Of a stretch of 33,996 nt of DNA, positions 1 through 33,996 are shown piece by piece. The position numbers and the translations under genes are program-made. Within the stretch, counting starts at the first letter, position 1. Each line of letters starts with the position of its first letter. The stretch is from a virus. Below the pieces are notes generated by a model, which saw nothing but the letters and a program-made list of their open reading frames with translations, did not search any database and was not told the origin of the DNA. The DNA is taken from IMG/VR virus record IMGVR_UViG_3300012964_000033, positions 1-33,996 of that record; one strand, given 5' to 3'.

Positions 1-2
1 CA

Positions 3-431
3 ATGAGTCTTCCCGGCTATGTCATGTTCGGCGGTCCCAAGGCGCGCGGCACGCGCGTCCATGGTGACATCGTGGTGAGTTACCAGTACGTCAACGGCGA
101 GCCGGCGCTGGTGCTGTGGCCGAAACGCCCGACTGCCCGGTCCGGCGCGTTCTGCATCTGTCTGTCGTCGGCCTTCAAATACGCCGAGGACGCCTACTTG
201 GTCGAGCAGGCGGCCAAGGCCTGTGAAGTCCTGCAGCTGTTCCCGACCAAGCAGACCGTCTTCCAGATTGCCAGCGCCATCCAGGACAACCTCGACGAAC
301 TGGTCAAGATGAAGCCGGAGCCGACCATCGGCAAGCCGGAAAGCGTTGGCGAGGGGAAGTTGTTTCTGCCCAACGGCAATAGCATCCACTTCGAGATCCC
401 GCGCGCGCAGCTTGAGGACATGGCGGAATGA
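3..431 (+). CDS. Small conserved phage protein upstream of portal
   Basis: This 142-residue protein begins at an ATG two bases into the window and ends by overlapping the portal start (ATGA). Any gene before it, probably the large terminase, lies outside the window. The N-terminal half looks beta-rich and the middle (about residues 60-105) helical. The ending LEDMAE is acidic. I see no catalytic motif, signal peptide or membrane segment. Its position next to the portal suggests a head-assembly or packaging accessory role, but this is inference from context only. The ATG overlaps a possible TGA of an upstream frame at 4-6, which would fit the stop/start coupling used throughout the region. Confidence 0.75.
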   Translation: MSLPGYVMFGGPKARGTRVHGDIVVSYQYVNGEPALVLWPKRPTARSGAFCICLSSAFKYAEDAYLVEQAAKACEVLQLFPTKQTVFQIASAIQDNLDELVKMKPEPTIGKPESVGEGKLFLPNGNSIHFEIPRAQLEDMAE

Positions 432-2674
432 GTCAGTTCGAGAACGTCCAGACGATTCCGGCGCACGATCCGGCGATTCCGCAGGATCCGGAGGGTGACG
501 CCCCGGTCAAAACGCATCCGCTGGACACCGATGCCGGCGTGCAGAAACAGGGCAAGCTCATGGCCTGGTACACGCAGGAGCGCGAGAAGCAGGCCGCGAA
601 CCGCTACCAGATGGCCCTCGACGAGGACTTCTACGACGGCCTGCAATGGTCCGAGGAGGAGATTCAGGAGTTGGCCGAGCGCGGTCAGGCGGCGCTTGTG
701 TACAACAAGATCAAGCCGACGGTCGACTGGGTGCTGGGCACCGAGAAGCGCACGCGCATCGACTTCAAGGTTCTGCCGCGCGAAGAACAGGATTACCAGG
801 GTGCCGAGGACAAGACCAAGCTCCTCAAGTACCTGTCGGACGTCAACAAGGCGCCGTTCGCCAGGTCGCGCGCGTTCGCGGATGCGATCAAGGCCGGCGT
901 TGGATGGCTGGAAGACGGCGCGCGTGGTGATCCGGAGGAAGAAATCCTGTTCACCCGCAACGAGTCGTGGCGCAACATCATCTACGATTCGAGTGCGATC
1001 GAGCGTGATCTTAAAGATGCGCGCTACATCTTCCGTATTCGCTATGTGGATCTGGACGTCGCCCAGTCGTATTTCCCGGACCGTGCTGAAATCTTGCGCC
1101 AGGCCGCTGTGTCCGCCGACCTGTTCAATACCGAGCAGGACGACGAGTTCTGGTATCTCGGCCAACACTTCCAGGCGCGCGACGCCCGCGGTGAAGTGAT
1201 CGGCCGCCGGACCTTCGTATCCGATGCGCTATTCTGGAACCGGCGCGAGCGCGTCAAACTCATCGAGTGCTGGTATCGTGATCCGGTCACCGAGAAAATC
1301 ATCAACGGCGGCGATTCCAGTCTTCACGGCAAGCTCTACAACGCCCAGGACGCGGTCCACGTCGAGGCGCAGCGCCAGGGCATCGTCAGCATCTACGACC
1401 GCGTCCGGTTTCAGGTCCGGTGCGCGGTGCTGACGGAAGACCGCCTGCTTGTGGATTCGCCGAGCCCCTACCGGCACAACCGATTCCCGTTCACACCGAT
1501 CTGGTGCTACCGCCGGGCACGCGACAATGCGCCGTATGGCCTGATCCGCAACATCCGCGACCCGCAGGAAGACCTGAACAAGCGCGCCAGCAAGGCGCTG
1601 TTCATCCTGTCCACCAACCGGATCGAGGGTGAGGAGGGGGCGGTAGACGACTGGGACCAGACCGCCGAGGAAGCCGCGCGCCCGGATGGTGTCATCATCC
1701 GAAAGAAGGGCTCCGAATTGAAGATCCACCGCGATACGGAACTCGCGGAGGAACACCTGACGATCATGCAGACCGACGCCCGCATGATTCAGGACGTGGG
1801 CGGCGTCACTGACGAGAACCTTGGCCACCAGACCAACGCCACGTCCGGACGCGCAATCCTTGCCAGACAGGACCAGGGTAGCGTGGTGACGGCCGAGCCA
1901 TTCGACAATCTGCGCTTCGGCCTGCAGCTGGAGGGTGAGATGCAGCTTTCCCTTATCGAGCAGTATTACACCATGCCGAAGGTTGTCCGCATCGTCGGCA
2001 ACAAGGGAAAGCTCGACTGGTCCAAGGTCAACCAGATCGACCCGACCACTGGTGAAGTGCTGAACGACATCACCGCGAACCAGGCGGATTTCGTGATCGG
2101 CGATGAGGATTTCCGCCAATCCATGCGGATCGCCATGTTCGAGACCCTGAGCGACATGGTGGCGAAGATGCCGCCGGAAGTCTCCATGAACCTCATGGAT
2201 CTGGTGGTGGACCTGTCGGACGCACCGAACAAGGAGGAGTTCGTGGCGCGCATCCGCAAGATCAACGGCCAGGTGGATCCGGACGCGAAGCTCACGCCGC
2301 AGCAGATCAAGGACATGCAGGACAAGGCGCAGCAGGATCAGGAGAAAGCCGCAATCGCCAAGCGTGCCGCGCTCGCCAAGATCACCAAGGACGAAACGTC
2401 ATCCGAATTGAATGCCGCGCAGGCGGTCAATCTCCAAGTGGACTCGCACGCCAAGGCGGCGCCCGTCGCTGCACAGCTTGCCAGCGCGCCACAGTTGGCC
2501 GCGCTGATCGAAACCTTGATTGCGAAGTCCGTACAGGAGGCCATCAGCGAATCGCTAGGCACATCGCCCACACCGGCGCCACCGGCGATGCTGCCAGGAG
2601 GGATGCCGCCCGGCGCGGGCGGTCCCGCGATTGGACCCCAAGGCATGGCGCCGGTTGGCGGTCCACCACAGTAA
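428..2674 (+). CDS. Portal protein, P22-like
   Basis: The dodecameric portal forms the vertex through which DNA is packaged and ejected. The protein has 748 residues, close to P22 gp1 (725). The helical N-terminal region with EDFYDGLQWSEEE (about residues 60-75), the VYNKIKPTVDWVLGTEKR segment (about 90-108) and the GRAILARQDQG segment (about 475-485) are the pattern I associate with P22-type portals. The C-terminal 120 residues are helical, rich in Ala, Gln and Lys, and end in a Pro/Gly tail, consistent with a portal barrel and flexible end. The start overlaps the preceding stop by 4 nt, and the scaffold gene follows after 18 nt, as expected in a head operon. Confidence 0.9.
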   Translation: MSQFENVQTIPAHDPAIPQDPEGDAPVKTHPLDTDAGVQKQGKLMAWYTQEREKQAANRYQMALDEDFYDGLQWSEEEIQELAERGQAALVYNKIKPTVDWVLGTEKRTRIDFKVLPREEQDYQGAEDKTKLLKYLSDVNKAPFARSRAFADAIKAGVGWLEDGARGDPEEEILFTRNESWRNIIYDSSAIERDLKDARYIFRIRYVDLDVAQSYFPDRAEILRQAAVSADLFNTEQDDEFWYLGQHFQARDARGEVIGRRTFVSDALFWNRRERVKLIECWYRDPVTEKIINGGDSSLHGKLYNAQDAVHVEAQRQGIVSIYDRVRFQVRCAVLTEDRLLVDSPSPYRHNRFPFTPIWCYRRARDNAPYGLIRNIRDPQEDLNKRASKALFILSTNRIEGEEGAVDDWDQTAEEAARPDGVIIRKKGSELKIHRDTELAEEHLTIMQTDARMIQDVGGVTDENLGHQTNATSGRAILARQDQGSVVTAEPFDNLRFGLQLEGEMQLSLIEQYYTMPKVVRIVGNKGKLDWSKVNQIDPTTGEVLNDITANQADFVIGDEDFRQSMRIAMFETLSDMVAKMPPEVSMNLMDLVVDLSDAPNKEEFVARIRKINGQVDPDAKLTPQQIKDMQDKAQQDQEKAAIAKRAALAKITKDETSSELNAAQAVNLQVDSHAKAAPVAAQLASAPQLAALIETLIAKSVQEAISESLGTSPTPAPPAMLPGGMPPGAGGPAIGPQGMAPVGGPPQ

Positions 2675-2692
2675 TCCAAGAACGAGGACGAT

Positions 2693-3649
2693 ATGACCGG
2701 AGAGACCACTTTTACCGATGACGAGTTGGCACATTTGAGCCCCGAGGAGCGTGCAGCCGTTGCCGCGCCGGAGGATGCCGACGGTACGGCGACTGACGCC
2801 GGATCCGGCACCGATGCCGAAGATCCGGATTTCGGCGCGCATGTCCCGGATGCCGGCGGCGAAGGCGCTGGTGCCGCAGCCGCAGCCGGCGGGGATGGTG
2901 ATGGGGATGGCGGAGACGCAGGCGCCGAAGCGGCGGCCGCGGACGATGACGCCCAACACCGTAACGCTATCCTGTTCCCGGAAATCAAGATCGAAGGGCC
3001 GGCCGACTTCGAGGCGTTGATGAAGACGTTTGGCGATGAGCGGTCCGCGATCGTCACCAAGTTCAAGGAAGGGGAGATTGGTGTCGACGATCTCCTGTCA
3101 CAGACCCATGAAGTCGACCAGCGCATCGCCGCGCTGCGCGAGCACAACTTGGCCGCCAATCTCGCCAATGAATTCACGACTCAGGGGAAGAAGCAGGCCG
3201 CGCAGGACTTGTGGCAGCGCGAGCAGGACACATTCATGGACGACCATCAGGAGTACAACAACGATCCGATCCTGCGCTCGGCGCTGAACGCGGCCGTTGT
3301 CACCCTGGCGCGAGATCCCGAAAACCGCCGCTGGACTGGCGCCAAGGTTCTCGAAGAAGCGCACAAGCAGGTTCAGGCGCGTTTCGCGCAACCGTCTGCC
3401 GGCGACAAGCCGACCGACAAGCCGACCGACAAGCAACCGAGCGAGGCGGCCAAGAAGACCGAGGCGGCGCGCCGTCCGGATCTGGCGAGCCTGCCGCGGA
3501 CGCTTGGCGGTCTGCCGCCGGCCGATGTCTCGAGCACCGGGCAGGACGAGTTCGCGGCGCTCGACAGTCTGTCGGGTGTGGAACTGGAGAACGCGCTCGC
3601 CAAGCTCACACCAGAGCAGGAAAGCCGCTATTTGAGGGCTGGCGCGTAA
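2693..3649 (+). CDS. Scaffold-type head assembly protein
   Basis: The 318-residue protein lies between portal and major capsid. The first 85 residues are very acidic and Ala/Gly/Asp-rich (low complexity). Residues about 90-235 are charged and helical with likely coiled coil. Then come short DKPTDKP repeats and a helical tail (LENALAKLTPEQESRYLRAG). This unstructured, acidic, helical make-up without catalytic motifs, together with position, is typical of podovirus scaffolds that template the procapsid and leave before packaging. A GAGG Shine-Dalgarno (SD) sequence precedes the ATG. Function is inferred from architecture and context. Confidence 0.75.
   Translation: MTGETTFTDDELAHLSPEERAAVAAPEDADGTATDAGSGTDAEDPDFGAHVPDAGGEGAGAAAAAGGDGDGDGGDAGAEAAAADDDAQHRNAILFPEIKIEGPADFEALMKTFGDERSAIVTKFKEGEIGVDDLLSQTHEVDQRIAALREHNLAANLANEFTTQGKKQAAQDLWQREQDTFMDDHQEYNNDPILRSALNAAVVTLARDPENRRWTGAKVLEEAHKQVQARFAQPSAGDKPTDKPTDKQPSEAAKKTEAARRPDLASLPRTLGGLPPADVSSTGQDEFAALDSLSGVELENALAKLTPEQESRYLRAGA
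3404..3434 (+). repeat. 12-bp tandem repeat in scaffold gene
   Basis: The unit GACAAGCCGACC occurs twice in full (3404-3415 and 3416-3427) and then partially (GACAAGC). It encodes Asp-Lys-Pro-Thr repeats in a linker of the scaffold protein and probably arose by slippage. Confidence 0.8.
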
Positions 3650-3653
3650 CCCA

Positions 3654-3860
3654 ATGTCTTTGCACATTGACTTGCGGGTCGGACAGTCCGTGTCGATCGA
3701 CAATGGCCGTGTCGTAATGACGCTCAAGGACAAGAGCGGCAAGAAGGCCAGTCTCGAATTCGACGCGGACAAGTCCGTCCGCATCCAGAAGCTTGACGGC
3801 CACGACTCCGCCCATGTGGCGGCCGGCGGCCTCTCAGATCCGGTCCTGTCTACCGGATAA
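3654..3860 (+). CDS. CsrA-like small protein
   Basis: The 68-residue protein resembles the CsrA/RsmA RNA-binding fold. The segment RVGQSVSIDNGRVVMTLKD lines up with the CsrA pattern R-V-G-E-x-L-x-I followed by beta strands, and DADKSVRI lines up with the strand before the CsrA REEI helix. The canonical HREEI segment is not conserved here (it reads QKLDGHD), so RNA binding may be altered or lost. It sits between scaffold and major capsid genes. Directly downstream, the capsid leader contains two stem-loops, one with GGA near its apex, which is the kind of site CsrA proteins bind. Whether it regulates capsid mRNA or is a structural protein that borrowed the fold cannot be told from sequence. 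Confidence 0.6.
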   Translation: MSLHIDLRVGQSVSIDNGRVVMTLKDKSGKKASLEFDADKSVRIQKLDGHDSAHVAAGGLSDPVLSTG

Positions 3861-3867
3861 ACGATTT

Positions 3868-3908
3868 TCGCGGGATCCCGCGACAAGCCCCGACCTGGGC
3901 ATCAGGTC
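3868..3908 (+). promoter_or_regulatory. Two tandem stem-loops in capsid leader
   Basis: The first is a perfect 16-nt palindrome, TCGCGGGATCCCGCGA, at 3868-3883, with GGA next to the apex. The second is GACCTG-GGCAT-CAGGTC at 3892-3908. No T-tract follows either, so they do not look like terminators. They lie in the 90-nt leader before the major capsid ATG and could stabilise the mRNA or bind a regulator. Role inferred. Confidence 0.5.
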
Positions 3909-3950
3909 ATCGCCAGCGCATGAGTGCGGCACCAAACAAGGAGCCTACTC

Positions 3951-5057
3951 ATGGCACGCACTATCGTTGGCCTTAACGACGCCAAAGCCGTCAAGCGGTA
4001 CTCCGGCTATCTGGCGGTCGACGTGGGACGCACGTCCTACTTCAACAAGAAGTTCATGGGCGTCGGTGAAGACTCCAGCATGCCGATCCAGATGCTTCCG
4101 CACCTGGAGAACGATGCTGGCGAGCAGATCACCTACGACCTGAGCATGCAGCTCAAGATGCAGCCGGTCGAGGGCGACTCCACGCTGGAAGGCAAGGAGG
4201 AAGACCTCAAGTTCTACACCGACAACGTGTACATCGACCAGATGCGCGGCGGTGTGAACACCGGTGGCCGGATGACGCGCAAGCGCACCATCCATGACCT
4301 CCGCAAGGTCGCTCGCAAACGCCAGGGCGAGTGGTGGGCGCGCGTGTTCGACGAGCTGTTCTTCATGTATCTGGCGGGCGCCCGCGGCATCAATGCGGAT
4401 TACATCTATCCGACCACCTACACCGGCTTCGCCAACAACGCCCTGACGGCACCGGACTCGAACCACATCCTGTACTCGGGTTCTGCCACTGGCAAGGCCA
4501 ATCTGGCGTCGACCGACAAGATGTCGCTCACCACGATTGACCGTCTGGTGGCGAAGGCCGACATGATGGGTGGCGGCACGACCGGCGTTCCGCAGATCCA
4601 GCCCATCATGATCGACGGCGAGGAGCATTACGTCCTCGTGATGACGCCGTGGGACGAGTACAACGTCCGCGCCAACGCCAGCACCGGTCAGTGGATGGAC
4701 ATCCAGAAGGCCGCGGCCACGGCGGTCGGAAACAAGAGCCCGATCTTCAAGGGCGGTCTCGGCATGTACAACGACGTCGTGCTGCACAAGCACAAGGCGG
4801 TGATTCGGTTCACCGACTACGGCGCCGGCGCCAACGTCTCCGCCTCGCGTTCTCTTTTCATGGGTACGCAGGCGGCGGTGTGCGCGTTCGGTTCCCCGGG
4901 CACCGGTCTGCGGTTCGACTGGAACGAGGAGTCGCGCGACAACGGCAACCAGGCGGTCATCACGACCTCGACCATCTGCGGCATCAAGAAGACCTCGTTC
5001 AACAGCGAGGACTTCGGCGTGATCGCGGTGGATTCGGCGGCTGCCGATCCGGGCTGA
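3951..5057 (+). CDS. Major capsid protein, N4 gp56-like
   Basis: The 368-residue protein is the expected major head shell subunit. The N-terminus (MARTIVGLNDAKAVKRYSG), the segment LENDAGEQITYDLSMQLK (about residues 48-65), the GGRMTRKRTIHDLR stretch (about 105-118) and the GMYNDVVLHKHKAVIR strand region (about 272-287) match the pattern of N4 gp56-family HK97-fold capsid proteins as I know it. I chose ATG 3951 over an in-frame GTG at 3924 because AAGGAG precedes it at good distance. It follows the scaffold and CsrA-like genes. A hairpin at 5079 separates it from the next virion gene. Confidence 0.85.
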   Translation: MARTIVGLNDAKAVKRYSGYLAVDVGRTSYFNKKFMGVGEDSSMPIQMLPHLENDAGEQITYDLSMQLKMQPVEGDSTLEGKEEDLKFYTDNVYIDQMRGGVNTGGRMTRKRTIHDLRKVARKRQGEWWARVFDELFFMYLAGARGINADYIYPTTYTGFANNALTAPDSNHILYSGSATGKANLASTDKMSLTTIDRLVAKADMMGGGTTGVPQIQPIMIDGEEHYVLVMTPWDEYNVRANASTGQWMDIQKAAATAVGNKSPIFKGGLGMYNDVVLHKHKAVIRFTDYGAGANVSASRSLFMGTQAAVCAFGSPGTGLRFDWNEESRDNGNQAVITTSTICGIKKTSFNSEDFGVIAVDSAAADPG

Positions 5058-5078
5058 TTCCAGCCACCTGACCAAGCT

Positions 5079-5098
5079 CCGGGCGCAAGAGTGCCCGG
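5079..5098 (+). promoter_or_regulatory. Stem-loop between capsid and decoration genes
   Basis: CCGGGCGC-AAGA-GTGCCCGG forms an 8-bp stem (one G-T pair) with a tetraloop. The following bases CTCATGCTTTCC are only weakly T-rich, so partial termination or mRNA end protection is more likely than full termination. It could tune the ratio of the two highly expressed head proteins. Confidence 0.5.
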
Positions 5099-5131
5099 CT
5101 CATGCTTTCCAAACTCAAGGAGTAAACACTC

Positions 5132-5611
5132 ATGTCGCTTCTGCAGACCAACTACGCAAAGGGCATCTATCCGATGCCGACCGCGGACGACTCGGATGTC
5201 ATTGCTGTCCGCATGGAGTACAGCCTCGCGGCTGCGCTCGCCCTCAACGATGTGATCGAAATGGGTCCGCTGCCCGCCGACCATGTGCCGGTCGATTGCA
5301 TCCTCGATGCCGACGACCTCGACACCAACGGCGCGCCGACCATCACCTTGTCGGCCGGTATCCTGAACGCGGGCAAGACCGCGATCAGCACCGCGGCAGC
5401 TGACGGTGGCGCGGCGTGGATCGCGGCCTCGACCGTCGCCCAGGCCGGCGGTCTCGTCCGTCCGACGGTGAGCGCCATCACGCGCGTTGCCCCGGATGCG
5501 GCCAACGACCGCCCCATGGGCGTGCTGGTGGCGGCCGGTCCGGCGACCGGCGCCGCAACCGGCAAGGTCGGCCTGACGGTGATGTACCGCGCTTCTTCCT
5601 ACGGCGCGTAA
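5132..5611 (+). CDS. Putative capsid decoration/head protein
   Basis: The protein has 159 residues and is rich in Ala, Gly, Thr and Val, predicted almost entirely beta. AAGGAG lies before the ATG. It starts with LLQTNYAKGIYPMPTADDSD and ends with GKVGLTVMYRASSYGA. Its position after the major capsid gene, its size and its composition fit small head decoration or vertex proteins that bind the shell after expansion. No enzymatic motif is seen. A strong terminator follows 21 nt after the stop, closing the head transcription unit. Function inferred from context. Confidence 0.65.
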   Translation: MSLLQTNYAKGIYPMPTADDSDVIAVRMEYSLAAALALNDVIEMGPLPADHVPVDCILDADDLDTNGAPTITLSAGILNAGKTAISTAAADGGAAWIAASTVAQAGGLVRPTVSAITRVAPDAANDRPMGVLVAAGPATGAATGKVGLTVMYRASSYGA

Positions 5612-5632
5612 TGCTGACTTGTAAGCAAGGCG

Positions 5633-5664
5633 AGGGGCGCCGGCCACGGCGCCCCTTTCTTTTT
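5633..5664 (+). terminator. Intrinsic terminator after head genes
   Basis: A perfect 10-bp stem (AGGGGCGCCG at 5633-5642, CGGCGCCCCT at 5647-5656) with loop GCCA is followed by TTCTTTTT. It lies in the 73-nt gap after the decoration gene and is the clearest intergenic terminator in the window. Confidence 0.9.
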
Positions 5665-5684
5665 CACCACAACCAGGAGTCTCT

Positions 5685-6080
5685 ATGCTCATCAAACTCA
5701 ATCTGATCCGTCAGGGTGGCAGCAAGATCGACATCGACGGTGTCGTCTACCACTTCGCCCCCAACAAGGACGGCCACCACGTCGCCGACGTGAAAAACAA
5801 GGACCACATCAAGCGATTCATGTCCATCGACGGCTATGAGCCGTATGAACATGGCGCCCCGGAGGAGACCAAGACTCCCAATCCTGCCGCCACGGGCGCG
5901 CCTGCGGCCACTGGCAGGAGTCCGGACGGCAAAGCCCCCGTGACGGACGCCTACGACGCCATGTCCAAGGACGAGCTTATCGCCAAGGTGACGGAGCGCA
6001 CCGGCAAGGCGCCGCACCCGAATACCGGCGAAAAGAGCCTGCGCGCCGCGCTGCGCGAACTCGACAAGGCTGCCGCCTAA
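5685..6080 (+). CDS. Virion-associated protein with HeH/LEM-like C-terminus
   Basis: The 131-residue protein has a good SD (CAGGAG). Residues 1-58 form a small domain (IDIDGVVYHFAPNKDGHHVADV, then HIKRFMSIDGYEPY) seen in phage head accessory proteins. Residues 60-90 are an Ala/Pro/Thr linker. Residues 93-127 (SKDELIAKVTERTGK, then KSLRAALREL) look like a HeH/LEM helix-extended-helix, a fold common at the C-termini of small phage head-completion proteins, possibly for DNA or protein binding. It lies between the head terminator and the connector genes. Function unproven. Confidence 0.65.
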   Translation: MLIKLNLIRQGGSKIDIDGVVYHFAPNKDGHHVADVKNKDHIKRFMSIDGYEPYEHGAPEETKTPNPAATGAPAATGRSPDGKAPVTDAYDAMSKDELIAKVTERTGKAPHPNTGEKSLRAALRELDKAAA

Positions 6081-6084
6081 GTAG

Positions 6085-6723
6085 ATGACGACGGCGTACA
6101 CCAGTTTTCTGCCGGAAGTCCTGCCGGCAGTACCCGGCTGCCCGCAGATCCTCGCGGTCGATGCGATCAGGAAGACCGCCATCGACTTCTGCGAGCGCGG
6201 GCTGGCGTGGCTCTACAACCATGATCCGCTGCCGTCGCTTGCCAACGAAGGCACCTATCCGTTCGAGCCGCCAACCGGGTCGCTGGTGTGCGAAGTCCGC
6301 CAGGCCAAGTACAACAACATTCGGCTGATCCCGAAGACCACCGAACAGCTCGACGAGATGTACCAGAACTGGCAGACCGAGACCGGCACCCAGCCGGCCT
6401 ACTACACCCAGATCGACGAGGACAACATCATCCTTGTCCCGATGCCGTCGTCGGCGATCTCTGACGCATTGGTCATGCTGGTGGCGCTCAAGCCGACGCT
6501 GGACTCGACAGAAGTGGATGACCGCATCTACCAGCAACACCTGATTCCGATTTCCGTGGGTGCGAAGGCCAAGCTGATGATGATGGACGGCCAACCATGG
6601 ACCAATGAGAAGAAGGCCGCCTACTTGGCCGGTGTGTACGAGGAGGCCGTCAGCAAGGCGCGTTACAAAGCCTCCAGCGGCCACGGCCGTGCCAGGCGCC
6701 GCACGCGCGGGAGTTACTTCTGA
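6085..6723 (+). CDS. Head-to-tail adaptor/connector protein
   Basis: The 212-residue protein begins 4 nt after the previous stop with a weak SD, suggesting translational coupling. Helical segments at about residues 20-45 (ILAVDAIRKTAIDFCERGLAW) and 165-200 flank a beta-rich middle. This matches adaptor proteins that dock under the portal in podoviruses. The C-terminus is basic (GHGRARRRTRGSYF). It ends in TGATG, overlapping the next gene, a second adaptor-like protein. I recognise the family only as a conserved phage adaptor type. The exact ring it forms is inferred. Confidence 0.65.
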   Translation: MTTAYTSFLPEVLPAVPGCPQILAVDAIRKTAIDFCERGLAWLYNHDPLPSLANEGTYPFEPPTGSLVCEVRQAKYNNIRLIPKTTEQLDEMYQNWQTETGTQPAYYTQIDEDNIILVPMPSSAISDALVMLVALKPTLDSTEVDDRIYQQHLIPISVGAKAKLMMMDGQPWTNEKKAAYLAGVYEEAVSKARYKASSGHGRARRRTRGSYF

Positions 6724-7403
6724 TGCTGGTCTCCGAGATCACCAACCGCGTGTCCGAGATCCTGCAGGACGACGACGCCGACTTCCCGAACGTCACCTGG
6801 ACACTTCCCGACATCATCGAATGGCTGAACGATGGCCTGCGTGTGCTGGTGGATCTTCGTCCGGATGCGTCCGCGGTCACGGCGTCGATTCTGTTGGTGG
6901 CCGGCACCAAGCAATCCTTGAGTGCGGACGGGGATCTGAGCCTCATCAAACTCACGCGCAACATGGGCGCCGATGGCGCGACACCCGGCAAGGTCATCAC
7001 CCTGGCCGACATGGACGCGATGGACCGATTCAATCCGGATTGGCACACCGACGACACGGATACGGTGGTGCAGAACTATATGTACAACGAGGCGCGCCCA
7101 GATGAATTCTGGGTGTATCCGCCGATCCCGAGCACGCCGAACGTGTATGTGGAGGGCATCAAGGCGGTTGCGCCGACGAAGGTCGCCGCAGCGGGAGACA
7201 CCCTGCCGGTCGATGGTATCTATGCGCCGGCACTCATCAGCTGGTGCGTCTACCGCGCGTTCTCGCGTGACAGCGAGGAAACGCCGAACAACGCGCGCGC
7301 CGTCGATGCTCGGCAGACGTTCTTCAATTTGATCCAGGGCAAGAGCGGCGGCGATCGCACCGTCGATCCAAATGTCCGCGAACTGGCGAGGCAGGGTAAA
7401 TGA
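6723..7403 (+). CDS. Phage connector/adaptor protein, DUF6682-like
   Basis: The 226-residue protein starts with MLVSEITNRVSEILQDDDADF and TWTLPDIIEWLNDGLRVLVDLRPDA, a pattern I recall from a family of tailed-phage adaptor proteins (DUF6682). A beta-rich middle and a helical segment near residues 175-205 (ALISWCVYRAFSRDSEE) follow. It overlaps the gene before (TGATG) and after (AAATGAC). With its predecessor it probably builds the connector between portal and tail. Family recognition is from memory and not verified. Confidence 0.65.
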   Translation: MLVSEITNRVSEILQDDDADFPNVTWTLPDIIEWLNDGLRVLVDLRPDASAVTASILLVAGTKQSLSADGDLSLIKLTRNMGADGATPGKVITLADMDAMDRFNPDWHTDDTDTVVQNYMYNEARPDEFWVYPPIPSTPNVYVEGIKAVAPTKVAAAGDTLPVDGIYAPALISWCVYRAFSRDSEETPNNARAVDARQTFFNLIQGKSGGDRTVDPNVRELARQGK

Positions 7404-7762
7404 CAACGACCGTCAATGAGGGTGACAAGGTCAACCTGACGATCCCGAAGGGACCCACATTCAAGAGGATCTTCTACTACAAGACCAAGGCGGGTGTGGC
7501 CGTGCCGCTGACCGGCTACACCGGCAAGTGCCAATTCCGGACGAGCGCGTCCGATACCACGGTGCTGTACGACAGCACGACCACGGGAGACATCACCATC
7601 GACGCGCCGACCGGTACGGTCACGCTCGAGATCCCGGCCGCCACCACGGCCGCGTGGACGTTCTCGTCCGCCGTGTACGACGTGATGCTGTTTGACGCGG
7701 TCGGCAAGGAAACCTTGCTTGTTCAGGGCCGCGTGACCGTCAAGCCGACCGTCACCCGCTGA
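7400..7762 (+). CDS. Small beta-sandwich virion protein
   Basis: The 120-residue protein is almost entirely predicted beta strands, with Thr/Val alternation (TGDITIDAPTGTVTLEIPAA) like Ig-type or baseplate-upper-protein N-terminal domains. It overlaps the preceding gene by 4 nt. No Cys pair typical of secreted Ig domains and no signal peptide. A structural role in the virion is inferred from composition and neighbours. Confidence 0.6.
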   Translation: MTTTVNEGDKVNLTIPKGPTFKRIFYYKTKAGVAVPLTGYTGKCQFRTSASDTTVLYDSTTTGDITIDAPTGTVTLEIPAATTAAWTFSSAVYDVMLFDAVGKETLLVQGRVTVKPTVTR

Positions 7763-7774
7763 CCGGAGACCGCT

Positions 7775-8071
7775 ATGCAGACACAGTATGCCGCATCCGC
7801 CCGGTCCAACAGCGTCCGGCAGTCTATCTCCGCCAAGATCATCCGTTGCGGCTGCACGGACGCCCAGAAAGCCTCCGGCACCTGGCACGGGCGCCGTCGC
7901 GCTATGTATCGCCACGGTGTTCTCGTCGGTTACATGGATCCGACGCCATGCCCGAACCCGAAAGCGGTCGAGGATAAGGGTGTTGTCTCCTACTGGCACC
8001 GCAACCCGCTCAAGCGGCTGTCGTACTGGTTCAAGACTCGTGTTCTCGGCCGCATCATTACCGACCTCTGA
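7775..8071 (+). CDS. Basic hypothetical protein with Cys residues
   Basis: The 98-residue protein is preceded by GGAG. It is basic and has a CGC motif near residue 26 and a later single Cys (TPCPNP). The C-terminal third, PLKRLSYWFKTRVLGRIITDL, is an amphipathic basic helix that could touch membrane or nucleic acid. I do not recognise the family. Its location among structural genes argues for a virion or assembly role, without proof. Confidence 0.6.
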   Translation: MQTQYAASARSNSVRQSISAKIIRCGCTDAQKASGTWHGRRRAMYRHGVLVGYMDPTPCPNPKAVEDKGVVSYWHRNPLKRLSYWFKTRVLGRIITDL

Positions 8072-8080
8072 AGGAGAGCG

Positions 8081-8320
8081 ATGAAACTGACCTATCGCGT
8101 CCATCGCGCCACGCGGCATGACCACTCGACAAAACTAATTCTGGCGGACGGACGCAAGATCACCGCGTTGATCCCGGTGCTGATTGTTGAACTCCTCCCG
8201 GACGGTCATCACGCCGAGGCCGGAGTCGTGCGTCTGGCTGTCGATAAAGACGTGCCTGCGGCGTCTGTTCTGTTTCAGGAGGGCAAGACCGTGACCCTGA
8301 ACATCGAGGAAGGCGCGTAA
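8081..8320 (+). CDS. Small hypothetical beta-rich protein
   Basis: The 79-residue protein has a strong SD (AAGGAGAG) 9 nt after the previous stop. It is predicted mostly beta (KLILADGRKITALIPVLIVEL and EGKTVTLNIEEG) with no motif I can name. Its stop overlaps the next start (TAATG), indicating coupled translation with the following tail-type protein. Confidence 0.6.
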   Translation: MKLTYRVHRATRHDHSTKLILADGRKITALIPVLIVELLPDGHHAEAGVVRLAVDKDVPAASVLFQEGKTVTLNIEEGA

Positions 8321-8688
8321 TGTCGACCGTCGTCACCAACGCCGGCAAGGCCATCAAGATGAACCGCCTCAAGGGCATCGGCACCGAGCCCGTGTACATC
8401 GGTTGGGGCACAGGCGCTGGCACCGCTGCGGTCGGCGATACGGCGCTGTTCACCGAAGCCAGTGAGGCGCGTGTCGCGGGAACGTCGAGTATCGTGACCA
8501 CGACCACAGCGAACGACACCTATCAGTTGGTCGGGACGCTCACGGCATCCGCCGGCAAGACCATCACCAACGCCGGCAACTTCGATGCCGCTGCCGCCGG
8601 GAATCTGCATATTCATGGAGATTTCGCCGGACAGGCGCTTGGCGCTGGCGACGCCATCGTCTTCACGTTCCAGGACCAGCACCTCTAA
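8320..8688 (+). CDS. Virion/tail protein, conserved beta type
   Basis: The 122-residue protein contains a pattern common in small phage tail-associated proteins: a GIGTEPVYIGWGTGAGTAA region, a conserved EASEARVAGT, NDTYQLVGTLTASAGKTITN, then FDAAAAGNLHIHGDF. This is a beta-sandwich type often next to tail fibre genes. No enzyme motif is seen. Start overlaps the previous stop by 1 nt. The lipoprotein gene follows after 2 nt. Confidence 0.65.
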   Translation: MSTVVTNAGKAIKMNRLKGIGTEPVYIGWGTGAGTAAVGDTALFTEASEARVAGTSSIVTTTTANDTYQLVGTLTASAGKTITNAGNFDAAAAGNLHIHGDFAGQALGAGDAIVFTFQDQHL

Positions 8689-8690
8689 GC

Positions 8691-8987
8691 ATGCCAAGAG
8701 GCGTCCGGAACGACTGGCAATTCATCAAAATTGCCACGGTCGCGGCGACAATCGCGCTGCTTTTCTGCCTGCTGTTCGTCGGTTGCGGATCTTCTGGCGA
8801 TCCGACGCCCGCCGTGCCGCCAACAGCCGCGCCGCCGATCACCAGCCTGTGCGGCACGATTCAGCCGACCGGGATGTGCCCGGGTACGGGTCTGGCGAAT
8901 CAGGACTTGGCAGGGCGCTGCCGGTGCATTGATCCGGCGACTGGCGCAGGCGGTTTAACACCTGGGGCATTGGAGGCGGAGCAATGA
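8691..8987 (+). CDS. Phage-encoded Cys-rich lipoprotein
   Basis: The 98-residue protein has a basic N-terminus (MPRGVRNDW), a hydrophobic segment at about residues 13-31, and a lipobox FVGC giving lipidation at Cys32. The predicted mature part is a Pro-rich spacer followed by a compact Cys-containing region (CGTIQPTGMCPGTGL, then GRCRCID) that could form disulphides in the periplasm. It sits between virion genes and overlaps the next start (ATGA). Phage lipoproteins in other systems (for example T5 Llp) block receptors and superinfection. Here that is only a hypothesis. A spanin outer-membrane subunit is a less likely alternative because the lysis genes are 2 kb away. Confidence 0.7.
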   Translation: MPRGVRNDWQFIKIATVAATIALLFCLLFVGCGSSGDPTPAVPPTAAPPITSLCGTIQPTGMCPGTGLANQDLAGRCRCIDPATGAGGLTPGALEAEQ

Positions 8988-9466
8988 GCGGTGGCCCTAT
9001 TTTTCCGAATAGCGCGTTTCCGGTCACGGCCGGCAACGTGTTCCCGAATTTCCACGTCGGCGCCGGAGCGAACAGCAAGCATGACGAGGGCTTGGGCGTG
9101 GCCGCCTCCATCGTGGCCGACAGCATATGGCGCCTGCGCTACCAATTGCCGCCGGTGATCCCGGCCGGCACCGCCAAGCTGCGCCTGCTGGCGCTGGCCA
9201 ACGCGACGAGCGGCGCCGCCAAGGTCACTGTCAAGGATGCGGTGGTCGCCGCCGGAGGCAACCCGTCCAGCGCCGCGCTGACCTCGGAAACGCAGGGGAC
9301 CGTGACATGGGCCGCCGGAAACAACGATCAATACATGGAGCTGAAAGTGCCGCTCACGCCGGCCATGGTGGCGTCCTCAATGCTCGTCGTGGATCTCGTG
9401 TTCAATACGACCGGCTGGTCGCTCGCCGCCGTGAGCACATGGATCGCTTCACTGATTTGGGAGTAA
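8984..9466 (+). CDS. Putative virion beta-sandwich protein
   Basis: The 160-residue protein overlaps the lipoprotein stop. It reads as a jelly-roll-like domain: strands around RLRYQLPPVIPAGTAKLRLLAL, VTVKDAVVA and YMELKVPLTPAMVASSMLVVDLVFNT, ending VSTWIASLIWE. This strand pattern resembles carbohydrate-binding or C1q-like virion domains. I do not recognise a specific family. Its neighbours suggest a minor virion protein. Confidence 0.6.
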   Translation: MSGGPIFPNSAFPVTAGNVFPNFHVGAGANSKHDEGLGVAASIVADSIWRLRYQLPPVIPAGTAKLRLLALANATSGAAKVTVKDAVVAAGGNPSSAALTSETQGTVTWAAGNNDQYMELKVPLTPAMVASSMLVVDLVFNTTGWSLAAVSTWIASLIWE

Positions 9467-9470
9467 CGGC

Positions 9471-9635
9471 ATGCCGAACGAGACTAAGCACGAGCTACTA
9501 CTTATCAAGCGCCTTCGTGAGCGTGGGTTCTCGGATGAGCAGATCGAGGCGATCATCAACACACTAAACTCTGTGTGTCCCCGCTGCTGGGACACACCAA
9601 CGGAAAAAACCTGCTACTGCGAGGCTGACGACTAA
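9471..9635 (+). CDS. 54-residue zinc-knuckle-like mini-protein
   Basis: An ATG four bases after the previous stop opens a 54-codon frame that ends by overlapping the next ATG (TAATG). Residues 1-33 are helical and charged (LIKRLRERGFSDEQIEAIIN). Residues 36-50 hold CPRCW and CYC, four Cys in a CxxC...CxC arrangement that could bind one zinc. The tight fit between neighbours and the helix plus knuckle design favour a real gene. Function unknown. A small DNA- or protein-binding adaptor is possible. Confidence 0.6.
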   Translation: MPNETKHELLLIKRLRERGFSDEQIEAIINTLNSVCPRCWDTPTEKTCYCEADD

Positions 9636-9913
9636 TGGCACAGACCGCACAGCAGCTCGCAAGCGGAGCCCGAGAAATGGCGCGGCGCATGTTCGGGACC
9701 GCCACGGCGACCATCAACCACGACGACCTGACGGCAGCCGTAGCGGCTCTGGATGCGGCCATGGATGCGCTGCCGCCGTCACTGAATCAAGCCAAGACCG
9801 TCAAACAGAACCTTGTCGCGGCGCTGCCCACCGCATTTGCCGCCAACTCCACCACGCAACAGAAGGCGCTCGCGCTCATGGTCTGGGCGATGGCTGAAAC
9901 CGGGATGATTTAA
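9635..9913 (+). CDS. Small helical hypothetical protein
   Basis: The 92-residue protein is predicted all helical and Ala-rich (QQLASGAREMARRMFG, then DDLTAAVAALDAAMDALPP, then QQKALALMVWAMAETGMI). No membrane segment or motif is clear. The start shares its A with the preceding TAA. The next gene begins with GTG immediately after the stop. Unknown virion-region protein. Confidence 0.6.
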   Translation: MAQTAQQLASGAREMARRMFGTATATINHDDLTAAVAALDAAMDALPPSLNQAKTVKQNLVAALPTAFAANSTTQQKALALMVWAMAETGMI

Positions 9914-9914
9914 C

Positions 9915-11039
9915 GTGTCGCGAAAGTTCCTGGCATCCGGCGACAACGTAGTCGGAGCGTCCTCGAACGGAGTCGGGTCTGGCGGTTACACGCTGTTCTG
10001 CTGGGTGAAGTCGGATCACACGCCAAATCAAGGGGCTGGATCGGACTCGCTCAACGTGTATGGCACATCTGCCCAAGCTAATGCGGCGGCGCTGGCGTGG
10101 GATAGCCCCGGCGCTGCTTATGTGAAGGCGGTTCAGCATCAGGGCTCAGACAGTTCGTGGAAATCCGCCCAACTCACGTCAACGCCGGCTGCGAATGTGT
10201 GGCACACCTTCGCTGGCAGTTATAACGCAAGCACCAGCGAGCTTAAGGTGTGGCTGAACGGAGTCAACGAAGCCACGACAGCCTCCGTGGTGGACAACGC
10301 ATCCACCCCCGGCCAATTCTGGCCGATGTGGACAACTGTGAACACGGGGACAGAAACCGCATGGCAGGTGCGCTGGAGCGTACCGCTGACCGCCAATGAA
10401 CTCATGGCGCTGGCGCGAGGCGTCTGCCCGCTATTGATCCGTCCCGACGCGATCACGCATTGCTATCCACTGTGGGGTTCGCACAGTCCGGAGATCGACC
10501 TGAGTCCGAACCATGACACGGCGACGGTAACTGGCACCAGCGTCACCAATGGCCCGCCGGTAACGCTGTTCACACCGAAAACGTCCGTGGTCGGTGCGCT
10601 AGGAACTTTGTACAGCAAGACGCTCACCGCAACATCGTCATACTCGGCGAGCCTGCTGCGATCGGTTGCATACAAGAAGGCACTTTCTGTCGCATCCAGT
10701 TACGCCGCGACCCTGGCGCGCGGCCTCTCGATCAGCAAGATCCTGACCGCCACGTCGAGCTACGCGGCCAGACTGACCACGCTTGCCAGCATCCTCTGGC
10801 ATCCGGTCGAAGTCATCGTTACCCAGGTCGTCAATGCCATCACGGTCATCAAGGCCGCGCTGCAGGCGACGACGGCCACGGTTGCCGACTACGAGACCAT
10901 CGTCGTCAAAGCCGACAACGCCGTCACCGTGACCCAGACTGCGGCCAGCGGCATCACCGATGCGCTTGAGGCCACCATTATCCAGGCGACGAACGAAGTC
11001 ATTGTCGTCAAGTCCGACCAAACCACCATCGTCAACTGA
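9915..11039 (+). CDS. LamG/ConA-like lectin domain virion protein
   Basis: The 374-residue protein starts at GTG. Residues about 20-195 have the LamG/concanavalin pattern: YTLFCWVKSD near the start, WHTFAGSYNASTSELKVWLNG in the middle, and WQVRWSVPLTANELMALARG at the end. Residues 235-300 hold three imperfect repeats built on K-x-L-(T/S)-x-x-S-S-Y-(S/A)-A-x-L. The last 75 residues are a hydrophobic Val/Ile/Thr/Ala stretch with heptad-like spacing (VTQVVNAITVIKAALQATTA), which suggests an oligomerising stem. Likely a tail-associated carbohydrate-binding protein. Target unknown. Confidence 0.7.
   Translation: MSRKFLASGDNVVGASSNGVGSGGYTLFCWVKSDHTPNQGAGSDSLNVYGTSAQANAAALAWDSPGAAYVKAVQHQGSDSSWKSAQLTSTPAANVWHTFAGSYNASTSELKVWLNGVNEATTASVVDNASTPGQFWPMWTTVNTGTETAWQVRWSVPLTANELMALARGVCPLLIRPDAITHCYPLWGSHSPEIDLSPNHDTATVTGTSVTNGPPVTLFTPKTSVVGALGTLYSKTLTATSSYSASLLRSVAYKKALSVASSYAATLARGLSISKILTATSSYAARLTTLASILWHPVEVIVTQVVNAITVIKAALQATTATVADYETIVVKADNAVTVTQTAASGITDALEATIIQATNEVIVVKSDQTTIVN
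10614..10800 (+). repeat. Three diverged protein-coding repeats
   Basis: Three diverged units of roughly 60-75 nt encode KTLTATSSYSASL, KALSVASSYAATL and KILTATSSYAARL, each followed by a short variable piece. They lie between the lectin-like domain and the hydrophobic stem of the same protein. Confidence 0.65.
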
Positions 11040-11055
11040 ACAGCACGGGGGATCA

Positions 11056-11286
11056 ATGGCTGACGACAAGACACCGAACGACGAACAGAAGGAACTGATG
11101 AAGCAGGCTTTCAAGGAGGCCGCCAAGGAGTTCTTGCAGGAAATCTATATGTCCTTCGGGAAGTGGAGCCTTCGCGCCATCGGCGCCGCGCTGGTCGTCA
11201 TGCTGATCTACCTGTTCCTGACCATGAACGGCTGGCAGCACATCCCGAATGTCGCCAACGCCGTGAACCAGAACGGTGGCCAATGA
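11056..11286 (+). CDS. Single-TM protein at head of lysis cassette
   Basis: The 76-residue protein has a charged helical N-terminus (KELMKQAFKEAAKEFLQEIYM) and one membrane segment at about residues 40-57 (RAIGAALVVMLIYLFLTM). A short tail follows. The ATG is preceded by a GGGGGA stretch and the stop overlaps the endolysin start (ATGA). Small one-TM proteins next to endolysins can be holins, antiholins or pinholins. The larger three-TM protein downstream is the better holin candidate, so an antiholin or accessory role is possible. Confidence 0.65.
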   Translation: MADDKTPNDEQKELMKQAFKEAAKEFLQEIYMSFGKWSLRAIGAALVVMLIYLFLTMNGWQHIPNVANAVNQNGGQ

Positions 11287-11891
11287 TGCTCTCCGTCGAG
11301 ATCCTGCGCGGGGTCATGCCATCCGCGCCGCTGCCGTGGCTGGAACAGATGGTCGCGCAGCTGCCGGCGGCAGGATTCGATACCGACCACGAAGTCGCGT
11401 CCTTCGTAGCCCAGGTGGCGCACGAATCCAAGGAATTCAGGACGTTGCAGGAGAACCTGAACTACTCGGCCGAACGGCTGATGGTGGTGTGGAAAAAGAG
11501 ATTTCCCACCCTGGACTTCGCCAAGGACTACGAACACAACCCGGAGAAGCTCGGGAACTACGTCTACGCCAACCGCAACGGGAACGGCGACGAGGCGAGC
11601 GGCGACGGCTACCGATTCCGTGGACGCGGGCCGCTCCAGATTACAGGACGCAGTCACTACTCGCGCTGTGCCGGCGACATCATGTCTCCGATCGTCTTTG
11701 ACCCGGATTTGCTGTTGTTGCCGGCCATCGGCATCCGTTCGGCTATCTGGTACTGGCAGGCCGACGGCCTCGACAAGGTGGATGACGATGATGATGTCCG
11801 GCTCGAGACCCGCGCCATCAACGGCGGTGAACTCGGCCTGGCAGATCGGCAGGCCTACTTCGACCGCTACATGCAACTCGCCACCGCATAG
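11283..11891 (+). CDS. Endolysin, glycoside hydrolase family 19
   Basis: The 202-residue enzyme should cleave the glycan strands of peptidoglycan at lysis. The GH19 signature is clear: AHESKEFRTLQENLNYSAER at residues 47-64, with the likely catalytic pair Glu48 and Glu57, and the substrate-cleft motif GYRFRGRGPLQITGRSHY (about 109-126). A C-terminal helical part follows, containing AINGG. There is no signal peptide, so release needs the holin. Two adjacent in-frame ATGs (11283 and 11286) exist. I use the first, which overlaps the previous stop. It is a single-domain lysin without a separate cell-wall-binding module. Confidence 0.9.
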   Translation: MMLSVEILRGVMPSAPLPWLEQMVAQLPAAGFDTDHEVASFVAQVAHESKEFRTLQENLNYSAERLMVVWKKRFPTLDFAKDYEHNPEKLGNYVYANRNGNGDEASGDGYRFRGRGPLQITGRSHYSRCAGDIMSPIVFDPDLLLLPAIGIRSAIWYWQADGLDKVDDDDDVRLETRAINGGELGLADRQAYFDRYMQLATA

Positions 11892-11899
11892 AGGGAACC

Positions 11900-12301
11900 A
11901 TGGACCAACTATTCGCCTATCTGGGTCAAGCCATGACCTACGTCGCCAAGCTCCTGACGCCGGCCGAGTGGAGCGGCCTGATCTGGCTTCTCGCCGTCGT
12001 GTCGTCCTTTACGGAGATCTTCAAGCGCACGTTCCGTGCCTTCACGTCCGCCTGGCACAACCAGCCGATCTATCTGGCGTCCTTCGTGATGAGCGGTATC
12101 GCCGCCTTCTTCCTCTGGCCGCATGTCTCTACCGTGCCGTGGTGGATCGTCGGCATCATCGGTGGCCCGGCGGCGAACCTCCTGCACCGCGTCACGATTG
12201 GCGTTCTCAAGTGGAAGTACCCGGAACTTGCGGCGGCCATCACCGGAGACAGGCGTAAAACCGTGCAGCCGCCTCCGGGCGGCGTGGAGCGTCGCACATG
12301 A
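11900..12301 (+). CDS. Holin candidate, three membrane segments
   Basis: The 133-residue protein has hydrophobic segments at about residues 25-40, 57-73 and 79-95 and a basic C-terminal tail (DRRKTVQPPPGGVERRT), the layout of a class I holin. It lies 8 nt after the endolysin gene, with GAGGGAACC before the ATG. It would permeabilise the inner membrane to release the endolysin. Its stop overlaps the following ATG (ATGA). The assignment rests on topology and position, not on a recognised family. Confidence 0.7.
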   Translation: MDQLFAYLGQAMTYVAKLLTPAEWSGLIWLLAVVSSFTEIFKRTFRAFTSAWHNQPIYLASFVMSGIAAFFLWPHVSTVPWWIVGIIGGPAANLLHRVTIGVLKWKYPELAAAITGDRRKTVQPPPGGVERRT

Positions 12302-12825
12302 GACAGCGCATCCAAGACATCGCCACGGGCGCCATTGGCGCCCTTCTTTTTGCCTTCATGGTCGTCGCATGGTGGACGTACCAGCACCCGGCTAAAGCCG
12401 TCGTCGCCCAGGCGGCTGCTGAGATAGCTGGACAGAAGACTCGGGCGGTCCCCTGCAGTCAACTCAACGTCTACCCGGACTCGGCCAAGAAGAAGCTCGG
12501 GATTACGGACGGACCCGGGAAACTGACCGGCGCCAGCAAAGTGGCGGACGACAACCACCCGCACACCGTTGCGGCCGTCACCAACCCGGATACCGGCGAT
12601 ACCCAGATTTATGTGCGGGACGACCCGTTGCCATGGATCGCCTTCAACCAACGGAAAGAACTCTCGGTCTACTGGGGCGGCGAAAGCGGCCACTCGGGCG
12701 CCGTCTGGCGAACGCAAGCCCGCTTCGACTTCATGCAGATCAAGGCGCTCAACATCAGCGGGATCGCTACGCTCGACAGTGATGGCGTCTTTTACCGTGG
12801 CATTGGCGCCCGACTGGAGTTTTAA
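12298..12825 (+). CDS. Membrane-anchored protein in spanin position
   Basis: The 175-residue protein has one N-terminal membrane segment (about residues 9-27, ATGAIGALLFAFMVVAWW) and a periplasmic domain of about 145 residues. That domain looks beta-rich (TQIYVRDDPLPWIAF, KELSVYWGGESGH, FYRGIGARLEF) and ends in Phe. By position it could be an Rz-like spanin component, but I see no periplasmic coiled coil and no convincing embedded Rz1 lipoprotein, so this stays open. The coding start contains a terminator-like hairpin at 12327. Confidence 0.6.
   Translation: MRQRIQDIATGAIGALLFAFMVVAWWTYQHPAKAVVAQAAAEIAGQKTRAVPCSQLNVYPDSAKKKLGITDGPGKLTGASKVADDNHPHTVAAVTNPDTGDTQIYVRDDPLPWIAFNQRKELSVYWGGESGHSGAVWRTQARFDFMQIKALNISGIATLDSDGVFYRGIGARLEF
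12327..12351 (+). terminator. Terminator-like hairpin inside coding start
   Basis: GGGCGCC-ATT-GGCGCCC followed by TTCTTTTT gives a perfect 7-bp GC-rich stem and T-tract. It starts 26 nt after the holin stop but also about 30 nt inside the next gene, where it encodes GAIGALLF at the start of the membrane segment. It could reduce transcription past the lysis genes. Confidence 0.7.
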
Positions 12826-12828
12826 CAG

Positions 12829-14193
12829 ATGACCCAGAAGATCCTATTCTCCAACGAAGCCTCCTCGACGCTTCTGGCTGGCATCACGGCCGCGGCGACC
12901 GCGGCATCGGTCAAGGCCGGAGACGGGGCGCTGTATCCGCTGCCGGGCGTCAATGAAATCTTCAAGTTCAAGTTTTACAACACGGCTGGCGCCTATGAAA
13001 TTTGTCATTGTTCCGCGCGCAGCGGGGATACGTTCGGCACCATCCTCCGGGCGCAGGAAGGCACGACGGCGCAAGCCTGGAACGCGGGTGATGGTGTGGA
13101 CCTGGTTGTTACCAAGGAAACGATGGAGGAGTGCCCGCAGCGCGACAACGACGAGACCATCCCGGGTCACTGGACACATGACGGGCCAGTCACCAACAAC
13201 AGCACCGTTTCGCATGTCTCGACGGACGCCGGGGCAACGGTTGGTCCGAGTCACGACCTGTACCGCAACTCCGCCTCACCCGCTGCCGCGGACGAGATCG
13301 GCTCCTGCGACTTCAACGGCAACAACGTTACGCCGGCCAAGACGCTGTACGCGCGCATCAAGGCCGTAATCTCGGATGCCACGGCGGCTGCGGAAACCGG
13401 CTATCTCGCCATCCAGGCGCGGATCTCCGGGGCGCTGACGACGATCATGACAATCGCCGCCGGTGTGCAGATTGGTGCCCCGACTGGTGGTGACAAGGGT
13501 GCTGGCACCATCAATGCGACAGGCGTGTATGTGAGCGGTGTTGCGCTGGCTCCGCTTGATCGCCAGCAGTTCGATGCGAACGGAACCTGGACAAAGCCTT
13601 CTAATTTGCCGTCTACAGCGATGGTATTTGTTCAGCTGTGGGGCGGTGGCGGTGGCGGTGGCGGCGGCGGACTTCCGCTTGGCTCTTATGATGCCGGAGG
13701 CGGCGGAGGAGGGGGCTATGCCGAATACTGGTTTCTTGCGTCTGACCTAAACAGCACGGAGTCCGTAACCGTCGGCGCCGGCGGCACCGCAAGTGCCAAC
13801 CAAGCTGGAACAAATGGCGGCAACTCTTCTTTCAAGAGCGCGACGTATATCGCTTACGGCGCTCATGGCGGAACTGGCGCACTCAGTGCAAACGATAACG
13901 CTGGTGGCGGTTTGTTTTCTGCGTCTGTTGCAATGGGTGTATCAGCGTCAAATCCATGGGAAGGCGGTGGCGGCGCGGATTATGGCGCCGTACTGACCGG
14001 AGGCAAGGCAATTTACGGCGGCGGTGGCGGCGGCACCTACGGCCTCGCTGCTGGAACGAGCCGTATTGGCGGCGTCGGCGGTGCAGCAGGAGTGGCTGGC
14101 ACGGCTCCTGGCGGTGGCGGCGGTGGACAGCAGGGTAACTCCGTCCCTGGTGTTGGTGCCCATGGCCGTTGTGTCGTCACAACCTTCGCGTAA
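12829..14193 (+). CDS. Tail fibre with glycine-rich receptor-binding tip
   Basis: The 454-residue protein has an N-terminal region (residues 1-100; TLLAGITAAATAASVKAGDG, then GTILRAQEGTTAQAWNAGD) of a type common in tail fibre and virion attachment domains. A beta-rich middle follows. From about residue 255 the sequence QQFDANGTWTKPSNLPSTAM opens a glycine-rich tip with several poly-Gly runs up to the end. That tip resembles glycine-rich phage adhesin domains, in which poly-Gly helices hold variable loops that contact the receptor. The protein therefore probably sets host range. No separate chaperone gene is evident nearby. Confidence 0.75.
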   Translation: MTQKILFSNEASSTLLAGITAAATAASVKAGDGALYPLPGVNEIFKFKFYNTAGAYEICHCSARSGDTFGTILRAQEGTTAQAWNAGDGVDLVVTKETMEECPQRDNDETIPGHWTHDGPVTNNSTVSHVSTDAGATVGPSHDLYRNSASPAAADEIGSCDFNGNNVTPAKTLYARIKAVISDATAAAETGYLAIQARISGALTTIMTIAAGVQIGAPTGGDKGAGTINATGVYVSGVALAPLDRQQFDANGTWTKPSNLPSTAMVFVQLWGGGGGGGGGGLPLGSYDAGGGGGGGYAEYWFLASDLNSTESVTVGAGGTASANQAGTNGGNSSFKSATYIAYGAHGGTGALSANDNAGGGLFSASVAMGVSASNPWEGGGGADYGAVLTGGKAIYGGGGGGTYGLAAGTSRIGGVGGAAGVAGTAPGGGGGGQQGNSVPGVGAHGRCVVTTFA

Positions 14194-16016
14194 TGTCCAT
14201 TCTTCGCATCAAGGTTCTGTCCGGCGAGCGGCCTCGAGTATCCGCGCGGCTCCTGCCGGACGGGGCGGCGCAGATCGCCAAGAACTGCAAACTCTGGTCT
14301 GGCGAACTCCGTCCGTGGCGTGATTTCAGCCTGATCGAAAACCCGACCAAGGCAGGGCCGTTGCTGACGGTATTCCCGATGGTGGCCGCGGCGACATACT
14401 GGATGCATTGGGCGACGGACGTTGATTTGGTGCGCGGTCCGATCGCCAACGACACCACCAAGCGAACGTACTACACAGGAGCGGACTTGCCGCGCGTGAC
14501 CGACAACACGTTGGTCGACGGTGGCGCCGGAACAGACTATCCGACCTCTTCCTACCAGCTTGGCGTGCCGGCGCCGACCACAGCGCCGGCCGTGACTGTC
14601 GGCGGAGCCGGGTCCGGCGCCGCCGTGAGCCGCGCCTACGTCAATACGCTCGTCACCGGATGGGGTGAGGAAGGTCCGCCGAGCCCGGACTCGTCGATCG
14701 TGGCGGTACAGAGCGGCCAGACCGTGACAGTGGACACGTTTGCGACGCCACCGACCGGTGACTACAACTTCACGCACCGGCGCATCTATCGCCTGACCAC
14801 TGGCCTCACCGGCGCCAGCTATCAGTTTGTGGCGGAAATTGCCATCGCCACGACGAGTTACGTCGATTCACTGACCGACACCCAGCTTGGCGAAGTCCTG
14901 CCGAGCACCGACTGGGATCCGCCACCGACCGACCTGAAAGGCCTGATCGCGCTCCCGAATGGCGTCCTGGCCGGGTTCCGCGGCAACGAGGTCTGGCTGT
15001 CGGAGCCGTACCATCCGTATGCCTGGCCGCTCAAGTACAGATATGTGGTCGACTGGCCGGTCGTCGGTCTCGGCAACTACGGCACGACGATCGTGGTGAT
15101 GACCAGCGCCTACTCGTACCTGATTAACGGCGTTAATCCGAACTATTCGGCGCCGGCCCGGCTCCCCGGTCTCCTGCCGTGCCTGTCGAAACGCGGCATC
15201 GTCAGCACCGAGTACGGCGTCCTCTACCCGTCGTCCTCGGGTATGGTCCTGGCCGGACCGAGTGGCGTGCCGCGCGTCATCACGCTGCCGATCATGTCGA
15301 CGGACGAGTGGAGTAACTTCAAGCCGAGCACTATCCATGCGCGCTTCTACAATGGCGTTTACATCGCCTTCTACTCGACCGGTATCGTCGGCGGCTTGAC
15401 GCAGGGCGGTGGGTTTCTGTTGGAAGGCATTGGCACCGAGCAACTCAGCCTGAACGAACTCGACTACTACAAATACGGCAGCTATCTCGACCAGGATACG
15501 AACACGCTTTATGTGATTGACTACGACGGCACCACTAATTCAATCCAGCAATGGGAGGGAGCCATCACCCGCAAGTCGTATCGGTGGAAATCCAAGATAT
15601 TCCCGCACCGGTCTCAGGTCTGGTCGGCCGCCAAGGTCGTATCGAACTATGGGTCGGTGCTGTCTGCCGCCCAAATCGCGCAGTATCAGGCGTTGCACGA
15701 TTCCCAGGTGTCCGCAAACACCGCGAAAATCGGCAAAGGTCTCGGCGCCCTAGGCGGCAAGCCTATCGGAGGACTGGCGATCGCAAGCTCAGGACTGGTT
15801 GCTGTGACGGACGTTCCGTCGTCAGAACCATCGAGCGTTGAATTCAAGATCTACACCGACGGTGTGCTGCGCTATACCCGTGCGGTGTCGAGCGACAAGC
15901 CGTTCCGTCTGCCGAAAATGCCGCACACCACCGAGACCGAGGTCGAAGTGTCTGGCGTGGCGCCGACGCAGGAGATCGTCGTAGGACAGAACATGAACGA
16001 ACTGCGCGATAGCTGA
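14193..16016 (+). CDS. Large tail hub/nozzle-like virion protein
   Basis: The 607-residue protein starts at ATG 14193, overlapping the fibre stop (TAATG). Residues about 130-230 look like an FN3-type domain (GEEGPPSPDSSIVAV, then DYNFTHRRIYRLTTG). Next comes a conserved phage pattern, LKGLIALPNGVLAGFRGNEV and LSEPYHPYAWP, then propeller-like strands (SAYSYLINGVNP, EYGVLYPSSSGMVLAG). I know this pattern from podovirus tail structural proteins, and it could form the nozzle below the adaptor rings. Specific homology is from memory. It ends in TGATG with the next gene. Confidence 0.65.
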   Translation: MSILRIKVLSGERPRVSARLLPDGAAQIAKNCKLWSGELRPWRDFSLIENPTKAGPLLTVFPMVAAATYWMHWATDVDLVRGPIANDTTKRTYYTGADLPRVTDNTLVDGGAGTDYPTSSYQLGVPAPTTAPAVTVGGAGSGAAVSRAYVNTLVTGWGEEGPPSPDSSIVAVQSGQTVTVDTFATPPTGDYNFTHRRIYRLTTGLTGASYQFVAEIAIATTSYVDSLTDTQLGEVLPSTDWDPPPTDLKGLIALPNGVLAGFRGNEVWLSEPYHPYAWPLKYRYVVDWPVVGLGNYGTTIVVMTSAYSYLINGVNPNYSAPARLPGLLPCLSKRGIVSTEYGVLYPSSSGMVLAGPSGVPRVITLPIMSTDEWSNFKPSTIHARFYNGVYIAFYSTGIVGGLTQGGGFLLEGIGTEQLSLNELDYYKYGSYLDQDTNTLYVIDYDGTTNSIQQWEGAITRKSYRWKSKIFPHRSQVWSAAKVVSNYGSVLSAAQIAQYQALHDSQVSANTAKIGKGLGALGGKPIGGLAIASSGLVAVTDVPSSEPSSVEFKIYTDGVLRYTRAVSSDKPFRLPKMPHTTETEVEVSGVAPTQEIVVGQNMNELRDS

Positions 16017-16594
16017 TGTCCGGCAAACTTCCGCAGATTCCGTCGATTCAGGGTCTCGACGACGACGCGCTGGTCCCGATCCTGCAGGCGATCAAGGACA
16101 TCCTCGAGATCCGCTCCGGACAGCGTCCGTCCACCGATTACGCCTGGGCGGTGTTGTCGGAGTTGCCGGTGCAGACACCCGGTCTGCGCGCCGTGAATTC
16201 GATCGGCCAGTCCATTCCAAATGTCACCGCAACGGCGGTCGCGTTTGACGAAACAGACTGGGCGAACGGCTGGATGAAGATCGACCCGAACCATTCCGAT
16301 CGCCTCCTGATTCCAAAAGCCGGAATCTATCTGTTGAGCGGATCAATGGGGTGGGCCAGCAATACGACTGGCGTCCGGTTCATGGCATTTGGTATTAGCG
16401 GCGTGCAACAGCCGTGGACGCAGGTTTCCGCCGGGGTCGATGGGACTGGACGGATCAGTCACCAAATGCTGGTGCAGCTGAAAAAGACCGATTACGTCCA
16501 GGCCTATGTGTATCAGTCATCGGGCGGCGCGCTGTCGCTGTCATCCACAACCACCGGCAGCAATCACATGGCTGTGCAGTTTCTCAGTCCGTAG
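16016..16594 (+). CDS. C1q/TNF-like virion protein
   Basis: The 192-residue protein has a short helix at about residues 14-33 (LDDDALVPILQAIKDILEIR) suited to trimerisation. A domain from about 65 to the end has a C1q/TNF-like jelly-roll strand pattern: VTATAVAFDETDW, then DRLLIPKAGIYLLSGSMGW, and finally the closing strand MAVQFLSP. Such domains often bind ligands at fibre tips or necks. It overlaps the tail protein stop. The next gene follows after 14 nt with AGGAGG. Confidence 0.65.
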   Translation: MSGKLPQIPSIQGLDDDALVPILQAIKDILEIRSGQRPSTDYAWAVLSELPVQTPGLRAVNSIGQSIPNVTATAVAFDETDWANGWMKIDPNHSDRLLIPKAGIYLLSGSMGWASNTTGVRFMAFGISGVQQPWTQVSAGVDGTGRISHQMLVQLKKTDYVQAYVYQSSGGALSLSSTTTGSNHMAVQFLSP

Positions 16595-16608
16595 CAGGAG
16601 GTTTCTCA

Positions 16609-17589
16609 ATGACAAATGTTTCATGGATCGGCCCTTTGGTGAAAGGGCTTTTTCAGTTCGGAAACACCTACGAGAACGCACAAACCGCGAAGGGTTATCA
16701 GAAGTTGGCGCAGCAGGCCGAAGCGCAGCAGGCCGGCGTCTCCGGGGATCTCAAGAACTGGGGTACGGACGACTGGAATCACACCAAGAACACATACATG
16801 CCGGCCGAGGATGCGGTCGTCGCGCGCGCCAATACCGGCTTCGAGCCGCAGACCGACCGGGCCACGTCGCGCGCCGCCTCAGACGACGCCCGCGGCCTGG
16901 CGGAAGCGGTCTCATCGAACAACGAGAACATGGCGTCCCACGGCCTGAGCCCGTTGTCCGGCAAGAGCATCATGTCGAATCTGCAACTGAACGACATGGG
17001 AGCCGCCAAGGCCGGCACCGACGTCAATGTCGCCCGCACCAATGAGCAGAACCGCGTCGACGATGCCAACTGGAACAACCGGCTCGCTCTGGTGCGCGGC
17101 GCAAAGTCAACGCAGGACGACAATGCCAAGATGATGACGCGGGCGTCGGACATGCTCAACCTGCAGACACGGCGCAACGCCGGTCTTGCCGACAACTACA
17201 GCAACGCCGCCACCCAAGGTCTGAACGATGTCGGCAACAGCATTGGTCAGCTGGCTGGTTATGCCGGTGATAAGTGGGGAAACAACAACAATACGTCTCC
17301 ATCACCCGGATACAGCGATGGTGGCAACTATGGGTACGTCAACAATCCCGATGGTTCCGCCGGGTTCGCCGACGGTGGAATGATCGTCGGCCCGGGAAGC
17401 GGCATCAGCGACAGTATCCCGGCCGTTATCGACGGCCAGGCGCCGGCCGCGGTCTCGAATGGCGAATATCGCTTCCCGGCACACGTCGTCGCCAAGATCG
17501 GCCGGCACAAGCTCGATGCCATGCGTGCCGCGCATCACAAGCCGGTCCGCAGACCTGTAACGATCGACGCCACCGCGCGGAGGGTGTGA
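16609..17589 (+). CDS. Putative ejection (internal virion) protein 1
   Basis: The 326-residue protein starts at ATG 16609 behind a strong AGGAGG. The in-frame extension upstream overlaps the previous gene and is unlikely. A hydrophobic N-terminus is followed by a long polar helical region rich in Ala, Asn, Gln and Asp, then an Asn/Gly/Ser linker near residues 225-250. The C-terminal motif is FADGGMIVGPGSGISDSIPA, then EYRFPAHVVAKIGRHKLDAM. Related motifs occur in phage internal virion and tape-measure-like proteins. With the next two genes it probably forms the set ejected into the cell envelope ahead of DNA. Confidence 0.6.
   Translation: MTNVSWIGPLVKGLFQFGNTYENAQTAKGYQKLAQQAEAQQAGVSGDLKNWGTDDWNHTKNTYMPAEDAVVARANTGFEPQTDRATSRAASDDARGLAEAVSSNNENMASHGLSPLSGKSIMSNLQLNDMGAAKAGTDVNVARTNEQNRVDDANWNNRLALVRGAKSTQDDNAKMMTRASDMLNLQTRRNAGLADNYSNAATQGLNDVGNSIGQLAGYAGDKWGNNNNTSPSPGYSDGGNYGYVNNPDGSAGFADGGMIVGPGSGISDSIPAVIDGQAPAAVSNGEYRFPAHVVAKIGRHKLDAMRAAHHKPVRRPVTIDATARRV
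16631..16653 (+). terminator. Terminator-like hairpin inside coding start
   Basis: GCCCTTT-GGTG-AAAGGGC directly followed by TTTTT forms a perfect 7-bp stem with a T-tract. It starts 36 nt after the stop of the C1q-like gene and 22 nt inside the following coding sequence, where it encodes GPLVKGLF. It probably ends or attenuates the tail transcript and lowers expression of the ejection and giant genes. Confidence 0.75.
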
Positions 17590-17590
17590 C

Positions 17591-18808
17591 ATGAGTATTT
17601 TTGGAGGGAAAAACAAGTTCCGCGGGATAAATGCCGGGCTCGGCGCTCCGTGGGCTGGCAATCACGACACGTCCAAGGTGTTGAAGTACGGTTCGCCGGC
17701 CGACCCGCAGGCCTGGAACCGCATGATGATGGAGAACGACCGAAACAAGGAGCTCGACCTCGCCCAGCAGGGGTATGACGAGTACAGCCAGGGCGCGAAA
17801 GGCCTGACCGATGTCGCCGGCACCATGCGCGACCGGTACGACACCCTGTACCGTCCGATGGAGGACGGTCTCGCGCAGCAAGTCCAGGCTGGATACAACC
17901 CGGACTACGCCGCGATTCAAGATACCGCAAAGAATGACGTTGGGCAGGCTTTCGACAACAGCGTCGGAACATTCACGCGGAATGCCGCGCGCATGGGCCT
18001 TACCCCGAGTGATGTAAGCAACCCACAAATCGAACGCGCCCGTGGTCTCGACAAAACCGCTTCACAGGTATACGCCGCCAACGCCGCGACGGACAATGCG
18101 CGGCAGCGCGCCGACCAACTGAACGCGACCCGCGGCCAGCAGCTTGTCGCGCTCGGCCGTTCCGATCCGATGCTTGCGGCCACGGAAAGCGCCGCGGGCG
18201 CTCAGGGTATGGGAGACATCTACAGCTACGAAGCGAATATGCAGGGCAGCAAGAACGCCGACACCCGTGCCGGGAACATGGCCGGCGCCAACATGGTTGG
18301 CGATATTTTCAGCAGCATTGGCAGTTTCGCGGACGGTGGCAGTATCACGAAGCCGCCTCGGGATCTTGCCGGCCCAGCTGGCAATACCGTCGCTCTGAGA
18401 GAGAAATACGACGAAGCCTACGGCCGCGGCGACACCGACAAGGATTGGCCTGGGTGGCTTGCCGACAATGGCTACGAGCTTGGCCGAGATCTGCAGGCGC
18501 GTCCAAAAGGCGCCGCCTCCAAAGGGAAAGGTTCATCCGGCAGCCGCGGTACACCTGGACCGGCGACTCCGGCATTCCTGTTCGAGCCATACAAAAACAC
18601 GAAGAAGCCGGACATGCCGCCCGGCCCGGACAACTCGCAACCGGAGATTCAACTGAACCACTACGCCTGTGGTGGTCTTGTGAGGCGCGGATACAAGAGC
18701 GGCGGAGCCGTCGAATTGGAAAGCGACGACTACATCATGCCGGCCGACGTGGTGCGGCACTACGGCCGCAAGTATTTCGACGGCATGGTTGCCGAGGCGG
18801 GAGGATAA
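17591..18808 (+). CDS. Putative ejection (internal virion) protein 2
   Basis: The 405-residue protein begins 1 nt after the previous stop, with a GGAGGG site inside the preceding codons. It is mostly helical and polar, rich in Ala, Asp, Gln and Asn. A SFADGGSI motif is near residue 248. A Lys/Gly/Pro-rich linker follows at about 300-350, then a Gly-rich stretch (CGGLVRRGYKSGGAVELE) and the C-terminal motif DYIMPADVVRHYGRKYFDGM. The end resembles that of the previous protein, suggesting that the two share a packaging or docking signal. Probable DNA-ejection protein from position and composition. Confidence 0.6.
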   Translation: MSIFGGKNKFRGINAGLGAPWAGNHDTSKVLKYGSPADPQAWNRMMMENDRNKELDLAQQGYDEYSQGAKGLTDVAGTMRDRYDTLYRPMEDGLAQQVQAGYNPDYAAIQDTAKNDVGQAFDNSVGTFTRNAARMGLTPSDVSNPQIERARGLDKTASQVYAANAATDNARQRADQLNATRGQQLVALGRSDPMLAATESAAGAQGMGDIYSYEANMQGSKNADTRAGNMAGANMVGDIFSSIGSFADGGSITKPPRDLAGPAGNTVALREKYDEAYGRGDTDKDWPGWLADNGYELGRDLQARPKGAASKGKGSSGSRGTPGPATPAFLFEPYKNTKKPDMPPGPDNSQPEIQLNHYACGGLVRRGYKSGGAVELESDDYIMPADVVRHYGRKYFDGMVAEAGG

Positions 18809-18812
18809 GAGC

Positions 18813-20015
18813 ATGTACGACGGGATTGACGCTGTCCGGATGGGTTTGTCGCCGGGTCGCGGCTTTGCGAATCTGGCGTCCGGAGTCAAGCAAGGCCTGA
18901 ACGACTACGCGCGCCTCAAGGCCTTCAACGAGGACAGGGATTACATCAATCAACAGCGCGCGAAACAGGCCGAGGACGACAAGCGACGTACCGCAATCCG
19001 CGACGCCGCGGCGCAGTTTGCATCCAGCGGCGGCAAGAACGTCCAGCCGTTGCTAGATGCCTACCACCAGTTCTATCCGAATTCCGCCAACCTGAATGTC
19101 CAGACGGATGGGAAGGGCGGACACGTCCTGGTCGTCACCGGACCGGATGGATCGGTACAAAAACAACAGATGTCGGATCAAGACCTTCGCACCTTCGGCA
19201 TGCACATGACCGAGGCATTGGGAGACCCAAACGCCTACTTCACACGGCAGGAGGCGAACGACGAGCACCGACGCGAATTCGACGAGAAGATGGCGCTCGA
19301 ACGGCTGCGCTATAGCCTTATGGCGAAGCATGGTTCGGCGGCGATCAACGCCGTCGATCGGATCTCCAAGGAGTTCAACGTCGACTGGCCGACCGCCTAC
19401 GAGATCTACAGCACGCAACGCGAGAACCCACAAAACGCGCTGATGCGTGAATACGATCGGCTGCGCGCGACACGCGACAAGCAGTTTGATCCGTCCGACC
19501 CGCAGCGCCCGAGCGATGACGAACTTGAAAAGACGGCGCGCTCCAACGTGCAGCGTTTCTACGGGAATCGCATTACCGGCATCTCCTCCCGCTACGGCAA
19601 CGGCGTGACGCCGGACGGGAACGTCGATACCAACAACATGCGGACCGACGCACCAGACCCCAACGCGGTGTCGTCCGGCGTTGGCCCTGTGAGCGGTCTC
19701 ACGCCGCTTCCGGATCCGGCGGACGGCTCGAGCCAAGACGCCGGTGCGCCGATTGCCAGCGGACAACCGATGCCGTCGGTCGCCTCCGCGCCGGCACCGG
19801 CGACTACGGCGCCGACCGACTCCCCGGTACCCAAGAACGATCTTCCTGCCTCGGCCGCGCCGAACACTACCAACACCAGCGCACTCCCTCCGGAAGCGCT
19901 CGCCAAGCTGAAGTCGATGCCAGGCAAGAAGGTGCGCTTCGGCAACGGTCAGGTCTGGACGCTGGACCAGGGCGGCAACCCGGTACAAATCGACCCGAAC
20001 ACCAGCGCGCCGTAA
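18813..20015 (+). CDS. Putative ejection (internal virion) protein 3
   Basis: The 400-residue protein starts at ATG 18813, 4 nt after the previous stop, with GGGAGG upstream. An in-frame TTG at 18789 has no such site. Residues about 25-75 and 130-240 are charged helices with coiled-coil character (YARLKAFNEDRDYINQQRAK, REFDEKMALERLRYSLMAKH). Residues about 270-365 are a Pro/Ala/Ser/Thr linker. The last 35 residues form a small beta unit (GKKVRFGNGQVWTLDQGGNP). It directly precedes the giant gene and probably belongs to the same ejected set. No enzyme motif is seen. Confidence 0.6.
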   Translation: MYDGIDAVRMGLSPGRGFANLASGVKQGLNDYARLKAFNEDRDYINQQRAKQAEDDKRRTAIRDAAAQFASSGGKNVQPLLDAYHQFYPNSANLNVQTDGKGGHVLVVTGPDGSVQKQQMSDQDLRTFGMHMTEALGDPNAYFTRQEANDEHRREFDEKMALERLRYSLMAKHGSAAINAVDRISKEFNVDWPTAYEIYSTQRENPQNALMREYDRLRATRDKQFDPSDPQRPSDDELEKTARSNVQRFYGNRITGISSRYGNGVTPDGNVDTNNMRTDAPDPNAVSSGVGPVSGLTPLPDPADGSSQDAGAPIASGQPMPSVASAPAPATTAPTDSPVPKNDLPASAAPNTTNTSALPPEALAKLKSMPGKKVRFGNGQVWTLDQGGNPVQIDPNTSAP

Positions 20016-20057
20016 CCACTCAGGAACCACTGTCACCAGACATCGGAATCTATCTCC

Positions 20058-23000
20058 ATGGCAAACAACGATTGGGACGTAGTCGACGCTACCCCTTTGT
20101 CTTCGGACGACCTCAAGCACCCGGCAATCAATGGTCTGAGCGGCAGCTGGAACGTGGTCGACGCAGAACCCGTGAACGACGCGAAGGACTGGGTGATCCC
20201 GCCGTCGGCCCCGAACGCCAAGGGCACGGACTGGGCTGTACCGCCGCGCGCCGACATTCACGCGCACCGTCACCCGTTCAGTTACTACGTCGATCCGACC
20301 GAGAACGCCCCGACACCGGAGGACATTGGCCGCAACCTGATGTCCGGCGTCGAGAACACGCGCGAGCAGGTTCCAGGTCTTGCCATGCAGATGCTCGGCC
20401 GCGCTACGGGCAGCAAGGCCGGCCCTGGCGTCGGTATCTTCAATCCGGTCGTCGGCGACACCATTGAGCGCGTCGGCGGCAAACTGCGCGATCTCGGCAC
20501 CACCCTGTCGAACGAATGGCAGAAGGGTCTCACGCCAGCCGGCAAGAAGGCGGCATCCGGGGATCTTGCTGACCACCCGATTGGATCCATCGTGTCATCG
20601 ACGGCGCAATCTGCGCCAGGCATGGCCGCCATGGCGAGCGCCACCGGGCCACTCACCAAACTGGCGGAGTCGAGCGGAGTAGCCGCCAGAGCCTTCAATC
20701 TGCTCACGAAGCTCGGTGTCAGCCCGGAGCGCGCCAAGATCGTCGCCAGCGCGCTCCCGAGTTCCGCCGGTGCCGGCGTGTCCGAAGGCGTGTTCAGCGG
20801 CCTGCAGAACGCGGAGCAGACCGGCGACGAAGTCCGCCACATGGACCCGGGGCTTCTCTCCAAGCACCCGTATTTCCAGAAGGCCTACGCCGCAACGGAT
20901 TCATCCTGGCCGGCAGCCAAGCGGTTCGCGTCCGCGCGCGAGGCAGTCGCCTCCGCAGCCGAGAACAACGTCGCCATTTCGACCGGCTTCTGGGACACCC
21001 TGACCGGTATGATGTCCGGCGGTGGTATCCTCGGCCAGTTGGAGCGCCCGTCGCATGGCGTGATTCACGACATCGTGTCTGGCGTCAAGGCAGAAGGCGG
21101 CCAGGAGGCCGTCCAGAGCGGCGGCGAGCAGCTTCTCCAGAACCTTGCCGCCAAGAGCTACTACGACCAGAGCCGCCCGCTCATGGATCAGGTCGGCCAG
21201 CAGGCGCTTATCGGCGGCGGCAGCGGCGTCTTGATGGCGATTCCAGGCGGTGCCGCGCACGGCCTGACGCGGCGTGACGAGGAAGACCAGCCAGCCAGCG
21301 AAACCTCTCCGCAGCCGTCCGTGTCGCCGCCCCAGCCAGACCAGACGGCGAGCACGGTCAACGAACAGCCGGACGTGCCGATCCACGTCCAGACCAACCC
21401 GCAGACCCCCCTCCAAACTGCCGCTCAGGCAGCGCACGACGCCACCGTCGAGCAGAACCAGTGGGAGCCGATCGAGAGCATGCCAGTCTCGAAAGACGAG
21501 CTCGCCGCGGCTTCTGCGCCGGCACAGGAACCCGCTCCCGCGCCGAAACCAGAACCGGCGCCGGCCGTCACACCTCCGAATGTTCCACGAGTCACCACCA
21601 CCAGCACCGCCAAACCCGACGATCTGTTGCGCTTCATCGCGCGCAACGGCGGCATCAGTCGGCAGGAAGCAAGCGCGCAAGGCATTGATCCGGCTCACTT
21701 TAACGACAGAATTTCCCGTCAAGTTTTCGGCAAGCCGCTGTTCCCTCGCAAGGGCGGCATGACCATGGACGACATCGCGGAGAAACTGAGCCAGAGCGGG
21801 TTCCTGCCAGAGGGCCAGTATTACGCGAACGACGCCCTGGACAAGATCCACCGCGCCCTGATGGGCGAGCAGATCTATTCCATGCAGGACGCGCCGACCG
21901 TCTACGAGCAGCAGGCGAAGGCGCGCGAGCATGACATGGAGGAGGCGGCTCAGGAGCAGCCGCACGAACTCGACGACATGGTCCCGACACCGGACGTTCT
22001 CGAGGAATCCGGGTATCATGGAGAGGACGCGCTGGATCAGGATATGGCGGCGTTGATGCTCCGCGGCCGTCAGGTCATGGGCAACGACGAATTCGAGAAG
22101 TTCTACGAAGGGTTCGCGGAGCGCAACGACCACCTGAACAACGTCTCCTTCGAGGAGGCCATGAATCGCGCAATCGAGGATCACGCCAATGCCGGACCAG
22201 AACATGAAGCGAGCCCTCAAGCGGGGCATGAAGGTGTCGCGGAAGATCTACGACATCATGGAGAAGAAGAAGCGGCAGCGGTCGGCGCAGAAGCCGGCTC
22301 CGGTCACGCCCAAGCGGTAGCCACCGGCAATACCGGAGACCTGTTCGGCGGCAAGAACGCGACCGCCCAGGCGATCCACGATGCCACGATCGCCAAGGAC
22401 GAGCGGCGCAACGGTTCCCGGCATGTGCCCGTGGAGGCCGGCGCTGGAGACCTGTTCAGCGGCAAAGCCAAGCAGACCGACATCGAAGACGCCGCCACCC
22501 CCGCAGCGACGAAGCGCGAGCCGCAGACCTTTACCGTCGATGTGAACGGCCAGCCCGTTGAAGTAACCCACACGGCGGACAGCGTTGCGCGCGGCGCCGC
22601 CATGCAGCACTTCGGGTTCACGTCGCCGATCATCAGCCCAAGCGGCTATCAGAGCCACTTCGCCAGCGACAAGCTCATCGACGAAGCGGGTGGACCGAAA
22701 GAATACGCGCAGATGGCCGCGCAGCACCTTGCCGAGCAGGCGGCCCCCGAGATCAAGAAACAGGAGAAGCTCAAGAAGCAGAAGGCCAAGGAACAGCCGG
22801 AGCGCCGCGCCGACACCGCGCAGCGCAAGACCGTCGACCAGATGTCGCATGACGAGATGCGTGCGGCCCTCCTGACCGACGCCAAGACCGGGCTTTTCAA
22901 CGAACGCGCCTACCACGACCACGACAAGCTGCCGGTGCAAGTCGCCATCGACATCGACAGCCTCAAGTGGGTCAACGACAACATGGGCCACGACTCCGGC

Positions 23001-26000
23001 GACAAGATGCTCAAGGCCATGGGCGAGGCGATGTTGCAGCACACGGCGCTTGGCTACCGCATCGGCGGTGACGAGTTTGTCGTCCAGGCGAAGAACGAAC
23101 TCGACACGAAACGCATCATGGAGGCCATCGCCAAGACCTTGTCGGAGGCCGAAATCACCGTCCAGAGGCCGGACGGTTCCACCATCACCAAGAAAGGGGT
23201 AGGATTCTCTTATGGCTACGGAAAAGATCTACAGACCGCCGACAAGGCTCTCCTCGCCGCGAAAGGAGAACGTGAAGCTGCAGGGCAAAGGGCAGGGCGG
23301 GGGCTTACCCCTCCAGGGGTGGTTGAACGCCATGCCGAGCGGCAGCACGATCAAGTCGATCAAGGTGCCGAAGAAGTAAGGCCACCAGAACAACCCGCAG
23401 AGAAGCCGTCCAATCCGGCTACCGAAACGCCCTCGAAAGAGGGCGTTTCTGTTTCTGGTGGCATCAATCTTCGTGATGCCGTCCAGTCGGCATGGGACAA
23501 GTACGACGACACCGGCGAATACACGCATACCGAATTGGTCGATGCCATCGAGGAAGCCGCTCGTCAGAACGACTCACCGGAAGCCGATGAGCTTCTGGAT
23601 GCCGTCAAGGCGTACCGACGCGAACAGGATGACGACCGGGAACTAGGTGGCCGCGGCGACATGGATTCCGCCGAGGAAGCGTTTAATGCCGCCGTTATGA
23701 GCGCCATCAGCGCACCGCCTCCGCGCGATGCCGAGGAAGGACCGAGCGGGTCCGTGGACAGAAGTAGCGGAAAGATCACCTTCAAGCACGCGAACGTCGT
23801 CATCCGTCAGGTCCGGGACAGAAACGCTGAACTCCTGGGCACGGTAATCGAGCCCTACGACGGCACGATTGAGGGAGCAAGGCAGGCAGCCAGGCGTGCC
23901 ACGGAACGCATGTGGCGGGACTACGGCGATGCCAGCAATATCCAAAGCATGATCGGCGCGACCGACGAGAGCGGTAAGCCGAAGTGGGCTATCAGCCCCA
24001 ACTTCTCGAAGATTGCGCCGGTTGACAGCCATGAGGGGCGCGCGATCTTTGGTGATCCCGACGCCATCCATGAACTATTCGGCAAAAAGGCGCTGGCATC
24101 GCCGGTCGATGAGGCCGCCCATGAATCCGCCACGTCACCTGAGAACAACCTGCCAGAGCCGACGCAGGCCCAGAAAGAAGCCGGCAACTACCAGAAGGGC
24201 CACGTCCGCCTACATGGCCTCGACATCAGTATCGAGAACCCGATCGGATCCGAACGCAGCGGTGTGGACAAGAGCGGCAAGCCGTGGTCCATCGAGATGC
24301 AGAGCCACTACGGCTACATCAAGGGCACGGTCGGAAAGGACAAGGACCACATCGACGTGTTTCTCGGGCCGCACGCCGAAGACGCCAGTATGCCGGTGTT
24401 CGTGGTCGACCAGAAGAAGGAGAACGGCGACTTCGACGAGCACAAGGTCATGCTCGGCTACCAGGACGCGACCGCGGCCACCACCGGCTACCATGAGAAC
24501 TACTCGAGCGGCTGGACTGGCATGGACGGCCTCACGGAAATGTCGCTCGACCAGTTCAAGGACTGGCTCAAGAGCGGCAAGACCAAGGAACCGGTTAGCC
24601 AGGGCGCGCACGGTCGCTGGGCGCTGACGCAGGCGCGCAATCCAGAGAAGGAGGCGGCCAATGCCGGCCAGTTCAAGGAAGGCGACCGCATCGTCATCGC
24701 GCGCCACTACAACAAGGAATTGGAAGGCCGGCACGGCGTCATCACCAAGCACAACGCCTATACGCTCCGCACGATTGAAATCTTTGGCGGTCGTGAACAC
24801 AGCGAGACACACCACACCTTCGACGTGAAGACCGACGCGGGTGTCGAGACCAACGCGCGGGCGGAGGATCTGCGCCACGAGAAAGGCGAGGCACCGAAGG
24901 TAACTCCGGATGTCGTCCTGCCGGAAGGCACCTACACCCCGGCGCATGTGCTGGAAATCATCAAGCAGCGACGCGGTCGGGCACGGTCCAACGAAGAAGC
25001 CGCGCTGCGCGCACGCAAGCAAGAACGCATCGTCGAACTCAAGAAGCGCGCCGAGGCCGAACGCAAGAGCGCGGCCAAGGCGCAGGAAGCCTACGACGCC
25101 TGGGCAGATAAACACCCGCAGGAGGCCGCCGCGCTGCGTGGCAACGCACACCCGGAGCCAACCACACCGGACGAGCGCGCCGAGATCCGGCGTCTCGAGG
25201 GTGAGGAAGCCAAGGCGGCCGGCGAGCCGTCCAAGAGCGCCATGCAGGCGGTCCGCGCCGCCGGACTCGACGTTCGCAAGACCAAGACCAACAAAGGCAA
25301 CGACGTCTGGGAAGTGTCCGGCAAGACCAGGGACCAGAAGGACATGCTCAAGTCACTGGGCGGGCGCTGGTACGGTCCCAAGAAGGTGTGGAGCTTCTAC
25401 AATGGCGACCCGACCGATGCGCTGGCGAAGCGGCTGGGATGGAAGGGTGAAGAAGTCGCCCCTGAGCCTATCCGTGAGAATTCACGGAACGCACTCCATA
25501 CGGAGCCAGTTCAGAACGAGGGGCTTGGTGAAGAAACGGTACAGGAGCCGCAAAAGCCAGTCAACGAACAGCGCGCATCAGAGTACGGATCTAAGAACAA
25601 ACTCGTCACCAAAGACCGCGCCGAGGAGATCCGCGCCAAGCTCAAGGCCAAGCTGAATCAGCTGAACGCGGGCGTCGATCCGGAAATGATGGCGCTCGGC
25701 GCCGAACTCGCCGTCTACCACATCGAGGCCGGCGCTCGGCAGTTTGCGGCGTTCAGCAAGGCGATGCTGGCGGACCTGGGCGAGAAGGCCCGCCCGTACC
25801 TCAAGGCTTGGTACATGGGCGCCCGGAACTGGCCCGGCATGGACAAGTCCGCCATGAACACCGAGGCCGAACTTGACCAGATCCCGGAACAGGCGGAGGA
25901 TAATAGCCATGATGTACGCACACCGAATCCTGAAACCCGAAACGATCAGCGCAGCGGCGAAGCTGGGTCCGATCGCGGACCAGATTCTCGACCGCTGGGC

Positions 26001-29000
26001 GATGGGCTGGAAGGGGAAGGTGAAGGCGATGGAGAAGGACGGAACCCTGATACCGCGGCTCAAGGAACAAGCCGAGTCGGAGAAGGACGCGCTTCTGCGC
26101 GGTCGGGAGGGCGGGCAAAACAGCCATCTATCGGACGGCGAGATTCAGCAGATCTACGGACCCCCAACGGGCCTGTAACTCCAAAGACCGACTTCGTCAT
26201 CACCGACGCCGACGAGATTGGCGCCGGTGGCCTCAAGACCAAAGCCCGCAACAACCTCGACGCGATCAAGCTGGTCAAGCAGCTTGAGGAAGCCGGCCGC
26301 CTGGCCTCGCCAGAGGAACAGAAGGTGCTGGCGAAGTACGTCGGCTGGGGCGGCATCAAGGGAGCGTTCGATCCGAACAACAAGGAGTGGGCGGATCTGC
26401 ATGAGGAGCTCAAGACACTCCTGACGACAGAGGAATTCGAGGCCGCGCGCGCCTCCATCCTCAACGCCCACTACACCAGCCCGGAAGTCGTGCGCGGCAT
26501 GTGGGCCATTCTCCGCCGCTTCGGCTTCGAGGGTGGCCGCGTGCTGGAGCCATCCATGGGCGTCGGCAACTTCATCGGGCTCATGCCGCGGCCGGTTCAT
26601 GCCGACTCGTCCGTGGTCGGTGCCGAACTCGACAGCATCACCGGCGCGATCGCCAAGCAGCTGTACCAGAACGCCGACATTCTGTCCCCGCGCGGCTTTC
26701 AGGACGTGGACCTTGCGGACGATTACTTCGACGCGGCCGTCGGCAACCCGCCGTTCGGCAGCGAGCGTCTGTACGACAAGAAGCATCCGGATCTCAGCAA
26801 GTTCTCCATCCACAATTACTTCCTCGCCAAGAGCCTGAGCAAGGTCCGCCCGGGCGGACTCATGGCGATGGTGGTGTCGCACAACTTCATGGACGGGCAG
26901 AAGAATCAAGACGCCCGCGAATGGATCGCCGACCGCGCCAATCTGATCGGCGCCATCCGTCTGCCCAACACCGCCTTTAAGGGTAATGCCAATACCGAAG
27001 TCGTGACCGACATCGTGCTGTTCCAGAAACACGGCGACGGCATCGAGCCGGGCGACCGCTCCTGGGTGAGCACCGGCGAGATCACCACGCCGAACGAGGC
27101 CGGCGACGCCGACGTCACCCACACGATCAACCAATACTTCATCGACCACTCGGCGATGGTGCTGGGCGAACACGCGGCGACCGGTAGCATGTACAAGTCC
27201 GACGAGTACACCGTCGAGCCGTTCAAGGATCGGGATCTAGCCGATTCGATCTACAGCGCCCTGCAGCGCCTTCCGACTGGCATCTACCAGAAGCCCGGCA
27301 AGCCTGTCACCCCGGAGACCATCCGGGAGACCATCGACGCCAATTTCCCTGAACACACCAAGATTGGCGGCTACTACGTCGAACCGAATGGCAAGATCTA
27401 CCGTCGCGTACCGGACCACAACGAGAAGCCGCGCGCCGAACCCGTGGAGTTCCAGAACGCCACTCAAATCGAGCGCGCCAAGGGACTGATCGGGGTGCGC
27501 GACGCGCTGCGCTCCCTGATGCGCCAAGAGGCGGATAGCCCAGACGACAAACCGCTGGCCCCGCTCCGCAAGCAGCTGAACCGCGTCTATGACGCCTTCG
27601 TGCAGAAGTACGGGTTTATCAACACGCTCGCCAATCGCCGGTCCTTCTTCGAGGATCCGGACATGCCGCTCCTTGAGTCCTTGGAGCCGAAGTACGACCC
27701 CGGCATCTCCAAGGCCGTCGCCAAGAAGCGCGGACTGGAAGCGCGCAACCCGAGCGCCGAGAAGGCCGACATCTTCACCAAGCGCGTCATCCCGAGCTAC
27801 GCACCGATCGAGTCGGTGACGTCGGCGAAGGATGCGCTGGCGGCATCCTTGAACCAGACCGGTCATGTAGACCTGGACCGCATGTCCGAGCTTTACGGCA
27901 AGTCTCCGGAGGAGATTGCCAAGGAACTCGACGGACTCATCTACCAGAACCCGGAAAGCGAGCATTGGGAGCCGGCCGACATCTACCTGTCCGGCAACGT
28001 CAAGGCCAAGCTCGCCCAGGCCGAGGAGGCGGCGAAACAGAACCCCGTCTACCAGAAGAACGTCGAGGCCTTGAAGGAAGTACAGCCGGAAGACGTCGAG
28101 CCCATCAACATCGGCGTTCGTTTCGGCACACCATGGGTTCCGGACGACGTGGTCAAGGACTTCGCCAATCACCTATTGGGCACCAACGCCACGGCGAAAT
28201 TCATCCCAGCCGTGGGTCAGTGGTCGATCGGCTTCAAGGGTGGCACGGATGGCGTAGCGTTCACGAACACTTGGGGTACGCGGCGCGTCCCGGCCGACAA
28301 GCTGATGGATGCCATCCTGAACCTGCGGCAAATCGTGGTGAAGGACAATCACGGCACGCGCGACGAACCGAAATGGGTGGTGAACGAGGAGGAGACCGAG
28401 GCCGCGCGCGCCAAGGCCGACGCGATCCGCAACAAGTTCAGCGAATGGATCTGGCAGGACGAAGGCCGCCGCGAGCGGCTCGCCAAGATTTACAACGACA
28501 CCTACAACACCGATCGGCCGTGGACTCCGGACGGGTCGCACCTCGATATGCCAGGCATGAACCCGGCAATCACGCTCTACCCGCACCAGAAGGCGGCAAT
28601 CTGGCGCGCGCTGCAGACCAATAACATGCTGTTCGACCATGTGGTCGGCGCCGGCAAGACCTTCGAGATCATCGGGTCGATGCTGGAAATGCGACGTTTT
28701 GGCGTCGCCCGCAAGCCCATCGTGGCGGTCCCGAATCATCTGGTGCGCCAGTGGCGCGATGACTTCTACAAGATGTACCCGACCGCGAACGTGCTGGCGA
28801 CCACCGAAAAGGACTTCGAGAAGGCCAACCGAAAGCGCCTGTTCTCGCGCATCGCCACCGGCGATTGGGATGCTATCGTGGTGGCGCACAGCAGCTTCAA
28901 GAAGATCGGTATGCCGCCCGACAAGGAAAAGGAAATCGTCGGGGAAATGCACAAGGATCTGTCCGACGCGATCGAGGAATTGAAGCGCGAGCGCGGCGAC

Positions 29001-32000
29001 CGGAACGTCCTGCGCGACATGGAGCGGATCAAGCAGAACCTTGAGTCCAAGCTCAAGCGCCTGGCCGACAAGACCGGCGACAAGGACAACGTCGTTACCT
29101 TCGACGAGTTGGGTGTCGACGCCCTGGCTGTTGACGAGGCGCACCTGTTCAAGAACCTGTTTTACATGAGCCAGATGAAGGGTATGGCCGGTATGGGAAA
29201 CCCCGCCGGATCCGGCCGCGCCTTCGACCTGTTCGTGAAGGTCCGCTACCTGGCCGCGCGCGACGGCCGCGTCCTGTTCGGCACCGGCACGCCGATCAGC
29301 AATTCGCTGGTCGAGATGTACACCATGCAGCGGTACATGCAGTACGACGAGCTCAAGGCGCGCAACATTCACCTGTTGGATTCGTGGGCCAAGACGTTCG
29401 CCAACCCGCAGGCCACCTACGAAGTAAACAATTCCGGCACCGGGTACAAGATGTCGACGCGCTTCGCGCCGCTCGACAACCTGCCGGAGCTGATGAATAT
29501 GTACCGCAGCTTTGCCGACGTCGTGCTGATGAGCGACCTCAAGGAGCAGGCGAAGAAGCGCGGCAAGACCTGGCCGGTCCCGCGCCTCAAGGGCGGAAAG
29601 CCGACCGTGGTGGTGGCGGAACGCTCGCCGTTGCAGGAGAAGTATTACGGCATCCCGGAGTTTGTGCGCGATGCCGAGGGAAATATCGAATTCGAGGAAA
29701 AACCAGAAGACATTGAAGTAGTCGAGTCCAACAACGATCCGGGCAAGTTCTTTGTGATGCGGGTCGATTCAAAGGGTTCCGTGGACGGCCCGTTCGACAC
29801 CCGCGAGGAGGCCATCGAGGCGCGGCGCGCGATGCTCACGACCCCCGTGGTCAAGTACAACGACGGCTCGATCATCCACACGTTCGACAATATCCGGAAG
29901 ATCACCAAGGAGACCAACGGCAAGGTCAATGCCCTGTCGGTCACGACCAAGGCGCGCAAGGCGGCTCTCGACTACCGCATCATCGACCCGACCGCACCGG
30001 ACTACGCCGGCTCGAAGGTGAATCTGGCCGTCAACAACATCGTCGACGAGTACAACCGCTGGACGGACGACAACGGCGCGCAGCTGGTATTCCTTGATCT
30101 GTCCATGCCTGCCACGGCCCGCGATAAGGTGGCCGAGCAGGCGCGCAAGCAGGCCGAGAAGGAGGCCGCCGAATCTCTGGAAAACGATAACGGCGAGGAG
30201 ACCGAACCGACCGAGGGTGAACCTCAAGAGGAGGAGGAGAAGATCAGCCTCGACCAACTGTCGGCGATTCACGACAAGTTCTCGGTCTATGACGACCTCA
30301 AGGCCAAGCTGATCGCGCGCGGCATCCCCGAAAACAAGATCGCCTTCATCCACGACTACGACACCGCCGCCAAGAAGTCTGAACTCTACAAGGCCGTCAA
30401 CGCCGGCCGGATCCGCGTCTTGATCGGCTCGACCGAGAAGATGGGTGCCGGCATGAACGCCCAGGAGCGGCTGGTCGCCATCCATCACCTTGACGCCCCA
30501 TGGCGGCCGTCGGATTTGGAACAGCGCAATGGCCGCATCATCCGGCAGGGTAACGCGCTCTACCTGCGGGATCCGGACAACTTCGAGGTCTCCGAGTACC
30601 GCTACGCCACCGGCAAGACATACGACACGCGCGCCTGGCAGATCATCCAGAACAAGGCCACGGCCATCGAGCAGTTCCGGCACGCGCTACCCGGACAGCG
30701 GACTTCTGAAGACATCGACGGCGAGGCCGCCAACGCCGCCGAAATGAAGGCCGCCGCCTCCGGCAACCCACTCATTCAGGAGGAGATCAAACTCCGCGGC
30801 GACATCCGATCGCTCGAAGCGCAGCAGAAGGCCTATTACTCCAGCCTGTTCGACCTGCAGCGCAAGGCCAAGTACGCACAGGGGGCAAGCGCCCGTCTGC
30901 AGGCAAGGCTCTCCGACCTCAAGAAGTGGACCGACATCCGCGACGCCAATCCGCCCCTGACCGGTGACGACTTCCGCATTACCATCGACGGCAAGAAGTA
31001 CACCGACCGCGGCAAGCTCGCCGGCCCGATGCTGTCAAAGATCAAGGAGGCGATGGAGTCTCCGAGCCGGGCGACGATCGAAGCCGGCATGTATCGCGGC
31101 CTGCACTTCGGATTCCGCACCCTGTTCAGCGGAGACCTGGGCGCATTTGTGTCGCGCGACGGCGCTGACTGGACGCCGATCCACCAGTACGGGAAGAAGG
31201 ACGAAATCAGCCCGTCCGGATTCGTGACCCGCATCGACAACTTCTACAAGCGCCTCGACGACGACGTGAAGATCGCCGAGAACAACGCCGCCCAGGAGAG
31301 GGACGAGGGCCGGAAGGCGGCCGAGGAAGCCACTAAACCGTTCCCGAAGCAGAAGGAACTGGAGGACGCCCGCACCAAGCACCGCGAAGTTGTCAAGCAT
31401 CTGCGCGCCGCTGGCGGTTCCGTGGAAATGTCTCCGGAGATGCGCGCCGAACTCGAAAAGGCCGTGACCGCGCGCAAGGCCGACGTGCGCTACTCGTTCA
31501 GCCGCGAGAAGGCGGCGCGCCTATCTGGCGCCATGGCGGCGTCCGACGTGCGCCGCTCCATCCACCGGATCGTTGCCAACTGGCGCAACGCCCCGCGGAT
31601 TCAGGTGGTGCAGGACACAACGGGGCTACCGAACTATATCCGCGAGGATCTGCGCCGGCAGGGCGGTGGCGAGTACACCACGCAAGGCTTGTACGACACG
31701 GTCTCGAACTCCATCTGGCTGATCGCCGATCAGATCCACAACGGCGAGGAAGCGCAGACGGTCCTGTTCCACGAGGCGCTGGCGCACTACGGGCTGCGGC
31801 AGTTGTTGGGCAAGAACCTGAACCCGGTCCTGGACCAGGTTGCCATGTTGTACGGCAAGAATGGCCTGAAGGACATCGCCGATGAGTACGGGCTTGATCT
31901 TGACGAGCAGGGCCAGCGCCGCATCGCCGCCGAGGAGAAGATCGCGCACATGGCGGAGACCGGAGAGAAGCCGGCGCTCTTGCAGCGCGTGGTCGCCATG

Positions 32001-33996
32001 GTCCGCGACTGGCTGCGCCGCATGGGCTTCTCGCTCAAACTCAACGACGCCGATGTGCTGAACCTGATCGCCAAGTCGCGCCGCGCCGTGGAGAAGGGTC
32101 TCACCGCGCGCGAGCTATCCGATGGCGATGGTGTGCGTCTGGCGCGCTCCAAGCCAAGCACCCTGCATGGCATGAAGGGCGGGCAGATTGTGGCATCGGC
32201 CGCCTTGCAGCCGAACGGCCAATACGAAATCTACTGGGGCAACGGACCGACACTCCTGCAGAGCCAGAAATTCCGGCGCCAGACGGTCGCCAGCGCCGCC
32301 CAGGTCCAGCAGGCCTTCACCAAGGCCGGGCTCACGGCCAGCGCGCCGTCCGTATCGGCCAAAGCCGCCCCACCGCAAGGCGCATTGTTTACCGGGTTCG
32401 ATACACCCACCGAGACCGCCAAGGACGTCGTCCTGCGCCACATGCAAGACCGTTTTCGTCGGCTCAAGACCATTGAGGGCGCCATCACCGCGCAGGGCGG
32501 ACACATCGACGAGGGTCAGGACGCCTACCTGTGGGAAGAACTGATGCACGGCAAGGCGGAGGAACGTATCCGCGAATTCGAGGAGGAGCACGTCAAGCCG
32601 CTGATCGAGGCGATCAACAAGGCCGGCGTCAAGGTCGACGACGTGGACAAGTACCTCTATGCCATGCACGCGCCGGAGAGAAACGCCCACATCAATGAGA
32701 TCAATCCGTACTTCCGGGACAACAACATCGCCGGCTCCGGCATGAGCGACGACGAGGCACAACAGATCCTTGACGACTTCCAGCGCCGCGGCCTGACCGA
32801 CAAGCTCCACGGTATCGCCGAGCGTGTCTATGCGATCAACGAGGAGCGTCTGCGCCTCCTGGAAGACGAAGGGCTCGAGAACGAGAAGACGCTCGAAATG
32901 TGGCGGGAGCCGTATGAGCACTATGTCCCGCTGCGCGGCTTCGAGGACGAGGAGGGCAAGGACCGGCCGCGGATCGGGCGAGGGTTCGATATTCGCGGCA
33001 AGGAGTCGCGCCGGGCGCTGGGACGTGGCCGCAAGGCCTTGAGTCCGCTCACCTACACGATCACGCAGATGGAGGAGTCCATCATCCGGGCCGAAAAGAA
33101 CGACGTCGGCAAGGCCTTCCTCAAGCTGGTCGAGGCGCACCCGAATCCGGACCTGTGGGAGATCAACAAGGTCGAGTACGCACCGCACTACGACAGCAAG
33201 AGCGGTGAAGTGGTGTATGGACCGAAGCCCGGCTATCAGTACGCCGATAATGTCCTGAGCGTGAAGGTCGACGGCGAACCGACCCTTATCACGATCCACG
33301 ATGACGGCCTGGCGCGCGCCATTAAGAACCTCGGGCCGCAGACCTCAAACAGGGTCTTGAGCGCGCTGGCGACGGCGAATCGCTATCTGGCGGCCGTCAG
33401 CACATCCCTCAATCCGGAATTTGTGTTGACCAATTTCGCGCGCGACTTGCAGACGGCGCTCATCAACCTGTACGGCGAGCAAGGCGCCCGCGGCCATCTG
33501 AAACAGCCGAAGGGTATTGTCCGGAAGGTAATGAAGGATCTGCCGGCGGCCATGGCTGGCGTCTACGCGGCCGAGCGCGGCGTCGATGACGCCGTCTTTG
33601 GTCTGACAGGAAAGTCCAAGGCGGTCCAGGAATGGGCCAAGCACTACACCGAGTACCGTGCAGCTGGCGGTAAGGTCGGATTCTTCGGGCTCCGCGACGT
33701 CGAAACCAAACGAAAGGAGATCCTCCGCGAACTGAAACGCGCCGATGGTGGCGCGACCGCCCAGGCTCATAAGGTCATCCACCTGACCGGCGAACTGATC
33801 GCGGACGTCAACACCGCCGTTGAGAACGCTATCCGCCTGTCCGCCTACAAGAACGCGCGGGATCTCGGTCTGAGTGAAATGCATGCCGCGAGCCTCGCCA
33901 AGAATCTGACAGTGAACTTCAACCGCAAGGGCGAGCTTGGCACGATCGCCAATGCCATGTACCTGTTCTATAACGCCGGGGTACAAGGGTCGATGC
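20058..33996 (+). CDS. Giant DarB-like polyvalent protein (3' partial)
   Basis: One frame stays open from ATG 20058 to the window end, at least 4,646 codons. Visible order by residue: W-x-V-V-D repeats 6-65; helical Ala/Gly-rich region 85-405; Pro/Glu linker; conserved helical block 521-611; repeated GDLF(G/S)G pieces around 757-800; GGDEF 938-1080; pyrophosphatase-like 1375-1514; SH3/KOW-like 1537-1610; coiled coil 1640-1710; polyvalent-associated domain 1851-1928; N6-adenine methylase 2054-2335; SF2 helicase 2840-3510; coiled coil; zincin-like peptidase 3830-3990; LPD38-like from about 4450. The mix matches phage polyvalent proteins and P1 DarB, a virion protein that shields injected DNA from restriction. 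Bcep22-like phages carry a similarly huge protein, as I recall. It follows the ejection genes, so it is probably packaged and injected. Three small +1-frame genes lie inside it. The C-terminus is outside the window. Confidence 0.92.
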   Translation, partial: MANNDWDVVDATPLSSDDLKHPAINGLSGSWNVVDAEPVNDAKDWVIPPSAPNAKGTDWAVPPRADIHAHRHPFSYYVDPTENAPTPEDIGRNLMSGVENTREQVPGLAMQMLGRATGSKAGPGVGIFNPVVGDTIERVGGKLRDLGTTLSNEWQKGLTPAGKKAASGDLADHPIGSIVSSTAQSAPGMAAMASATGPLTKLAESSGVAARAFNLLTKLGVSPERAKIVASALPSSAGAGVSEGVFSGLQNAEQTGDEVRHMDPGLLSKHPYFQKAYAATDSSWPAAKRFASAREAVASAAENNVAISTGFWDTLTGMMSGGGILGQLERPSHGVIHDIVSGVKAEGGQEAVQSGGEQLLQNLAAKSYYDQSRPLMDQVGQQALIGGGSGVLMAIPGGAAHGLTRRDEEDQPASETSPQPSVSPPQPDQTASTVNEQPDVPIHVQTNPQTPLQTAAQAAHDATVEQNQWEPIESMPVSKDELAAASAPAQEPAPAPKPEPAPAVTPPNVPRVTTTSTAKPDDLLRFIARNGGISRQEASAQGIDPAHFNDRISRQVFGKPLFPRKGGMTMDDIAEKLSQSGFLPEGQYYANDALDKIHRALMGEQIYSMQDAPTVYEQQAKAREHDMEEAAQEQPHELDDMVPTPDVLEESGYHGEDALDQDMAALMLRGRQVMGNDEFEKFYEGFAERNDHLNNVSFEEAMNRAIEDHANAGPEHEASPQAGHEGVAEDLRHHGEEEAAAVGAEAGSGHAQAVATGNTGDLFGGKNATAQAIHDATIAKDERRNGSRHVPVEAGAGDLFSGKAKQTDIEDAATPAATKREPQTFTVDVNGQPVEVTHTADSVARGAAMQHFGFTSPIISPSGYQSHFASDKLIDEAGGPKEYAQMAAQHLAEQAAPEIKKQEKLKKQKAKEQPERRADTAQRKTVDQMSHDEMRAALLTDAKTGLFNERAYHDHDKLPVQVAIDIDSLKWVNDNMGHDSGDKMLKAMGEAMLQHTALGYRIGGDEFVVQAKNELDTKRIMEAIAKTLSEAEITVQRPDGSTITKKGVGFSYGYGKDLQTADKALLAAKGEREAAGQRAGRGLTPPGVVERHAERQHDQVDQGAEEVRPPEQPAEKPSNPATETPSKEGVSVSGGINLRDAVQSAWDKYDDTGEYTHTELVDAIEEAARQNDSPEADELLDAVKAYRREQDDDRELGGRGDMDSAEEAFNAAVMSAISAPPPRDAEEGPSGSVDRSSGKITFKHANVVIRQVRDRNAELLGTVIEPYDGTIEGARQAARRATERMWRDYGDASNIQSMIGATDESGKPKWAISPNFSKIAPVDSHEGRAIFGDPDAIHELFGKKALASPVDEAAHESATSPENNLPEPTQAQKEAGNYQKGHVRLHGLDISIENPIGSERSGVDKSGKPWSIEMQSHYGYIKGTVGKDKDHIDVFLGPHAEDASMPVFVVDQKKENGDFDEHKVMLGYQDATAATTGYHENYSSGWTGMDGLTEMSLDQFKDWLKSGKTKEPVSQGAHGRWALTQARNPEKEAANAGQFKEGDRIVIARHYNKELEGRHGVITKHNAYTLRTIEIFGGREHSETHHTFDVKTDAGVETNARAEDLRHEKGEAPKVTPDVVLPEGTYTPAHVLEIIKQRRGRARSNEEAALRARKQERIVELKKRAEAERKSAAKAQEAYDAWADKHPQEAAALRGNAHPEPTTPDERAEIRRLEGEEAKAAGEPSKSAMQAVRAAGLDVRKTKTNKGNDVWEVSGKTRDQKDMLKSLGGRWYGPKKVWSFYNGDPTDALAKRLGWKGEEVAPEPIRENSRNALHTEPVQNEGLGEETVQEPQKPVNEQRASEYGSKNKLVTKDRAEEIRAKLKAKLNQLNAGVDPEMMALGAELAVYHIEAGARQFAAFSKAMLADLGEKARPYLKAWYMGARNWPGMDKSAMNTEAELDQIPEQAEDNSHDVRTPNPETRNDQRSGEAGSDRGPDSRPLGDGLEGEGEGDGEGRNPDTAAQGTSRVGEGRASARSGGRAKQPSIGRRDSADLRTPNGPVTPKTDFVITDADEIGAGGLKTKARNNLDAIKLVKQLEEAGRLASPEEQKVLAKYVGWGGIKGAFDPNNKEWADLHEELKTLLTTEEFEAARASILNAHYTSPEVVRGMWAILRRFGFEGGRVLEPSMGVGNFIGLMPRPVHADSSVVGAELDSITGAIAKQLYQNADILSPRGFQDVDLADDYFDAAVGNPPFGSERLYDKKHPDLSKFSIHNYFLAKSLSKVRPGGLMAMVVSHNFMDGQKNQDAREWIADRANLIGAIRLPNTAFKGNANTEVVTDIVLFQKHGDGIEPGDRSWVSTGEITTPNEAGDADVTHTINQYFIDHSAMVLGEHAATGSMYKSDEYTVEPFKDRDLADSIYSALQRLPTGIYQKPGKPVTPETIRETIDANFPEHTKIGGYYVEPNGKIYRRVPDHNEKPRAEPVEFQNATQIERAKGLIGVRDALRSLMRQEADSPDDKPLAPLRKQLNRVYDAFVQKYGFINTLANRRSFFEDPDMPLLESLEPKYDPGISKAVAKKRGLEARNPSAEKADIFTKRVIPSYAPIESVTSAKDALAASLNQTGHVDLDRMSELYGKSPEEIAKELDGLIYQNPESEHWEPADIYLSGNVKAKLAQAEEAAKQNPVYQKNVEALKEVQPEDVEPINIGVRFGTPWVPDDVVKDFANHLLGTNATAKFIPAVGQWSIGFKGGTDGVAFTNTWGTRRVPADKLMDAILNLRQIVVKDNHGTRDEPKWVVNEEETEAARAKADAIRNKFSEWIWQDEGRRERLAKIYNDTYNTDRPWTPDGSHLDMPGMNPAITLYPHQKAAIWRALQTNNMLFDHVVGAGKTFEIIGSMLEMRRFGVARKPIVAVPNHLVRQWRDDFYKMYPTANVLATTEKDFEKANRKRLFSRIATGDWDAIVVAHSSFKKIGMPPDKEKEIVGEMHKDLSDAIEELKRERGDRNVLRDMERIKQNLESKLKRLADKTGDKDNVVTFDELGVDALAVDEAHLFKNLFYMSQMKGMAGMGNPAGSGRAFDLFVKVRYLAARDGRVLFGTGTPISNSLVEMYTMQRYMQYDELKARNIHLLDSWAKTFANPQATYEVNNSGTGYKMSTRFAPLDNLPELMNMYRSFADVVLMSDLKEQAKKRGKTWPVPRLKGGKPTVVVAERSPLQEKYYGIPEFVRDAEGNIEFEEKPEDIEVVESNNDPGKFFVMRVDSKGSVDGPFDTREEAIEARRAMLTTPVVKYNDGSIIHTFDNIRKITKETNGKVNALSVTTKARKAALDYRIIDPTAPDYAGSKVNLAVNNIVDEYNRWTDDNGAQLVFLDLSMPATARDKVAEQARKQAEKEAAESLENDNGEETEPTEGEPQEEEEKISLDQLSAIHDKFSVYDDLKAKLIARGIPENKIAFIHDYDTAAKKSELYKAVNAGRIRVLIGSTEKMGAGMNAQERLVAIHHLDAPWRPSDLEQRNGRIIRQGNALYLRDPDNFEVSEYRYATGKTYDTRAWQIIQNKATAIEQFRHALPGQRTSEDIDGEAANAAEMKAAASGNPLIQEEIKLRGDIRSLEAQQKAYYSSLFDLQRKAKYAQGASARLQARLSDLKKWTDIRDANPPLTGDDFRITIDGKKYTDRGKLAGPMLSKIKEAMESPSRATIEAGMYRGLHFGFRTLFSGDLGAFVSRDGADWTPIHQYGKKDEISPSGFVTRIDNFYKRLDDDVKIAENNAAQERDEGRKAAEEATKPFPKQKELEDARTKHREVVKHLRAAGGSVEMSPEMRAELEKAVTARKADVRYSFSREKAARLSGAMAASDVRRSIHRIVANWRNAPRIQVVQDTTGLPNYIREDLRRQGGGEYTTQGLYDTVSNSIWLIADQIHNGEEAQTVLFHEALAHYGLRQLLGKNLNPVLDQVAMLYGKNGLKDIADEYGLDLDEQGQRRIAAEEKIAHMAETGEKPALLQRVVAMVRDWLRRMGFSLKLNDADVLNLIAKSRRAVEKGLTARELSDGDGVRLARSKPSTLHGMKGGQIVASAALQPNGQYEIYWGNGPTLLQSQKFRRQTVASAAQVQQAFTKAGLTASAPSVSAKAAPPQGALFTGFDTPTETAKDVVLRHMQDRFRRLKTIEGAITAQGGHIDEGQDAYLWEELMHGKAEERIREFEEEHVKPLIEAINKAGVKVDDVDKYLYAMHAPERNAHINEINPYFRDNNIAGSGMSDDEAQQILDDFQRRGLTDKLHGIAERVYAINEERLRLLEDEGLENEKTLEMWREPYEHYVPLRGFEDEEGKDRPRIGRGFDIRGKESRRALGRGRKALSPLTYTITQMEESIIRAEKNDVGKAFLKLVEAHPNPDLWEINKVEYAPHYDSKSGEVVYGPKPGYQYADNVLSVKVDGEPTLITIHDDGLARAIKNLGPQTSNRVLSALATANRYLAAVSTSLNPEFVLTNFARDLQTALINLYGEQGARGHLKQPKGIVRKVMKDLPAAMAGVYAAERGVDDAVFGLTGKSKAVQEWAKHYTEYRAAGGKVGFFGLRDVETKRKEILRELKRADGGATAQAHKVIHLTGELIADVNTAVENAIRLSAYKNARDLGLSEMHAASLAKNLTVNFNRKGELGTIANAMYLFYNAGVQGSM
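20073..20252 (+). other. N-terminal W-x-V-V-D type repeats of giant protein
   Basis: The first 65 residues contain DWDVVDATP, SWNVVDAEP, DWVIPPSAP and DWAVPPRAD, with tryptophans at 6, 31, 45 and 59. Such short repeated linear motifs at an extreme N-terminus suggest docking to a partner, perhaps portal or ejection proteins during packaging. Inference only. Confidence 0.6.
22189..22320 (+). CDS. Nested 43-residue basic protein (+1 frame)
   Basis: The ATG has a GAGG about 9 nt upstream and opens a 43-codon frame within the giant gene. The product is strongly basic and probably helical (MKRALKRGMKVSRKIYDIME, then KKKRQR), with a Pro/Lys tail. By hand count 41 of its 43 codons end in G or C. Over the same bases the giant frame has only about 17 of 44 and encodes an unstructured Glu/Ala/Gly/His linker (residues 711-754). 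Outside these limits the giant frame regains its usual G+C-ending codons. This points to a real small gene overprinted on a linker. I do not recognise it. Its charge suggests nucleic-acid or membrane contact. A +1 frameshift product of the giant gene is an alternative. Confidence 0.65.
   Translation: MPDQNMKRALKRGMKVSRKIYDIMEKKKRQRSAQKPAPVTPKR
22869..23297 (+). other. GGDEF (diguanylate cyclase) domain in giant protein
   Basis: Giant-protein residues 938-1080 carry DAKTGLFNERAY (the D-x-L-T-G-L-x-N-R-x-x-F start motif), VAIDIDSLKWVNDNMGHDSG with the metal-binding Asp and the nucleotide-contacting Asn-Asp, an intact GGDEF at 1003-1007, and ADKALLAAKGEREAAG at the end. Active cyclases join two GTP into cyclic di-GMP. 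The usual inhibitory RxxD site just before GGDEF is absent (the four positions read QHTA). At about 140 residues it is compact. Sequence suggests activity. Dimerisation, which is needed for catalysis, is unknown. Confidence 0.85.
23212..23379 (+). CDS. Nested 55-residue basic protein (+1 frame)
   Basis: The ATG is preceded by AGGGGTAGGA and opens a 55-codon frame overlapping the last part of the GGDEF domain and the linker after it. The product has a basic N-terminal part (MATEKIYRPPTRLSSPRKEN), a Gly-rich middle and a basic end (TIKSIKVPKK). About 48 of its 55 codons end in G or C, against about 27 of 56 in the giant frame, and the contrast is strongest after 23261. A terminator-like hairpin follows 44 nt after its stop. 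Function unknown. It could be a leftover independent gene or a functional overprint. Confidence 0.6.
   Translation: MATEKIYRPPTRLSSPRKENVKLQGKGQGGGLPLQGWLNAMPSGSTIKSIKVPKK
23424..23456 (+). terminator. Terminator-like hairpin inside giant gene
   Basis: GAAACGCCCTC-GAAA-GAGGGCGTTTC is a perfect 11-bp stem with a stable GAAA tetraloop, followed by TGTTTCT. It lies 44 nt after the stop of the nested 55-codon gene. The giant frame reads through it as ETPSKEGVSVSGG (residues 1123-1135). Structure is clear. Efficiency is uncertain because the T-tract is interrupted. Confidence 0.7.
24180..24599 (+). other. Inorganic-pyrophosphatase-like domain
   Basis: Giant-protein residues 1375-1514 begin GNYQKGHVRLHGLDISIENP, contain GYIKGTVGKDKDHIDVFLGP and later FDEHKVMLGY. 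The K-D-x-D-x-x-D-V core and the surrounding pattern match the InPase domain described in phage and conjugative-element polyvalent proteins. It may hydrolyse pyrophosphate or a related bond. The acidic metal ligands are present. Confidence 0.75.
25471..25488 (+). repeat. Inverted repeat in giant-gene linker
   Basis: TCCGTGA-GAAT-TCACGGA is a perfect 7-bp stem with a 4-nt loop and no T-tract. It lies in a low-complexity linker whose codons are less G+C-ending than the rest. Significance unclear. Confidence 0.35.
25608..25841 (+). other. Large-polyvalent-protein associated helical domain
   Basis: Residues 1851-1928 (RAEEIRAKLKAKLNQLNAG, then DPEMMALGAELAVYHIEAGA and AFSKAMLADLGEKARPYLKA) follow a pattern I know from many phage and mobile-element polyvalent proteins. 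It is all helical. Its role is unknown and may be structural linkage between effector domains. Confidence 0.7.
25909..26178 (+). CDS. Nested 89-residue helical protein (+1 frame)
   Basis: A strong SD (AGGCGGAGG) lies about 9 nt before ATG 25909, with a second ATG directly after. A more upstream in-frame TTG (25873) has no such site. The 89-residue product looks like a normal folded protein: HRILKPETISAAAKLGPIAD, then DRWAMGWKGKVKAMEKDGTL, then LKEQAESEKDALLRG, ending HLSDGEIQQIYGPPTGL. About 70 of 89 codons end in G or C, against about 38 of 90 in the giant frame. There the giant frame encodes a Gly/Arg/Asp/Glu linker (residues 1951-2041) just before its methylase. The small protein may work with the methylase-helicase next to it. 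Specific function unknown. Confidence 0.78.
   Translation: MMYAHRILKPETISAAAKLGPIADQILDRWAMGWKGKVKAMEKDGTLIPRLKEQAESEKDALLRGREGGQNSHLSDGEIQQIYGPPTGL
26217..27060 (+). other. N6-adenine DNA methylase domain
   Basis: Giant-protein residues 2054-2335 contain the SAM-binding motif VLEPSMGVGNF (2162-2172), preceded by HYTSPEVVRGMW, and the catalytic motif NPPF at 2230-2233 (AVGNPPFGSERL). FSIHNYFLAKSLSKVRPGG and the RLPNTAF region then follow, typical of N-6 adenine methylases of type I and DarB type. Linked to the helicase downstream, it could modify the entering phage DNA or mimic host modification. Confidence 0.88.
28570..30600 (+). other. SF2 (Snf2/DarB-type) helicase domain
   Basis: Residues 2840-3510 hold YPHQKAAIWRAL, Walker A VGAGKT (Lys2867), motif Ia with VPNHLVRQW, DEAH at 3026-3029, motif III-like GTGTPISNS (from 3075) and motif VI QRNGRIIRQG (3489-3498). 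A long insertion with an acidic Glu-rich linker (about 3370-3396) separates the two RecA-like lobes. All ATPase residues I can check are present, so an active DNA translocase is likely. Confidence 0.88.
31370..32050 (+). other. Zincin-like peptidase domain
   Basis: Around residues 3830-3990 the sequence SIWLIADQIHNGEEAQTVLF is followed by HEALAHYGLR, with His3905, Glu3906 and His3910 (HExxxH). A downstream AAEEKIAHMAE may supply a third ligand. This spacing, often seen as HEAVGHxG in phage polyvalent and MuF-type proteins, suggests a metallopeptidase that could process the giant protein itself or host targets. The motif is not the classical HExxH, so activity is uncertain. Confidence 0.65.
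33390..33996 (+). other. LPD38-like polyvalent-associated region (partial)
   Basis: From about residue 4445 the sequence SNRVLSALATANRYLAAVST then LNPEFVLTNFARDLQTALIN matches the LPD38-type pattern (N-P-x-F-x-x-x-N-x-x-R-D) found near the C-termini of giant phage proteins. Helices follow until the window ends. Such regions usually end in a short PLxRFG-like tail, which would lie beyond the window. Confidence 0.65.

Follow-up and report, generated by a model that had tools for sequence, protein, structure and literature searches.

CsrA, of the CsrA/RsmA/RsmE family (PF02599), binds CAGGA-type loops and can bridge sites that lie 10-63 nt apart, with L4 and R44 as critical residues (PMC7652899). 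In the case of ymdA, it activates expression by removing a hairpin that sequesters the Shine-Dalgarno (SD) sequence (PMC7492729). A phage csrA-like gene has been termed a moron (PMC9144972, PMC10269572) and listed among the phage csrA alleles (PMC7366521). One peptide of the CsrA-like protein of phage JC1 was detected in virions (PMC9144972), which would fit a structural role. In another phage, PTXU04, knock-down of a csrA homologue, which may or may not be kin to the present family, alters plaque size (PMC11879866).

A different kind of precedent is the MS2-type coat-protein operator, in which a small hairpin close to a start codon carries a short, conserved loop.

The phage system described here resembles the CsrA/RsmA/RsmE systems in the fold and small size of the protein, in the 5'-leader hairpins close to the SD, and, in part of the leaders, in tandem sites at a bridging distance and in loops of the CAGGA type. 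It differs in that the protein falls below the Pfam cut-off, its model has no confident C-terminal helix, and R44 and R6 are not kept in its family, which is best conserved at a KSG..AR turn; the RNA loop is ANGA(N) and not ANGGAN, and the would-be targets are late genes of the phage. The logic that we propose is that of ymdA, where binding removes an SD-sequestering hairpin (PMC7492729), except that in the phages the binding and closing hairpins use one and the same strand segment, and that the element forms a conserved family spread over many genes. Compared with the MS2-type operator, the loop and the protein fold are different, and there is a competing long hairpin. The nearest described relatives are the PHROG_8397 proteins of Bcep22-like phages (JC1 gp47, CSP3 orf23, BcepIL02 gp49), which belong to the same family and are encoded at the same place; the passages on them in PMC9144972, PMC10269572 and PMC7366521 name no RNA target or hairpins. 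A literature search, whose scope did not extend to the founding Bcep22/BcepIL02 paper, returned no description of these hairpins and no target named for the phage protein. Parallels are known both for the protein family and for the logic; what appears to be new is the RNA family with its loop, together with the late regulon.

Gene order at the capsid locus

The window, that is, the whole 33,996-nt stretch analyzed here (IMG/VR record IMGVR_UViG_3300012964_000033), is a virus contig, 25 kb of which gave no megablast match to phages. Its plus strand encodes, in this order, a portal protein (428-2674; P22_portal, E 9.1e-165), a scaffold-like protein (2693-3649; PHROG_8246, E 3.8e-42), the CsrA-like protein of 68 amino acids (3654-3860), the major capsid protein of the N4-gp56/Phage_capsid_3 type (3951-5057; Phage_capsid_3, E 9.4e-64), and a virion structural protein (5132-5611; PHROG_8455, E 6.7e-21). 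PHROG_8246 has no assigned function, and we infer the scaffold role from position and composition. The capsid unit closes with a strong terminator-like hairpin (5632-5657, a consensus match; three sites found against 1.6 expected), so that the capsid gene and gene 5132 may share one short transcript. A promoter scan of the capsid leader in the window found no promoter. Elsewhere in the window, at 25454-25524 on the minus strand, Rfam reports a DUF3800-IX RNA (44.2 bits, cut-off 36.8), antisense to the apparent coding direction.

The CsrA-like protein

The first-pass annotation had put a CsrA-fold candidate between the scaffold and capsid genes, and sequence and structure comparisons bear this out: ORF 3654-3860 is a real gene with a predicted CsrA fold. 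A match to PHROG_8397, 'CsrA-like regulator' (E 7.7e-14), covers positions 1-53 of 64, the greater part of that profile. Its score against Pfam CsrA is 15.3 bits, below the gathering cut-off of 27; our alignment of 44 members combines the window protein with 43 relatives found on viral contigs. Of these members, 24 match Pfam CsrA at E <= 0.01, and a profile built from all 44 retrieves RsmE (E 1.4e-8, the best match) and CsrA from the PDB. The AlphaFold model has pLDDT of at least 90 at 45 of 68 residues, with block means of 95-97 over residues 1-40, and superposes on CsrA, RsmA and RsmE at 0.7-1.1 Å over about 45 residues. The best 14 Foldseek matches to the model all belong to these three proteins, and structure comparison gives the CsrA fold Z of 6.2 against 2.6 for the next fold.

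The RNA-contact residues are another matter. As had been remarked from the sequence, the REEI segment is altered, reading QKLD in the window protein. Arg44 and the basic β1 residues with which CsrA contacts RNA are poorly conserved in the phage family. The window protein has Lys at the place of R44, which is Arg or Lys in only 19 of 44 members; the place of R6 is hydrophobic in all 44 and never basic, and that of R7 is Arg or Lys in 34. The family keeps its basic residues best on another turn, at places 27 and 33. Given this, and given that GG stands at the place of GGA in only 19 of the 63 ANGA loops discussed below, the contact surface has probably moved, if the protein does bind these hairpins. 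A link between loop letter and residue (Arg at the R44 equivalent in 10 of 23 proteins with G at loop position 2, versus 4 of 40 otherwise; Fisher p 0.0038) was set aside, having been picked post hoc with kinship ignored; the wider association of Arg or Lys with GG gave p 0.10.

Phyletic distribution of the csrA-like gene

The csrA-like gene belongs to the core gene set of the Bcep22-like podoviruses and related phages. Loci were gathered by capsid-led scans of viral contigs; a scan for close relatives with the CsrA-like protein alone found none. The gene lies directly upstream of the capsid gene in phages of Burkholderia, Erwinia, Pseudomonas, Serratia and Klebsiella, and within 900 nt of it in 87 of 99 capsid loci. 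Among the 12 exceptions, two sequences (L091, L099) begin too near the contig end. L027 has its csrA-like gene further upstream, behind an inserted GIY-YIG-like ORF; in L057 the insert is present and no csrA-like gene was found at the capsid locus. Diverged ORFs, judged by eye, occupy the csrA-like position in L034 and L085, and L035 has the same leader as L034. In PBC5, Atu_ph08 and POI1126, the gene follows the scaffold gene at a distance from the capsid gene. Mwe-JY25 offers a weak candidate in one search and no match in a second, and Paracoccus phage KLEP18-1 has none.

Some further features of these loci were noticed in passing. The GIY-YIG-like ORFs, recognized by eye (L027, 1244-1912; L057, 2261-2998), interrupt the stretch that leads from the csrA-like gene to the capsid leader. 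Four loci (L063, L069, L074, L076) have unusually long gaps of 560-700 nt between the csrA-like and capsid genes, and the hairpin still adjoins the latter. Among F116-like Pseudomonas phages, some 34 F116-type records contain a csrA-like gene of another sort, together with a second match that frequently carries a structural-protein annotation.

As a control, we used same-superfamily capsid genes found with the capsid of the Paracoccus phage, leaving out 7 of 80 loci with partial or edge matches (L134, L136, L142, L143, L167, L178, L184). The remaining 73 loci contain no convincing csrA-like gene, the two weak matches having E-values of 0.007 and 0.095. With leaders at least 85% identical collapsed, 54 non-redundant ones are left, of which two have the ANGA element, a chance-level number. 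Co-occurrence of the element with csrA follows a single capsid clade and does not amount to many independent events; portal, scaffold or capsid would co-occur equally well.

A conserved hairpin in capsid leaders

The stretch 3854-3965 folds better than all of 200 shuffles (z -3.2). The first-pass annotation had described two stem-loops here, one with GGA at its apex, and a further GGA in the ribosome-binding site; all three are found. The first stem-loop (3868-3883, UCGCGG-GAUC-CCGCGA) has its GGA partly paired, the second (3892-3908) has the loop GGCAU, and the other GGA (3940-3942) lies within the SD of the capsid gene, AAGGAG at 3938-3943. L020, the closest relative, has both stem-loops as well, with some of the stem letters changed (the second has the same loop on a different stem), and neither is family-wide. 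The GGA-apex hairpin, found again only in L020, was dropped as a candidate conserved site.

The conserved structure is a third hairpin, absent from that description and overlapping the region of the SD and start codon. Side-by-side reading of 99 capsid leaders revealed a recurring GCGC-ANGA(N)-GUGC hairpin, which in the window is GCGC-AUGA-GUGC at 3916-3927. After leaders at least 85% identical were collapsed (98 to 75; L027, which has no clear capsid start, was left out), the hairpin is present in 72 of 75, compared with a mean of 2.9 after shuffling. The other three are L061, with a same-shaped hairpin of other stem letters (by eye), L099, cut by the contig end, and L019, from Paracoccus. 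All four inner stem pairs are formed in 72 of 72 leaders. Among the 50 leaders with tetraloops, both sides vary in compensatory fashion in five of six pairs, and the covariation score is 0.361 against 0.111; the former was reached by none of 500 shuffles, and slid positions never exceeded 0.165. Among C-G-closed tetraloop hairpins, ANGA accounts for 48 of 73 upstream of the capsid gene, as opposed to 0 of 28 on the antisense strand, 1 of 125 in capsid coding sequence and 0 of 15 in control leaders. A search of 477 kb of sequence with the strict pattern gives 72 hits in sense orientation, of which 60 lie no more than 80 nt from the capsid start, besides 3 antisense hits and 2 in reversed sequence. 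Twelve of the 75 leaders have two copies, 11 of these with a pair 20-35 nt apart. At the gathering score, Rfam has no family at the leader element in the window or in eight related loci.

A competing hairpin at the start site

The loop and 3' arm of the ANGA hairpin are also complementary to the SD-AUG stretch of the capsid leaders, which makes the two hairpins mutually exclusive. In the window, the competing hairpin (3920-3952) pairs 3920-3925 with 3947-3952, closing SD and start codon with a predicted probability of 0.92. The mean complementary run is 4.99 in leaders' own pairs. Exchanging halves among leaders lowers it to 4.04 (0 of 5000 permutations as high, kinship ignored), and shuffling the partners lowers it to 3.09. 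No rise is seen at two control positions upstream; a +10 shift does show one, consistent with an inner helix that extends to the SD. The pairing letters vary by lineage: GAGUGC/GCACUC, GGAUGUGC/GCACAUCC, GGAAGUGC/GCACUUCC, UGACGUG/CACGUCA, GAGGGCC/GGCCCUC, GUGAC/GUCAC. In 66 of 72 leaders, a G-U wobble forms the second pair of the ANGA stem. This would be expected if the U has to serve the long hairpin too, where its partner is A; of 13 extra copies located further upstream, 6 have G-C there.

According to the fold predictions, the default state of the SD-AUG region is mostly closed, and formation of the ANGA hairpin opens it. The long closed hairpin has P>0.5 in 63 of 72 leaders, and forcing the ANGA hairpin costs 6.3 kcal/mol on average. 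When it is forced, the unpaired fraction of SD-AUG rises from 0.25 to 0.48 (up in 58 leaders, down in 1, of 72), and from 0.23 to 0.59 in the window. Openness of the SD taken by itself changes less, and not uniformly (it rises in 42 of 72 leaders and falls in 13), and in some leaders, such as L007 and L016, the long helix uses sequence upstream of the SD instead. An RNA switch in the capsid leaders is strongly supported by these observations.

Copies before other late genes

An initial view, in which the element belonged to the capsid gene only, had to be dropped. Only the 38 GTGC-type hits, in 17 phage genomes, were traced to genes, and 33 of them precede late genes: 16 capsid, 10 endolysin, 3 DarB, and 4 virion or tail genes. 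All such copies are before late genes in POI1126 (5 of 5) and Atu_ph08 (4 of 4). The five hits outside leaders are PBC5 961, overlapping the annotated start of gp03, and four Lessievirus copies, taken to sit in the DarB coding sequence (annotation was viewed for BcepMigl only) and representing either chance or coding constraint. In BcepMigl, GCGCAGGACGTGC at 47777 is within the DarB coding region, and DC1, JC1 and CSP3 have it at like places. The looser GYGC pattern is weakly specific in whole genomes, with 58 hits against 31 for the reversed pattern.

In the window, a second ANGA hairpin (CCGGGCGC-AAGA-GUGCCCGG, 5079-5098) stands ahead of gene 5132, with a competing pairing of 5089-5093 to 5127-5131 (spanning 5089-5131) across the SD of that gene; L020 and L021 also have the element before the gene that follows the capsid. 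Eight relatives have it before the scaffold gene. In five relatives (L055, L064, L071, L078, L090), the loop AGGA doubles as the scaffold gene's SD; it lies 7-9 nt from the ATG and about 1320-1450 nt ahead of the capsid gene, an arrangement suggestive of feedback on the scaffold-csrA operon. In PBC5 and Atu_ph08 (L013, L014), copies lie back to back between the endolysin and capsid genes, one for each of two divergent genes.

A gene-blind scan of viral contigs, with the element and its SD-AUG partner as the pattern, gave 27 matches in 24 stretches, several on contigs already among the capsid loci. They include 19 before capsid genes (identified by N-terminal letters), one before an endolysin, one before a tail-fibre-like gene, and two before a PHROG_8123 gene; a csrA-like gene is in the record for 21 of the 24 stretches (19 of 22 in one search, plus L204 and L211). 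The same scan of bacterial genomes gave 19 matches in 18 stretches, eight of them before capsid or lysozyme genes by N-terminal letters, and the remainder apparently due to chance. That the element and its SD-AUG partner are a translational switch common to late genes is well supported. The earlier suggestion of local translational control of capsid versus scaffold holds in so far as the structured leader looks like translational control; the control is not local, as the element also precedes endolysin, DarB, virion and some scaffold genes, and its seat is the ANGA hairpin with its SD/AUG competitor rather than the two stem-loops or their GGA.

Proposed mechanism and alternatives

In our judgement, it is about evenly balanced whether these phages have a late-gene translational regulon in which late genes are switched through leader hairpins with the CsrA-like protein as partner; the protein itself is the likely partner. 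The start site would be open when the ANGA hairpin is formed (the proposed ON structure) and closed when the longer hairpin is formed (OFF). The CsrA-like protein, made from the portal-scaffold-csrA genes, would bind ANGA hairpins as a dimer and keep the leaders open, so that translation of capsid and lysis genes would begin when the protein has accumulated sufficiently. In the five relatives whose AGGA loop is the scaffold SD, the same binding would shut the scaffold gene and the csrA-like gene behind it. Tandem hairpins, 20-35 nt apart in 11 leaders, are within the 10-63 nt bridged by a CsrA dimer, and both the CsrB repeat CAGGA(U/A/C)G and the SELEX site (PMC7652899) are similar to loops such as GCAGGAUGUGC. 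A fuller version remains tentative: a diverged phage CsrA-family protein with an RNA code of its own, the ANGA hairpins, may be the late regulator of the whole group, flipping bistable leaders to turn on translation of capsid, lysis, DarB and virion genes, and in some lineages shutting its own scaffold-csrA operon, where the hairpin loop is the SD.

It is rather unlikely, though worth serious attention, that the leader switch is real and worked by another factor, be it capsid or scaffold protein, some other phage protein or a host RNA-binding protein, with the CsrA-like protein acting on host mRNAs or in the virion. In favour of this are the poor conservation of R44 and GGA in the phage family and the JC1 virion peptide (PMC9144972); co-occurrence at the level of a clade fails to single out csrA, and Atu_ph08 and PBC5 keep csrA with the scaffold gene, far from the capsid gene. 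Against this, proteins of the CsrA family are binders of leader hairpins, the loops are like CsrB repeats (PMC7652899), and the control group lacks both the element and the csrA-like gene, save for two chance-level matches in 54 leaders.

We consider it improbable that the CsrA-like protein binds the hairpins and represses, holding late genes off or occluding the SD until titrated, for instance into virions. Repression is the usual mode of CsrA (PMC7652899), the SD before the scaffold gene is within a hairpin loop in five relatives, and the virion peptide (PMC9144972) would agree with titration; the ANGA hairpin of the capsid leaders, however, is upstream of the SD and in fold predictions excludes the closed structure, which points to activation.

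More doubtful still is a protein-free RNA device, in which a 5' hairpin would stabilize the mRNA, slow the folding of the closed form, or be cut by RNase III. In some phages a promoter-like stretch (by eye) just upstream would place the element near the 5' end, but stability alone explains neither the repeated copies nor the conserved A-N-G-A loop over changing stems. A DNA-level operator for a late activator, which the near-palindrome ahead of late genes might suggest, deserves hardly any credence in view of the compensatory stem changes, the complementarity to the SD-AUG stretch and the strand-specific placement (72 sense versus 3 antisense hits).

Implications for late gene control in phages

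The timing of phage late genes is usually ascribed to transcription. A covarying leader switch before capsid, endolysin and DarB genes that travels with a phage CsrA-like protein would be a late regulon at the level of RNA. The ANGA hairpins provide a concrete candidate target for a protein so far called a moron, and, if protein and hairpin are shown to work together, they would constitute a new gene-control circuit of phages.
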